Below are positions 1 through 64,000 of a DNA stretch of 64,000 bases, piece by piece. Position 1 is the first letter of the stretch, and every line of letters starts with the position of its first letter. The position numbers were made by a program, and so were the translations under genes. Source of the stretch: Urechis unicinctus. Lineage: Eukaryota; Annelida; Polychaeta; Xenopneusta; Urechidae. The notes beneath the pieces were generated by a model. That model did not search any database. It was not told where the DNA came from and was given only the letters and a program-made list of their open reading frames with translations. The DNA lies in NCBI GenBank assembly GCA_034190875.2, contig CM067354.1, positions 43,443,275 to 43,507,274 of the forward strand. Reading direction: 5' to 3'.

Positions 1-119
1 TTTGTATTACTCTAGGCTTTGTTGCCTGTATTGATGAAAATTCCAAATTTTCCAATTCATAATGACACACGCAACGACAGAGTATTACAAAATTGTTTGA
101 TCCCATAGCTTTGAGGCAT

Positions 120-640
120 CTTGATGTGATCTTAAGATGTCTAAAAAGAAATAAATATACAGCGTGATTCTACCGTTTTTGCCCCACGCTTTTATTGCAG
201 TATTATTTCTCTACTCAAGGAGATTAGATCTGGGAGAAAGATTCGTGCGAATTGAATGACATTATGAGGATGTTCAAGGTTCTTATTAGGGTGCATTAAC
301 ATAATCCTATCTGAAACTATGTTGACGATAAACCATTCCGCCATATCAGATGTGAAAATACAATTACTTGATGTTTACTGAGACCGCCTGTGTGATGATG
401 TGAAGGTTACTTTTTGGGATGGGGGTGGCTGATTTATTTAAATGTTCTCCCAAACGATATGCACAGAATGAGTCAACTACCGTTACATGCCTGTATTTCA
501 CAATATGTTCCCCTCAGACGCCCTCGCCTGATTGATTTGCTGGTAGGGGTGTATTAACCATCTCGGTATTGAATGGCATTGATCGTTTGATCAACACTGA
601 AAAAAGGTGCATATTAGTAAATAAGTGTTTGTCTGTGCGC
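120..640 (+). repeat. Dispersed ~0.5-kb repeat, copy A
   Basis: This segment matches the reverse complement of 6912-7410 along nearly its whole length, with scattered substitutions and short indels. Shared landmarks include AGCGTGATTCTAC near the start, GTGAAGGTTACTTTTTGGGA in the middle, CATGCCTGTAT and TGTTCCCCTCAGACGCCCTC later, and TAAATAAGTGTTTG at the end. No terminal inverted repeats or open frame are visible, so it is best called a dispersed non-coding repeat of unknown class. A non-autonomous DNA element or a SINE-like sequence is possible. Boundaries are approximate, set where similarity to the other copy fades. Confidence 0.8.
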
Positions 641-680
641 TGAGCTTCTGGCATCTGTTATGTGATGCTGGGGCATTTCA

Positions 681-730
681 ATTCGGAACTATGTCGCCTG
701 TAATTACCCACGAGGGAAATATGCGCCTCA
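681..730 (-). repeat. Short dispersed repeat, copy 1
   Basis: Read on the minus strand, this ~50-bp block matches 3848-3903 on the plus strand. Both contain GCGCATATTT, TTTCCCTCGT, AATTACAGGCGACA and AGTTCCGAA in the same order. It sits directly before the 51-bp tandem repeat. It may be a piece of a larger repeat family whose other parts are not in the window. Confidence 0.65.
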
Positions 731-890
731 AGCAATAAACCCACCAAGTTCCTTGAATCATTTAGAGGATGAGTATATTCAAGCAATAAACCCACCAAGT
801 TCCTTGAATCATTTAGAGGATGAGTATATTCAAGCAATAAACCCACCAAGTTCCTTGAATCATTTAGAGGATGAGTATATTCAAGCAATA
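729..890. repeat. Perfect 51-bp tandem repeat, three copies
   Basis: Three consecutive 51-bp units (729-779, 780-830, 831-881) are identical, followed by a 9-base partial fourth unit. Each unit begins CAAGCAATAAACCCACCAAG. The length is a multiple of three and the minus strand is open through all units as a 17-residue repeat, but there is no start, domain or flanking frame to suggest a gene. Perfect identity points to recent expansion or gene conversion. Confidence 0.95.
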
Positions 891-2742
891 GCCTTTAATT
901 GCGTGAAGATGGTGAAGGCTTAATGGTTGTGCATCAAACATGGGTTTTGAGTTCGAACATTTCATCAACCCTAAACATCCATTAGATCCCACATTTATGC
1001 TACCTTTGCAATTGGCTCATGCAATTGGCTGAGATTCATACCATGATATTTGACTATTTTTATGGTACTAATCTTTTGTGCAATTACCCTGATTGATTCA
1101 CATAAAATGTCACACATGCTGCTATCAGACGCTTTGCATTTTCCGGTAACCATTCACATATGTCTATGCCATGAAGGTTAACGCTGAGGACATTTGTTTG
1201 CGGTATGAGTTATAGTGTGACGCTTTACGTGTATAGTTATGACTTGTTTGGTTGATGCACAGGTCATGTTGAATGTTGTAATAAATAAAAGGATATACTT
1301 ACACCAACTCACGTTCGTATAAAAGTGGTTTCTTTTCTGTGACGATTATTTATTAGGATATCACGCCAGAGCCAGAATGTAAACTGCCAGATATTGCTTA
1401 CAACACAGTCTGAGTCACTGTTTCTGTTTTGTGGCGAATTTCAATTAATCACATCCAATGGCTCCAGATGTTTTGTAACTTGACCATTGTGACAGATATC
1501 ATGAAGTTTGCTTTGGATTATGCACTACGACATAGCATATTGAGTAGCATCCTTTAATATGATTAAAGGATAGTACTAGGTTTGTGTATTAGTTTGGTTA
1601 TCGTATTGCTAATCTAAATGGTCTCCGTCCTTAGCAAGTCATTACATTACGATGGCTAGATGTGCCCATCCAGTATAAGAAATACCATCTGGGGGTTTTT
1701 CCGCATACTGTAAGTTAATCATCAGGTACGAATATCTTGAATTGTAAACGTGGCTATATTGAGGACGAAACTGGTCAAAATTTCCGTCACTGCTCCCATC
1801 CATCAGTCATATGATACATGGAAACTGACGGCGTCCATACTCTGACAACGAACACAAACGAAATCAGGAAGTAAATTTACGATGATGTTTACACCTGATA
1901 TCCAGTGCCAACATAGGGACGCAATTTTATGTAACGTGGTAATCCAGCCATTTATCATAGATGCAAAACTATATGGTTTCATTATCGAATCACCAAACGC
2001 CAATTCTACTATGCTGAGCCTTAAGTGCTTATCGCACGAAAAATCATGTCATTTTTTCGCCAGATTACGGATATATAGCTTAAAATTACCTATTCTTTTT
2101 ATATATAAGCCGTAAAAGTGCGCGCTGTTTTCTTGTGAGAATATCAGTTAGCCCATAAATGAAGGCATAAATGAAGGCATAACTTGGATTATGAAAATTA
2201 GGTTATGGTATTATTATCATTGTCAGTGAGTTTCAATGAATGCAGACAGCTAAAACATATTTGTCAAACAATATGCCATCACTAATGACATACATTATTA
2301 TTCTCATCTCTACATCATGTTACAGGTGTCTATGTAGCTACTGTCAACCAATGGCAGAGGTGGAAGATTATGTATGATGTCTGGAGATTCCTCCAGTCAT
2401 TACCTCCCTAGCGAACAGCCTCATTCTAATTGGTTGCTTAACCTACCATCTTGCTTTCAGACCAATCTTTGTGAACACTTGGACCTTGCAAGTGGCATAT
2501 TTCTGTACAAAGACTTGCAGTCATTATTAACAATTTCATTATACTTATTGATACCTGTATGACAACAAACATTGCAGCATGGATGAATCAACAGTGGTCA
2601 CAACCACTCCTTACCTTCGTTGAACGCATCAGCTAGATCAATTTTCTGAATCATCATATTTATATAGATCCATGAATTTGCTGCATAGTCCAAATGTATT
2701 GTATCCTCTTTACAAGACAAGGGACTATTTATTCAATATTTA
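891..2742. other. Non-coding stretch, no recognisable feature
   Basis: AT-rich sequence with short random open frames on both strands. The only local pattern is a 12-base direct duplication (ATAAATGAAGGC twice) near 2157-2180. No RNA gene, domain or long repeat is visible. Confidence 0.6.
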
Positions 2743-3147
2743 TGCAACAACGAGGTAATCGAGTCTCACCCTCTGCTTCTCTCTCTTGAAAGTTTGCTTT
2801 TCTTGGGCTGGGGTGGGAGGGGAGCACTTGTCTCACCATCCTTTCTAGTGTGCCTGACAGCAGAGGCCTTCGCCCAAAGAGTACATCTGGCTTTAAAACC
2901 AGTTAACAATGTGGTAGACTATCCAACCAAGATCTTCTCTAAGTTTCAGTGCCTGCTCAAAATATCCCTCAGTTAAATGAACCGAGCACCAAAACGAGTA
3001 CTTGGCCGGGCCCGGCCATTTGTCTCGCGATCGTAGTACCTGGCCAGTTCATTGTTTAATCAAATCGTCCTTGTCAGGAAACTTAAACAAGCTCACGGCG
3101 TTCAGACTTGTACGCGAGCAACCCCCAACACAACAACGATTAACCAT
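2743..3147 (-). pseudogene. THAP-domain protein fragment, inactivated
   Basis: THAP domains are C2CH zinc-binding DNA-binding modules at the N-terminus of cellular factors and of transposases such as P elements. On the minus strand an ATG at 3147-3145 opens MVNRCCVGGCSR, followed by SLFKFPDKDDLIKQ, the typical first half with two of the zinc ligands. The next codon, where the family has a conserved Trp, is TGA (about 3049-3051). The same frame continues with WPGPAKYS and CSVH, supplying the second Cys and the His, and then YFEQALKLREDLGW. After a frame change, FKREKQRVRLDYL resembles the basic stretch often found after THAP domains. I see homology on both sides of the TGA and infer one nonsense mutation plus at least one frameshift. 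Clear metazoan THAP ancestry; transposon or host origin is unresolved. Confidence 0.75.
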
Positions 3148-3300
3148 CGTGTTTGGTCGGTCACAATATGGATGAAAACGATCAAATATCCAAAAACAAG
3201 AGACGATCACCGACAAACAATGTAAACAAAGGGGAACTCCCTGCGTCTCTGAGAACGGGCTCACTTTAATGACGTCACACGACTGGAGCTGACCTAGATT
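3148..3300 (-). promoter_or_regulatory. CpG-rich upstream region with CRE palindrome
   Basis: Directly upstream of the THAP start codon the sequence becomes richer in G+C and CpG than its surroundings. It holds TGACGTCA at 3270-3277, the full cyclic-AMP response element palindrome bound by CREB/ATF bZIP factors. The CRE lies about 120 bases above the ATG on the minus strand, a normal promoter position. That it served as the promoter of the dead THAP gene is inference. Confidence 0.45.
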
Positions 3301-3847
3301 TGTCGAGCGCGCTTATTTGAAATGACATTTTTATCAAATTTGGGTTTAAACGGGTCAGATGCGACGATATTGGACTGGTTTGAGCTACTTGATCACATTA
3401 TGAATTGATTTCAAGTACCTACAACCTTGCGACAGGCACTTAGCTGCGCACTAATGTACACACCCTGATGAGCAAGCAATATGAACTACCATCCATGTTG
3501 GATTTAATTTGAACCCATATGTGATTGTCCACAGGTTCTACCAGCATTGCATATGCGCGCTGTTTGTCACTTACAGCTGACATTTTCTCAGCTTTGGGTT
3601 CGGGTGATTTGTCTAATTCGCTTATATGCTGTTTTTCCCTTCGAAGCTTTATCATAAATATTTTTGCGACTGTTATGAATTGTATCGTTACAGCATTGGA
3701 GCTCGCAGCGTAAAACGGTTGATTTAATGTGCATTGCGCCTCTGTCATATTGAATATGAATGCAGCATAGATCTGTAGAATTTTGTGTTTGGCGCAGTAC
3801 GTCTCCAAGGTATTGTACATTATTTGCTGCACGTATTTTTAAAGTGT

Positions 3848-3903
3848 GAAGCGCATATTTTTAGTTTCCCTCGTAGTGAATTACAGGCGACAAAGTTCCG
3901 AAG
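3848..3903 (+). repeat. Short dispersed repeat, copy 2
   Basis: Plus-strand match to the minus strand of 681-730 (shared GCGCATATTT, TTTCCCTCGT, AATTACAGGCGACA, AGTTCCGAA). It has a short TTAG insertion relative to the other copy. No flanking target-site duplication was recognised. Confidence 0.65.
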
Positions 3904-6900
3904 CGATTCGTGTGTTAAAAGTATATAGTTTCAGTACAAAGAGAACATGTCCTTATCCGTATCAACAACGATTTCGATGCACAAAGGAAATGCTAAATGG
4001 TTATATTATGGTGTCGAAAGTATCTCACTAACATAACCAATTAATATATCATATTTTGAAACTGAACGGTCATTTCGAATATAAATAATGTACATTATGT
4101 GCAACGAATCAAATACATGCCTTCAATATATTAAAACTATTAACAGAAAATTAACCATTCAAGCTGCAATTGGCATAGTTATTTTCGTTAGTTCCATATA
4201 CTAGACATCGCGACCGTGTTCTTCAGTGCCCCCCCCCCTTCCCCCACATACACAAATTAATACCCCCTCATAATGCGCAGGAGGTAGAAAGCAGCGCAGT
4301 ATATGCAATGACTAGAGCCATTATGGTGAATCCCATGAGTACAGCATTATATCGTTAAAGTGTTAGTTACATCAACCATAATTGTACGGTAGTATGTTTC
4401 CGGGTCTCCATCTAGCACAGAAGCGTATTTAGGCTTATTATTAGCGACATAATAAGCAACGCAATGTAAAGGTTGGAATCAATTGAAGAAGGCATTCATA
4501 AACCAATGATACAGGTATTTGATAATAATCAATATACGCTGTATCTGAATCGTTTTCTTCGACCACTTCTTCAAGTACCATAGCATGGATATAATTTATT
4601 GAAATCCGTGGTACAGCCGAGATTAAGTCAAATAGAAAAATGTAAGAATCTGTATGTATATAAACGCGACCATTGATGCTTCAGGGAGTGTGACTGTTTA
4701 TAGAGAAATAATCCCCTGTCAGAAATCCGCACTGGGATAGCATGTCACAATGGCCGGGTCACAAATGTATCATAGCAATTTGTTCTTCACTTAAATGTGA
4801 TCCAGTGTTTGAGACTCTCATGCGCCGATTTGGTATCTAAGCGTAACGTGGTTAGTGCTATCATTTAAAATCAGCACATGCCATATTTTGTGAGGTACTA
4901 TCCGATAAGTATACGCACAAAGAGCGTAAAGAAGGTTCGGATTGAACAATTCTAACCCACTCTCTGAAAATGCTCATTGCAAAGTATGCCAGTGCAATGT
5001 ACTGCAAGCGTTACGGCCAATATAGCGTACATAAGGTCAACAAGATTAAATGCACCGAGAAAATGTAGTCGTACCGTTACAATCAGAAAGTACAGCAAAG
5101 TCTGCCTCCATGGAGCCGCACAGATCCATAGAGTACTGCCTCGGAGATTAAAGTGACTTATTAGCTTTAATCCGGAGCTCTTAATCGATACCAGGAGCAG
5201 TTTATCAGGATTTCCATATCAGACCGCGATATTTGTAAGCATTCTTTGTTTATGAGTGTTGTTTGTAATCAATAGGGTCATTAAGTAGCTTCTTGGGCTT
5301 AATGTGCTGTTTGAATTGTAACTATCCATCACACTAGCGCTCTCTATGTGTTTGCGTCATAACTGTGTATCAATTGTTTTGTGCAATTTGCCCGAATCGA
5401 GCGTAGACTACTTGAGATTAATGCGGTGCTACATATGTGTTCATAACCACAATATTCTGAGATTAAAACGATGTTTCCCTCAGAAGCTTCAACACTGTTC
5501 GATCTATGTGTATCCAGAGCCATATTAAACGGTACGATGTTTGGAAGATTCACTGCTTTTAACATAGCAATTATTTCATTCGCTTAATGCATTTTAGCAA
5601 AATATTTACCCCATATGTGAGCCACAGGTTACTGAACAAATGGTTCACTCTAAATATCTCACATTCATTCTATTACCATATCCCAAGTTCTGTAATGAAT
5701 GTCAACAATTCATCGCATAGCCCAACTGTCCACGGGGGAAAGAATGCCGCAGTCCATAGCGATCACATATCCGTGAGATCAATTTCAACTGCCAAAATAG
5801 TGCTTTACATCATGTTCTACCACAAACTGTATGCCCTTTTAAAAATAATCTAGGATTAATTATGAAAGCCCGTTATCACAATTTCACTAGGATGCCCCAT
5901 CAGTCTGAATTGTGGCCACTGGAATATTGTGGCATTCATTCCATTAACCTTTTGTATTAAGATTATTGGTCGCCATCCAGTAGGTAGTACAATAATTCAG
6001 TATCATATTGTCTACGAAATGGGTGTCAAATGTTTAAATTGTAAATATGACTACATACGATACCGGCAAAATGCAAAAATATTGCTTGGCATTCTTAATG
6101 TTGCTCTTTATCCATTGCCTTGCAAAGGAAAGAGAAGTCAAAACAATGTGTGTAGGGTCTTCTTCGAACATTCTTGTTCACAGAAAATATTCATTCAGCT
6201 TTGGCTACTATCAACCTCTATTTATCAAGGGTGCTTGTCATCAAACCACCAGAACGTGCCATAGTGCGTGAGATAAACCCATTCATTTGAATATAACTGA
6301 ATGTGGGAAACAATTTTTTGATTAAATACCCAATAAGCTCTCAAAATAATTATTACTACTAATTGTAAAACTACGTTGCCTGTAATTTCGCTTCAATATA
6401 ACACTTACAAGTTAGCTATTATGCAATAGACTTATGCGTATTTTCATTGCTGAGATATTGCGGTGTAGGTCATTCATGTGAAAAGTTGAACCCGTAATTT
6501 CCCACCCTCACTAATGATGATACAAAGATATGGGGCGATGTAAATGCCACAGTTTGACAACAACATGTGGTTAGTGAAATGCTATTGCTTTAATCGAAGA
6601 TATTAGTCGTTTATTGTAAAATGAATGATGTCCGTGTGTTATCTTCGGGATATGTCGTGTTAGTGAAATATCAATCTATTTATTGTTAGAATTAAAGGTC
6701 CGTTGAACGGGGCTTGTCCTAACCCTGGAAACATGTGTTCAGGGAACATGCAGATACGTGTTTGCCTGCCTGTCCTCAATTCACAAGGCTGTAGCGCATT
6801 GCGCACAACAAACCTGATTGTGTGGTCACAATGTTCCAATGTTGCGCCGAAAAATACTTTGCGTGGCTGTATAGAGCAGAACATTCAATTATTGCTCAAG

Positions 6901-6911
6901 CGGGTAAGACA
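3904..6911. other. Non-coding stretch
   Basis: No convincing gene. There is a ten-base C run at 4229-4238 next to a further C-rich tract, and many short open frames without recognisable domains. The longest, 5929-6264 plus, shows no family motif. Confidence 0.55.
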
Positions 6912-7410
6912 TTAGAAGTCAAACACTTATTTAATGATATGCATAATGTTTCGTTGTTGATCAAAAGACCATGTCATTGAAACCCGAGGGTTAAGTACAC
7001 CCGTACCAGCAAATCAATCAGCCGAGGGCGTCTGAGGGGAACATATTGTCATATACAGGCATGTAATGGTAGTGGGCATATCGTTTGTGAGAACATTTAA
7101 ATAAATCAGTCACCTCCCATCCCAAAAAGTAACCTTCACGTCATCGCACAGTTGCTTACGGGTGCTGAATTTGCATTCAGCAAACATCAAGAAAATTAGT
7201 TTTCGCATCTTATATGAGCAGTTTAAGATAAGAATATATCAATGCACCCTTATAAGGACGTCGATCCTTCTCATAATTTGATTCATTTCGTACGAATCCT
7301 TCCCCCGGATCAAATCTCTTTGAGTAAAGCAATAATGAAACAGCAATAGCTGCATGAGGCCACAACAGTAGAATCACGCTATTTACTCATTATCTTTTAG
7401 ACATATCAAT
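6912..7410 (-). repeat. Dispersed ~0.5-kb repeat, copy B (inverted)
   Basis: Reverse-complement match to 120-640. Reading the minus strand, the same landmarks occur in the same order: AGCGTGATTCTAC, GTGAAGGTTACTTTTTGGGA, CATGCCTGTAT, TGTTCCCCTCAGACGCCCTC and TAAATAAGTGTTTG. Divergence looks like roughly one base in six by eye, so this is an old pair. Together the copies form widely spaced inverted repeats about 6.3 kb apart. Confidence 0.8.
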
Positions 7411-10400
7411 ATCATGTTAGAATTGCTCAAAGTTACGGTCAGTGTATTGCGCCCGATACATATCACTAAAGTTGATAATGGCTATGATGGTCCCAGAGGG
7501 GGATCAGTAAATGCTCTATGGCTGATATCCAAACACTTTACTAAGGCGTAAGCATGCAAAACATCAATACAATATTTTGATAAATCCACCTTTTTCTCCC
7601 CTAATTTATTTCCTTGATAATATTACTGACCGGCACTGCTGTACCGAAGGAGGTAATCAGACCGTATCATTTCACTTCTACCAGTCTTTTGTGGACTAGA
7701 CAAGCTAAGGCGCCAGTTAATTATTGCTGTTAGATACGCTTCGATGCATTTCAGGGACGACATACAGCTACGGCAGATGGTTGCCAGAATGTGTGAGTGC
7801 AATGTGGTATGATCGCTGAATTCATCCGTTAAGGCAATCGCTCTCATGTCTCATCCGTGGCTGATCAATAGAGACAACTGACATTGAATGCAGTACTGGT
7901 ATAAAGCTGATGCATCCGTAAAGACCCATTGACTGATGCACACATTACAAAGCACACAAAGGCTTTAATGTGATCGGTACCATACCGTTGTTGTGATGAA
8001 ACAGTGACAGCAGCATGGTTAATGAGGCCTATCAAATGACCTTTTGGGCTTGTTGCATCTTAAAATAACACATTTATAGAGCTCTAGGTAACGGGAAAGC
8101 ATGGACAACTTCAATCATACATGGTTAGACCTATTTTCCAATTTGATAAAAGATATATTAAGATATTAAATTTATTCACGATATGTAAGACTAATATTTC
8201 TGTCACACATTCTGCAATGCAATAGCACGATGTGCGAGAATCTACTGAGAATATATCAGCAGAAATGCTTATCGCCTTGGCAGTTGTGGATTTATACATT
8301 TCAGCGAATGGAAGCCCCAGGAAGTAGGGCACTGCAACAATGAAAAATGATAACAATCTTTCCATTCATTGATGCGACGCTTGGATTGGATAATCGATTT
8401 AGTGTTTCCGTCCGAAATGCGATTTGATGCTATTACGTAATTTATTAGCAGCTGGTTTTGATAATACATTCCTATATATATTTCGCACTTCCAAATAACT
8501 GGCATATTACAAATAATATTCGTTTGTAACCGCGGATGAGACTCGAGGCCCATGTAAGTCTTGGTGTAGAATAGACAAACTGTAGTCTGCTAGCTAGTAG
8601 AAACAGGCATTTAATATGGGACTTCTAGGACGTGAGGCTGGACTAACATGCCCTGAGGTAATCATGCACTGACGTGGAAGGCTCTCTTTTTTCCATTCAT
8701 CCGAGAACGTGACTGACCAATAAAGTCAATGTTATCTCTTCATATTTATTCTAATTTTGTACTCTAGTATAACGCATTAGTGTAGGTGTGTCGTTAAACG
8801 CTATATTACCTTACATTACCTGAGATGACTGGGTGGTTTTGAAACCAATAGTTAATGCTGCTGATCACATTTATTAGTGCTTTAGCAACACCTTGACCGA
8901 TTCGATTAAATCAATTTTACATGATTGTAAACTGTTTTATCATAACAAGCGCACATAGAATTTTAATTGAATTAGATATACGGCTATCACAAATTTAATG
9001 AAATGAAATGGTATTTTGGCAGTCTGAGGCATATAAAATAGCACAATATTTATTCCCCAATGACATATCATTATTTGCTGTTGTTGGTGCGCACGGATAT
9101 ATGTAAACTGCACTGGACGCTGCCTTTCCACATTAAATAAGCTATCAATAACCAAATAATCGATTGTGAGTATTTCGCCACCTTACACTGCTACAGTGCA
9201 CATATACAGCCGTTTTAGATATGATAAGCTGATATTTCTCGTTTGATTATGGGTAAATAATAATATTCAACTTGTCAAACTATGCCATGGAAGTTAACTC
9301 ATGCTTGCTTGTTATATTATCAAAAGTTGACAATGGGGCAGTAACAAAAAACTGGATCAGAAACCATTTTCATACTCTGTATTATGTTGAGTGAATTATT
9401 ATCAATTGGAATGATTGCAATATTTCATACAAACAACGACGCTTTAATTAATACAAGGCACGCTAACCACTAGTACATAAAACCTTTTTTGTCCACAGAC
9501 TAAGAGTTAAATCAAAGATTGTTTTGTATGCATTTGACATTGGCTCGGATGTTATTTCTAGTAAAGCCAATATCGCCAGTGAGGTTATCGACAGGCAGTA
9601 TGCAAACTTTTCTATTTGCTCGATTGGATAAAAGAAGATGTTTTCTGCTCAGTCATTGCAACTACTGTTTTGCCGCATTGATAAGCACAAGCAATCTATG
9701 CTTATCTGCCTTTCCGACTAGTGTAAATGGATATTTTGTTCATACTTAGCACACTCAACATTGTTAGATATCAATTGATAACGGTTTGAACCGGACGCAT
9801 GTGGAAAGCAGCTGACACCTCGTTTGCTAGATAAATAAGACAGTGTCCAGGGATGATAATTGTAATGATTTAAACTGGCAGATTGTACGCATGTGCTGCA
9901 ACGCCGAACATCAAATCTACGACAAAAAGGGATAGGAGGACGTCAGATTAACGCAACAACGGAAAAAAACCGGGCAGTGTTGGAATAAAATTACAAGTAG
10001 ACGCTTGTGTATTTTAGTCCTGAACATCAATTATCTAACCATGTCATGGCTGCTTGACTTCGTGAGATGTAAGCCATGGGAATTATCATTGCCCAGAAAT
10101 AATGCGGCCGCAGCAATCTTTCATTGATTGCCACAGCATGTGAAATGAAATTGGCGTTTAATAAACACTTATGATTTGATGTTGTTTTGATGGTTTTCGA
10201 GTACGAAATGTGAGTAATGCGCTTCTTTACTTCCGACACAACCTATGAGGTTTCAACAGTCTCTTATTTACAATTAAGTTTCAAAATGTGTGCGCCTTTA
10301 TTTCAAACACGATATGATAAACAGTGCACTTATATTGATTGAGTAACCTCCAAATCAATTGATACAACTTTACATGTGCACAAGGTAACAAACAACATTA

Positions 10401-10869
10401 CACAACCTATATTAAGACGAGATAATGGTAAAAGAAGAGTTATCTAACTTCAAATGATTGGTTATGTAATTAATGAATACTGCACATCAACTTGCGGATT
10501 TAAGCAAGTTTATATAATATAAGTTCACTTAAGCCTATAACCAGATTCTTAAGAATGTGGATTTAATAAGAAAGATCCACCTTGGTGTAGAAACGAGATC
10601 AGTTTGGCAAAATTAATTGATTCCAGGTCTGTTGTCCAGTTTAGGAAAAACTCACTAGGCGATGCTAATGAAAAATGTGTCTCTGGTATGCGTCACATTC
10701 CTGAGGGAATAACAGCAACAATAACCACTAATAAATGGTAGCCATTTATATCCTCTCGATATTCAGTAGTCTATGCAGAAGCAAAAGGGTCAGTGTATGC
10801 TGATAAAAGTGTTTCGTTTAGCTGCGTAGTATTCATGATTCGGTATATGATCCAGTTTCGGTATATTGA
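7411..10869. other. Non-coding stretch
   Basis: AT-rich, with only short unrelated open frames on both strands. I see no domain, RNA gene, splice-bounded exon or tandem repeat. Confidence 0.55.
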
Positions 10870-11087
10870 TATCCCCCGGTGCAATCCATTGAAATAACCA
10901 GTCGGGAAGCTGGGGGAGCTGCCATTAAAGAGAGGAAACTCCAAGAGCGTGAGCTTGAAAACCTGCGGGAAGAAAGACAAATAATACTAGAAGCCTCTTT
11001 TGTAAACCGGGAACGGCTGCGGACCCAAATAAGCCGCATCAGTGAAAAGATCAACAGACTTCTTAACGAGGACACAACGCTATATGA
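10870..11087 (+). CDS. Possible internal exon with coiled coil
   Basis: From the in-frame stop at 10867-10869 the plus strand is open to 11093. From residue 15 on, the translation is strongly helical and charged, with KERKLQERELENLREERQ, then RERLRTQI and SRISEKINRLL, a heptad-like pattern suggesting a coiled coil of about 50 residues. A strong splice-donor match, GTGAGT, begins at 11088, just before the in-frame TGA. CCAG at 10898-10901 could be a weak acceptor. There is no ATG start, so a complete gene is not supported. The minus strand is also open here, which weakens the case. Such tails occur in MADF/Myb-type proteins of transposons, but I cannot assign a family. Confidence 0.33.
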
Positions 11088-11190
11088 GTGAGTACGCACC
11101 CTGTTCTGAGAGCAAGGGGCCACAAACGCCTCCATCCTAACTGAAATTGGGAGGACAATCTCTTTCTTGATACTTGCTCTGACAGGTGGG

Positions 11191-11953
11191 GTCGCTAGTA
11201 TCCCCATTCTTATTTTGGATTATTGGTGTAATAGCATACTTCATGAAAGAACCTGGAAGATACCCATGCGTTAAAAAACATGAGAACAGCAGTGACACAT
11301 AGACACATATGCTGTCGTCCGCATAAATATGATGCTCAGCGGCATGCCTATCTACCCCGCAAGATTTCACTCGATTAAGCGTCTGTATTGCTCGATGAAT
11401 GCGAGCAGGGGAGATTACAGTGGTAGTGGTGTTAGTTTCACATTTGACCGTTTCCGTCACCTCGACCTTCTCCTGGCACCCGCTCGCACTGTTGAGGAGC
11501 GCGGAATAATGGTCACACCACTTGTCGGAAATGTTTTCCGCCCCGGTACAGCCGTTAACTGTTGACGCCAATGGTATCGACCGGTTTTGGGCGCATTTCA
11601 CTCCTTTCCAAAACGAGGCTGTATAACCTTCGTCGAGTGATTTTGCCATGGCGTCTACACGGGCAGACATCTCCTAGTATATACATAGACGGATGGAGTA
11701 TTTAAAGTTAAGACACGAAAGCCTCATCAGCTTACACGTAGGACCATATCGTGGCTTGCCCTCATTGCGCCGTTAAAACCTGGGACGATAAACAGGAGTT
11801 TGCATATATCAATGCATTAAGTACTGGCCTTGCGTACCGCGTTCGAAATCTCGCAATACAGACGATCGATCGAACAAAATCAGGATGAATTCTTTTTAAT
11901 ATGTCCAACTCATGGTTGCCTAGCCAGGTTTCCTGCATGAAGATTAAAATCAT
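11191..11953 (-). mobile_element. Truncated CR1/L2-like LINE fragment (endonuclease plus pre-RT region)
   Basis: Two pieces of a non-LTR retrotransposon ORF2 lie in the correct minus-strand order. At 11953-11876 the translation gives QETWLGNHELDILKRIHPDF, matching the APE-endonuclease segment with the catalytic Glu of QETWL. At 11670-11191 there is a long open frame with SFWKGVKCAQN, IPLASTVNGCTGAENI, HYSALLNS, SICVYVSLLFSCFLTHGYLP and NKNGDTSD, the linker and first reverse-transcriptase block. The conserved segment that normally follows (NYRPI-like) is missing because the element stops at 11190. Most of the endonuclease between the two pieces has been deleted. The element is a dead, internally deleted, truncated copy. 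CR1 versus L2 clade cannot be separated here. Confidence 0.85.
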
Positions 11954-12140
11954 GGCTTTTGCATATATTGTGTAAATCTACTATACAAGATTTAAGACCA
12001 TAGCAATTGAACGAGGTCATTTTACGCTAGAGATATTAAGTATACAGGGTACATTCAATTACGAAGTATCATGGCTGACCTAGTCAGTGGCAAAGGTGGC
12101 TGGTTGGATGGAAGATCATGTCTGGGCCTACAGTGACCTA

Positions 12141-12760
12141 CTAAGTAGCAAGCGAAAGTATGACTAAGCCTGTAGCGGCCCCGCCAACATTAAGAGCGGG
12201 TTTTACATTCCAGTGTAGGTCAGTGGGTACAACGGATGTGCCTGCACCTAGTATCCCTGAGCGGGTCTGTGCCTGAGCACCAAGAATAGCCCAGACATAG
12301 GTTGGAATACTGTCGTTTATCCATGAGACACCTGGAGCTGTGAACCCCTCAGATTTTTCCAATATGTAAATAATCCAGGCAGTACATGCATCCGCAGTAT
12401 TCTGCTTTATGTAATGTAGCGAGCCACTCTAGAAGACGAATCCGTTCGTTGGTTCTGTAAACACATTTCTCCTGCTTCATACGTGTTAGGATCTCCGTAA
12501 TAAATGATAAGTCGTACTTCACCTGTTTCAGAATCAGCGAAGTAAATTCGCCTGTGACCTTGATTACCACCTTTTATTCCCCAATCGGTATTTTCGGCAC
12601 TCATGGCAGAGTTTATGTTACATTCTCTTGTTAAAGGTCTTATCGGTTGCCGACCATGTAACGTCATCCGGTATCGCTACACCCATTTCGTTCAGAAGTC
12701 TCCTAATGATGAAGTACACGTGAAACATATAAAGTAGGACTCCAGAGTTGAGATGGTCCA
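12141..12760 (-). pseudogene. Decayed protein-coding remnant, possibly virus-like element (Polinton-type?)
   Basis: On the minus strand coherent protein sequence runs through this block with frame changes. An upstream piece (12753-12610) includes FHVYFIIRRLLNEMGVAIPD. A middle piece (12600-12407) includes DSETGEVRLIIYYGDPNTYE and QRTDSSSRVARYI. A terminal piece (12362-12141) includes APGVSWINDS, LGAQAQTRSGILGAG and WNVKPALNVGGAATGLV before its stop. Composition and lack of stops over long runs indicate former coding sequence. The glycine-rich end and the neighbouring plus-strand remnant resemble structural proteins of Polinton/Maverick-like elements, but this is an impression and I cannot name the protein. 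At least two frameshifts make it non-functional. Confidence 0.5.
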
Positions 12761-12917
12761 TTGCGGAACCACCACAGCCGGAGAGTGCATGCCTTACAAC
12801 AAAATTTACCTAGTTCTGCCAGTATTACATGTGGTTGGTTCTCCAGCCAATTATAAGTTTATCGTCGCTAATGTGTGGCACCACGTAGTGTTAAAACAGG
12901 TTGGAGAACTCCCCCTT

Positions 12918-13199
12918 TTACGCCCCTGTGCTGTCCTCCGCTTGGATCTGGATGAGGAGATGTGTCAGCTGCTCAGCTGTTATATAGGGGAGGAGGGGAG
13001 GGGGGTACAGCGGGCCTAGTTTGTATGTACCTTTCCTATTGAATCGTACAGCTTGTGTATCCATAGGACTATGTATCATACTCTGTCGAATGTTCAAATC
13101 GGTGAGGCTGTGCCCCTGCAAAATGCTATTGACAACAGTGCATGTCTGTGCGTCGGCCTCTGGTAAATCACGTATACTGTGGGCTGGTACAATATTGAA
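12918..13199 (-). pseudogene. Second minus-strand coding remnant, unidentified
   Basis: One minus-strand frame is open from 13199 to the stop at 12918-12920, about 93 codons. It includes IRDLPEADAQTCTVVNSILQ, LNIRQSMIHSPMD and YITAEQLTHLLIQIQ. The sequence looks protein-like and lies just upstream of the 12141-12760 remnant on the same strand. An overlapping frame is also open over 13229-13094. No family recognised. It could be an N-terminal part of the same ancestral gene or a separate small gene. Confidence 0.35.
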
Positions 13200-13228
13200 T
13201 CAAATATGTCTATTACGTGGCGGTCAAT

Positions 13229-13626
13229 GACTGCAGGAGGTGTTTGCAGCTGTACGTCTTAGTTTGGAGGTTGATGGGCTGTACGAAGTGGCGAAGGTGT
13301 AATATAAATGTTGGGTCTTGACAACGGTCAGGGTAGGCGATGGTACTTACATATGTGACCAGCCCATGAACTTGAGCATCTTTAATCCACTTTATGTCAA
13401 TCTGAATCAAGACAGTACCAGGCACAGCATGCTTGATGGGGCCCCAACTACGCTTCGTGAAGTTGTGGGTGATAAAATAACCATGAACATCGCTAATCCT
13501 GTCTCTAAACGTGTTACTAGCAGAACGGTACACGAGTTGAAGGTTCAGATACAGAATAACAACGGACGGCTATTGGACAACCATGACCTTACTTTTACCG
13601 TTGTCCTTGAATTTACAAGATGTTAA
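13229..13626 (+). pseudogene. Plus-strand coding remnant, possible Polinton-like minor capsid C-terminus
   Basis: One plus-strand frame runs from about 13229 to a terminal TAA at 13624-13626, interrupted by a single TAA at 13300-13302. After it come IFNPLYVNLNQD, REVVGDKITMNIANP and a C-terminal block VHELKVQIQNNNGRLLDN then LTFTVVLEF. That ending (alternating hydrophobics, a G-x-L turn, then a second beta strand and the stop) resembles the C-terminus of minor-capsid-like proteins annotated in animal Polinton/Maverick elements. The resemblance is from memory and weak. The remnant is convergent with the minus-strand pieces at 12.1-13.2 kb, as expected of a compact element with genes on both strands. 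Confidence 0.38.
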
Positions 13627-13639
13627 CAAGAACGAGTAT

Positions 13640-14158
13640 CTAGACAAAAAACAGAGAGCAATGTTTTGATTGCGAGGCGCGATCTGCGATACGATTCTCG
13701 CGAAATAGCTATTTCACCACTTGCGATGGCACAGATCATTTGCAGACCATCCTTGCTTTGGCAAGGCACTTTTTTCTGATAGATTCGAATCAGAAATGAG
13801 CGATTCAGACGTCTCTGATGAAGCTAATAAAGACGCCGGCGATGCTACTCTTACGTATAGGTGTCTTACTCACGCGGGTATTTATGCACCAGTTCATCGT
13901 ATATGTGTTGTGAGAAAAGTTAATCCATAAATTTTGTTACTGGGGCCACTTGTGGGTTACTTTTAATCGCTGAAAAGGTCGACGACTGACCGTCAAGGTT
14001 AAACAACTTGATCAGTGTTCTGGCGCAAAGCAAATTGAATACCATTGCTGGCATTGTATCGACAGCACTTGAAGATGGTAATTTCTCGGATCATGGATTT
14101 CAATTCGTCGTAGCTGAGGTCACAAATAAAAGGAAAAATTAAAGCTAGATCTGTAGAA
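13640..14158. other. Moderately CpG-bearing non-coding stretch
   Basis: Sequence between the coding remnants and a small duplication. Open frames at 13721-13930 plus and 13999-14244 minus show no recognisable motif. It may be the non-coding margin of the 12.1-13.6 kb element. Confidence 0.35.
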
Positions 14159-14320
14159 GCTGGTATGGTCCGTAAAAAGATACCCTCAGCAGAGGTTGTT
14201 AGTATGGTCGGCCAGAGTGCTGTGGAGGCAGAACAAAATATCACGATTTTGCTCTGTAAGGCTTGAGAGCTGGTATGGTGCCTTAAAAGATACAGCGGAA
14301 ATAGGTCGTATAGTATGGTA
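14159..14320 (+). repeat. Diverged ~110-bp tandem duplication
   Basis: GCTGGTATGGT at 14159 and 14269 opens two similar blocks. Both continue with AAAAGATAC and a following TAGTATGGT. The repeat distance is 110 bases with several mismatches, so the duplication is old. Confidence 0.55.
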
Positions 14321-16082
14321 GTTCCCCTTTAACGCACACATTGACTTATAAGAATGAGGTAATAGACAAGGGTAGTGTTAATGTAATGGTGTGCGTAGTC
14401 GGCTGAGTGTAGTCACATACATCGCAGTTATCACAACGCCAAGGTTTATTGGATGCTATCACATATGAAATATTAATGGTTTAAAAAGAATAAATCATTT
14501 GCATCGACCAACCCTTCAGAAACCTACTCAATAAGGTTAAAGGCAGGAACGGTCCCTGTACGTCAACTTACTCCGCCAAACACTTGTCCAGCTTGATACT
14601 GCCGATGTAAAGCTGTGATATATTGCCAAGAATACCACTTAAATGGACATATATATGTGTGTGTCAACATCATGTCATCCTGTATGAACGAACACATTGC
14701 GATATTTTGTATAGTGTGCCTGATCTCCCAGATGTCTAACTGAGTATTACTGACTAGTCTGTCGAATGTCAGCTTGTTGCTGTTTGTGTGGTATACCTAA
14801 AATATAATATTCACGGTTGGTCATGGATGATATATTAATCAATGTTATGACCTTAGTGTTAGAATAGGGCTATGCAAAAGCTATGTAATTGATACGATCT
14901 TATCGTGTTATCCCAGGACAGCTAGGTTCGCTGTTTTACTGTTTTGATTCAAATCATGGGCTTAGTTATCGCATTAGTTTTATGCCAGTAATGTTGATTT
15001 GATCATTATAACCGCGAGCTTTGTGCATGTTATGGTGTTTTAACGCTCGACTATATATGCTTTTATATTGCTTCTTATATTTGCTCCGCTGTCACAGGCA
15101 CATACATTGTCATGATTACAATCCCCAAATTGGACGTAAGTAGGGGATTCCATTCCCCAATACGAAACAAATACAAGTGCGGCTGTTCTACCATCCCACC
15201 TCACAGCAGTAACACCAAGAACCTTAGGCGAGTATGGCTTTCGCCTGCACTAGTGCAGCCTTGATATTCAAATAATTTGGAGTAATGTTAGTGCATATAT
15301 GGCTTGCTTCGTAGCTTTCCTCGACACACCCTGGAGAGACTTGTCTAAATCATTGTGGTTTCCGCCAGGATAGTGTAATATTCTTTCATTACCGTTGACA
15401 TTATATTCAAGAACGCTTGCATAAAGTAAGCCTCATTGAGCCCCTCCAAAACGGCGTTGTTGCAAGTAGAGCAAGTGTAATATTTGTAAATTATACTCGC
15501 ATAGCTTGTAGCCATGTAACAATCTCATAAAGATGCCAAGAAGAGCACCACCGTGAATATGAATGGAGGGTTTAATATGGAAGCGGCCATGTATCGCTAA
15601 AGGCAGATTTGCATGGGAATGCTCTAGTGATTATGGCTGGTGATGACAGTGTTATGTTGACCTGTCTTAACACGTGCATCAATCACGTAGATGTTGTGGA
15701 TTAATGTCAAATATAAGAGGATACCATGAATATATCATAACGCGCTAGAGACGCCTTGTTTGACTGACTAAGTAAAGCTGCAATTGAATGATCGCTGCAG
15801 GCAACACTCTAGTGAACCTGCATATGTGAATTTATGATACAAATTACCCCCTGATGTATATCCCGTTTAATCCATATGTGTGATTATGACATCAGCTCGC
15901 AACGTTTTTATGCCGATCAGCTAGTAACCGCTGTCCACGCTAAGCCAGTATAAAGACCTTTCTGCAGTGACCTCAACGTCGGAACTCTGGGGGTTCAAAA
16001 TATGGCAAGAGCCCGGATCCTATGATAAATTCGAATGTACACGGACGCTGGAATGTATCGATTCATCAAAAATCTTGGCATT
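14321..16082. other. Non-coding stretch
   Basis: No gene or RNA seen. A small inverted repeat, AATCCCC and GGGGATT, occurs at about 15119-15149. Confidence 0.5.
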
Positions 16083-20357
<4,275 letters not shown>

Positions 20358-20893
20358 TCATAGGCCGCGGTTGATAGCAGTCACTGTGTCCGATTTCAAT
20401 AAAATTCGAAATTCCATCCCGGGTCTTCGTGTGTCATGGCCTGATGCAATGGCCATTTGGCTATCCCGCCTAGTAAGCATAGGCCATTTGAAGTTCAAAA
20501 CAGCTGGGAAGTGGTCACCACAGCATTTGTCCTGACTAACTTTCCATTCAAATCCATTAATAGGGACCATGAACAAAGGCTGAAGACTGGCAGAGAAAGA
20601 TCTTGTACCTGGGTGGATATAGGCGAAGGATTTATTATTTACAAGACAGAGATCATGTCGTGCAATACAATATTCAATTATTGTGACCACTTTCATTGAT
20701 GCCATCGCAATCAGGTTTTGTGTGTCGTGGAACCCATGGCAATATGATATCTGTCTCCACTGCAATGAAAGTAGTGGTACTGGTCAAAACCTTTCCGACC
20801 ACGTTTGCCTATGAGGCATGGCTGGTGTGGTGAGGCTGGTAAGGAAACATTTCTAGAGCGTCGGATAATTTTCGGTGTGATCGTCTTTCCCAC
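20358..20893 (-). mobile_element. APE-type LINE endonuclease fragment
   Basis: The minus strand from 20765 to 20358 carries the second half of an apurinic-type endonuclease of a non-LTR retrotransposon. Visible blocks are IIEYCIARHDLCLVNN, FAYIHPGTRSFSA and FEWKVSQDKCCGDHFP. The last corresponds to the SDHFP catalytic motif, keeping the Asp and His (about 20511-20516) but with Ser changed to Gly. Upstream, in another minus frame (20893-20711), a shorter stretch ending GDRYHIAMGSTT fits the GDFNAHH-type block, so at least one frameshift has occurred. No reverse transcriptase follows. The element is dead and truncated. Jockey, CR1 or a related clade is likely. Confidence 0.75.
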
Positions 20894-23800
20894 ATTTGTC
20901 AGTTATTTTTATGATGGCGAAATGTTTGAGTTTAAAGCATCTGAGAAGAATGGGGATGAATGGCTTAACAGAAACATTCGTGTATTCAACTTAGTGGCTT
21001 TCCAGTAGCTTGGTGTTAATATAAGAATGAATGTTGTTGCGGCAATTGTTTTGCTGTCCCTAGCTCACTAACTGTGATGACAATTTATGAACAATTTTAA
21101 TTTTGTGATCTTTGCATCGTATAACATATTTCTTGTGGTTTAGAGGTAGTTCCATATCGACAGGCGACCAAACCTTCACAATAAAGTTAACTTTTCCCAC
21201 TCACATAGCATTTCATATCACAATTTCTATAATTATTAATCATGCCTTCAGCTATTACTTAAAGAACTGCCGTAGAGATGACAACTTAAGTCGATTGACC
21301 TAGCCTTATGTGATTACGATTTACAACCATACAGATATTTCTGATTTACGAAGATAAATGTGGTCTGAGAGCTTATGTTCTAAAAAGCAAAAAAACCTGT
21401 TTGGTGGTTTTGTGTCGCATTTTAGAGAGTGTGTTTGATCAACTGGGTAGGCAAGCTTTATGATAATTTGCACTCTAATTTTTAACCGCAGTCACTATCG
21501 TCAAAAATGCAATTCGCTGCAGACATAAACCACATGCTGTTATGCAATCACAACAAAGACTTAACTTAGTTCTGATGTACGAAGCGTGACAACATAATGT
21601 CTTGCTCTATTCTTGTGAAGATGCAGCTAACGCTTTCTAATGCTGTCAATGACAAATAATCTATTTTGCTAGTGAGCTGCACTTATATGCATGATAAATT
21701 CAGGTTTCAAACAACGTTTTGCAGGTTAAGCAGTTTTCAAATAATCTGCGCTATCCTTGCTAAGTTGAAACCGTAAGGAAAACTACAATTGTCAAACATT
21801 AGATACGATATCTTGTAATTATATTGCAGCAACAGCCAACACATGGTCTCTTCATTGTAAAGCATGATTACTGTACTGCCAAGAGGGCATCTGTTTGGCT
21901 TAGTCAATTCTTCCTCGTTATTTAAAGGTCAGTAGATCACACGGCCAATGGGTCATATGATAAACCTTGTTCATTATACGTTTGTGACACAATGGAATAA
22001 TATACCAGCCACTACCTCTCTATTTTGCTGTGAATCGTAATGTCAAATACCTGGTGCGGCGAAATTGCTTTGAGGTTATTTTGCTTTTGCATTGCAATCC
22101 ATCCATCCATTCCAGTTTTACTGCCACTACAATGCCTTTTGTTAACCTGCTTTGGCTTTAATGTTTATTGATGAGCAGTGGCTATCTGAATAATTAATGC
22201 AAACTGGTTGTGGTTAACAGTGAATGATAATGTCAGACATCACGAGACTAACTCAAATGAATTCGGCAACTTTAAAGCACTCATATCCATATTCACCCAG
22301 TGTCAGATTTGGCATTCCTCTGCAATAGCTGTATACAGTCTCGGTAGTTTACTGAAGCATTTTCTGTGGCATGACGGATGGCTTTGCTTGCCTTGTCAAA
22401 ATAAACAGCGATAGATTGAGCTCGTCATTAACATGTAGACGTAAATGATGTTATCTAATAGTCGTGTTGGAAACTGGTAGCAAATGTAGGTTCGATAATC
22501 AATTTACAAATGTTTGTAGCTACCTATCTTATACTCGATCTGTGTATTCAATAGCCACTACAGTACATATATCTCAAAACGAGCAAATTGGTACGGTTTT
22601 GAATTTCTTAATAGTCCTATAATGTATTTTTTCAATGCTGTCACAATATCATAGAAACATTTATTTGGTCTACTATTTAAACGAACAATATCAACATGAC
22701 TCTAAAATGAACTTCAATCATCGGGGTAAAAATTGTCGTTGGATATTTCGTAACTCTATTTCTTACGCGCGTCCTCTCTTCCATTGCTGAATGCACGAAT
22801 CTAATGTGAGTGTGAATATGTCGAAACCTTAATAGCCTCGTGTTTCGGCTCCTTTGGTCATCACATACATACACGTAAAAGCGAGTGCTTATGAAAACAT
22901 AATATTGTCGTCGTGCTGAAGGATAAATATTTCTCTTGTTTTGTCTTTACACTTTAAGCGCCTAAGCTGCATCCTAACTCGTTCTACTCTATCCAATTAT
23001 ACTCAGGGTCTTTGTTTTGTTTCCCCACAAGTATAAGTCACATTTGAGGTGACTAATATCACATCGAGCGGTAGCTTTATGCTGGGTGATTTTGAATACA
23101 TAGTCTGCACCTTTCCCCAATCAAATTTCGTTGTTGGTTTTGCTTGGAAATGTATCACATTTCCCTTCCAATGGGTCTATTTCACGAAATGCGTTACAGC
23201 TTGGTAGATTTGCGACAATTGGATTCTCCATAAACACGGATGTTTTTAGGTGACCAACACACGTTCCAATAATGGCGCCAGGTGTAACGACGTTTGAAAT
23301 TGGCAGATCAAAAACCAATCTATGGAAATATTTATCCGGGATGAACATACCAGTTATCAACATTAAGATCCGACCCTGGCATTAGTTTGATATGCGTCCG
23401 TCAGCTTCTGCGGAGGACATCGTGAATAAATAAGAGTCTCCTGAGATAGAATAAGAAAACTGATGTATGCATATGCCAGTCCTTGCATATAGATAATACT
23501 TACAATGATTTACAAAGATGGCCAAATACAACAATGGAACTTGGTGGCCAGTGCAAGACGACCGTTGGATCCGTAGGTGGCCTGCCAATGGTCATGAACA
23601 ATTGACCACTAATTCGGTAGAGTTAAAACACAACTTACTGCATCCACAAATATCGATAAACTTCAAAAAAGATTGCACCCGTGAATGGAATTTGCTCACA
23701 AAATGATAAGCATTAGTTGTTTGAATGTGCTCGATGCGCACATATAACATGTAATACTATTTAATCCCCGTTCAGGGTAGAGTAAAGAACTGACGCACGA

Positions 23801-26280
23801 CAATCACGCCATAAAGTGCATTGGAAATGCAAACTCTTATCTCTATGTATGCAAAGCACAAGCACAAAAACTATCATTTCTAAGGAGCAGTTCGAAATAC
23901 ACCCGGATTACCTGTGCATCAGATCCTGTGGCTTGTATTCATAACGCGAATCAACTTATCCTGTTATGCAGCTGCAATAATAGGATTATTTAAATAAACT
24001 CGTGAATATATAAACTCAAAAGCCGTCGATTAGATGACATAAACTAGCAAACAGTATCCACTGTAGCAATGAGACTAAGCTGAACTTCTACTATGCAGTA
24101 ACTTCGGTTTGAGAGATGATTCAGTCACAAGGTTTTGCAAAACCTCGGTCTAATATCTCAACACATGGGGGGGGGGAAATGCACAGCAGTTACCGAAAAT
24201 ACCATTCTGAATCGCTAGGACGAGTATTGTAACATGGTCACATAATATGTTACATACCTAGTGCTATATTGTGGTGAGCAACGTATCTAAGGACACTATT
24301 TGCAATAATTACAAAACGCCCATTCCCTTTCAATATTGAACCGCAGATTTAACTCTCTATGGATCTAGGAATCTGAACCATCCCGAGAATGCTGTAGTTA
24401 AAGATATTCTGCATAATATTATAGTTATCATAGCATGAACGTAACTTTAGTGTGTTTGCAAAGTATTTAAGCGCCAAATGGCTGATCCAATGAATTAGCG
24501 ACAGAAATCACTTGCATTTGTACATGTATGCATCTAATTAGAGATTTGATTAATATAACTGGACATTTATGTCAACAACTTTATGTGGAAGCTGTTAGTT
24601 ACACGCGGACATCGATCTTTAGCAATATCGTAGTCAAGAACAGTTTGAATAAAATCCGCAGTACCTAAATGATGGCACCTGTTTGTGTTATTGACATCCA
24701 CTTGCAGCCCTGAGCTATCTCACCTGTTTGGTAATTAGCTAAAACTTTCTCTACATTACAACTCATGGAACTGTCACCAAAAGCGCCCTGAGCAGTTATG
24801 AATAATAAAATGAATATACTCTTGTTTGGTTATTCTCGAATATTATTCTGAAATCATAAACGAAGCAGAAAGAGGCACAATCATGCAAATTATTTAGCTA
24901 ATTATCGCTGATGCAATATTTTTTTCCAGGGCCGCTTGTGATATCTTTGAGCAACATTTTCTTCCATCGGTCAAATTTTTCTTAATGGGTTTAGTTTAGT
25001 TTAAGCAATGTTTTATGCCAAGTGGTTTGATGACAAGCACATTGTATAAATATATGATGTTCATGCCTAAAGCTAAATTAGTCTTCCCTGTGAGCAAGAG
25101 TCACATTTATATGTCGACGCAAGTATTGCAATGCCATGGATTGGCAGACAAAGAGCATCATTAGCCATGAGATATATCTGCGTTGCCACATGTGAGAATA
25201 TTGATGTTGGCGGACAATAATAAACTATTGCTCGCATTTGATATTTTCCAGTTTCTGAGTGTTTATTTAGCTACCTGTAACTTATGCAACATTTGAATAG
25301 ATTGAACGGTTAACACATATTGAAAGGATGGATAAAATATGAAACATGGTAATGGTTTATGGCTCATTACATACTTGTGTAGTACCGATATGCATTCTTT
25401 ATTTTGATTTGTAAGCATACATTTACCGTGTTAGTAAATAAGCTCAGATTAATGTTAAGCCCCATTCCTTCTAAAAGATTCTCTGGCTTGGATTGCCTAT
25501 TTGAAATTCGATATTTTCGTAGTCAAACCTTTGTACGGTGGTTTAAATGTTTCGAAGCTAAAATGCATGATATCTTTTTTTATCGTTGCAGTCGATTGTT
25601 GTACACTGTGTCCTCCTCAAATATTCATCTAATCAATTTGACTGATTAAGTCTCTCAGACCACTGCATTTTGCCCTTTGGAAATATGGGACCAGTTTGCC
25701 AGACGAATAACACTTACCTGCCATCCTCAATCGTTTTAATAAGGTCTGGAAAAAAATATCCACGAAAAGAGGCGAGAGACTGGGTTGGATACGTTAAGTG
25801 CAATGTGATTTTCGTTTTGCTATTTTAGTGACGTTTTTACTACACAAACCTGCCAACATCCGACAGAGGCAGTCCATGCTTAAGTGGCGAGATTGCTCTA
25901 CAGGTCCCAATGCCAGGTCATTTATTTTCGCAATATGGTAATCATATGCGGACGTCAAATAGAAGTCGATATTAACCCGATGACAAGTGATATGAAAATT
26001 AGGGCTGTAACGTACTGCACAGGGAAATAAATATGCTGGTATAAATAGTGCAAAACTCGTTATTTCCCATTTTGAAGGCCAAGTGAGGGCAGTCGGAGCA
26101 CTATCATGCCAAGCATCGGATGCAGGCAAAGATACTGCGTCTCAAAATATGATAGCTGTTCTGTCGTAGGATATGGTTTCGAATGGCTGTGAAATGCGAG
26201 ACAGTATGATTTACCAAGTACTGATTGTAAAGCTAATCGCCCCCTGCAATGTTGTGAGCAGGTTTTGCACCGAGGAAAAT
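20894..26280. other. Non-coding stretch
   Basis: No convincing gene. Short frames at 25404-25649 plus and 25794-26129 minus lack recognisable motifs. A run of eight or more G lies near 24169-24177. Confidence 0.5.
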
Positions 26281-26327
26281 AAGGTGATCATATGAAGAAG
26301 GTGATCATATGAAGAAGGTGATCATAT
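26281..26327 (+). repeat. 17-bp tandem repeat, 2.8 copies
   Basis: The unit AAGGTGATCATATGAAG occurs at 26281 and 26298 and again at 26315, where it is cut after 13 bases. Each unit contains the palindrome TGATCA. Copies are identical. Confidence 0.95.
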
Positions 26328-27691
26328 AATTCGGTTAAGTCTGATATGTGTTCCGAAATATGTTAAATTAAATGTAAGGAGAAATAATTTCTCTTACAAT
26401 TTGAAGACAACATGATGCTCCTTAAGCACAATAACTATGCGGCCGAATACCAACAAAGACTATATTGGTTTATTTGTAATTGACAAACGACAGCGTACCG
26501 CATATGTAAAAGAAATTCAATGTTAAAAAGAAAATACAGTGTCTAAGAATACATGCCATTCTTTTATGACATAAAGCAGACCGTATCGTGTCGTGTCATG
26601 GAATAAAGATCGTCATTTCTCTAAACAGTTTTCATGATATCTATTCACTCTATTGAGTCCTGAATCACAAATTCAGTTGAATATGTGAAAGAACGTTAGC
26701 CCGGTTTGATAAATGGGGACATCGAGAGAAAACACCGACGGCTGCACGCATTTCTTTTCTGCACGAATTTTCCATGGTGAATGGTATTATTGCATGCAAC
26801 CCGTTATTGACAAATAAATGTGTGGCTATAAAATTGGCGAATGGGGATGTTTGTGTCAATAGTTCAATTGGTCTAGAATTGAAATAACGGAACCCTTCCC
26901 ACATTCCCACGGCTGTATTATAATGACTGTATGAACCGGCTGTGAGAGACCAACCAATTCATTTGATGGTGCAAATCCTGCGTGCGACCATATTCAGAAT
27001 TACCGTCCGTGCCATTGGCGGGGAACATTACCATCGATCAGGTATTGGCTCGCGTATAGTCTCTGGACAATACTTTAGGCCTTACGCGCTGAGCCCTTGT
27101 CACATATTCTAAAGTGAAAGACGCAACGATGGTGATATGTCGGATGTAATTCCTTGAATTTCCACTTCGTGTGAAAAGCCTTTCTTAAGATATCAGTAGC
27201 AATCGATTTATATCATCACTTCGTTCGCACAACGTATGGGATATACAAATACTACACCAGTTTGCCGTTGAAATATCCATAGCCATACAAAGTTACGGAA
27301 AACACTCTTTTAATCCGCACATGACGAGGCATCCAGTTTTCACGAGTATTGGTGAACATGCTGAAACTGTTAAAGGAATAACCAAAACGCGACCACCCAT
27401 ATTTACAAGCACAACACACAATAACCTAAATCATCTGAAATAATTCAGTAATTGTAGTGAAAAACATCCCGGGTTCAAAAAGGTAGACCATGTTCATCTA
27501 GCTCACACAGAAGGTAAGTGCATTATTAATGTGACATTACTGATGTCAATCCATGGGTAGCTATGAGCATAGAGCGTGCTTTCGTTCAGACTAATTCGTA
27601 AATTCTCACTTATCTTGATACACTCCGACGAGCGTGACAAAATTTTTAATAACCCGAAATGGATAATTCATATGGGTTCCGCAGCACGGCT
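26328..27691. other. Non-coding stretch
   Basis: No gene, RNA or repeat recognised. Confidence 0.5.
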
Positions 27692-28606
<915 letters not shown>

Positions 28607-28695
28607 AAATGTGGAAATAATCTAATAAAGAGGCATTCGACAGTTTCGCCTTTACTTTACCGTCATTGGATTACTGGACGATAAGTTAGTGAATT
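28607..28695 (+). repeat. Duplicated microsatellite flank, copy 2
   Basis: Second copy of 27692-27791, offset 915 bases. The duplicated unit is the flank plus the adjoining TA array, so this looks like a tandem duplication of about 0.9 kb. Confidence 0.95.
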
Positions 28696-28708
28696 TATAT
28701 ATATATTC

Positions 28709-28739
<31 letters not shown>

Positions 28740-28843
28740 AATATATGTATATATGTATATATATACATATATATACATACATATATATATATAAATACAT
28801 ATATATATATATATATCTATATATATATATATATATATATATA

Positions 28844-28912
<69 letters not shown>
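28696..28912. repeat. (TA)n microsatellite with TATG/TACA interruptions, ~217 bp
   Basis: Follows the second flank copy, repeating the arrangement of copy 1. The left half is interrupted and the right half is almost pure TA. Confidence 0.98.
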
Positions 28913-28914
<2 letters not shown>

Positions 28915-31900
28915 TTGCCATTATTAAACCCGTGACAGTTGCAATTTGGTTGTTTGCTTTTCAGGTATATAGACAGTGCGACCTATCAAATGTATAAGTG
29001 CAAAAGATAGATGAGCAAAACTTGATTATTGCCAATTGAAAAATACGGCTAAATTTATCAAGCCACATTAGTGAGGCTACAGCGGACAGTCGTAGCACTA
29101 TCTATCAATTATTAGATGCTCCATGTGCAAACATGCCGTTTGGCATGAATTTAAAAAAAAATGCGCAATCACACTTAAGAAGGTACTGATTGTTGAACTT
29201 GTGCACGTTTATTGTTGAAAGTTAATTACCGCATGATCATCATTGATATACTGTCGTAACAAAGACTAAAATGGTCTACCTAAGTATGTAGGTACTCAGA
29301 AAAGGTATTTTACTTGGCTGTGCCAAGTGCAAACCAAGTACAGATAATATTTGTCCAACGCTCAACTGTTTCATACCTGATTTCAAAAGCGTAAGCAGAA
29401 GTTAGCGATTAATAAAGCATTAGAGGCGTCATAAACTTCTTTGAAAGACCGACAAAATATCAAGCGATATATAATGCATCATGTGAAATATCTGCACAAC
29501 CATCTGAATCATAGTTTCTTGGAGCACTAAAGAGATGACGCATGCTACCCATCACTAACCAAATGTTGATTTCATTTCATTCCACATATTCATTAGAATT
29601 CCTTTAATGCAACAATTCGTTGACTGTTAGAAAAATTGCGTTATTAGGTGCACCTTACACGTGGCATGCTTGCCAAGGTGATGGTTCTCCAGACAGGTGA
29701 ATATGGTGCACCCAATCTGATCAATAACGGCCAGTAGCGAATCCTAGAAAACGACAGAATGATATTTTTGTGTTGATAGTACATTCTGAATATCTATCAC
29801 ACAAATAGAAGCAGCATGATTACAAGATAATTAATGCTCCAGCTTCTTTATGGTTGCATAAAGACCGTGGCGTTCAATGGATTTATTGATCAGAAATTTT
29901 ATGCGAAAACATTTGCAATAATAACACTAGCTGGAATATAAGATTGGCTGTACCAACCTAAGGTGTGTTGCACTTAGTTGTGGCCTACCTTAGTAATTAA
30001 GTCATTAGCTTGTACGTGCATTGCAGCCAGTAATATGGCTTTAGATGCTTTCAAGTGGCAGTCCACGTGGTGAGCCAATTCGTAAAATAGGAAATGTCAG
30101 TGGAGAGTGGTTAGTTATAGACGATCAAGTTCAAGTGCAATCCACATCGTCATAGCGAAAGGTTATCCACTAAACTGTGAACAGCGTCCAATATTGAGAT
30201 TAAAATGCAATCATACGTGACAAGCAATGCCATAAAAAGATCATTGCCACAAAGGTTTCTTTGAACCGTTGGATAAAAGGTAGTATTTGGCTTAAACTTT
30301 ATTTCGAACACCTACTGCTTGCTGCGCGTGCAGTTAATGTTTAGCATTTGAAAACGTACTTGTTGTGAATGACTGATCAACATAAACATACTGTCTTCTC
30401 AGTGAATGTTTGTCCCTCAGGTACTTCCGTATAGTATTGTCCGTACAAATCACAAGAAATAAATATTGGGGTACTAATGTTAATGTGTCAGTCGTAATAC
30501 TTTGGAGGTGCATTACGCTAACAATGCCTAAGATTTTGTAGCCAAAAGCTTTGTTATGTGTTGTGCAGATTGGTTTGCCAGCAGATAACTAGTGAAACTT
30601 CTTCGAAAGGGATAACAACAACTTTTATTTATCTGTAAACCTTAGAACGCGATAAAAGCGTAGCCGGTATGATACTCCGTATCCTAAGACACTGTATTCA
30701 TTATTGCACTGGCAGTTGATTCTAAATTCTTATTTCCATAGGTGAGGCGTCAGCATTGTAGGATATCTTTTTCTAATGAAATACATATTGACATTTACAA
30801 AGAGTTCTATCTGTCGATTTCAAATGGATACTAACTGCTGCTCTCATTACACACAATATTCAACAACAGCGTCGGCAATGGTCGTAGTTTTGTCATTTAC
30901 ATCTGGTTCATGCCATTGATATGAGGCATCGTTGGGATTTGTATCACGCAGCAGATTTATCTGTCTGCTGAGTCAAATAAATAATTGCGGCTAAGTCTTT
31001 GGATATTTGCAATGGCGCTTACGATTAAGATTATGTCAAACAGAACAGTGCATATGTATGCGGCTAATTTTTATAATCACACCAAATTAAGCATGTTGCA
31101 CTGTCTTTGGCAATACTGAGGCGACATTTTGCGCGTGGACGATCCTTGGCATTCAAATTTCAGTAGGAAACTCTTAACAATTGAAATGCCAAAATTTCTC
31201 TACTTTCAGTCATATGTTTTAAATGCGTTGCTTATTTGCTTATCGATTTAACATTGTCTGTGTAGGAAAGGTGGGTAATTATAGGTGTTTGCGTTGTTAT
31301 TGATGCAGCTCAACTCCAATAATCTACGTAACGATTACATCTCGAGAGGGCCTTATCGTGCTTTATCGTAAATTTTGGTGATAGACAAATCATTTTCACG
31401 TAATATGCGCAATATGCTCCGCGAAAGCGCTACTACATGGAACAAGCTACTATTTGTCGTTAAATGTCATACAGCTTTTTCTTAATGACAATAACTACTC
31501 CTGTATGCAGCTCAGGAACAGCACTGGCTTCAAATTACTGCTGTGGTAAGCGTGTAAGCAAGTGAATATAGTATATACAAAACAGCAAAATGCATTACAT
31601 GCAGAGTGATTGTAGTAGTATTGCTTCTGTCTAACCTTGACTCTGAGATAAGATTATTTTTGTAGTTGTCGCCTCTTGCCTCGGATCAGGCACTTTGTCT
31701 AACAAGAGATACTTTTTGGTGTCCATGTATAATATTAACTTGCTTTTTTGCCTGTCATTAGCTGTATTATATCAATGCATTTCGATTGAACCATAAGTCT
31801 CTCTTGGTGGCATTATAACGCGCAATTTAAAAAAATGACCACACACTTTCATTGATGTGCTATGTTTTTTTGATGGCAAGTGTAGGTTCAACGTCAAAAT

Positions 31901-32855
31901 AACTAAATGTTATGGCATCTTTTGTGAAATTGTTGTCGTTTAGACGCCGACAAATGTTTTAGTACTGCGTCACCTAATTGCTCGCTTCTACAATACGTCT
32001 ATGCTCAGCATTTTGAAAGGTGCTATTGGGGGAGGTTGGATGGAGATGCATATACAATTGGGCTTGACTGAAATATTAAGTCTTTTAAAACATCCACTGC
32101 TTCAATATACAACGTAACGTGCGTGACATATTTTTCATAGTTAATTTCGTGATCAGCTAGTTCGCTAGTTTGTTGGCCATGCACGGGATAACAATTAGCT
32201 GAATGTATATAGATCAGCAATAGATAATACAATGAAATCATCGATGGTACATCTACGGCATTGTCATAATCAGGTAGTCCAAATGATACGAAAGCGGTTG
32301 TAGAAAATGATAGATAGGAGGTGATGAGCCTTGTCACATTACGTAAAGCGATCGAGCTATAAATGCCCTAGCGCTCTCGACCTCTAGACAACATTTCATG
32401 GTTGCGCGTTTATTTCACGTGGAGGAGTTCAGTATCATAATTTTAGCGTCAATCAGTTGTAACTAACGCTGCATACTTCAGTGGCATTTTAATGATTCAT
32501 GTCTGGCAAGTGTTCACATTTTGGTGACCCTTTCTCATTGAGTCAGTGACAGCGCATGTTGCGATTACATGATTCTCCGTTTGCATGCTTCTGCATAGAC
32601 CTAGTCGCTGATCTCGAAGAATCTTTTCTCATCTGCCCTTTTCAAAGGCCAGCTTGCAAAGGCTCGCCCGTAGCCTCGTGAATACTTCTTGGTAATCTAA
32701 TTTATCGGGGATAAATAAAGTTACAACTTCGCACCAATCATCAGTCAGAACGCCTACAATAAAGAGCAAAAGACACTAGTGGCCCCATATATTATCAAGC
32801 ATCAACAGATGTTGATGCTGCTAGTGTAAAGATGGGATATATTCCAAAGATTACC
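28913..32855. other. Non-coding stretch
   Basis: AT-rich. The frame at 32023-32337 minus shows no recognisable family. No RNA gene or long repeat seen. Confidence 0.5.
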
Positions 32856-32901
32856 ACATCAATAAACACATCAATAAACACATCAATAAACACATCAATT
32901 A
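32856..32901 (+). repeat. 12-bp tandem repeat, ~3.8 copies
   Basis: ACATCAATAAAC repeats three times exactly from 32856, followed by a partial fourth unit. Confidence 0.95.
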
Positions 32902-33591
32902 CACTGCACCATGGACAATTACAGCTTCCGCCTTTAATACTCATCAAATTCACCGCAAACCGGAGTGAAACGATGTTCTATGGCACCAACACTGTTCCCC
33001 TCTGTTTTGTGTTCAAGTAATGTAACAGCAAACCTTATCCACCCGATTTAAGTACACTCCAAGGAGCTACTTGTCTGAAGCATAACGATTCCTGCCTCTA
33101 TGGTCCAATGTGCTTTCATTACCGTTTGACATAATATTTAGCCACAACTTCACTGAGCGCCTCAGAGGCGGTGCTGTTTTAGGAGGGGTGCTCTTGGTTA
33201 TAAAGAGTATGAGTCATCTAGCCATAAAAGTTACCATCCCAGCCCCGAATATGATTTACGAAGCTTAGTAAATGGTGATGTCATAGCTTGAATCAAGATA
33301 ATGAGTTTATAAAAGTGCCATGGTGTGCGCTATGGTGATTATGAATGAAGGGCTCCCTATAAAAAAAAGGTCCGGTATCTCTGCATGATGATTTGCGTGT
33401 GAATAGACGACTGGTTATTATGTGCCACTGACTGAATACTATGGTAACTCCATGCTAAAACATGTCAAACGCGACTATATAAGGAAACAAACCGTAGCAC
33501 AGATTACCTTTCAATCAGCAACGATAGGAGATTGCTCGCCAGAACAGACCGATGCCTCTGGCATTGCTTGCAAAATCACTGATCCGTATAA

Positions 33592-33772
<181 letters not shown>

Positions 33773-33885
33773 CGCTCCTTCTAAAAGTGGCGGGAATAAC
33801 GAGACCTTGTTCATTTATCGATCATCATGACTCTTCCTATTCACTTTCGCCAAGCAACACTATATTTTCATGAATCGTTTTCTCC

Positions 33886-34092
33886 TTCCATTAGTGACGG
33901 ACTGTGGTGTCCACCAAGCTCTTTAAATCAAGTGGAGCTTGCGCTCGATTTCACCTTCCGTTAGCGTCGTAAATTCTCAGCAGACATGAAAGACTCTAGG
34001 CAGGCTGGATTTTCACGCGCGAATCACTTACTAAAACACGCGCTATCGCAGCCCATTTTAAGAGACCTCTGCTCCGTCCGTTAGTGACGTCA
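33886..34092 (+). repeat. Three spaced CCRTTAGYG-type motifs
   Basis: CCATTAGTGACGG (33889), CCGTTAGCGTCG (33957) and CCGTTAGTGACGTCA (34078) recur within about 200 bases, each preceded by a pyrimidine-rich TTTCTCC, TTTCACCT or CTCCGT. The third contains TGACGTCA (34085-34092), a CRE palindrome. This may be an old tandem repeat or a promoter-like block. Confidence 0.35.
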
Positions 34093-34129
34093 ATCCTTAG
34101 ACTACATGTGGTGCGCCTGGGTGCTGCTC

Positions 34130-34300
34130 GATTTGTGATTGAGCCTCTGGTTACTTTAGCTACACTTGCTGCATCAACTCACATAGCTGTACCTACTATT
34201 TTCAAAGCCAACTCGTGTTCAGACGGCTCTTCTCAGAGCCACTTCCTCCTTTTGGAAGATGCTTATGTTGCTTTGCGATTCTGCTTTTTGCTCCAATAAT
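34130..34300 (+). repeat. Inverted partial copy of the DUF6589-like element's 3' end, with histone-type stem-loop
   Basis: The plus strand here parallels the minus strand downstream of the DUF6589-like stop codon. GAGCCTCT, GCTACA, then GCATC-ACTCACA and ACCT align with 35120-35050 minus. Two stem-loop positions follow, the first decayed (ATTTTCAAAGCC) and the second intact: GGCTCT-TCTC-AGAGCC at 34225-34240, preceded by ACGG and followed by AC. The gap between them is 15 nt, as in the minus-strand array. CCTCCTTTTGGAAGATG at 34245-34261 matches CCTCCTTTTAGAAGATG on the minus strand of 34691-34675. The copy is only the 3' tail. No coding sequence is recognisable upstream. Confidence 0.7.
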
Positions 34301-34674
34301 CCCAGCCTCTATGGCACATGTGATATTGAACAACCATTCAGACCTCCAAATCCATTTACCGACCCCCCCAATATCTAAAAATATACCGACCTTGCAATTT
34401 GAAGCCATACAATGCAGGGGTATGGGTTGGTATATGTGTACCCATGTAGACATCCGCAGTGAAGTTATTGCCTTTACACTACGTCATTTGTAAAACAAAT
34501 GTGCATAGGTCATAACATGACATTATTGAGGGATACTACTAGCTAGTAACCACTACTGGACACTTTCAGCATTGACAGGCTACATATTTTTTGCCAAATA
34601 CTAAATCAAATCGTAGGCTTGATAGAAACATAAATATAATAATAGACCCAAATAAAAAAGACAACAAGCAACAT

Positions 34675-34691
34675 CATCTTCTAAAAGGAGG
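34675..34691 (-). promoter_or_regulatory. Conserved block downstream of the stem-loop array
   Basis: CCTCCTTTTAGAAGATG on the minus strand lies just past the last stem-loop unit. It is shared, with one mismatch, by the inverted copy at 34245-34261, where it also follows the last stem-loop. In histone genes a purine-rich element that pairs with U7 snRNA lies downstream of the stem-loop. The GAAGATG part could play that role here, but it is not a match to the classic CAAGAAAGA and the idea is speculative. Confidence 0.35.
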
Positions 34692-34695
34692 GGAT

Positions 34696-35044
34696 GGCCC
34701 TGCAAAGAGTTGTGAGAAAACAAGGTGACTCTGAAAAGAGCCGTTTGAAGAGGGTGGCTCTTAAAGGAGCTGTGTGAAGACAAGGTGGCTCTGAAAAGAG
34801 CCGCTAGAAGAGGGTGGCTCTTAAAGGAGCTGTGTGAAGACAAGGTGGCTCTGAAAAGAGCCGCTAGAAGAGGGTGGCTCTTAAAGGAGCTGTGTGAAGA
34901 CAGGGTGGCTCCGAAAAGAGCCGTTTGTAGACAGGGTGGCTCTGAAAAGAGCCGCTAGAAGAGGGTGGCTCTTAAAGGAGCTGTGTGAAGACAGGGTGGC
35001 TCTGAAAAGAGCCGTGTGAAGACAAGGTGGCTCTGAAATGAGTC
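34696..35044 (-). repeat. Array of twelve histone-type 3' stem-loop units
   Basis: Twelve hairpin units start at 34696, 34727, 34756, 34787, 34816, 34847, 34876, 34907, 34938, 34967, 34998 and 35029, a spacing of 29-31 bases. Two types mostly alternate, so much of the array has a 60-bp period. Type A on the minus strand is GGCTCTTTTCAGAGCC. It is exact at 34787, 34847, 34938 and 34998, while the units at 34727 and 34907 keep a 6-bp stem through G-T pairs. It is normally embedded in CGGCTCTTTTCAGAGCCACC. This equals the stem-loop, loop and ACC flank of metazoan replication-dependent histone mRNAs. Type B, AGCTCCTTTAAGAGCC, keeps only a 4-bp core stem. The array begins within 100 nt of the stop codon of the DUF6589-like gene, on its sense strand. 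Confidence 0.92.
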
Positions 35045-35099
35045 GTTTAAAGAGGTGCCGCGGTGTGAGTCGATGCTGTACGATACGAGCATGTAGCAA

Positions 35100-35115
35100 G
35101 AGCCACTAGAGGCTC
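35100..35115 (-). promoter_or_regulatory. Extra hairpin between stop codon and stem-loop array
   Basis: GAGCC-ACTAGA-GGCTC on the plus strand is a 5-bp perfect stem with a 6-base loop. It starts 15 nt after the stop codon at 35133-35131. Its stem core (GAGCC/GGCTC) is the same as that of the array units, but the loop differs. It may be an outlying, rearranged unit. Confidence 0.5.
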
Positions 35116-35130
35116 AGATGGCTATAAACA

Positions 35131-37330
35131 CTAGAAGCTCTCAAAGACTTCCAGTTTCTGGTAATTGTCCATCTGAATGCTCAGCTCTTTCAGCCGTTCT
35201 TCAAGATGCGCAGGATCTGGAAGTTTTCCAGTTCCCCATGTGTGGTTGGGAAAGGTGGAGTGGCTGCGTGGTGGACAGTAATCAAATAGGTCATCATTGG
35301 TGTACTCTAGCAGGAAGCTGGCAATATCCTCACGGTACTTGGGCCGCCTTTCCTGTGCTGTGCTTCACCCACACACACCTGGACAAGCCTTTCCCGTTCA
35401 CGTTTAAAGGGCCCGATTATCTGGCTGCATCTTTGTACCTGAACGGGGCGTGTAGCGGGCGTGACAATGCTTGATCATGGCTGCACATTGACTAAGAGCA
35501 TAATGATCAGATTATGTGGGATTGAGTCTATTATCCCATTGCATTAATTGTCTTGGTTGTAATTAATGGAAATGAATTCATACTGTTATATCGGTGCCTC
35601 TCTTGAACACCTACCTTTGAATTCGTTGTTCAAAAATTCATTCATCTGATCCAGACCCATGCTGTTAACTGTACGTTTCCAGGTGATCTCGTGGGCCAAA
35701 GCAGGAGACCGAAACACGCCTGTATCTGCATTATCAACACCCTTAATTGACTACCCACTTCTTTAAGGACGCCAACAAGATTAATACTCATAAACAAAAT
35801 AGTCTGCACTAACAGGCCAGGAGTGTGTGGCTTATCCGCAGGTATCGTGGGTGGTTTAACTCCCAGAACTGCAGCATTCTAGGCGCCAGTACATCAGCAT
35901 TCGTTCCCCATCTCCTTCCCGCACTGCACTGCAACGTATGGCGAGGTTTAGTCCTGACCAGAGTAATGCCAGGTCGTGTTGTAAAACACCATCACCTTCT
36001 GCTCAGCCAGGCTGCATTGGTCACTGCCGAACCACTTTTCTGTAACATATCAACCATTCAAGCAGTCAGTGGTGCGATCCACAGTCCGAGTTTCAATTGG
36101 CTTATTTCCACTACCCAAACTTCAAAAATGAGTTACACCCACCAGGAAACACATCCACTCCGTCCTTGTCCAGGCAAAAAGGATGGTACCACTCATAGCA
36201 GTGGCAGCCTTCCTTCATAGCACATTGCACCATTCCAAAGTCAAGATACATCCGACTCTTGCAGGTAGAGTAGATGTAACCGTCGGCACTCTCGCAGGCC
36301 TCACTGCAATACCAGTACCAGCAGCAGTATACACTTGTATACACACGTCTGCCCCAACACACTACCTTCTGGTCATAGCCGGCTCTGATGTTGTCGACAT
36401 GGTTGCGTGCTGCATCCATACCCTGTGACACTCCCAGAAAATTCATGCTGCGGACAGTTTTATGGGATGCACTTTGCAACCAGAGGTCAACACTCATCAT
36501 GGCCTGCATGAAACTTTACCGCCGAGGATAACAAGCCGAGTGTTCCTCTTTTCGAGCGCCTCCACCTCAGTTAGAAATTTACACAGTCAAAGAAGAAGCA
36601 GACTTTGTTAATATTCACCGCAGCACCATGATCTGTCAGGGTTAAATCCGATGTAAGTGTAAGATAGGAATAGATAGGAAGGGAAATTATCAAGTTCATT
36701 CAATGATGGACAGCAGACTAAGTAGCAAAGAGAAACGGTATTTGCCTTCTTTCGTTATGCGGTCCTCTTGTAGTTTGCCGAGCCAGTACTTTAGTGGATG
36801 GCATTGCTACCTCCAGCACTTTGACAAGCAAAGGAAGTGTGGTGCTTAATTCCGCATGGATGTCATGCCACGAGAAAATGTCCGACCTCTCCTTTTAGAC
36901 AGGAGACCACAGGAATAAGATGGGACTGGTTCGATTGGTCCTGGCCTGTGCCATCTTGCTTCTTACCTTCTGGGCCACTAAAGTGTAAAGAGCACCCTTG
37001 GCAGCCGAAGAGTTCGACAGGAGGGTCCGAAAAGCATTGACATATTAACTCCCATCAATATACAACTTAGCCCGAAGGTGTTGTTTGTGTAGCTGTTGGA
37101 GCTGCAGAATGGCTTGGTGGCTCAGCAGTGGCTCCTGGTGATGAGCGCTTGGAAGGTGGTGGCTTTGTTAGGGTGCTGTCTGGGACCAACCTCTTGGGCC
37201 GCTTAGGGGTGTGCGTGGGTCATGTCCTCTTTATTGTGGACCGCCTCCAGACAGTACGGATGGTTAAGTCTTTGCGACAAGAGCCGCAAATCTTCTGCTT
37301 GGCTGGGCTGCTCAGACTAAGGAAAGGCTT
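35131..37330 (-). pseudogene. DUF6589-like protein gene with Cys-rich PHD-like insert, decayed
   Basis: Minus-strand blocks occur in the order expected for the DUF6589-like proteins common in invertebrate genomes, whose function is unknown. In order: a Cys motif KQKICGSCRKDL (about 37290), a Pro/Ser/Thr-rich linker with an in-frame TGA at 37220-37222, AAKGALYTLVAQK (about 36990), FSWHDIHAEL (about 36880), SHKTVRSMNFLGVSQGMD (about 36450), a Cys/His cluster with MVQCAMKEGCHCYEWYHPFC (about 36210) like half a PHD finger, REGDGERMLMYWR (35921), LAHEITWKRTVN and MNEFLNNEFK (about 35690-35620), and KYREDIASFLLEYTNDD then HSTFPNHTWG to the TAG at 35133-35131. Good splice signals suggest introns: donor AAG/GTAAGA about 36958, and an exon at 35725-35615 ending AAAG/GTAGGT. 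Frameshifts near 35900 and 35400 and the TGA show inactivation. A domesticated or transposon-borne origin cannot be told apart. Confidence 0.62.
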
Positions 37331-37592
37331 TCCGTGCTGTATATGGGGAGACTACAGTGAGCACCTTATACTTGATAAGTTGGCACAGCACGACATCTGT
37401 TACCAAGCAAATTCATAAATCAATGTAGAAAATCGTACTTCGCACATTTGGAAGTATCGAGCATCCGAACCCAGTAATCGTGGAGTAATAATTACAGGGT
37501 GTTTTTTACTAAGCAACATGCACACAAACGTAAAGTAAATAAAGCTACAACCATCATTATGTGAAATCAAAGTGCGGTATATTATTAATAAA

Positions 37593-37594
<2 letters not shown>

Positions 37595-37645
<51 letters not shown>
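37595..37645. repeat. (TA)n microsatellite, ~51 bp
   Basis: Pure TA run, followed soon by a short (CT)n tract at about 37652-37661. Confidence 0.98.
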
Positions 37646-37646
<1 letters not shown>

Positions 37647-39075
37647 CAATACTCTCTCTCTAACGATAAGAAATGTACAAAACCGAAATGGAAAAGAAAC
37701 GAAGTCCTAAATTTTATGCCTATGTCCTCGCCAGCATTTTCCATCTGTATTATGCAGTGGAATAAATGAGAGGAAAAGGCATCTCGCTGGTAAGTTGTTA
37801 GGTATACATTAAGTATAAATTGACTCACATGTGAAGTGTATCATCAGGCAGATGATGACAATACTGGTATGATAGCAAATTCTGCGCGGTCGCTTACGAT
37901 AACGACATGCAAGAGACTGGTTGTTGACACTGGAAATTGCAGGGAATTCCTCCCACTAGAATTCGGAGTGGAATTTCGCCGAAAAGCTAGGAATTAATCG
38001 AATATCAAGTGTTCTTCCGGATATTGGTTAAACAATACCTTTAGCATTTAAATTCAGTCAATACTCTCACCGTTGGTGGCTTTAAATTCTTCTCAGTACG
38101 TATTTTTTACGTGATTAGTGATGATAAGTTAAGCATGTTTGTCAATCTACCGATAAAGTGGGGTTTTCCCTGTTAGACCAACAACGGAGTAGCCGATCGA
38201 CTGTTGGCCTGTTGGGCTAGGTGTAATTACTTTCAACATCAAATTTTATCTCTGTCATAATTACAGTGCATTGTTGTACATGTGGCTGTAGTTAAACACA
38301 TTTTATGGTGCGTAGCGCCGGCTAACAAAGTGAACCGCCACAGTAGACATCTGTCCGACATCGAACAAATAATTATCCCGAGATTTATATGGAGGTTTAT
38401 ATGGATACTAATGAGTTATAAGTATTGCAGAGTAGAATAAATCATCCTTCCAACAATCAGTCATAAGTGTAGATTCTGCACGTCATTACAACCGTAATAT
38501 TTTGCATATTTCTGCGAAAAGGAAATATATGATGCAACTTTCCATTGGATACATCCCCCACTTTATCTAAGAGCAGGTGTCTGACATGACCTTTGATTAT
38601 TTCATTGGCATATCATCGTAACAAACTGCCACTTTCCACTGAACTCTCAATTGATCTTCACAGCGGTGCGCACTTCAGGATACCTATGGGCTCATAATAC
38701 AGGTCCTATTTATGAAAGTATCATATACCAAGCTTAAATTCTACCACGAAATTCATCACAGGCGCACATTACATGGCATGATGTTGGACTCATGTACCAT
38801 AAAGATCGGTGTGGGTATTCTGCTTAATACCCAACCAATATTGAGAAGCTCAACATGGCTTATTTTATGAAAACGTACATAAGTATGATGCCATAGGTAA
38901 TGAAGACAACGACAGCCTTGTGACAGGAAACATAACTATTCAGACAAAAGTAGATTCAATGTAGACAACGCCATATGGTATGGGCTTATTTGTAGCCAAA
39001 ACATAATCAACGTATATGTAACACAGCTTTCCTATCGCAAGGCTATCAGCCGAGCGCCGTACATTACAACCGAGC
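37646..39075. other. Non-coding stretch
   Basis: No gene, RNA or repeat recognised between the two microsatellites. Confidence 0.5.
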
Positions 39076-39104
39076 ATATATACATATATATATAAATATA
39101 TGCA

Positions 39105-39185
<81 letters not shown>

Positions 39186-39239
39186 TATATATATATATAT
39201 ATCAATATATATATATATGTATAGATTTATATATATATG

Positions 39240-39285
<46 letters not shown>

Positions 39286-39355
39286 TAAATATGGATAAAT
39301 AGATAGATGCATATATATTTATAGAAATGAAGAAATATGAGTATATATATATAAT

Positions 39356-39391
<36 letters not shown>

Positions 39392-39870
39392 GTTTATATA
39401 AGTAATAATATCAATATATATATATAAATAAATAAATAAATATTTTTGCATAGATATATGTATATATATGCATTTATATGTATTTATCTCTTTATATGTC
39501 TATATGTATATATATATGCAAACATATATATGTATCAATTATGTATGCATATATGTATATATATGTATGTTTATTACTGTCATATTTATCCATATAAATA
39601 TATAGTATGTTTACATTTATGTGTTTATTTATATACATGTATATACGTTCCCACACATATAATTTGATCCCTAAATATACATATAGAACCACATGTATAT
39701 ATATACAGATTTGGATAAATAGATACATGTATATATATTTATGGAAATGGAAATATATGTGTATATATATATCTACACATATATTTACATATATATATAT
39801 ATAGTAGCAGCATATATAAATAATAAAATCTTGATATATATATAAATAAATGTACATATATAAAGATATG
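39076..39870. repeat. Compound TA/TATG/TAAA microsatellite with internal duplication
   Basis: About 0.8 kb of TA-based repeat. Blocks starting GGATAAATAGATA occur near 39291 and again near 39713. Each continues with ATATATATTTAT, a GAAATG, further TA, and ends in ATATATATATAAATAAA, so a ~420-bp portion has been duplicated and has diverged. Confidence 0.95.
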
Positions 39871-40428
39871 TTCGTAAAAATGGCTTAATAAATATGATAC
39901 TATATTTACATTTATAACAGATGTTGCTTATGCAGCTGCATTAATATAAACGTCCGCCTATAATTGTAACAGATTGTATACTTACACATGCAGTTGCCCC
40001 CTTGTATCTTGTTAAGGCAAATTCTCTTTGTTGTATTGATATCTGGCCGAAATCTTAGTAGCACCGGTCCCAGAATTTATGATTTCATTGCTGACTTTGG
40101 CATATTAGTCCCGCATCCCCGTCAGCCCCGACTGCTTGCATGAAAAATACAAATAAATACGAACCATTATTATTATGCAAATTCTATTTTATTAAAATTC
40201 AAGTGACAACATCAGTTAATACTACATATGTTTTACATGTTAAAAATAAGTGCATAGGATATTGTAATAAATATTTAATATATTAATTAACACATTACAA
40301 ATTAAGGATTAAGCATATAACAAATTACACATAACGAATTACTAATTCAACATTGGACGTACATAAACGTTGTAATATAGACACCCAACAACACTGATGC
40401 TATCATTTAAATGACAAGAGAAATATAC
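39871..40428. other. Non-coding stretch
   Basis: Very AT-rich, no recognised feature. An intron of the adjoining minus-strand remnant could start at 40428. Confidence 0.45.
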
Positions 40429-40690
40429 CAGTGAAGTCAGGATACGTGGCAGCCTTGTCTTTCACCTCTTTGATGTAGTAGTCACCGTGGCCGCGATCGT
40501 ACAGCTCGTATTGCGTCCTCATTCTCTAGGATCGCCTTGAGTTAGGTCACCGGATTAGACTTGAACCGTTTCTCCTTGAGCTGCTGCTCTTTGACCACCC
40601 CTCAACCCCCACCACCGCACCCAGGATAGCCACCTTCAGCCTCACCAACTCCAGCCTGGCATCCTCCTGCATGCGCTCTTCTTCTCAGGT
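40429..40690 (-). pseudogene. Coding remnant ending at a splice donor
   Basis: Minus-strand protein-like pieces follow one another with frame changes: MQEDARLELVRLKVAILGAV (about 40674-40615), KEQQLKEKRFKSNPVT, LKAILENEDAIRAV, and RGHGDYYIKEVKDKAATYPD up to a possible donor ACTG/GTATAT at 40429/40428. The charged helical first part suggests a coiled coil. GC content is well above the flanks. No family recognised. Upstream it runs straight into the GC-rich and pyrimidine-rich repeats, so the minisatellite may have grown inside or beside this exon. Frame breaks suggest a dead copy. Confidence 0.42.
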
Positions 40691-40800
40691 CTCACCCTGC
40701 CTCGCCTCACCCTGCCTCGCCTGCCTCGCCTCACCCTGCCTCGCCCCACCTGCCTCGCCTCGCCCGGCCTCGCCCGGCCTCGCCCCACCCGGCCTCTTCC
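40686..40800. repeat. GC-rich CTCGCC/CCTGC short repeats
   Basis: Irregular repeats of units such as CCTCGCC, TCACCCTGC and CGCCCGGC with almost no A on the plus strand. It leads into the 30-bp minisatellite. Confidence 0.85.
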
Positions 40801-41390
40801 CGTCCTTCCTTCTCCCCAGTCTCTCTCTTCCTCCCGTCCTTCTCCCCAGTCTTTCTCTTCCTCCCATCCTTCTCCACAGTCTTTTTCTTCCTCCCGTCCT
40901 TCTCCCCAGTCTCTCACTTCCTTCCGTCCTTCTCCCCAGTCTCTCACTTCCTCCCGTCCTTCTTCCCAGTCTCACCCTTCCTCCCGTCCTTCTCCCCAGT
41001 CTCTTTCTTCCTCCCGTCCTTCTCTCCAGTCTCTCACTTCCTCCCGTCCTTCTCCCCAGTCTCTCCTTTCCTCCCGTCTTTCTCCCCAGTCTCTCAATTC
41101 CTCCCGTCCTTTTCTCCAGTCTCTCCTTTCCTCCCGTCCTTCTCCCAAGTATCTCCCTTCCCCCGTCTGTCTCCCCAGTCTTCTCCCTTCCTCCCGTCCT
41201 TCTCCCCAGTCTATCCCTTCCTCCCGTCCTTCTCCCCAGTCTCTCCCTTCCTCTCGTCCTTCTCCCAAGTCTCTCACTTACTCCCGTCCTTCTCCACAGT
41301 TTCTCCCTTCCTCTCAACCTTCTCTCCAGTCTCTCCTTTCCTCCCGTCCTTCTCTCCAGTCTCTCTCTTCATTCCGTCCTATTTCAATGA
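40801..41390. repeat. 30-bp pyrimidine-rich minisatellite, ~20 units
   Basis: Units close to CTTCTCCCCAGTCTCTC plus CTTCCTCCCGTC repeat at 30-base spacing for about 590 bases with point variants. One 29-base unit near 41160 shifts the phase. The plus strand is nearly all C and T. Because the unit is a multiple of three without stops, long frames are open on both strands (for example a 239-codon plus frame with Ser/Leu/Pro repeats). These are most simply explained by the repeat. Confidence 0.95.
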
Positions 41391-42854
41391 ACGTTGCGGA
41401 CAAGCAGAGCTAGAAATTGGACGGGGTGCAAAGACTCAATCAGACCGTTTATATACCAGTAGAAGACAGTATTAATAAATACGGCTTGCCTTCTTAACCT
41501 TAACTTGTTGATATTATCTGTTGAATAGATTACAAGCGGCATTTACAAAGTACTTTTGCTAATTTTGCGGAAAGTACCAATTGCGGGTTTTGGTAGAATT
41601 ATTTACTGAAATACATGATAACCCCTTAAGGCAATGCCACAATACATCATTGCGCTCGTATCTAAACAACTAATCCAAATGATCAGTAAACCACATTTAT
41701 TGGTTCCTACCGTGTATGATACATTTAACAGCTCTATGTTATCAGTGTGAATACAATATATGAGATACTGTAGTGATCGGTTGTGCATTGGTTGACAGGC
41801 AGTATTATCCTTAACTCTGATCGATATCACCTAGGGACCTAGAGCACTTCCCGGCGACATAAAGGTTTCCGAAGGGTTTATGGATACAACCATCTGAATA
41901 GACCAGCATCAACGCTTCGGATTTAAGTTGGCAACACACAGAAGTAATGCCGTTGATGGCATCATGAATTTTGGTGCATTGGAAATACCATAGCAAGTAA
42001 ATTAACAGTTTAATGTAGCTATATATGTTTTTGAAGTTAAAGGAACCGCGTTTGTGATTATAGCAAGTGACAGTTGACCCGCCAGGTGATTGGATCAGTT
42101 GTTTTTTGCTCTATCATAATCGTCGTATATAATGTGTGTTAATTATGTTGTTCGGGGTTTTGAAATATTCCTGTGAAATTAATGACAGACCGATCGTAAC
42201 ACTTTAAATGCGATGAAAGTTTCAGATCTATGCTAGTCTCGCTACATGCATTTGCGTTGCCATCTCAAGGCCATCTATACAGTTGATCGTTATATAGGCA
42301 TTGCGTACAGACATATTGCTATTTGTTTCAACTTACGCCACCAGAGTTTAAACGATTTTAATGTCGGTTTGTGAAATTACGTCTTTCTACGTATTCTTCG
42401 CTGAGCTGAGCGAAAGCTTTACGTTTATAATTCCGCTAGTGTAATCACACTACAATCATATTTGAAACTAGATTATATTAATGTAGCAATGAAAGGGAGA
42501 TTATTGGCGCTCTTGTGGATATGTTACATTGTCAGGCCTTACGAGCAGCGAAACTGTGAAGTGATACTTGATGTCGTGTGATAGGTTGCATTCACCATTT
42601 CACCCAATACCGCCAACACCTATGACCTAGTACATGTGCTTATGACATGTTCCTGTATATATGCATATGCCAAATGCTTCATGCTTTGTGTTACGTTCGA
42701 AGCGGCGATGTGGAATGAGAGTATCACTGTTTCACGGGCAAAATTATTGCAAGCCATTCATGAATGAATGAAAAAATACATGGCAAAGTTAGCCGTCTTC
42801 AACATTGAATTTTTGTTATAAAATGTCAGAATCAAACATATGACAGTGCTCTGA
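41391..42854. other. Non-coding stretch
   Basis: No gene or RNA gene recognised. Confidence 0.5.
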
Positions 42855-43100
42855 ACAACACATTCGATTTAAATGTGTGTGGTACAACTAGATAGTATGC
42901 GTTTGCGAAAACAGCCGAAATCCCTATGAATTGGATGGATCGACGTAAGCTTCATTAAGTCTCAACACATGACATTACTGTATGCAAAACATGTGATTTA
43001 AATATGCGTGGTACAACTATAGAGTATGCGCTTGCGATAACAGTCAAGGTGCTTATATTTTTTGGATAGGATGGATACACGTTAACTTCATTATGGATAG
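42855..43100 (+). repeat. Diverged ~129-bp tandem duplication
   Basis: GATTTAAATGTGTGTGGTAC at 42866 and GATTTAAATATGCGTGGTAC at 42995 open two similar blocks. Each then has an AGTATGCG-TTGCGA core, a GGATGGAT and ACGT-A-CTTCATTA. Confidence 0.75.
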
Positions 43101-43632
43101 GGCCGCTATTACAATTTTCTGCTTATGTGCGTCAAGAGCTAATGTAGTGTCCACCGATAATGTCTGTAGAAACGGGACATCGTTTATATTTGAGATATAC
43201 CCAATTCAGTGTTGTAAGCGTATAGGCAATATCAACTTTGAAATGGGTACATAATAGAATACATTTAGGACCGCTATGTGTTTGCTAATGACGACAACAT
43301 ATTGAACTGATTATATCGCAACTATTTTGTTTTTAAAGCCTGGGCCAGACTTAAACCGGAAAACATATAATAGCCATTGAAAGACCTTCAATGTCACTCA
43401 GTTGCAAAATAGCCCTACCGAAGGTTTCGGTTTGCAAACCGCAAAGCCAAATCCATCAATCATGACCATTAACGCTCATGCAATAATATGGTTTTATACG
43501 GTCATCAAAATACTCAAATCTCACATATAGTCTGATTTTATGTCGTTGTGTTCAATGTGTGGTTTAATCGCAATATGATAGATATTGAGCGCAATTTCTC
43601 ACAAGTATGTAATGTTACAAATGGTTGGTGTA

Positions 43633-43663
43633 AATATACATATATAAATATATATATATACCT

Positions 43664-43694
<31 letters not shown>

Positions 43695-43706
43695 GAATAT
43701 ATATAT

Positions 43707-43800
<94 letters not shown>

Positions 43801-43812
43801 TATATACATATG
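43633..43812. repeat. (TA)n microsatellite with interruptions, ~180 bp
   Basis: Left part is interrupted by TACA, TATAAT and TGAA; the right part is pure TA. Flanking minus-strand open frames are repeat-driven. Confidence 0.97.
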
Positions 43813-44219
43813 TAACACGAACGCGACGAAGTCTTGAATCTGAATGTTTTGTACAGAACTTGACACATTCACGATCGAAAATAACAACCGTCTTTAACAA
43901 GAAAGTACAATTAGCAGTTCGTCTCAAAGAATTAAAGAGTGACCGCTTCACACCCCGCTTCACACATATGCGCGTGTGTGAACTTTAGAGCATAAAATTC
44001 AACAGCTAAAGTGTGTTTCCATGCCTGATTGGGTATGTGTATTTACCGTGAACGTGCCTTAATGACGGATGTTTGATGATATAATTGCTATGCATGGTCC
44101 TAGTTATGTTAATGAAGCCCGAACGCATTTTGTAATCGAAGCCGAGTATAGTAAGTTTTGCCTTAATCAAATTAGTTCGTCATCAGGAATTAGCAATATT
44201 TTTCGATGACCGATCTCGA

Positions 44220-44560
44220 CAAAGGTGTGAAGGCGCGCCAGCTGTCTCGGGTCCCTTGATTATACAGCGGTCACATGATGCGTCGTGCTCACGGGGTTCG
44301 ACCGGCTTGATCTTTCCATGGGTTCCGGGAGGAAGCGGGAGGAATCATCGCTTGTCATTCTCTGAGCGCACCAACCTACTTCCTGCCCGTGTTAAGGCGG
44401 TATCAGGGCTCACTGCTCCCATAGGGGTTCCGACCTGTTATCCCAAACCATGAAGAGGTTCTCAGATCCTACTGTGCGCCCTCACAACCCGGACGGAGGT
44501 ACTACAATAGGCTCACCGCTTCGGCCTGATAATGGTGTTACTATATAACGCAAATATGAG
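44220..44560. other. GC-rich island of unknown nature
   Basis: About 340 bases with clearly higher GC and many CpGs, between AT-rich flanks. GGGGTTCGACCGG at about 44294 is near the tRNA-type B-box consensus GGTTCGANNCC, but no A box, cloverleaf or tail is apparent. Open frames exist on both strands without known motifs. A SINE, a first exon or a foreign insert are all possible. A smaller stretch with repeated GGGTCGAGT follows at 44735-44800. Confidence 0.4.
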
Positions 44561-46155
44561 AGATCGTTTCTCTAAGTCGGTCTATGCTACACCATCCGGA
44601 TTTGATGAAATTGCGTTATTACTAGTATTCCGTATTCAATACGTTCATTTATTACGAACTGATATTGGTACGTATTCAAAATAATTAACTTCAGTTATCA
44701 ATTTCATATAGCACTGAATCGGTGGAGTTGCTACGGGTCGAGTTGGTTGCGCCAGGCTAGAGTAAGCTGGGGTCGCATTGGTCAGGGGTCGAGTGAACTG
44801 GTTGTCGACCGTAGCACCGGTACATTATAATCGATTTTGTTGTTATTAAAATTGTGATAAAATCTGCGTTGCATGTGAACTTCAAATTTAATTGTTAACA
44901 GTTAGGTTTCCTAATTTTGTATCACTGAACGACTGATGCTGGTGGAACAAAATCTTCAAAACGAATGTTTCAAGTGATCTTTCCTTGGTTAATTGTTGAC
45001 GCATGTAATATTATCGACTCCACTTATATTATTATGACAATTTGTGGCGCTTTATTTGTTTTGATATTCATCACGGTTGAGTAATGCGTCGAGGGCGTAA
45101 ACCTACTACTCAGTGACTGGCATCATATGGTCTGTCAAATAATAATTCCTGAATCGAGAATTATTCAACAACAGGAACAGACATTTCTGCCATTAACTGC
45201 AATGTGTTTTACACATCGTTGGAAGAATTCTGAAACAGTCTTCGTGCTGCTTGATTAATCATGTGGTATGAATTTAATATACAGCTAGTGATGATGCCAA
45301 ATTTATATTGTTGTTCTGTAGTATTAAATATGAGTCAAATTTACAGACAATATATACCCGCAAACGGTTGCTTTGTTGGTCTGCCCTTTATAAAATACGA
45401 CAGGTTGTAATTTTTTCAGAAGCATAGATAATCACATAAGCTAGATGCTGCAGATTTATGTTCAATGTTCAAAATGCCCCCAAGAAATACTACACACGTT
45501 ATCACGTCTACACATTCAGAGACATCTACACACCAATAAATATAGAGCAATGAATCGAATCGGCAGATACTCAGCTGCATGATTGTCTGATGTTGGCCTG
45601 AGGGAGGACGGTCATAAAAGTCGTCTTTACATGATATAGGCTGTTGGTGGCTGCGATTGCCATCAATTACATCTGTATTGATTACGGGTTGAACGGGAAA
45701 CTATGTACACTTTCCAAAATGAGCAAACGTGATATTGGAATAGTTATAATGGAGGTTGTTAGCATCATTCTATTCAACCAAAATGATATGCCATTCTTTC
45801 GACCCGAAGTTGATTCTATATGACACGTTATGACACATTGACCCTTCCCTGGACCAACAGCACTGGCAACATATTTTGTAGAAATTGCCACCTATAATAT
45901 TTCCATCGTTGCTTATTTTGTGAAATTTCGATAGCGTCCTTACACCCACATGCTCCGCCTGTGCACTGTAACTCCATGACAGAGTTACTATAAAACACCT
46001 TATTGCATAGCGTTTCGTATTCATTTTAGAGACATTGCATACATTATTATCGCCTTAGTGCCACATTCATGGGACGTGGTCAACTCTTATTGGACGTGCA
46101 TCTTCTTAATTTCTTTCCGGAAATTGCGACCATCGCTTTTGGTGAGAAAAGCTAT
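44561..46155. other. Non-coding stretch
   Basis: No supported gene. Minus frames around 45682-46024 have no recognisable motif. Confidence 0.45.
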
Positions 46156-46249
46156 CATTCTATTGGAAGTCATTGTATATTGATTTATGATCACGTACCG
46201 TTATATTCTATCAGAAGTCATTGTATATTGAATTCTGATCACGTACCGC
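46156..46249 (+). repeat. 48-bp tandem duplication
   Basis: Two copies of a 48-base unit carrying GAAGTCATTGTATATTGA and TGATCACGTACCG, with few differences. Confidence 0.9.
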
Positions 46250-46889
46250 GACTCCTATTTTCAATCCCGCTTATCTTAAATCTTGATAACCTTAAGTGCG
46301 CCAACAGCAGGGCACCCATTCTCCATCGATACCAAAATATACATTTTTCTTTGAGCTAATTGTCCTGTTCAGTACATGTAGATGCATTCCTTGAAACATC
46401 TAACTCAATAAAAACCCTCTAAATTTACGTTTGTAGCGATCAACATCAATGGCATCACTTTCGCTTTACTAGAGTTGATTAGTGGTGGGCCCTTAATAGC
46501 TTACAGGGCAAGCATATCAGGTCGGAAAAATAATTTTCTTCGGGAAGGCATTTGTACTTCAAAGTTGATCTTACATGTGACATATCACTATCTTAATGTA
46601 CATTCGGTGAGTTATAATCCATCATGACTTAGCCAACGCAAGAGAACGGGACGTGTGTTGCCTTCACGATTAATAGGACTATCATGTGAGCGATGACTAA
46701 TTATTGAATGGCACCGATTGAAAAGATCGTATGCGTAAACTACCCGGCAGATTAATCAAAACGCTAACATTAAAGGTAAATCGTAATTAGCCTTAAATTT
46801 CATGTTAACGGTCAATTATCTGCTTACCTTACCAATAATTCATCAAAAGACGTTCCGAGTAATATAAGCTTGGTGAATTCGCATTCGCC

Positions 46890-48100
46890 GAGTTCTGTTG
46901 ATCAGTTAGTTGCGTTTGTGGGTTTGTTTGTCAACAATTTTTTTTGGGGCACGCGATAGAGGTCACAATTTTCAAAATTTTCTTTGGAATTAAAAGGTTG
47001 GCAACATTGATGCGCAGAACCGAAAGGTTTTGTTTTGATTAAGGTCAAGGTCATTGACAATCTAGAATCCCGTATAGCTCCGTGGATAATGCTTCGATTG
47101 TCACACAATTTGCACCATTTTGTAGCTTATTTTAATTGCAAACTTTCACTGAAATGAGCAGTTGTAAATAATTGACAATACGCCCTAGGTTGAAAAATCG
47201 TTGTAACAGTCCAATTGTTAACAGAAGGGTCATGAATATTTCGAGCGGCGATAAAATCGTTAATACGTGTCCGATGGTAATAAAAATTGGGTCACGTGTT
47301 CTCCGTGACAGCTTAAGTCGGATCCGAAGATATCGTTGACATCACTTCCGGTTACGGATGCATCAAAGTTTTCAAAAATAGATACAAGTTCAATGCTTAA
47401 TACCTCCATGCTGAAAAATTCGATTTTTAAAAAGTTTACATATTCTGAAAGTGTAATGTAATGGTAAACTTTTTCTACATATATGTAATTATGAATATGC
47501 ATCGTTAAAAAAAATTGTAGCAGGTCGAGCATTTCTGGTAGCCAAAAACTCTAAAGTTTTTAATTCCGCAATTTATTAACTAATAATAGTTCGATAGTAA
47601 AAATAACTAATATTTTTTGAAAGCTGATTCAATTACCAAACTTTGATAATTGAAAAATGCTATCAAAATATTCGTCGTTTTCAAAGCGCGTTTTGTTTAG
47701 AAAAACAAACTTCACTTAGTAAATTTTCGTCAATTTTTCGATTGCTAATAAAATAGTAAATGTGCAGAACTCATATGTTTATTTTTTGCAAACTAAGGTC
47801 AAGGTCATCGAAGGATATTTTAGTTTAACGTTGGTTAGCTTCTTACCAAATGTTAAAGTTTGTTTGTCTCGTGATACAGATTGCAATTTTCAATATATTT
47901 TCTGAATTATTTTAATTAAATGGAAGGTGAAATCGATGTGCAAAACCCAGAGGTTTTATTTCATTTTGAACGCAAATTAAGGTCAAGGTCATCGAAAATA
48001 GTCTTGAATCATCAATATATCCCTAGAGAATTATTCGATCGAAAATACAATTACAGATTATTGTAGCTGAATTGAATTGTAAGCGTTTTCTATAAGTATC
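46890..48100 (+). repeat. Diverged repeat units centred on AAGGTCAAGGTCA
   Basis: AAGGTCAAGGTCA occurs at 47041-47053, 47795-47807 and 47979-47991, each preceded by a similar T-rich stretch with ATGTGCAGAAC- or GTGCAAAACC-like sequence. Copies one and three extend further: both have GTTTGTTTGTC upstream, CACAATTTTCAA or GCAATTTTCAA, and a downstream TTGTAGCT...TTGAATTGTAAGCG-like block. Copies two and three are 184 bases apart. No open frame is conserved. The core is also two fused AGGTCA nuclear-receptor half-sites. Confidence 0.65.
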
Positions 48101-49219
48101 GAACCAACCTGAGACTATGTTTGTAAATAAAGCCCGGTATCTTAGTTTAGATTTACTCCATTTTCGTATCGCTATGCATATTTTTACACACGAGGCATTT
48201 TGATACAGATAATCAATAACATCTTAATAAGCAAAGACAACCAGATTTTGAGCCATATGGTCTGTTGCCAGGGTCCAATCTATATTTATGAGCAATACAT
48301 ACTAAAAATATTGATCCGCATAAACACCCGAGTTTGGCGGCTAATTAATCAGAGTAGATAGCGTAATGCTTGACATGTTCGATTAATATCTTTGTAACCC
48401 ATCATTCCTACGCTGCGATACCGAGTACATTATAATTTAACCCAGGAATGTTTCTTGTTTTATGCACCCAACATTGACGAGGAGCTTGCTTATTGACCAT
48501 CAAATGTACATAAAGTTGCAATTGTATTGCAAAGCGTTTTTTCCCAGACAACCACATCTTTGTTGTTGCCTGCAGCTGCAAACGTCATGAAAATATCTTG
48601 TTTGATGATTTCATAACTTGTTAAAGTAACAAGTGTATGGTGCAATTGTCACATAATTCCATAAGCTCCCTGAATAATCACATAGTGTTCCAAGAATAAT
48701 ATCGGGATGTTGTTGCATATTGTGTCATCCATATATGTCACCAGAAGCTCTGCCAAGCAGACGTTTATAAGAATGTGTTAGATTTTTGTACGACAGTCAA
48801 GGGTGCATTTCTACTAAAGGTACTAATTCACACTCAGGTGCTGAAGACCATTTTGATAGATTTTTATATGGCACGGATAACTATATATTATGGTCTATTG
48901 CTATGAATGGTAATTTTTACTATGGCAAACAGCAGAATATAAGACACATGCAAAATTCACATCCAGTTGTAAGCAAACACAAATCCGTTGATTTTATTAA
49001 CCTGTTCATTATACTGAATCAAATTACTATATTAATTGGATATTAATATAGTTTAACTATAATGTGCACTATATATTGCATTATGTAGATTCAAATCGAT
49101 TCGTAAGTGTTAGAAGTTATGGCCGAGTTATAGCTACATACAAAATAGATATAAGGCACAATATGCATTGCAAATGGAATGGTTGTTGAACCTTTATCTT
49201 CAACATCGCACACAATATC
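48101..49219. other. Non-coding stretch
   Basis: No gene recognised. Confidence 0.45.
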
Positions 49220-49624
49220 TTAAGATTCAAAAATAACGTAAAAAGGGTTCATCTCGGTTATTATTTTTCCACAGGTTATATCATTGCACCACTCAAATGT
49301 TAATGTGCTAAATATGAAAAACACCGGCATTATTGTGAAATATAGAGGTGTTGTTGCGTTTGACGCACCCCAAAACCGCAGAATGCGCCCAGGACGTGAA
49401 ACTAGCTTCTCAATCACTGGCACCATGTGGTCTGTCAATTTGATGTTTAAATTAGAAACACCAGGCAAAGAGTTGATGGAAAAACAGGAGCAGATGTTCT
49501 TGTCAGTGACGATAGCCCAGTATGTGTGAGAAGTCCGATTCAGGCAAAATGCTGCCAAATCTATCATACAGTGGAAAGTTAATGCAGCTGAAGACAGCAC
49601 TAACAGCAATGTCTTGCGGCCCAA
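49220..49624 (-). CDS. Possible exon of a secreted or membrane protein, uncertain
   Basis: A 134-codon minus-strand frame, unusually long for this AT-rich region. It opens with GRKTLLLVLSSAALTFHC, which looks like a signal peptide or membrane segment, and later has a second hydrophobic run FTIMPVFFIFSTLTF. The first in-frame ATG is at residue 20; the frame opens at a TTG after a TAA, so a real exon would need an upstream acceptor. A plus-strand frame (49284-49529) overlaps and is also protein-like, so at most one is real. No family recognised. Confidence 0.22.
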   Translation of the reverse strand: MGRKTLLLVLSSAALTFHCMIDLAAFCLNRTSHTYWAIVTDKNICSCFSINSLPGVSNLNIKLTDHMVPVIEKLVSRPGRILRFWGASNATTPLYFTIMPVFFIFSTLTFEWCNDITCGKIITEMNPFYVIFES

Positions 49625-51170
49625 GGATTAATGCAAAGAGGCAAGATAAATAATCTGTTGGCGGGATGTCACACACCTATAACTGGCACTCTTTGTGATG
49701 AGTGAAAAAAACCTGTAACATTTAGGTCACTTTGAGATGGTAATCAAAGCCTGAAAAAGCTTAATTTTGTGTTCTGTCGGATGCGGATGAATGAATTATA
49801 GTAATTGCAATTCAGGTAGATCGCAATATTCTTATCATTTCAACAAGGTGCTAGTATCGTGGTACATTGATAATATGGGGATAATCTCTCATATCACTTT
49901 TAAAGACGCACTTCATCGTCTGATTATCTCGATCATTTGTTTCTATGGCTGTGCATTGCTACTGGGTATGAGAGACGAATCAACACCTACGTTACAATCA
50001 TTTCCCTCTGACACGTCCTATACAGTAGCATTACCCATCTGTTTCTTCAAATTGTTGTCTTGCTATGAACAGTAAGATGTTGAGGTTAGCTAGGATGTGG
50101 CTATCATATTCAATGTGCAAGCTTCGTTGTATAAGCAGTGTCTTAGTTCTCATTAACGAATAAAGTTTCGTCTTTATTCCTATGTAAACAACACTATTTA
50201 TACCAAAAATGCAGACTTAAATGAGAAAGACCCCTATCCGCCTTCTATGGTTTTGTCATACTGGTACATTACCGATATAATCAACATAATCAAAATAAGT
50301 CTTCTGTAACGTGCATTATGACTGACATTATAATCTTTGCCATTGGATAATGGTTCAGGGAGTCGCGCTATTATGTCAGTGAATACTGATGCAAAGTAAA
50401 CATTAAGCAAATCACACTTTGTCTGTCATTGCGATTGTCTCTCTGAGGCACATAGCTGTAGTTTCAGTTAATATCACTCTCATGTGATTGTTTTCAAGCC
50501 ATCAAGTCCTGATGTCTGCTGGGGGATTTCTGTGTTTTGCTATCGTGTTTTTATGAGATGGGTTGCCGAAATGTTCATTTAGTTATGACTCAGCATATCG
50601 GTAAATGCTGGCACTTTAAAGGTATAATATATGGTTCATGTGTATCCGCAGAATATGATGCTGCCATACCAATGGTGCGTGCTGCAATCATCTTCACTAT
50701 ATACCTACAAAACTATGGTAATTGTTGCAAGAATATTGATATCAGAGCTCAATAAATCGAATGAATGATAGGATCACATCTGTTAGTCCTTTTGTTCAAT
50801 GAACATTCAGCTCTTGTCTCGTAAGAAAATAATATACTGGCGCCAGGGAGAATTGTAGAGTTCTAATGACAACAAAAAGTCAGGCAAACCGTGGCATGTA
50901 TCAAATCTGCAAAACTCGTTAGTTGGATTTATTTGGCCACATTTAAGCCCATTTCAACGGCACGTCTAACGTGACACGTGCTCTGCACATACATTGTAAC
51001 GCTAAAGTGGCAGTAGCTATTCACCCTAATAATTGCTGTAAATGGCTGATTATGGTGATTATTAATTTTGTCCTGTATTGTAACAAAGATATGGCACATT
51101 TGATGTAAGTACATGCGCTTGCGTGTTTGAGCACCTGATCGGTAGATTATGTCCTACTAAACACGTGGCT
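49625..51170. other. Non-coding stretch
   Basis: Short frames only, with no recognisable motif. Confidence 0.45.
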
Positions 51171-54010
51171 AGAAGAGCGATGAAATAAATCTTTCATATC
51201 TAAATATTTATGAGCCACATATATAACGACTCGGTAGGTTGAGTCCATTGTTTGACAAAAACGTTTGATTAATATGATTGATGGGTATTAATTTCGCTTG
51301 GAAAGACCTAAAATGTAAGATTTAGTAATGATGGATTACCAAAGGTTAATTTACAATGACAGTCGGCAAGCGACCATTGTGGAATCTTAGATACAACAAT
51401 CCTGTTGGTGTTGTCATCACCATGAATATGTAAATTGCATATTTCTTATTAAATCTGTCACTGGATGATAGTACAGAATATCAAATGTATTTGATGACTA
51501 CACATCATTGCTCGATCAAACCATCATCTCAGATGACCTCAAGGTTGACAAGACCTGAATCATGTATACAAAAGTGGGATTGATAAATGTTTTTAGGTAG
51601 TTTTTACTTAACCAAACTCGGCAACTGGTACAAAGTAGGCATCGTTGTAGTTGACGGCACTGAGAACCAGACATTATGTCAAATAATGTTTCAGACATGG
51701 GAATCATGTAAGTTACTGTTGTAGACGGGCTTCATTTGAGTTAATGTCATACATTGATTTGCACCATTGATGTTACAGACAGGTTGGCATAACGAAAGGT
51801 GCTGACGTAAACTGGTAGATAGCAAGTAAGTTGGTGTCGTATGTCGATGGGCGTTCTGTAAGTTAATGTCACAGATTGCTGGGCATCAGAAAAGCTCTGC
51901 CAACATAAAGTGTCCATAGATACGTTTTATATATCGACGCTGGACATCTGAGGAACTACGATATCAAACTGGTCCCGACACGGAGGGCAACAATGTGAAT
52001 AAATGACCATCTTAGAAGGCAAATCACACAGATTTCTGTACCTTTTAAACATATATCCTTACTATCTATCTATTATTTAGACTGCAGCAAATCCGTTTAA
52101 GCTCTGTACCCCTAATTCACTTAGGGTGCCATACGCGTTACAAAAGTTTACATAGTAGTCAATGTGTTCATGGATCATACAAAGGTGTGATGCATCATTT
52201 ATTTTGACAGTTGCATGTAAATTATTCATACTCGATCAGGTTTATAAAAATGTTTACACTGTTATTCATCTGTAAACAAAAATGCACAGTAAACAGTATG
52301 ACAGTATGAGCTATACCATAAACTTGCCAATTGATTGTATGGTCACCTGATCACAACAGAGCTACGCGTTATGCAAAGCCGAGATTTATGTCAGCAACCT
52401 GTATCATTCAATAGGAAGCGATCCAAATATAGCTAGAATTGTTGAAATTATGTTTATACCTGATTTTCAATTAAGTGCTCCAAAATTAGACAAACAGCAT
52501 ATATATTTACGATATATGCTGATGTTTTGAAGGTAATAGTGTCCGAGCCATCTAACACTTGTTATTTCAAGGGACATTATGTCTTAGTTATGCAATTCGA
52601 AATCATGTGTCTAGCGTATTTCCTTGTTTTTTATCCCATTTTAAAAACAATAATATCAGCTAGATGTTTCGAATCTGATAAAATTCATGAACTAACCAGA
52701 CGAAATTAAATGTGCCCCTCATTTTAAAACGACGTATCCAGTCACGCCAAAGCGACCATTAGTAGAAAGTATCAAGGATATTAGCACATTTGTTACGTGC
52801 AATAGCTTGATTACATGCAATCAGGTTTTACAGCATTAAACAATGGTTACTGCTAAGACGCTACATGATGGGTTCCATGCAATTTGTATGGCGTATTGAT
52901 AATTTGTGCGATCTAACCTTTTTACACGTTGTGAAAATAATTGTTTTCAATAGTAAAATAATTAAACGAGTATAAGACATTGTTCTTGTTTTGAATTACT
53001 GAAAATTTGCTAATACCTGCATCTCCATAACATTAGCTATGAGTAACGACAGCTGTTCTGCGTTGAAAGTACGCGCAAAACCTTGCGTTGTTATTCCTGT
53101 GATCTTTCTTTTCGTAAAATTGCAGAATGACTCCATCACGCAAAATTCTCGTAGCTTTGATTTCCTTGGCTTTCATGTGCCCCGCTAATCAAATGCCTCA
53201 TTTAGTATCAGTGCGGCCAAATATACTGGTAGTCCTTGTCATCCGTGCAACAAATTGAGGCAACAAGTTGTCAACATGCATATGCTTTTTTTTGTTTTAG
53301 GCATGAATATTCGATCATTTTCCAGTGACAATATGAAATTGGGTTTTATTAGCCAAGTCTGTATAATCTGAGGTAAAATAGTTTAGTTTGTTCATGATTT
53401 ATTGCGCGCCATGTTGTGAGAACTGTTCATAATTGTTCTGCATGTGCAAACACCAACCTTACAAAACATCCCCTATACGCAAGTTTTATTAGCTATTTGT
53501 GCTCCCGGGTAAATCATAACCATATTAGCAAATGGTTAAATATTTTAACCTTGTGAATGAAATTAAATTTGTATTCACCCATATTGTTAAGTAAAAGCAT
53601 AAATGTATCTTAGTTAATGATATACAAAATAAACATGTTAGCTATTCATGATGGCAACTCCATTCCAATGATTATCGCAGAACCTCCGCTCGTGGTGACT
53701 TAAGGTCGACAGTGTTATGATTCAACTTTAGGCGGGCAACGTTTGGCTCAGTAATCAATATACATAATATATTGCAAACCGCAATAGTCGTGCAGTCGAA
53801 AGTGGACACCGACTATAAATTTCACGAAATCAGTCGCAGTAATTCGACAGCTATGCGTCTAGCTAGGTTTATTGTGAATACTACGAATCACAGTAAATTG
53901 AGATCGATTTTTTCTATATAAAAGAAAGCTAGATTGACTGAATACCTAGAGAAAACATTATAACGATACCGATTCTCACTGTTTTGCTGTTTCTCCTAGC
54001 AATAAGCGAG
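51171..54010 (+). repeat. Old diverged copy of the ~2.9-kb unit
   Basis: Aligned by eye with 57780-60520. Matching anchors in order include AATGATGGATT-CCAAA (51329 and 57951), TTAGGGTGC (52123 and 58171), AGGTAATAGTGTC (52530 and 58440), ATCTCCATAAC or ATATCCATAAC (53022 and 58901), AAATGCCTCATT-AGTATC (53190 and 59052), GGGTAAATCAT (53508 and 59271), CGCTCGTGG-GACTTAAG (53689; second tandem copy 63074) and CGAT-TCTCACTG or CAAT-TGTCACTG (53970 and 60484). Many substitutions and indels separate them. No open frame is preserved between copies. Confidence 0.75.
51655..51895 (+). repeat. Degenerate ~30-bp minisatellite
   Basis: Loose repeats with a GTAAGTTA/GAGTTAATGT core recur at 51710, 51737, 51828 and 51858, each followed by a G- and T-rich segment with GGGC or TGGGC. 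The block is absent from the matching part of the 57.8-58.4 kb copy, so it arose or was lost after duplication. Confidence 0.5.
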
Positions 54011-54058
54011 TGAATTAAGATTTTACTGATAGGTCACAACAAACTCTCATCATTTTTC

Positions 54059-54100
54059 TATATATATATCAATATATGCTAACGTATAAACATATATATG

Positions 54101-54175
<75 letters not shown>

Positions 54176-54848
54176 TATATATATATACTTATGTTTATAC
54201 ATAATTGTATATATTTATATATATGTAAATATAAATTCTCTCTTATATAGAGATATCTCTATATATATATATCTCTATCTCTCTATCTAGAAATCCCTAT
54301 ATCTATCTCTAATATATCTCTCTCCTTATCTCTATCTCTCTAAATCTATCTATATTTTATCCCTCTCTCCCTATATATCTGTATATCTATGTATATATAT
54401 ATATCCCTATATCCCTGTATATATATATCTATATGTAGGTATATATATATATGTATATATATATATGTATATTATATACATATACATATATTTACATATA
54501 TATACATTTATGTACATATATATACATATATTTATGCATTAGCAGATATTTATATATATATATATATATCCCCTACATATATATATACATATACATATAT
54601 ACATTCATGTATTTATATTTACATATATGTATATATATAAATATATACAATTGTGTATAAATATAAGTAAATATATATACCTATTTATATATAAAATATA
54701 TATATATATGTATATATATGCATATATATATATATATCTATACATTAGCATATGTTGATATATATATATATTTATACATATATATATATACATATATATA
54801 AATATATGTATTTATATTAAACATATATATTTATGAATATATACAATC

Positions 54849-54889
<41 letters not shown>

Positions 54890-55008
54890 TAGGTATATAT
54901 AGATTTATACACATAAATATTTATATATATATATATGTATATATATATATTATATATATATATATAATAGGTATATATATATTATATATATAATATATAT
55001 ATATATGA

Positions 55009-55069
<61 letters not shown>

Positions 55070-55080
55070 TATATGATATA

Positions 55081-55178
<98 letters not shown>

Positions 55179-55239
55179 ATCTCTCTCTCTCTATCTCTAT
55201 CTATCTCTATCCTATCTCTATCTCTTATATATATATATA
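54059..55239. repeat. Compound TA / TATG / CTCTAT microsatellite, ~1.2 kb
   Basis: Mixed TA, TACA and TATG repeats with TCTCTAT-rich blocks at 54240-54385 and 55175-55225. A ~200-bp internal duplication is suggested by CATTAGCAGATAT near 54537 and CATTAGCATATG near 54744, each followed by comparable variant repeats. Long near-pure TA lies at 55020-55175. It adjoins the end of the old 2.9-kb unit copy. Confidence 0.97.
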
Positions 55240-58200
55240 GCCAAATGGTAAATTATTTGGTGAACATTGTGAGGTATAAAATAATTTTTTACCTATTTTT
55301 CGTCAATATTTCACATTGAGTGATGGCTTGGTCACAATGGTCTCACCACTAGTTCATCCATTTATGATAGATTTGGATAGTTTCTGTGGTATGTAGATAT
55401 GTATGTTTTCGTAGTGCATGATGACGGCAATCAACTCGTATGTCAACCCATACTCAGCATGATGTTATCAGTATGACGTGATGCCGCTCTAACGGCACTA
55501 GGTTCATCCAGAAATTGCTTGTAGCAGCAATTGATATGTACAGTGACACGCACAAGCTTCATTTCATGTTATGTCAAGCCTGCAGATGGAAATGTATAGC
55601 AACTTCGTGAATGAATGTTAGCTTGTAAGTGTCTTTCAAGTAATCCTCAATATGCATCGATAAAGCAAGTTAACGTCACGGGACATTTGTTAGTCTTGGC
55701 TTAGTTCTCTAATGTTACTCAAGGCATGTACTTTCAAAATGCTTCTCTTTTCTAAGGATATGCATAGGACGTTTGGGACCTGTATTGTAGATCAAACCAA
55801 TTGGACGTGATTCAGATTGAATGCAATGTCCGCGCATGGCATCTAGTTGGTTTTCTTACGCGGGATATGTTTTATTTATGAAATATCATGCTACAAATTT
55901 CGGAAATGTATCCTTCTCTTCCTAAAAAAACTCATTCTTGGATGAAAGCGTTCCTGTTAGAGATAAAACATGTAATAATTGTGTATGTAACCTAAATAAG
56001 ACATACCGTTATCGTGCATTGAAATGTGTTGATGACACTTGACCATATGATAATCACGCTTGTGTTGCATGTACTAGATGACGTCATATGTTTGGTTTTC
56101 TACAGCTTGTAAGAACTCACAGCGATCCACGAGCGGTTAGTTAACCATCCCGGTCATTTTCAGAGCTATGTCAATTAATTGCTTACATTGTTTAATTCAT
56201 ACCGGCACCATAATTTTGTCTCGTCTGTACAGTAACATTGCTCATTTGTTTCTATGAATTGCCGTCTTTCAGGCTTTTATGCAGTACGTTACATTTGTTC
56301 AGATAAGCTAGAATTTGCCTGTTAAACACCAAGTCCGGATTAAGTCCTCATTCTCACTTGTATTATTTTGAAAACAGCATTAATTATAGCACCAAAACAG
56401 ACTTGTGGGAATTGTGCATTCAGATTCTACTCCACTTATCACTACTCCCAGACGACGACAACTCGGACATTCTTCTTCTTCATATAAGCGGTTTACCAGT
56501 GATACCATGCGCACCAGCTACCCGTCGTTGAAGAGCTTCGAACGCTTTTTGTAAGTCTATATGTACATGATGTTTAGTGTGCAAACTTTAATTTAAGTCC
56601 TATAAGAATATGAATGGTTTATACGACACGAAAACATGTAGAGTTATTATAAGCAAGATTTCGTCATTTAGTGTCCTTTTAACTAATTTGTTCACTAGGG
56701 TTGTCTGCTTACAGGTAATTAGCCAATTGTTGACAATTTTTTTTTTCAATATTGGCGTAACATTGGGATTTCTTTTTGATGGTAATTTATCATTCGCTGC
56801 GAATATCATTACCAGGTTCAGGTGGTCCTGCTATTTGTCAGTGAGAACTCACTCGCAAAGTAACCATTAACCAAGTCAGCACTTACCGATAGGTATAATA
56901 GCTTTATGTTTATGCCGTGTGTAGCAGTTGAGTATGTCTCGATTTGACTCGCTATAGTGTCCACTAAGGTTCTGCAAAACGTGCGAGTGCTAATAAAATT
57001 ATCAAAAACAATTCTTTCGATCGGCATCTTCAAAATTCATCAGCATTCAAATTTGTCAGACATATTCGGCAAACAGATTCTAGGCTACATATACCTTACT
57101 TACGTTTATCGTGCTCCAGGTTTTCAATTGGCACAATCGATTCAGAAAATGCTAGAGTTGTCACAGCCATTAGCAAAATATTACATGTAAGCCACAGTAG
57201 TATACAAAGCTATCAGGACATTCAGCGAGGTACAGCAGCAAATTAAGTCGCATGTTGACATAAAGATGAAATCTTTCTGAGCAAAGGAAGAACTACAGAT
57301 GGGTTTCAAATCAAAACCCATTTTATCGGCACTTTTAACAGGCAAAAGGCACTACACATAGCTTGTAATGCTTCAATGGCAGCAGCGTTTCGCTCCCATT
57401 TCAAATCGCTGCCATGTTATGGCTATGACAATACATATTATTTTGGTCCTATATTGTACAAGAAGATAACATTTAAACATGTTCGTTAAAAACTGTGAGC
57501 AACAGGACGATGACAATTTGATGTCATACACAAACGTCGTTTGGGCAAGCACGCCATTAATCGGCCATTATTCCCGTATCTTTGCTAGTCATCGTTTTGA
57601 TCTTTCTACGCATACTAAGTGCAGTAGAACATATTCAAGTGGGTTTACTCATTGTAAATGTCTACATTATATGGACTAAAAACAATACCCAGCTAACTTT
57701 CCCATTGGCTGCACCCTGATGCACCATAATATATTTGTGTTTTCTGTGTGAATGACCGTACAGCCGTGGATTATCGGATAATCCCTCATTCTACATGGAT
57801 AACACATCGACAATCTAATCTGTGCATCCTCGGTGTATTATTCATATTAACTAAATCTCCCTGCGTCGTATCTCAAATGAATCCATAGGGTGTGCCCATA
57901 ACTTGACACACATTTATGCTTCGTTCGAATAGCACCTAATTTCACATTTAACAATGATGGATTGCCAAAAGATAATTGGCAGTTATATAATCGGAAAACA
58001 ACGATTTGCGATTCTTTGGCAAAGCAACCATAAGATTGTATTCATCGCCACATAGATGTTAATTACATCTCTCTTCCCTCACACATCAAGCAGTTGATGG
58101 CCTTTAGAATTTTATCACTATTATCGATATTTGGTTTAGAACAGCAGTACATTGCTGTTGGCACTTCATTTAGGGTGCTATAATCGTTACGTAAGATAAC

Positions 58201-58894
58201 AAAGCAGTCAATGTTATAATAGTTCATATAAATGGGCACATGGGCTCATGCTGAATAAGGCTGTTCGAGGGTTTTGAATAATTACCTCACGGTAAAACGA
58301 GCAATAGCACTACAGCAAAGATTCGTGTCGGAAATAAGCTTGGCCAGATGTAATTATAGGTCACAATCGCTTTATTTATTTGTATGCCTGATTCCACAAT
58401 AATTATACCAACATTTGACTAACATTGTTTGTACTTCGGAGGTAATAGTGTCGCAACCATCGAACCCCTGCTGTTTCAACTGACACACATTGCCATCACC
58501 TGTCAAGCTAGCTTATTACCTGTCATTGTTCCCTACAATAAATACAAAATAATTAGCTAGTACTCGCAAGAACGTTTATTCGTAGATCATTACATGTATG
58601 AAATAACCCAAAGAAATGATACGTATCTAATCATATGCAATAGTTAGATTTCATGCAACCAGCGTTCACTTTTCGTAACAGGCTACGTAAGAATATTCAT
58701 TAAGATTGAATAGTGGATTGGCATTTACGATAATTACTCCTATCTTCGCCGTAATCACCGACCATTTAGACTTAAATCCCCCCACAAATTTTTATTTAAC
58801 TATACCCTTAAAACGAATATGGGCTTCAAACGCGAAAATTAATGATCGAAAACAAGGCATCGTTCCTGCTATGAATAACTATACAAGTGCTTGT
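55240..58894. other. Non-coding stretch; right part is homologous to 51.2-53.0 kb
   Basis: 55240-57780 shows no recognised feature. From about 57780 the sequence aligns with the old repeat copy starting at about 51171, so the ancestral repeat unit began well left of the recent tandem duplication breakpoint at 58895. Confidence 0.55.
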
Positions 58895-61003
58895 ACCTAC
58901 ATATCCATAACGTTAATCATGATTAATCACAGCAGCTCCATAGCATTTGCTGGCATCCCTTTGATCTACCATGTGATTTAATCGCCGTCTGGCTCTGTCA
59001 TAGAAAATCCTCGTTATATTATTCTCCGGGGCTTTTTGTGCCCTGTTAAAGAAATGCCTCATTAAGTATCTGAGCGGGATAATATATTGGTAGACATTGC
59101 CAGCGAATCAGCTATTGCGCACGTTAGCCATTGTCAGCAGCTTTGTATAACGTGGCACCATCGTAACAGGAATTATTTCATGAATTGCATTGCTAGTGCT
59201 GGTGAAACAATATGTTCCAAAAGACCGTTACCTATTCGTATGTTTTATCAATTTTGTAAGTTATACTCCTGGGTAAATCATTACAGTATTACCAAACTGT
59301 TACGCATTTACCACCCTACGTATGACGTGCAATTTCCATCTTACCATGTGAATAAAAAAATATATGATGACAGCTATATTATTATCCTGCAAAATATTGA
59401 GAAAAAATTACACTCTCTGTTTATTATTTCTTCGACTTTGACATTGTTTCCTTAGTTTCCCATGAGCTCTTTCCTGGGCATTGCTAACGGTTCTAACACC
59501 GTGTTTGATGTCAACGAGACTTTTCGTCATAATTGTGCTGATTATTTTTGCATGAGTTTTGGCAAAAAAAATAATTATTCATTACAGTTGCATATATGCA
59601 AAATGACGAAATGAATTTGGATTATCAATAACGTAAATGCCGTCGGCGGCCGTCTTTAGGATGGCTGTTGCATATCAATCCTTGCCTATATAGTTACTCG
59701 GCCCTGTGTGCACAAATTGATTTGTGAGCATACCGCATGATTAGTAAGTGTCAGCCTCAACGAAAAGTAATAACACATCTATTAAGTGTTATGAGCACCG
59801 CATCGCTTTGATGTAGAAAGAGATTGATTTTATAGCATTGTGATAACATATGGCTATGTAGATTGTTTGTACATTACCCATCGGGTCATCTACAACTAAA
59901 ACGACAGAATATTAACGCACCACAATTGGCGGGGTTTTTATTCATTTATGATAGTGCAAATGAATTTCAATCCCATTCTCTGAAAGCCTTTTCTGATATT
60001 CTAAGTCTCTCGTGAATTGTTCATCTCTATCTTGTCCATTGTCGCCCAATCGTAAGCCCAAAATAACAATATGCTATCGATTATGACAATAGTTGTTCTC
60101 ATAAAAGTCAATTCTTAATCACAACAATCATAGGTATTTGGATCGTATACATACCGTTATCCGTCTCTTTCTCTGTGCAGACTTTTCGCTGGTTCTTTCA
60201 GTATGTCCGCGACTTAAGCCAATCAGTGTAATTTCAGAGGGCAATGCAATAATTGATATATTGGGTATTATAGAACGCGAGAGTCATATGGAGGACATTA
60301 CCTATATAAATCATAACATCAATGGTAGAGAGCACAATAGTCGACAGAATTTGCGAGTTCGCCTGCAGGCGAAAAATATTATGAATACCATGATTGATAG
60401 TTAATTGACCTCGACAGTAATGTAAAAGAATACTATATTGACTAACCACCAAGACACACAACGAGAGAATGTTACAGTAATACCAATTGTCACTGCTTGC
60501 CTTGTATTTGGGTATTGTTAATAATCACTGGAATTTCATTAATCTATTCAACAGTTGTACATAGCTGATGCCAAGTAGATGTACCGAGAGCATATAACTA
60601 ATAATAACGTATGAAGACTCTATCAACCCATAATTCGTATTGCTTTTTAACTCAAATAAATGGCAAATCTGTTCAAATGTATTTGGACGGTAACAACCGA
60701 GTGAGTTGAGTTGTCGGTAAGCCTCAGATAACACTGATAAAACTAAGCCAAATACCACATCCCACAGTCTGCTACATCCTTCATCTGCCATGTATCATCA
60801 TTATCGTCTTTATGTCCCATTTATCAGTGATAAAACAACAGCGTATTTATAGAGTTAACGAGAAATATGATTGATTGGTGAGGTATTACGTGGCTATAAG
60901 AATAGTTGAAATACTCATAGATTATTGAGATTGTATTACTGATTGTATAAGAGAGCTTTGGTCGCCAATTTCTACTTGACCATGGTACGTAGCTATAACT
61001 CAA

Positions 61004-61043
<40 letters not shown>

Positions 61044-61760
61044 GTTATCATCATCTGTGTCAATAATCAATCAATACGCATCGAAATACAGATTCTTCCT
61101 ATAAATAGATGGTCGTTGCTCGGGAAAAAGTAATATGTACCGACATTGTTATACTCACAAATCATAATAAACTTGTCAAATTTACTTGTCCTTGTGTTGA
61201 AGGCCAGGAGTAAATTATCACATATATTATGGAGCAAAAGTGACCTCCTATGGTACGAACCGTCATGCTGCATTGCGTTGATCGAAATGAATAGGAACAA
61301 AGGGACAATTATATAATCACGCATTATGCATGACTGGTTCTGGCATCAGGGCCTACCGAACCTATCACCGAGCTAGCGTAAAGTGCGCACGAGTTTGGTG
61401 TGAAAGGCAGGGAATATGTCGAACAACTCTTAGATTCCGCAATCGTTCATGCTTTGTAATACATATCAAGTTTATGAATACGCACCTCGGTTCAAGGAGC
61501 AATTGATCTTCAATAAAATATTGTATAAACACGCGAGCGTTCGCATGAACTTCACTTGTAAGCGACTATAAGCCTGTAAGCGACTATAATCTGATATGAC
61601 ATTCAATTTGTCGAATTTCTGTAATGTACGACCCAACCAGTACCTCATGCTATCAATTACGCCAAAGAGGCTCTGATGCCAGCTCCATTTGTCATCAAAA
61701 GGCTGCGCCCAATGATCATATTCAATGCAAATTCACATTGAACTATAGTTCCTGTTAGCA
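58895..61760 (+). repeat. Tandem duplication, unit 1 (2866 bp)
   Basis: From ACCTACATATCCATAACG at 58895 the sequence recurs at 61761 with about ten single-base differences in the 2.24 kb that can be compared. Unit 1 lacks 7 bases (TCGTGGC after GTATGTCCGC, near 60210) that unit 2 has at about 63077-63083. The old copy at 53689 also has CGCTCGTGG, so the deletion happened in unit 1. Open frames of 75-122 codons (for example 59087-59455 plus) are duplicated with it but are not preserved in the old copy, so they are probably not genes. Confidence 0.97.
61004..61056 (+). repeat. (ATC)n trinucleotide microsatellite in unit 1
   Basis: About 13 perfect ATC repeats followed by a GTT interruption and two more units. 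It gives the poly-Met frame seen on the minus strand, which is a repeat artefact. Confidence 0.98.
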
Positions 61761-63876
61761 ACCTACATATCCATAACGTTAATCATGATTAATCACAGCA
61801 GCTCCATAGCATTTGCTGGCATCCCTTTGATCTACCATGTGATTTAATCGCCGTCTGGCTCTGTCATAGAAAATCCTCGTTATATTATTCTCCGGGGCTT
61901 TTTGTGCCCTGTTAAAGAAATGCCTCATTAAGTATCTGAGCGGGATAATATATTGGTAGACATTGCCAGCGAATCAGCTATTGCACACGTTAGCCATTGT
62001 CAGCAGCTTTGTATAACGTGGCACCATCGTAACAGGAATTATTTCATGAATTGCATTGCTAGTGCTGGTGAAACAATATGTTCCAAAAGACCGTTACCTA
62101 TTCGTATGTTTTATCAATTTTGTAAGTTATACTCCTGGGTAAATCATTACAGTATTACCAAACTGTTACGCATTTACCACCCTACGTATGACGTGCAATT
62201 TCCATCTTACCATGTGAATAAAAAAATATATAATGACAGCTATATTATTATCCTGCAAAATATTGAGAAAAAATTACACTCTCTGTTTATTATTTCTTCG
62301 ACTTTGACATTGTTTCCTTAGTTTCCCATGAGCTCTTTCCTGGGCATTGCTAACGGTTCTAACACCGTGTTTGATGTCAACGAGACTTTTCGTCATAATT
62401 GTGCTGATTATTTTTGCATGAGTTTTGGCAAAAAAAATAATTATTCATTACAGTTGCATATATGCAAAATGACGAAATGAATTTGGATTATCAATAACGT
62501 AAATGCCGTCGGCGGCCGTCTTTAGGATGGCTGTTGCATATCAATCCTTGCCTATATAGTTACTCGGCCCTGTGTGCACAAATTGATTTGTGAGCATACC
62601 GCATGATTAGTAAGTGTCAGCCTCAACGAAAAGTAATAACACATCTATTAAGTGTTATGAGCACCGCATCGCTTTGATGTAGAAAGAGATTGATTTTATA
62701 GCATTGTGATAACATATGGCTATGTAGATTGTTTGTACATTACCCATCGGGTCATCTACAACTAAAACGACAGAATATTAACGCACCACAATTGGCGGGG
62801 TTTTTATTCATTTATGATAGTGCAAATGAATTTCAATCCCATTCTCTGAAAGCATTTTCTGATATTCTAAGTCTCTCGTGAATTGTTCATCTCTATCTTA
62901 TGCATTGTCGCCCAATCGTACGTCCAAAATAACAATATGCTATCGATTATGACAATAGTTGTTCTCATAAAAGTCAATTCTTAATCACAACAATCATAGG
63001 TATTTGGATCGTATACATACCGTTATCCGTCTCTTTCTCTGTGCAGACTTTTCGCTGGTTCTTTCAGTATGTCCGCTCGTGGCGACTTAAGCCAATCAGT
63101 GTAATTTCAGAGGGCAATGCAATAATTGATATATTGGGTATTATAGAACGCGAGAGTCATATGGAGGACATTACCTATATAAATCATAACATCAATGGTA
63201 GAGAGCACAATAGTCGACAGAATTTGCGAGTTCGCCTGCAGGCGAAAAATATTATGAATACCATGATTGATAGTTAATTGACCTCGACAGTAATGTAAAA
63301 GAATACTATATTGACTAACCACCAAGACACACAACGAGAGAATGTTACAGTAATACCAATTGTCACTGCTTGCCTTGTATTTGGGTATTGTTAATAATCA
63401 CTGGAATTTCATTAATCTATTCAACAGTTGTACATAGCTGATGCCAAGTAGATGTACCGAGAGCATATAACTAATAATAACGTATGAAGACTCTATCAAC
63501 CCATAATTCGTATTGCTTTTTAACTCAAATAAATGGCAAATCTGTTCAAATGTATTTGGACGGTAACAACCGAGTGAGTTGAGTTGTCGGTAAGCCTCAG
63601 ATAACACTGATAAAACTAAGCCAAATACCACATCCCACAGTCTGCTACATCCTTCATCTGCCATGTATCATCATTATCGTCTTTATGTCCCATTTATCAG
63701 TGATAAAACAACAGCGTATTTATAGAGTTAACGAGAAATATGATTGATTGGTGAGGTATTACGTGGCTATAAGAATAGTTGAAATACTCATAGATTATTG
63801 AGATTGTATTACTGATTGTATAAGAGAGCTTTGGTCGCCAATTTCTACTTGACCATGGTACGTAGCTATAACTCAA

Positions 63877-63916
<40 letters not shown>

Positions 63917-64000
63917 GTTATCATCATCTGTGTCAATAATCAATCAATACGCATCGAAATACAGATTCTTCCCATAAATAGATGGTCGTTGCTTGGGAAA
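61761..64000 (+). repeat. Tandem duplication, unit 2 (cut by window end)
   Basis: Starts at 61761 and matches unit 1 to the end of the window. If complete it should end near 64630. The junction with unit 1 shows no obvious microhomology. Differences to unit 1 include single substitutions near 61985, 62853, 62900, 62922 and 63973-63995 and the 7 bases retained at 63077-63083. Confidence 0.97.
63877..63929 (+). repeat. (ATC)n trinucleotide microsatellite in unit 2
   Basis: Same array as in unit 1, with the same repeat number by eye, which supports a very recent duplication or an assembly duplicate. Confidence 0.98.

Follow-up and report, generated by a model that had tools for sequence, protein, structure and literature searches.

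Why should a gene that encodes no histone end in twelve copies of a signal that animals normally reserve for their histone genes? The question is raised by a locus of Urechis unicinctus, within a window of 64,000 nucleotides (the whole stretch of DNA that was analysed), in which an array of histone-type stem-loops follows a non-histone stop codon. The original prediction held that a transposon-like gene had captured histone-style 3' processing, and that the signal was then amplified. This reading is supported by the comparisons reported here, and largely holds at the level of sequence, with two additions: a second, convergent gene carries the same signal, and beyond the last stem-loop lies a downstream element resembling that of histone genes. 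The array is probably the 3' end of one gene of a two-gene DNA transposon, both genes of which would bear a captured histone 3' end that links their expression to S phase.

The stem-loop array

The minus strand carries twelve histone-type stem-loop units at a spacing of 29-31 bp, as predicted, and TRF reports a period of 31 with 11.8 copies across 34695-35053. Eleven of the units match the 19-mer GGCTCTTTTCAGAGCCACC with at most four mismatches, and four of these are exact over the 16-mer GGCTCTTTTCAGAGCC, the number originally reported; the twelfth (34711-34696), read from the sequence, is decayed, with four mismatches in 16. The first unit, at 35044-35029, lies within 100 nt of the TAG stop codon, and neither AATAAA nor ATTAAA occurs on the minus strand from 35135 to 33600, so that the two further claims made for this strand also stand. 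The array is not a product of chance, since the 1.19 Gb genome contains 252 occurrences of the 16-mer and none of its reversed control, and the folding of 34690-35070 (z = -6.5) was equalled by none of 100 shuffles, in keeping with the hairpins first proposed.

A dispersed two-gene DNA transposon

The window array marks the 3' end, now decayed, of a single copy of a DNA transposon dispersed through the genome. This transposon has defined ends, TSDs and two convergent genes, here called A and B. The element extends from TAGCCC (L047:5772; window 38219) to GAGCTA (L025:8244), and is approximately 8.5 kb long in the C3 copy. Of the four young copies inspected for their termini, those on C7 (2.61 Mb) and C15 (53.57 Mb) have exact 8-bp TSDs (CGTCAAAG and CATAGAAG, respectively), that on C12 showed the right end only, and that on C17 showed neither end; imperfect TSDs flank L025 (7 of 8 bases) and L024 (6 of 8). 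The features of the window copy are collected in Table 1.

Table 1. Features of the transposon copy within the window, in window coordinates.
Feature	Position	Strand	Basis
Left terminus of element, TAGCCCAACAG..., terminal hairpin	38180..38219	minus	homology starts at the same base in L047, L024, L021, L026 and L027
Gene A remnant, including stop codon TAG (35133-35131)	35131..37373	minus	tblastn with pieces from copy L025
Array of 12 histone-type stem-loop units	34696..35044	minus	TRF, motif matching and sequence reading; the unit adjoining the downstream element (34711-34696) is decayed
Gene A downstream element, CCTTTTAGAAGATGATGTTGCTT	34666..34688	minus	sequence compared with other copies; 3 bases shorter in the window
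Gene B single histone-type stem-loop, GGCTCTTCTCAGAGCCACT	34225..34243	plus	motif match; aligned with other copies
Gene B downstream element	34250..34273	plus	identical to the 24-base query TTTTGGAAGATGCTTATGTTGCTT from other copies
Gene B (predicted RecQ-type helicase) C-terminal remnant	34077..34139	plus	tblastn, 62% over 21 aa, E 0.007

Gene A is represented in the window by the pieces 37373-37238, 36577-36354, 36314-36141, 35877-35815, 35708-35613 and 35523-35137, while the DUF6589 core exon and nearly all of gene B were unmatched in tblastn searches with the pieces from L025. The copy is called decayed because of these losses, the four mismatches in its last stem-loop and the three bases missing from its gene A downstream element. 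Hence the initial description of the gene as DUF6589-like applies to sister copies, in which the domain was found, but not to the window copy, which has lost the relevant exon. The window also contains a minisatellite at 40807-41380 (30 bp, 19 copies).

The DUF6589 domain (PF20231) of gene A is barely above the Pfam cut-off of 27, scoring 28.0 in L009 and 27.7 in L025, and a PHD finger was found in an L025 piece (E 1.1e-6); a search for protein relatives of gene A returned none at E 1e-5 among the 7988 candidates scored. The pieces of gene B have TIGR00614 as their best family (E 3.6e-16, 8.2e-8 and 4.2e-5, all under the whole-protein cut-off, being pieces) and match RecQ, WRN and RECQ1 in the PDB, such that its product is, as judged from these similarities, a RecQ-type helicase. 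Gene B has GT-AG introns, and the frames of gene A are broken in like manner.

Several other identities were considered for these sequences. That the inverted stem-loop pairs represent histone genes is unsupported, as tblastn of H2A, H2B, H3 and H4 against L009-L028 and the window detected no histone coding at E 1e-3, and the best value in the same search at E 10, including 10 kb of the window, was 0.13. Their interpretation as transposon TIRs was rejected, the pairs being the 3' ends of two convergent genes. Neither gene fits a replication-dependent histone gene, since no encoded histone was found in these searches and gene B has introns. Helitrons have a CTRR 3' end and no TSD; a Helitron, as the right-end hairpin and CTRR-like end might suggest, is rejected by the 8-bp TSD. 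No viral family exceeded the cut-off in a Pfam scan of 16 frames, and a stem-loop scan of viral contigs gave 0 matches. One L012 frame outside the element had a weak Herpes_Helicase match (E 0.0069, below cut-off), with a strong PIF1 match nearby. The PIF1-type helicase and endonuclease-like frames of that locus (L012:1010-3146) lie approximately 4 kb from an array, and presumably resemble a Helitron-type element.

Both genes end like the organism's own histone genes

Each gene of L024 and L025 has a single stem-loop at its end, followed by a ACCCCCTCCTTTT-like spacer and then GGAAGATGCTTATGTTGCTT. The tandem histone genes of the organism, at C15:65.6 Mb, close with one stem-loop, then a spacer, then CTAGAAGATGCTTA (H3) or close variants. 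Both element ends share with the organism's H3 the succession of stem-loop, spacer and GAAGATGCTTA, and the downstream elements of the transposon and the histone genes, a feature expected 10-20 nt past the stem-loop, have a GAAGAT-CTTA core in common. The element ends also conform to the histone-type consensus of a 6-bp stem, a 4-nt loop and an ACC flank.

This similarity is reflected in the scores of the Rfam model RF00032. Single-loop gene A ends scored 34.2 (L048), 33.9 (L050) and 33.9 (L060) bits, and the array copy L059 scored 31.1 bits, meaning the gathering score of 34 was reached by one of the four; the gene B ends of L048, L050, L060 and L059 scored 31.1, 31.1, 28.3 and 30.6 bits. The organism's own core histones scored 34.1 (H3), 32.0 (H2B), 27.2 (H2A) and 27.0 (H4) bits. 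In the window, there was no match at the gathering score, with six units at 22-25 bits each, which fits both decay and a strict model, as H3 alone of the organism's four core histone ends reaches 34. Hence it is the intact copies that the covariance model scores like histone genes of the same genome, whereas the window units themselves fall short.

Across the 45 nt 3' of the stem-loop, alignment of the element to the ends of the four core histones gave z 5.4-8.4 relative to shuffles, with H3 no better than H4, while across the 10 nt 5' of the stem-loop, five element ends matched H3 at 8-9 of 10 positions, and H4, H2A and H2B at 2-6 of 10. The captured end may perhaps have come from an H3 gene, a suggestion resting on approximately 10 nt, since the sequence beyond the stem-loop resembles H4 and H3 equally. 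The search for a U7 snRNA gave a best Rfam match of E 1.17, with no gene identified, and neither pattern search exceeded its control (2 matches against 11, and 20 against 21). The tandem histone repeat itself (L029-L045 and L068, mostly at C15:65.63-65.68 Mb) has a period of approximately 5 kb, and its H2A stem-loop is a compensated variant, GGCACTTTTAAGTGCC.

Conservation and amplification among copies

Three sets of loci were sampled: 20 drawn from the list of stem-loop matches, each 9-10 kb long, 20 short ones drawn from the list of downstream elements, and the termini of the four young copies. At the 20 short loci, nearly all taken as convergent pairs, a stem-loop (at most four mismatches in 19) preceded the downstream element at all 20 gene A ends and at 18 of the 20 gene B ends (38 of 40 in total), or 14 of 14 and 12 of 14 without the six loci already present in the stem-loop or array lists; these counts are not independent, as the copies share ancestry and their selection was itself based on the stem-loop or the downstream element. 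Gene A had one stem-loop at 12 of these loci and 3-11 at the other 8, whereas each of the 18 gene B ends had one. Across copies, amplified gene A ends range from 2 to 12 stem-loops, and young copies have one per gene. The presence of single-loop copies at the same place indicates the array is secondary, agreeing with the suggestion that the signal was amplified after its acquisition.

Among the 100 downstream elements listed of 105 matches, all 30 pairs less than 600 bp apart were convergent, at separations of 220-221, 302 or 418-477 bp. A query of the array plus the gene's last codons had at least 43 genomic matches (40 of 91 candidates scored). After setting aside five in tandem blocks, 18 of the 38 array matches had, within 120 bp, a same-strand downstream element with no more than one mismatch among the same 100 of 105; of the remaining matches, L010 and L012 are interrupted by N, and L014, L018 and L020 continue into other sequence. 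The old copy L027 has kept both stem-loops, and its downstream elements are degraded.

The units of an array are not equally conserved. Among the 17 arrays of three or more units that also have a gene A downstream element, 13 have an exact unit adjoining that element, against 38 of 109 upstream units (permutation p 0.015, a guide only, as the copies are related), and six-pair stems were formed by 14 of 17 adjoining and 64 of 109 upstream units. Excluding the decayed window copy, these fractions of exact units were 13 of 16 and 34 of 98 (p 0.0004). The difference was present under both ways of choosing loci: where the stem-loop alone was used, 6 of 8 adjoining units were exact against 22 of 61 upstream (p 0.023), and where the downstream element was used, 7 of 8 against 12 of 37 (p 0.009). 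Four array copies, including the window, have an altered unit beside the downstream element, with one mismatch each in L011 and L067. Fifteen copies had fewer than three units; L010, L012, L014, L018, L020, L022, L023 and L027 were left out for want of a usable gene A downstream element, and L028 did not enter the comparison. This last locus (C4:20426000-20435999) consists of tandem units of approximately 1.75 kb, each a piece of the element's 3' region with its own stem-loop array.

Two other sites stand out in the genome-wide distribution. About 20 stem-loop sites are clustered between approximately 0.5 and 15.5 Mb on C1, within the first quarter of the contig, and the sites read are for the most part 91-96% alike over their main aligned blocks, several with an opposite-strand gag-like frame, as judged by eye. 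Perhaps the longest array is at C17:10177173-10178115, where overlapping matches span approximately 900 bp, or roughly 28 units, ending in a downstream element.

Poly(A) signals and related families

On the gene A strand, neither AATAAA nor ATTAAA was found near the end in any of the 15 copies examined, in a scan anchored where the sequence past the downstream element begins and extending from 110 nt before that point to 412-500 nt beyond it. The gene B strand has AATAAA 184-440 nt past the downstream element in 14 of 15 copies, and ATTAAA at 82-84 nt in two. This does not exclude histone-type processing, because histone genes of C. elegans also have an AATAAA, placed right after the downstream site (PMC1924863).

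A genome search with a helicase piece gave 150 matches, and the 80 reaching the C-terminus were tallied, omitting three tandem copies of one at C7:30.78 Mb. With the 100 downstream elements (at most one mismatch) listed of 105, one lay within 250 bp of the helicase end in 23 of 27 matches at 84% identity or above, 1 of 2 at 71-83%, 3 of 13 at 57-70% (all three with stop codons) and none of 38 at 52% or below. Eight relatives (28-70% identity) contained neither a stem-loop nor a downstream element in the 141 bases past the helicase end; five of them, representing two families (L080-L082; L083 and L087), have AATAAA overlapping or directly before the helicase stop codon, and the other three have none within those 141 bases. 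Two DUF6589 gene ends from one other family similarly lack the stem-loop, and have AATAAA approximately 380-390 nt past the stop codon; a third stretch stops short of the gene end. None of the 70 listed DUF6589 matches was within 10 kb of a listed downstream element, the list being of the best-scoring matches, and thus of other families.

As the more distant families lack the stem-loop, some having AATAAA instead, the histone-type end appears from these comparisons to be a trait of one clade, rather than of DUF6589 genes generally. Hence the expectation that other copies of the gene would share the signal was correct for copies of the same element, but not for distant DUF6589 families. Many DUF6589 matches across the genome are a few kb from a convergent match to a RecQ-type helicase, with the helicases 28-100% alike to the query. 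Such DUF6589-RecQ pairs seem to constitute a large superfamily, in which only one clade has histone ends.

Alternative explanations

Transposons pick up host fragments, and a histone 3' end could have been captured by accident, then carried inertly by descent alone. The drift of the upstream array units is consistent with such a history, as is the degradation of the downstream element in both L027 and the window. Yet the signal immediately follows both stop codons, a position occupied by AATAAA in two sister families, and the unit beside the downstream element drifts less than the others; hence we regard inert capture as unlikely.

It is far less probable that the repeats are DNA-level binding sites for the transposase, with only a secondary likeness to histone stem-loops. 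Although transposases often bind short palindromes arrayed near the ends of a transposon, these stem-loops are mid-element, at distances from the L025 termini of approximately 3.3 kb and 4.9 kb, and 12 of the 20 short loci have a single gene A unit; neither the downstream element nor the H3-like flank is explained by such a role. The tandem block of element 3' ends at C4:20.43 Mb might suggest that the array is satellite DNA with no connection to the gene, but this block is derived, 37 of the at least 43 array matches start at query base 1, in the gene's last codons, and gene A homology continues upstream of them. Many arrays also end in the same downstream element, and single-unit copies occupy the same place, making a satellite origin scarcely credible.

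Discussion

From the observed anatomy, homology, conservation and restriction to one clade, we infer that the histone-type ends are processed, timed to S phase and of benefit to the element. Capture of a histone gene's 3' end (stem-loop and downstream element, perhaps of H3) would have provided the ends of both convergent genes. SLBP would then bind the stem-loop, and the U7 snRNP the downstream element, with the transcript cut between the two and left without a poly(A) tail. Element mRNAs would consequently accumulate only in S phase, when replication would give a transposon its best chance of gaining copies. In some lineages, tandem duplication would have amplified the gene A stem-loop, with the unit beside the downstream element changing least; as the spacers between units have no downstream element, only the last unit could be a processing site. 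On balance, we lean towards the fuller proposal that in this lineage a captured histone (possibly H3) 3' end replaced the poly(A) signals of both genes, placing a transposase and a helicase on the S-phase histone mRNA programme as spliced, non-polyadenylated mRNAs, with SLBP sites amplified in some lineages.

The element ends share the 16-nt stem-loop, ACC flank, spacer and downstream element of replication-dependent histone mRNAs (RF00032, SLBP/U7 snRNP), and, in the copies examined, the absence of a nearby poly(A) signal on the gene A strand. Unlike those of histone genes, they are found on non-histone, intron-bearing transposon genes, and gene A often has 2-12 stem-loops. Histone pre-mRNA processing is described as requiring two elements, between which the cut is made, and such pre-mRNAs as lacking introns (PMC5636114), hence spliced transcripts with a histone-type end would be unusual.

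Among transposons, the element also combines familiar and divergent features. Kolobok elements insert at TTAA, whereas the TSD of this element is 8 bp of varied sequence, and the only Pfam assignment of gene A is DUF6589, besides the PHD finger in an L025 piece. A RecQ helicase within a DNA transposon, as seen here, is nevertheless described for KolobokH and Kolobok-1_CCri, in one of them on the complementary strand (PMC9587614, in part). The nearest published type known to us is AcademH (Kojima 2020), comprising DNA transposons with a DEAD/Helicase_C helicase from animals and fungi (PMC10799480, PMC10045372, in part). By description, AcademH is likewise a DNA transposon with a helicase, but its reported TSD is 9-10 bp (PMC10045372) rather than 8 bp, and histone-type ends are not mentioned in the portions of its published descriptions covered (PMC10799480, PMC10045372). 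Histone stem-loops on transposon genes were unreported in the literature searched, including parts of PMC2781718 and PMC8857922, and nothing was found on DUF6589, although few subscription papers were covered, leaving absence from the literature unproven.

If the signals work, a mobile element ties the expression of both its genes to DNA replication through one borrowed RNA-processing module. Transposition timed to S phase would then have a direct mechanism at the level of sequence, genes with introns and histone 3' ends would be known to occur naturally, and the arrays would serve as a natural experiment on the effect of several SLBP sites in a row. The coexistence of the stem-loop clade and its AATAAA-bearing relatives in one genome makes the switch testable. 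The downstream-element sequence that would pair with U7 is GAAGAUGCUUA.
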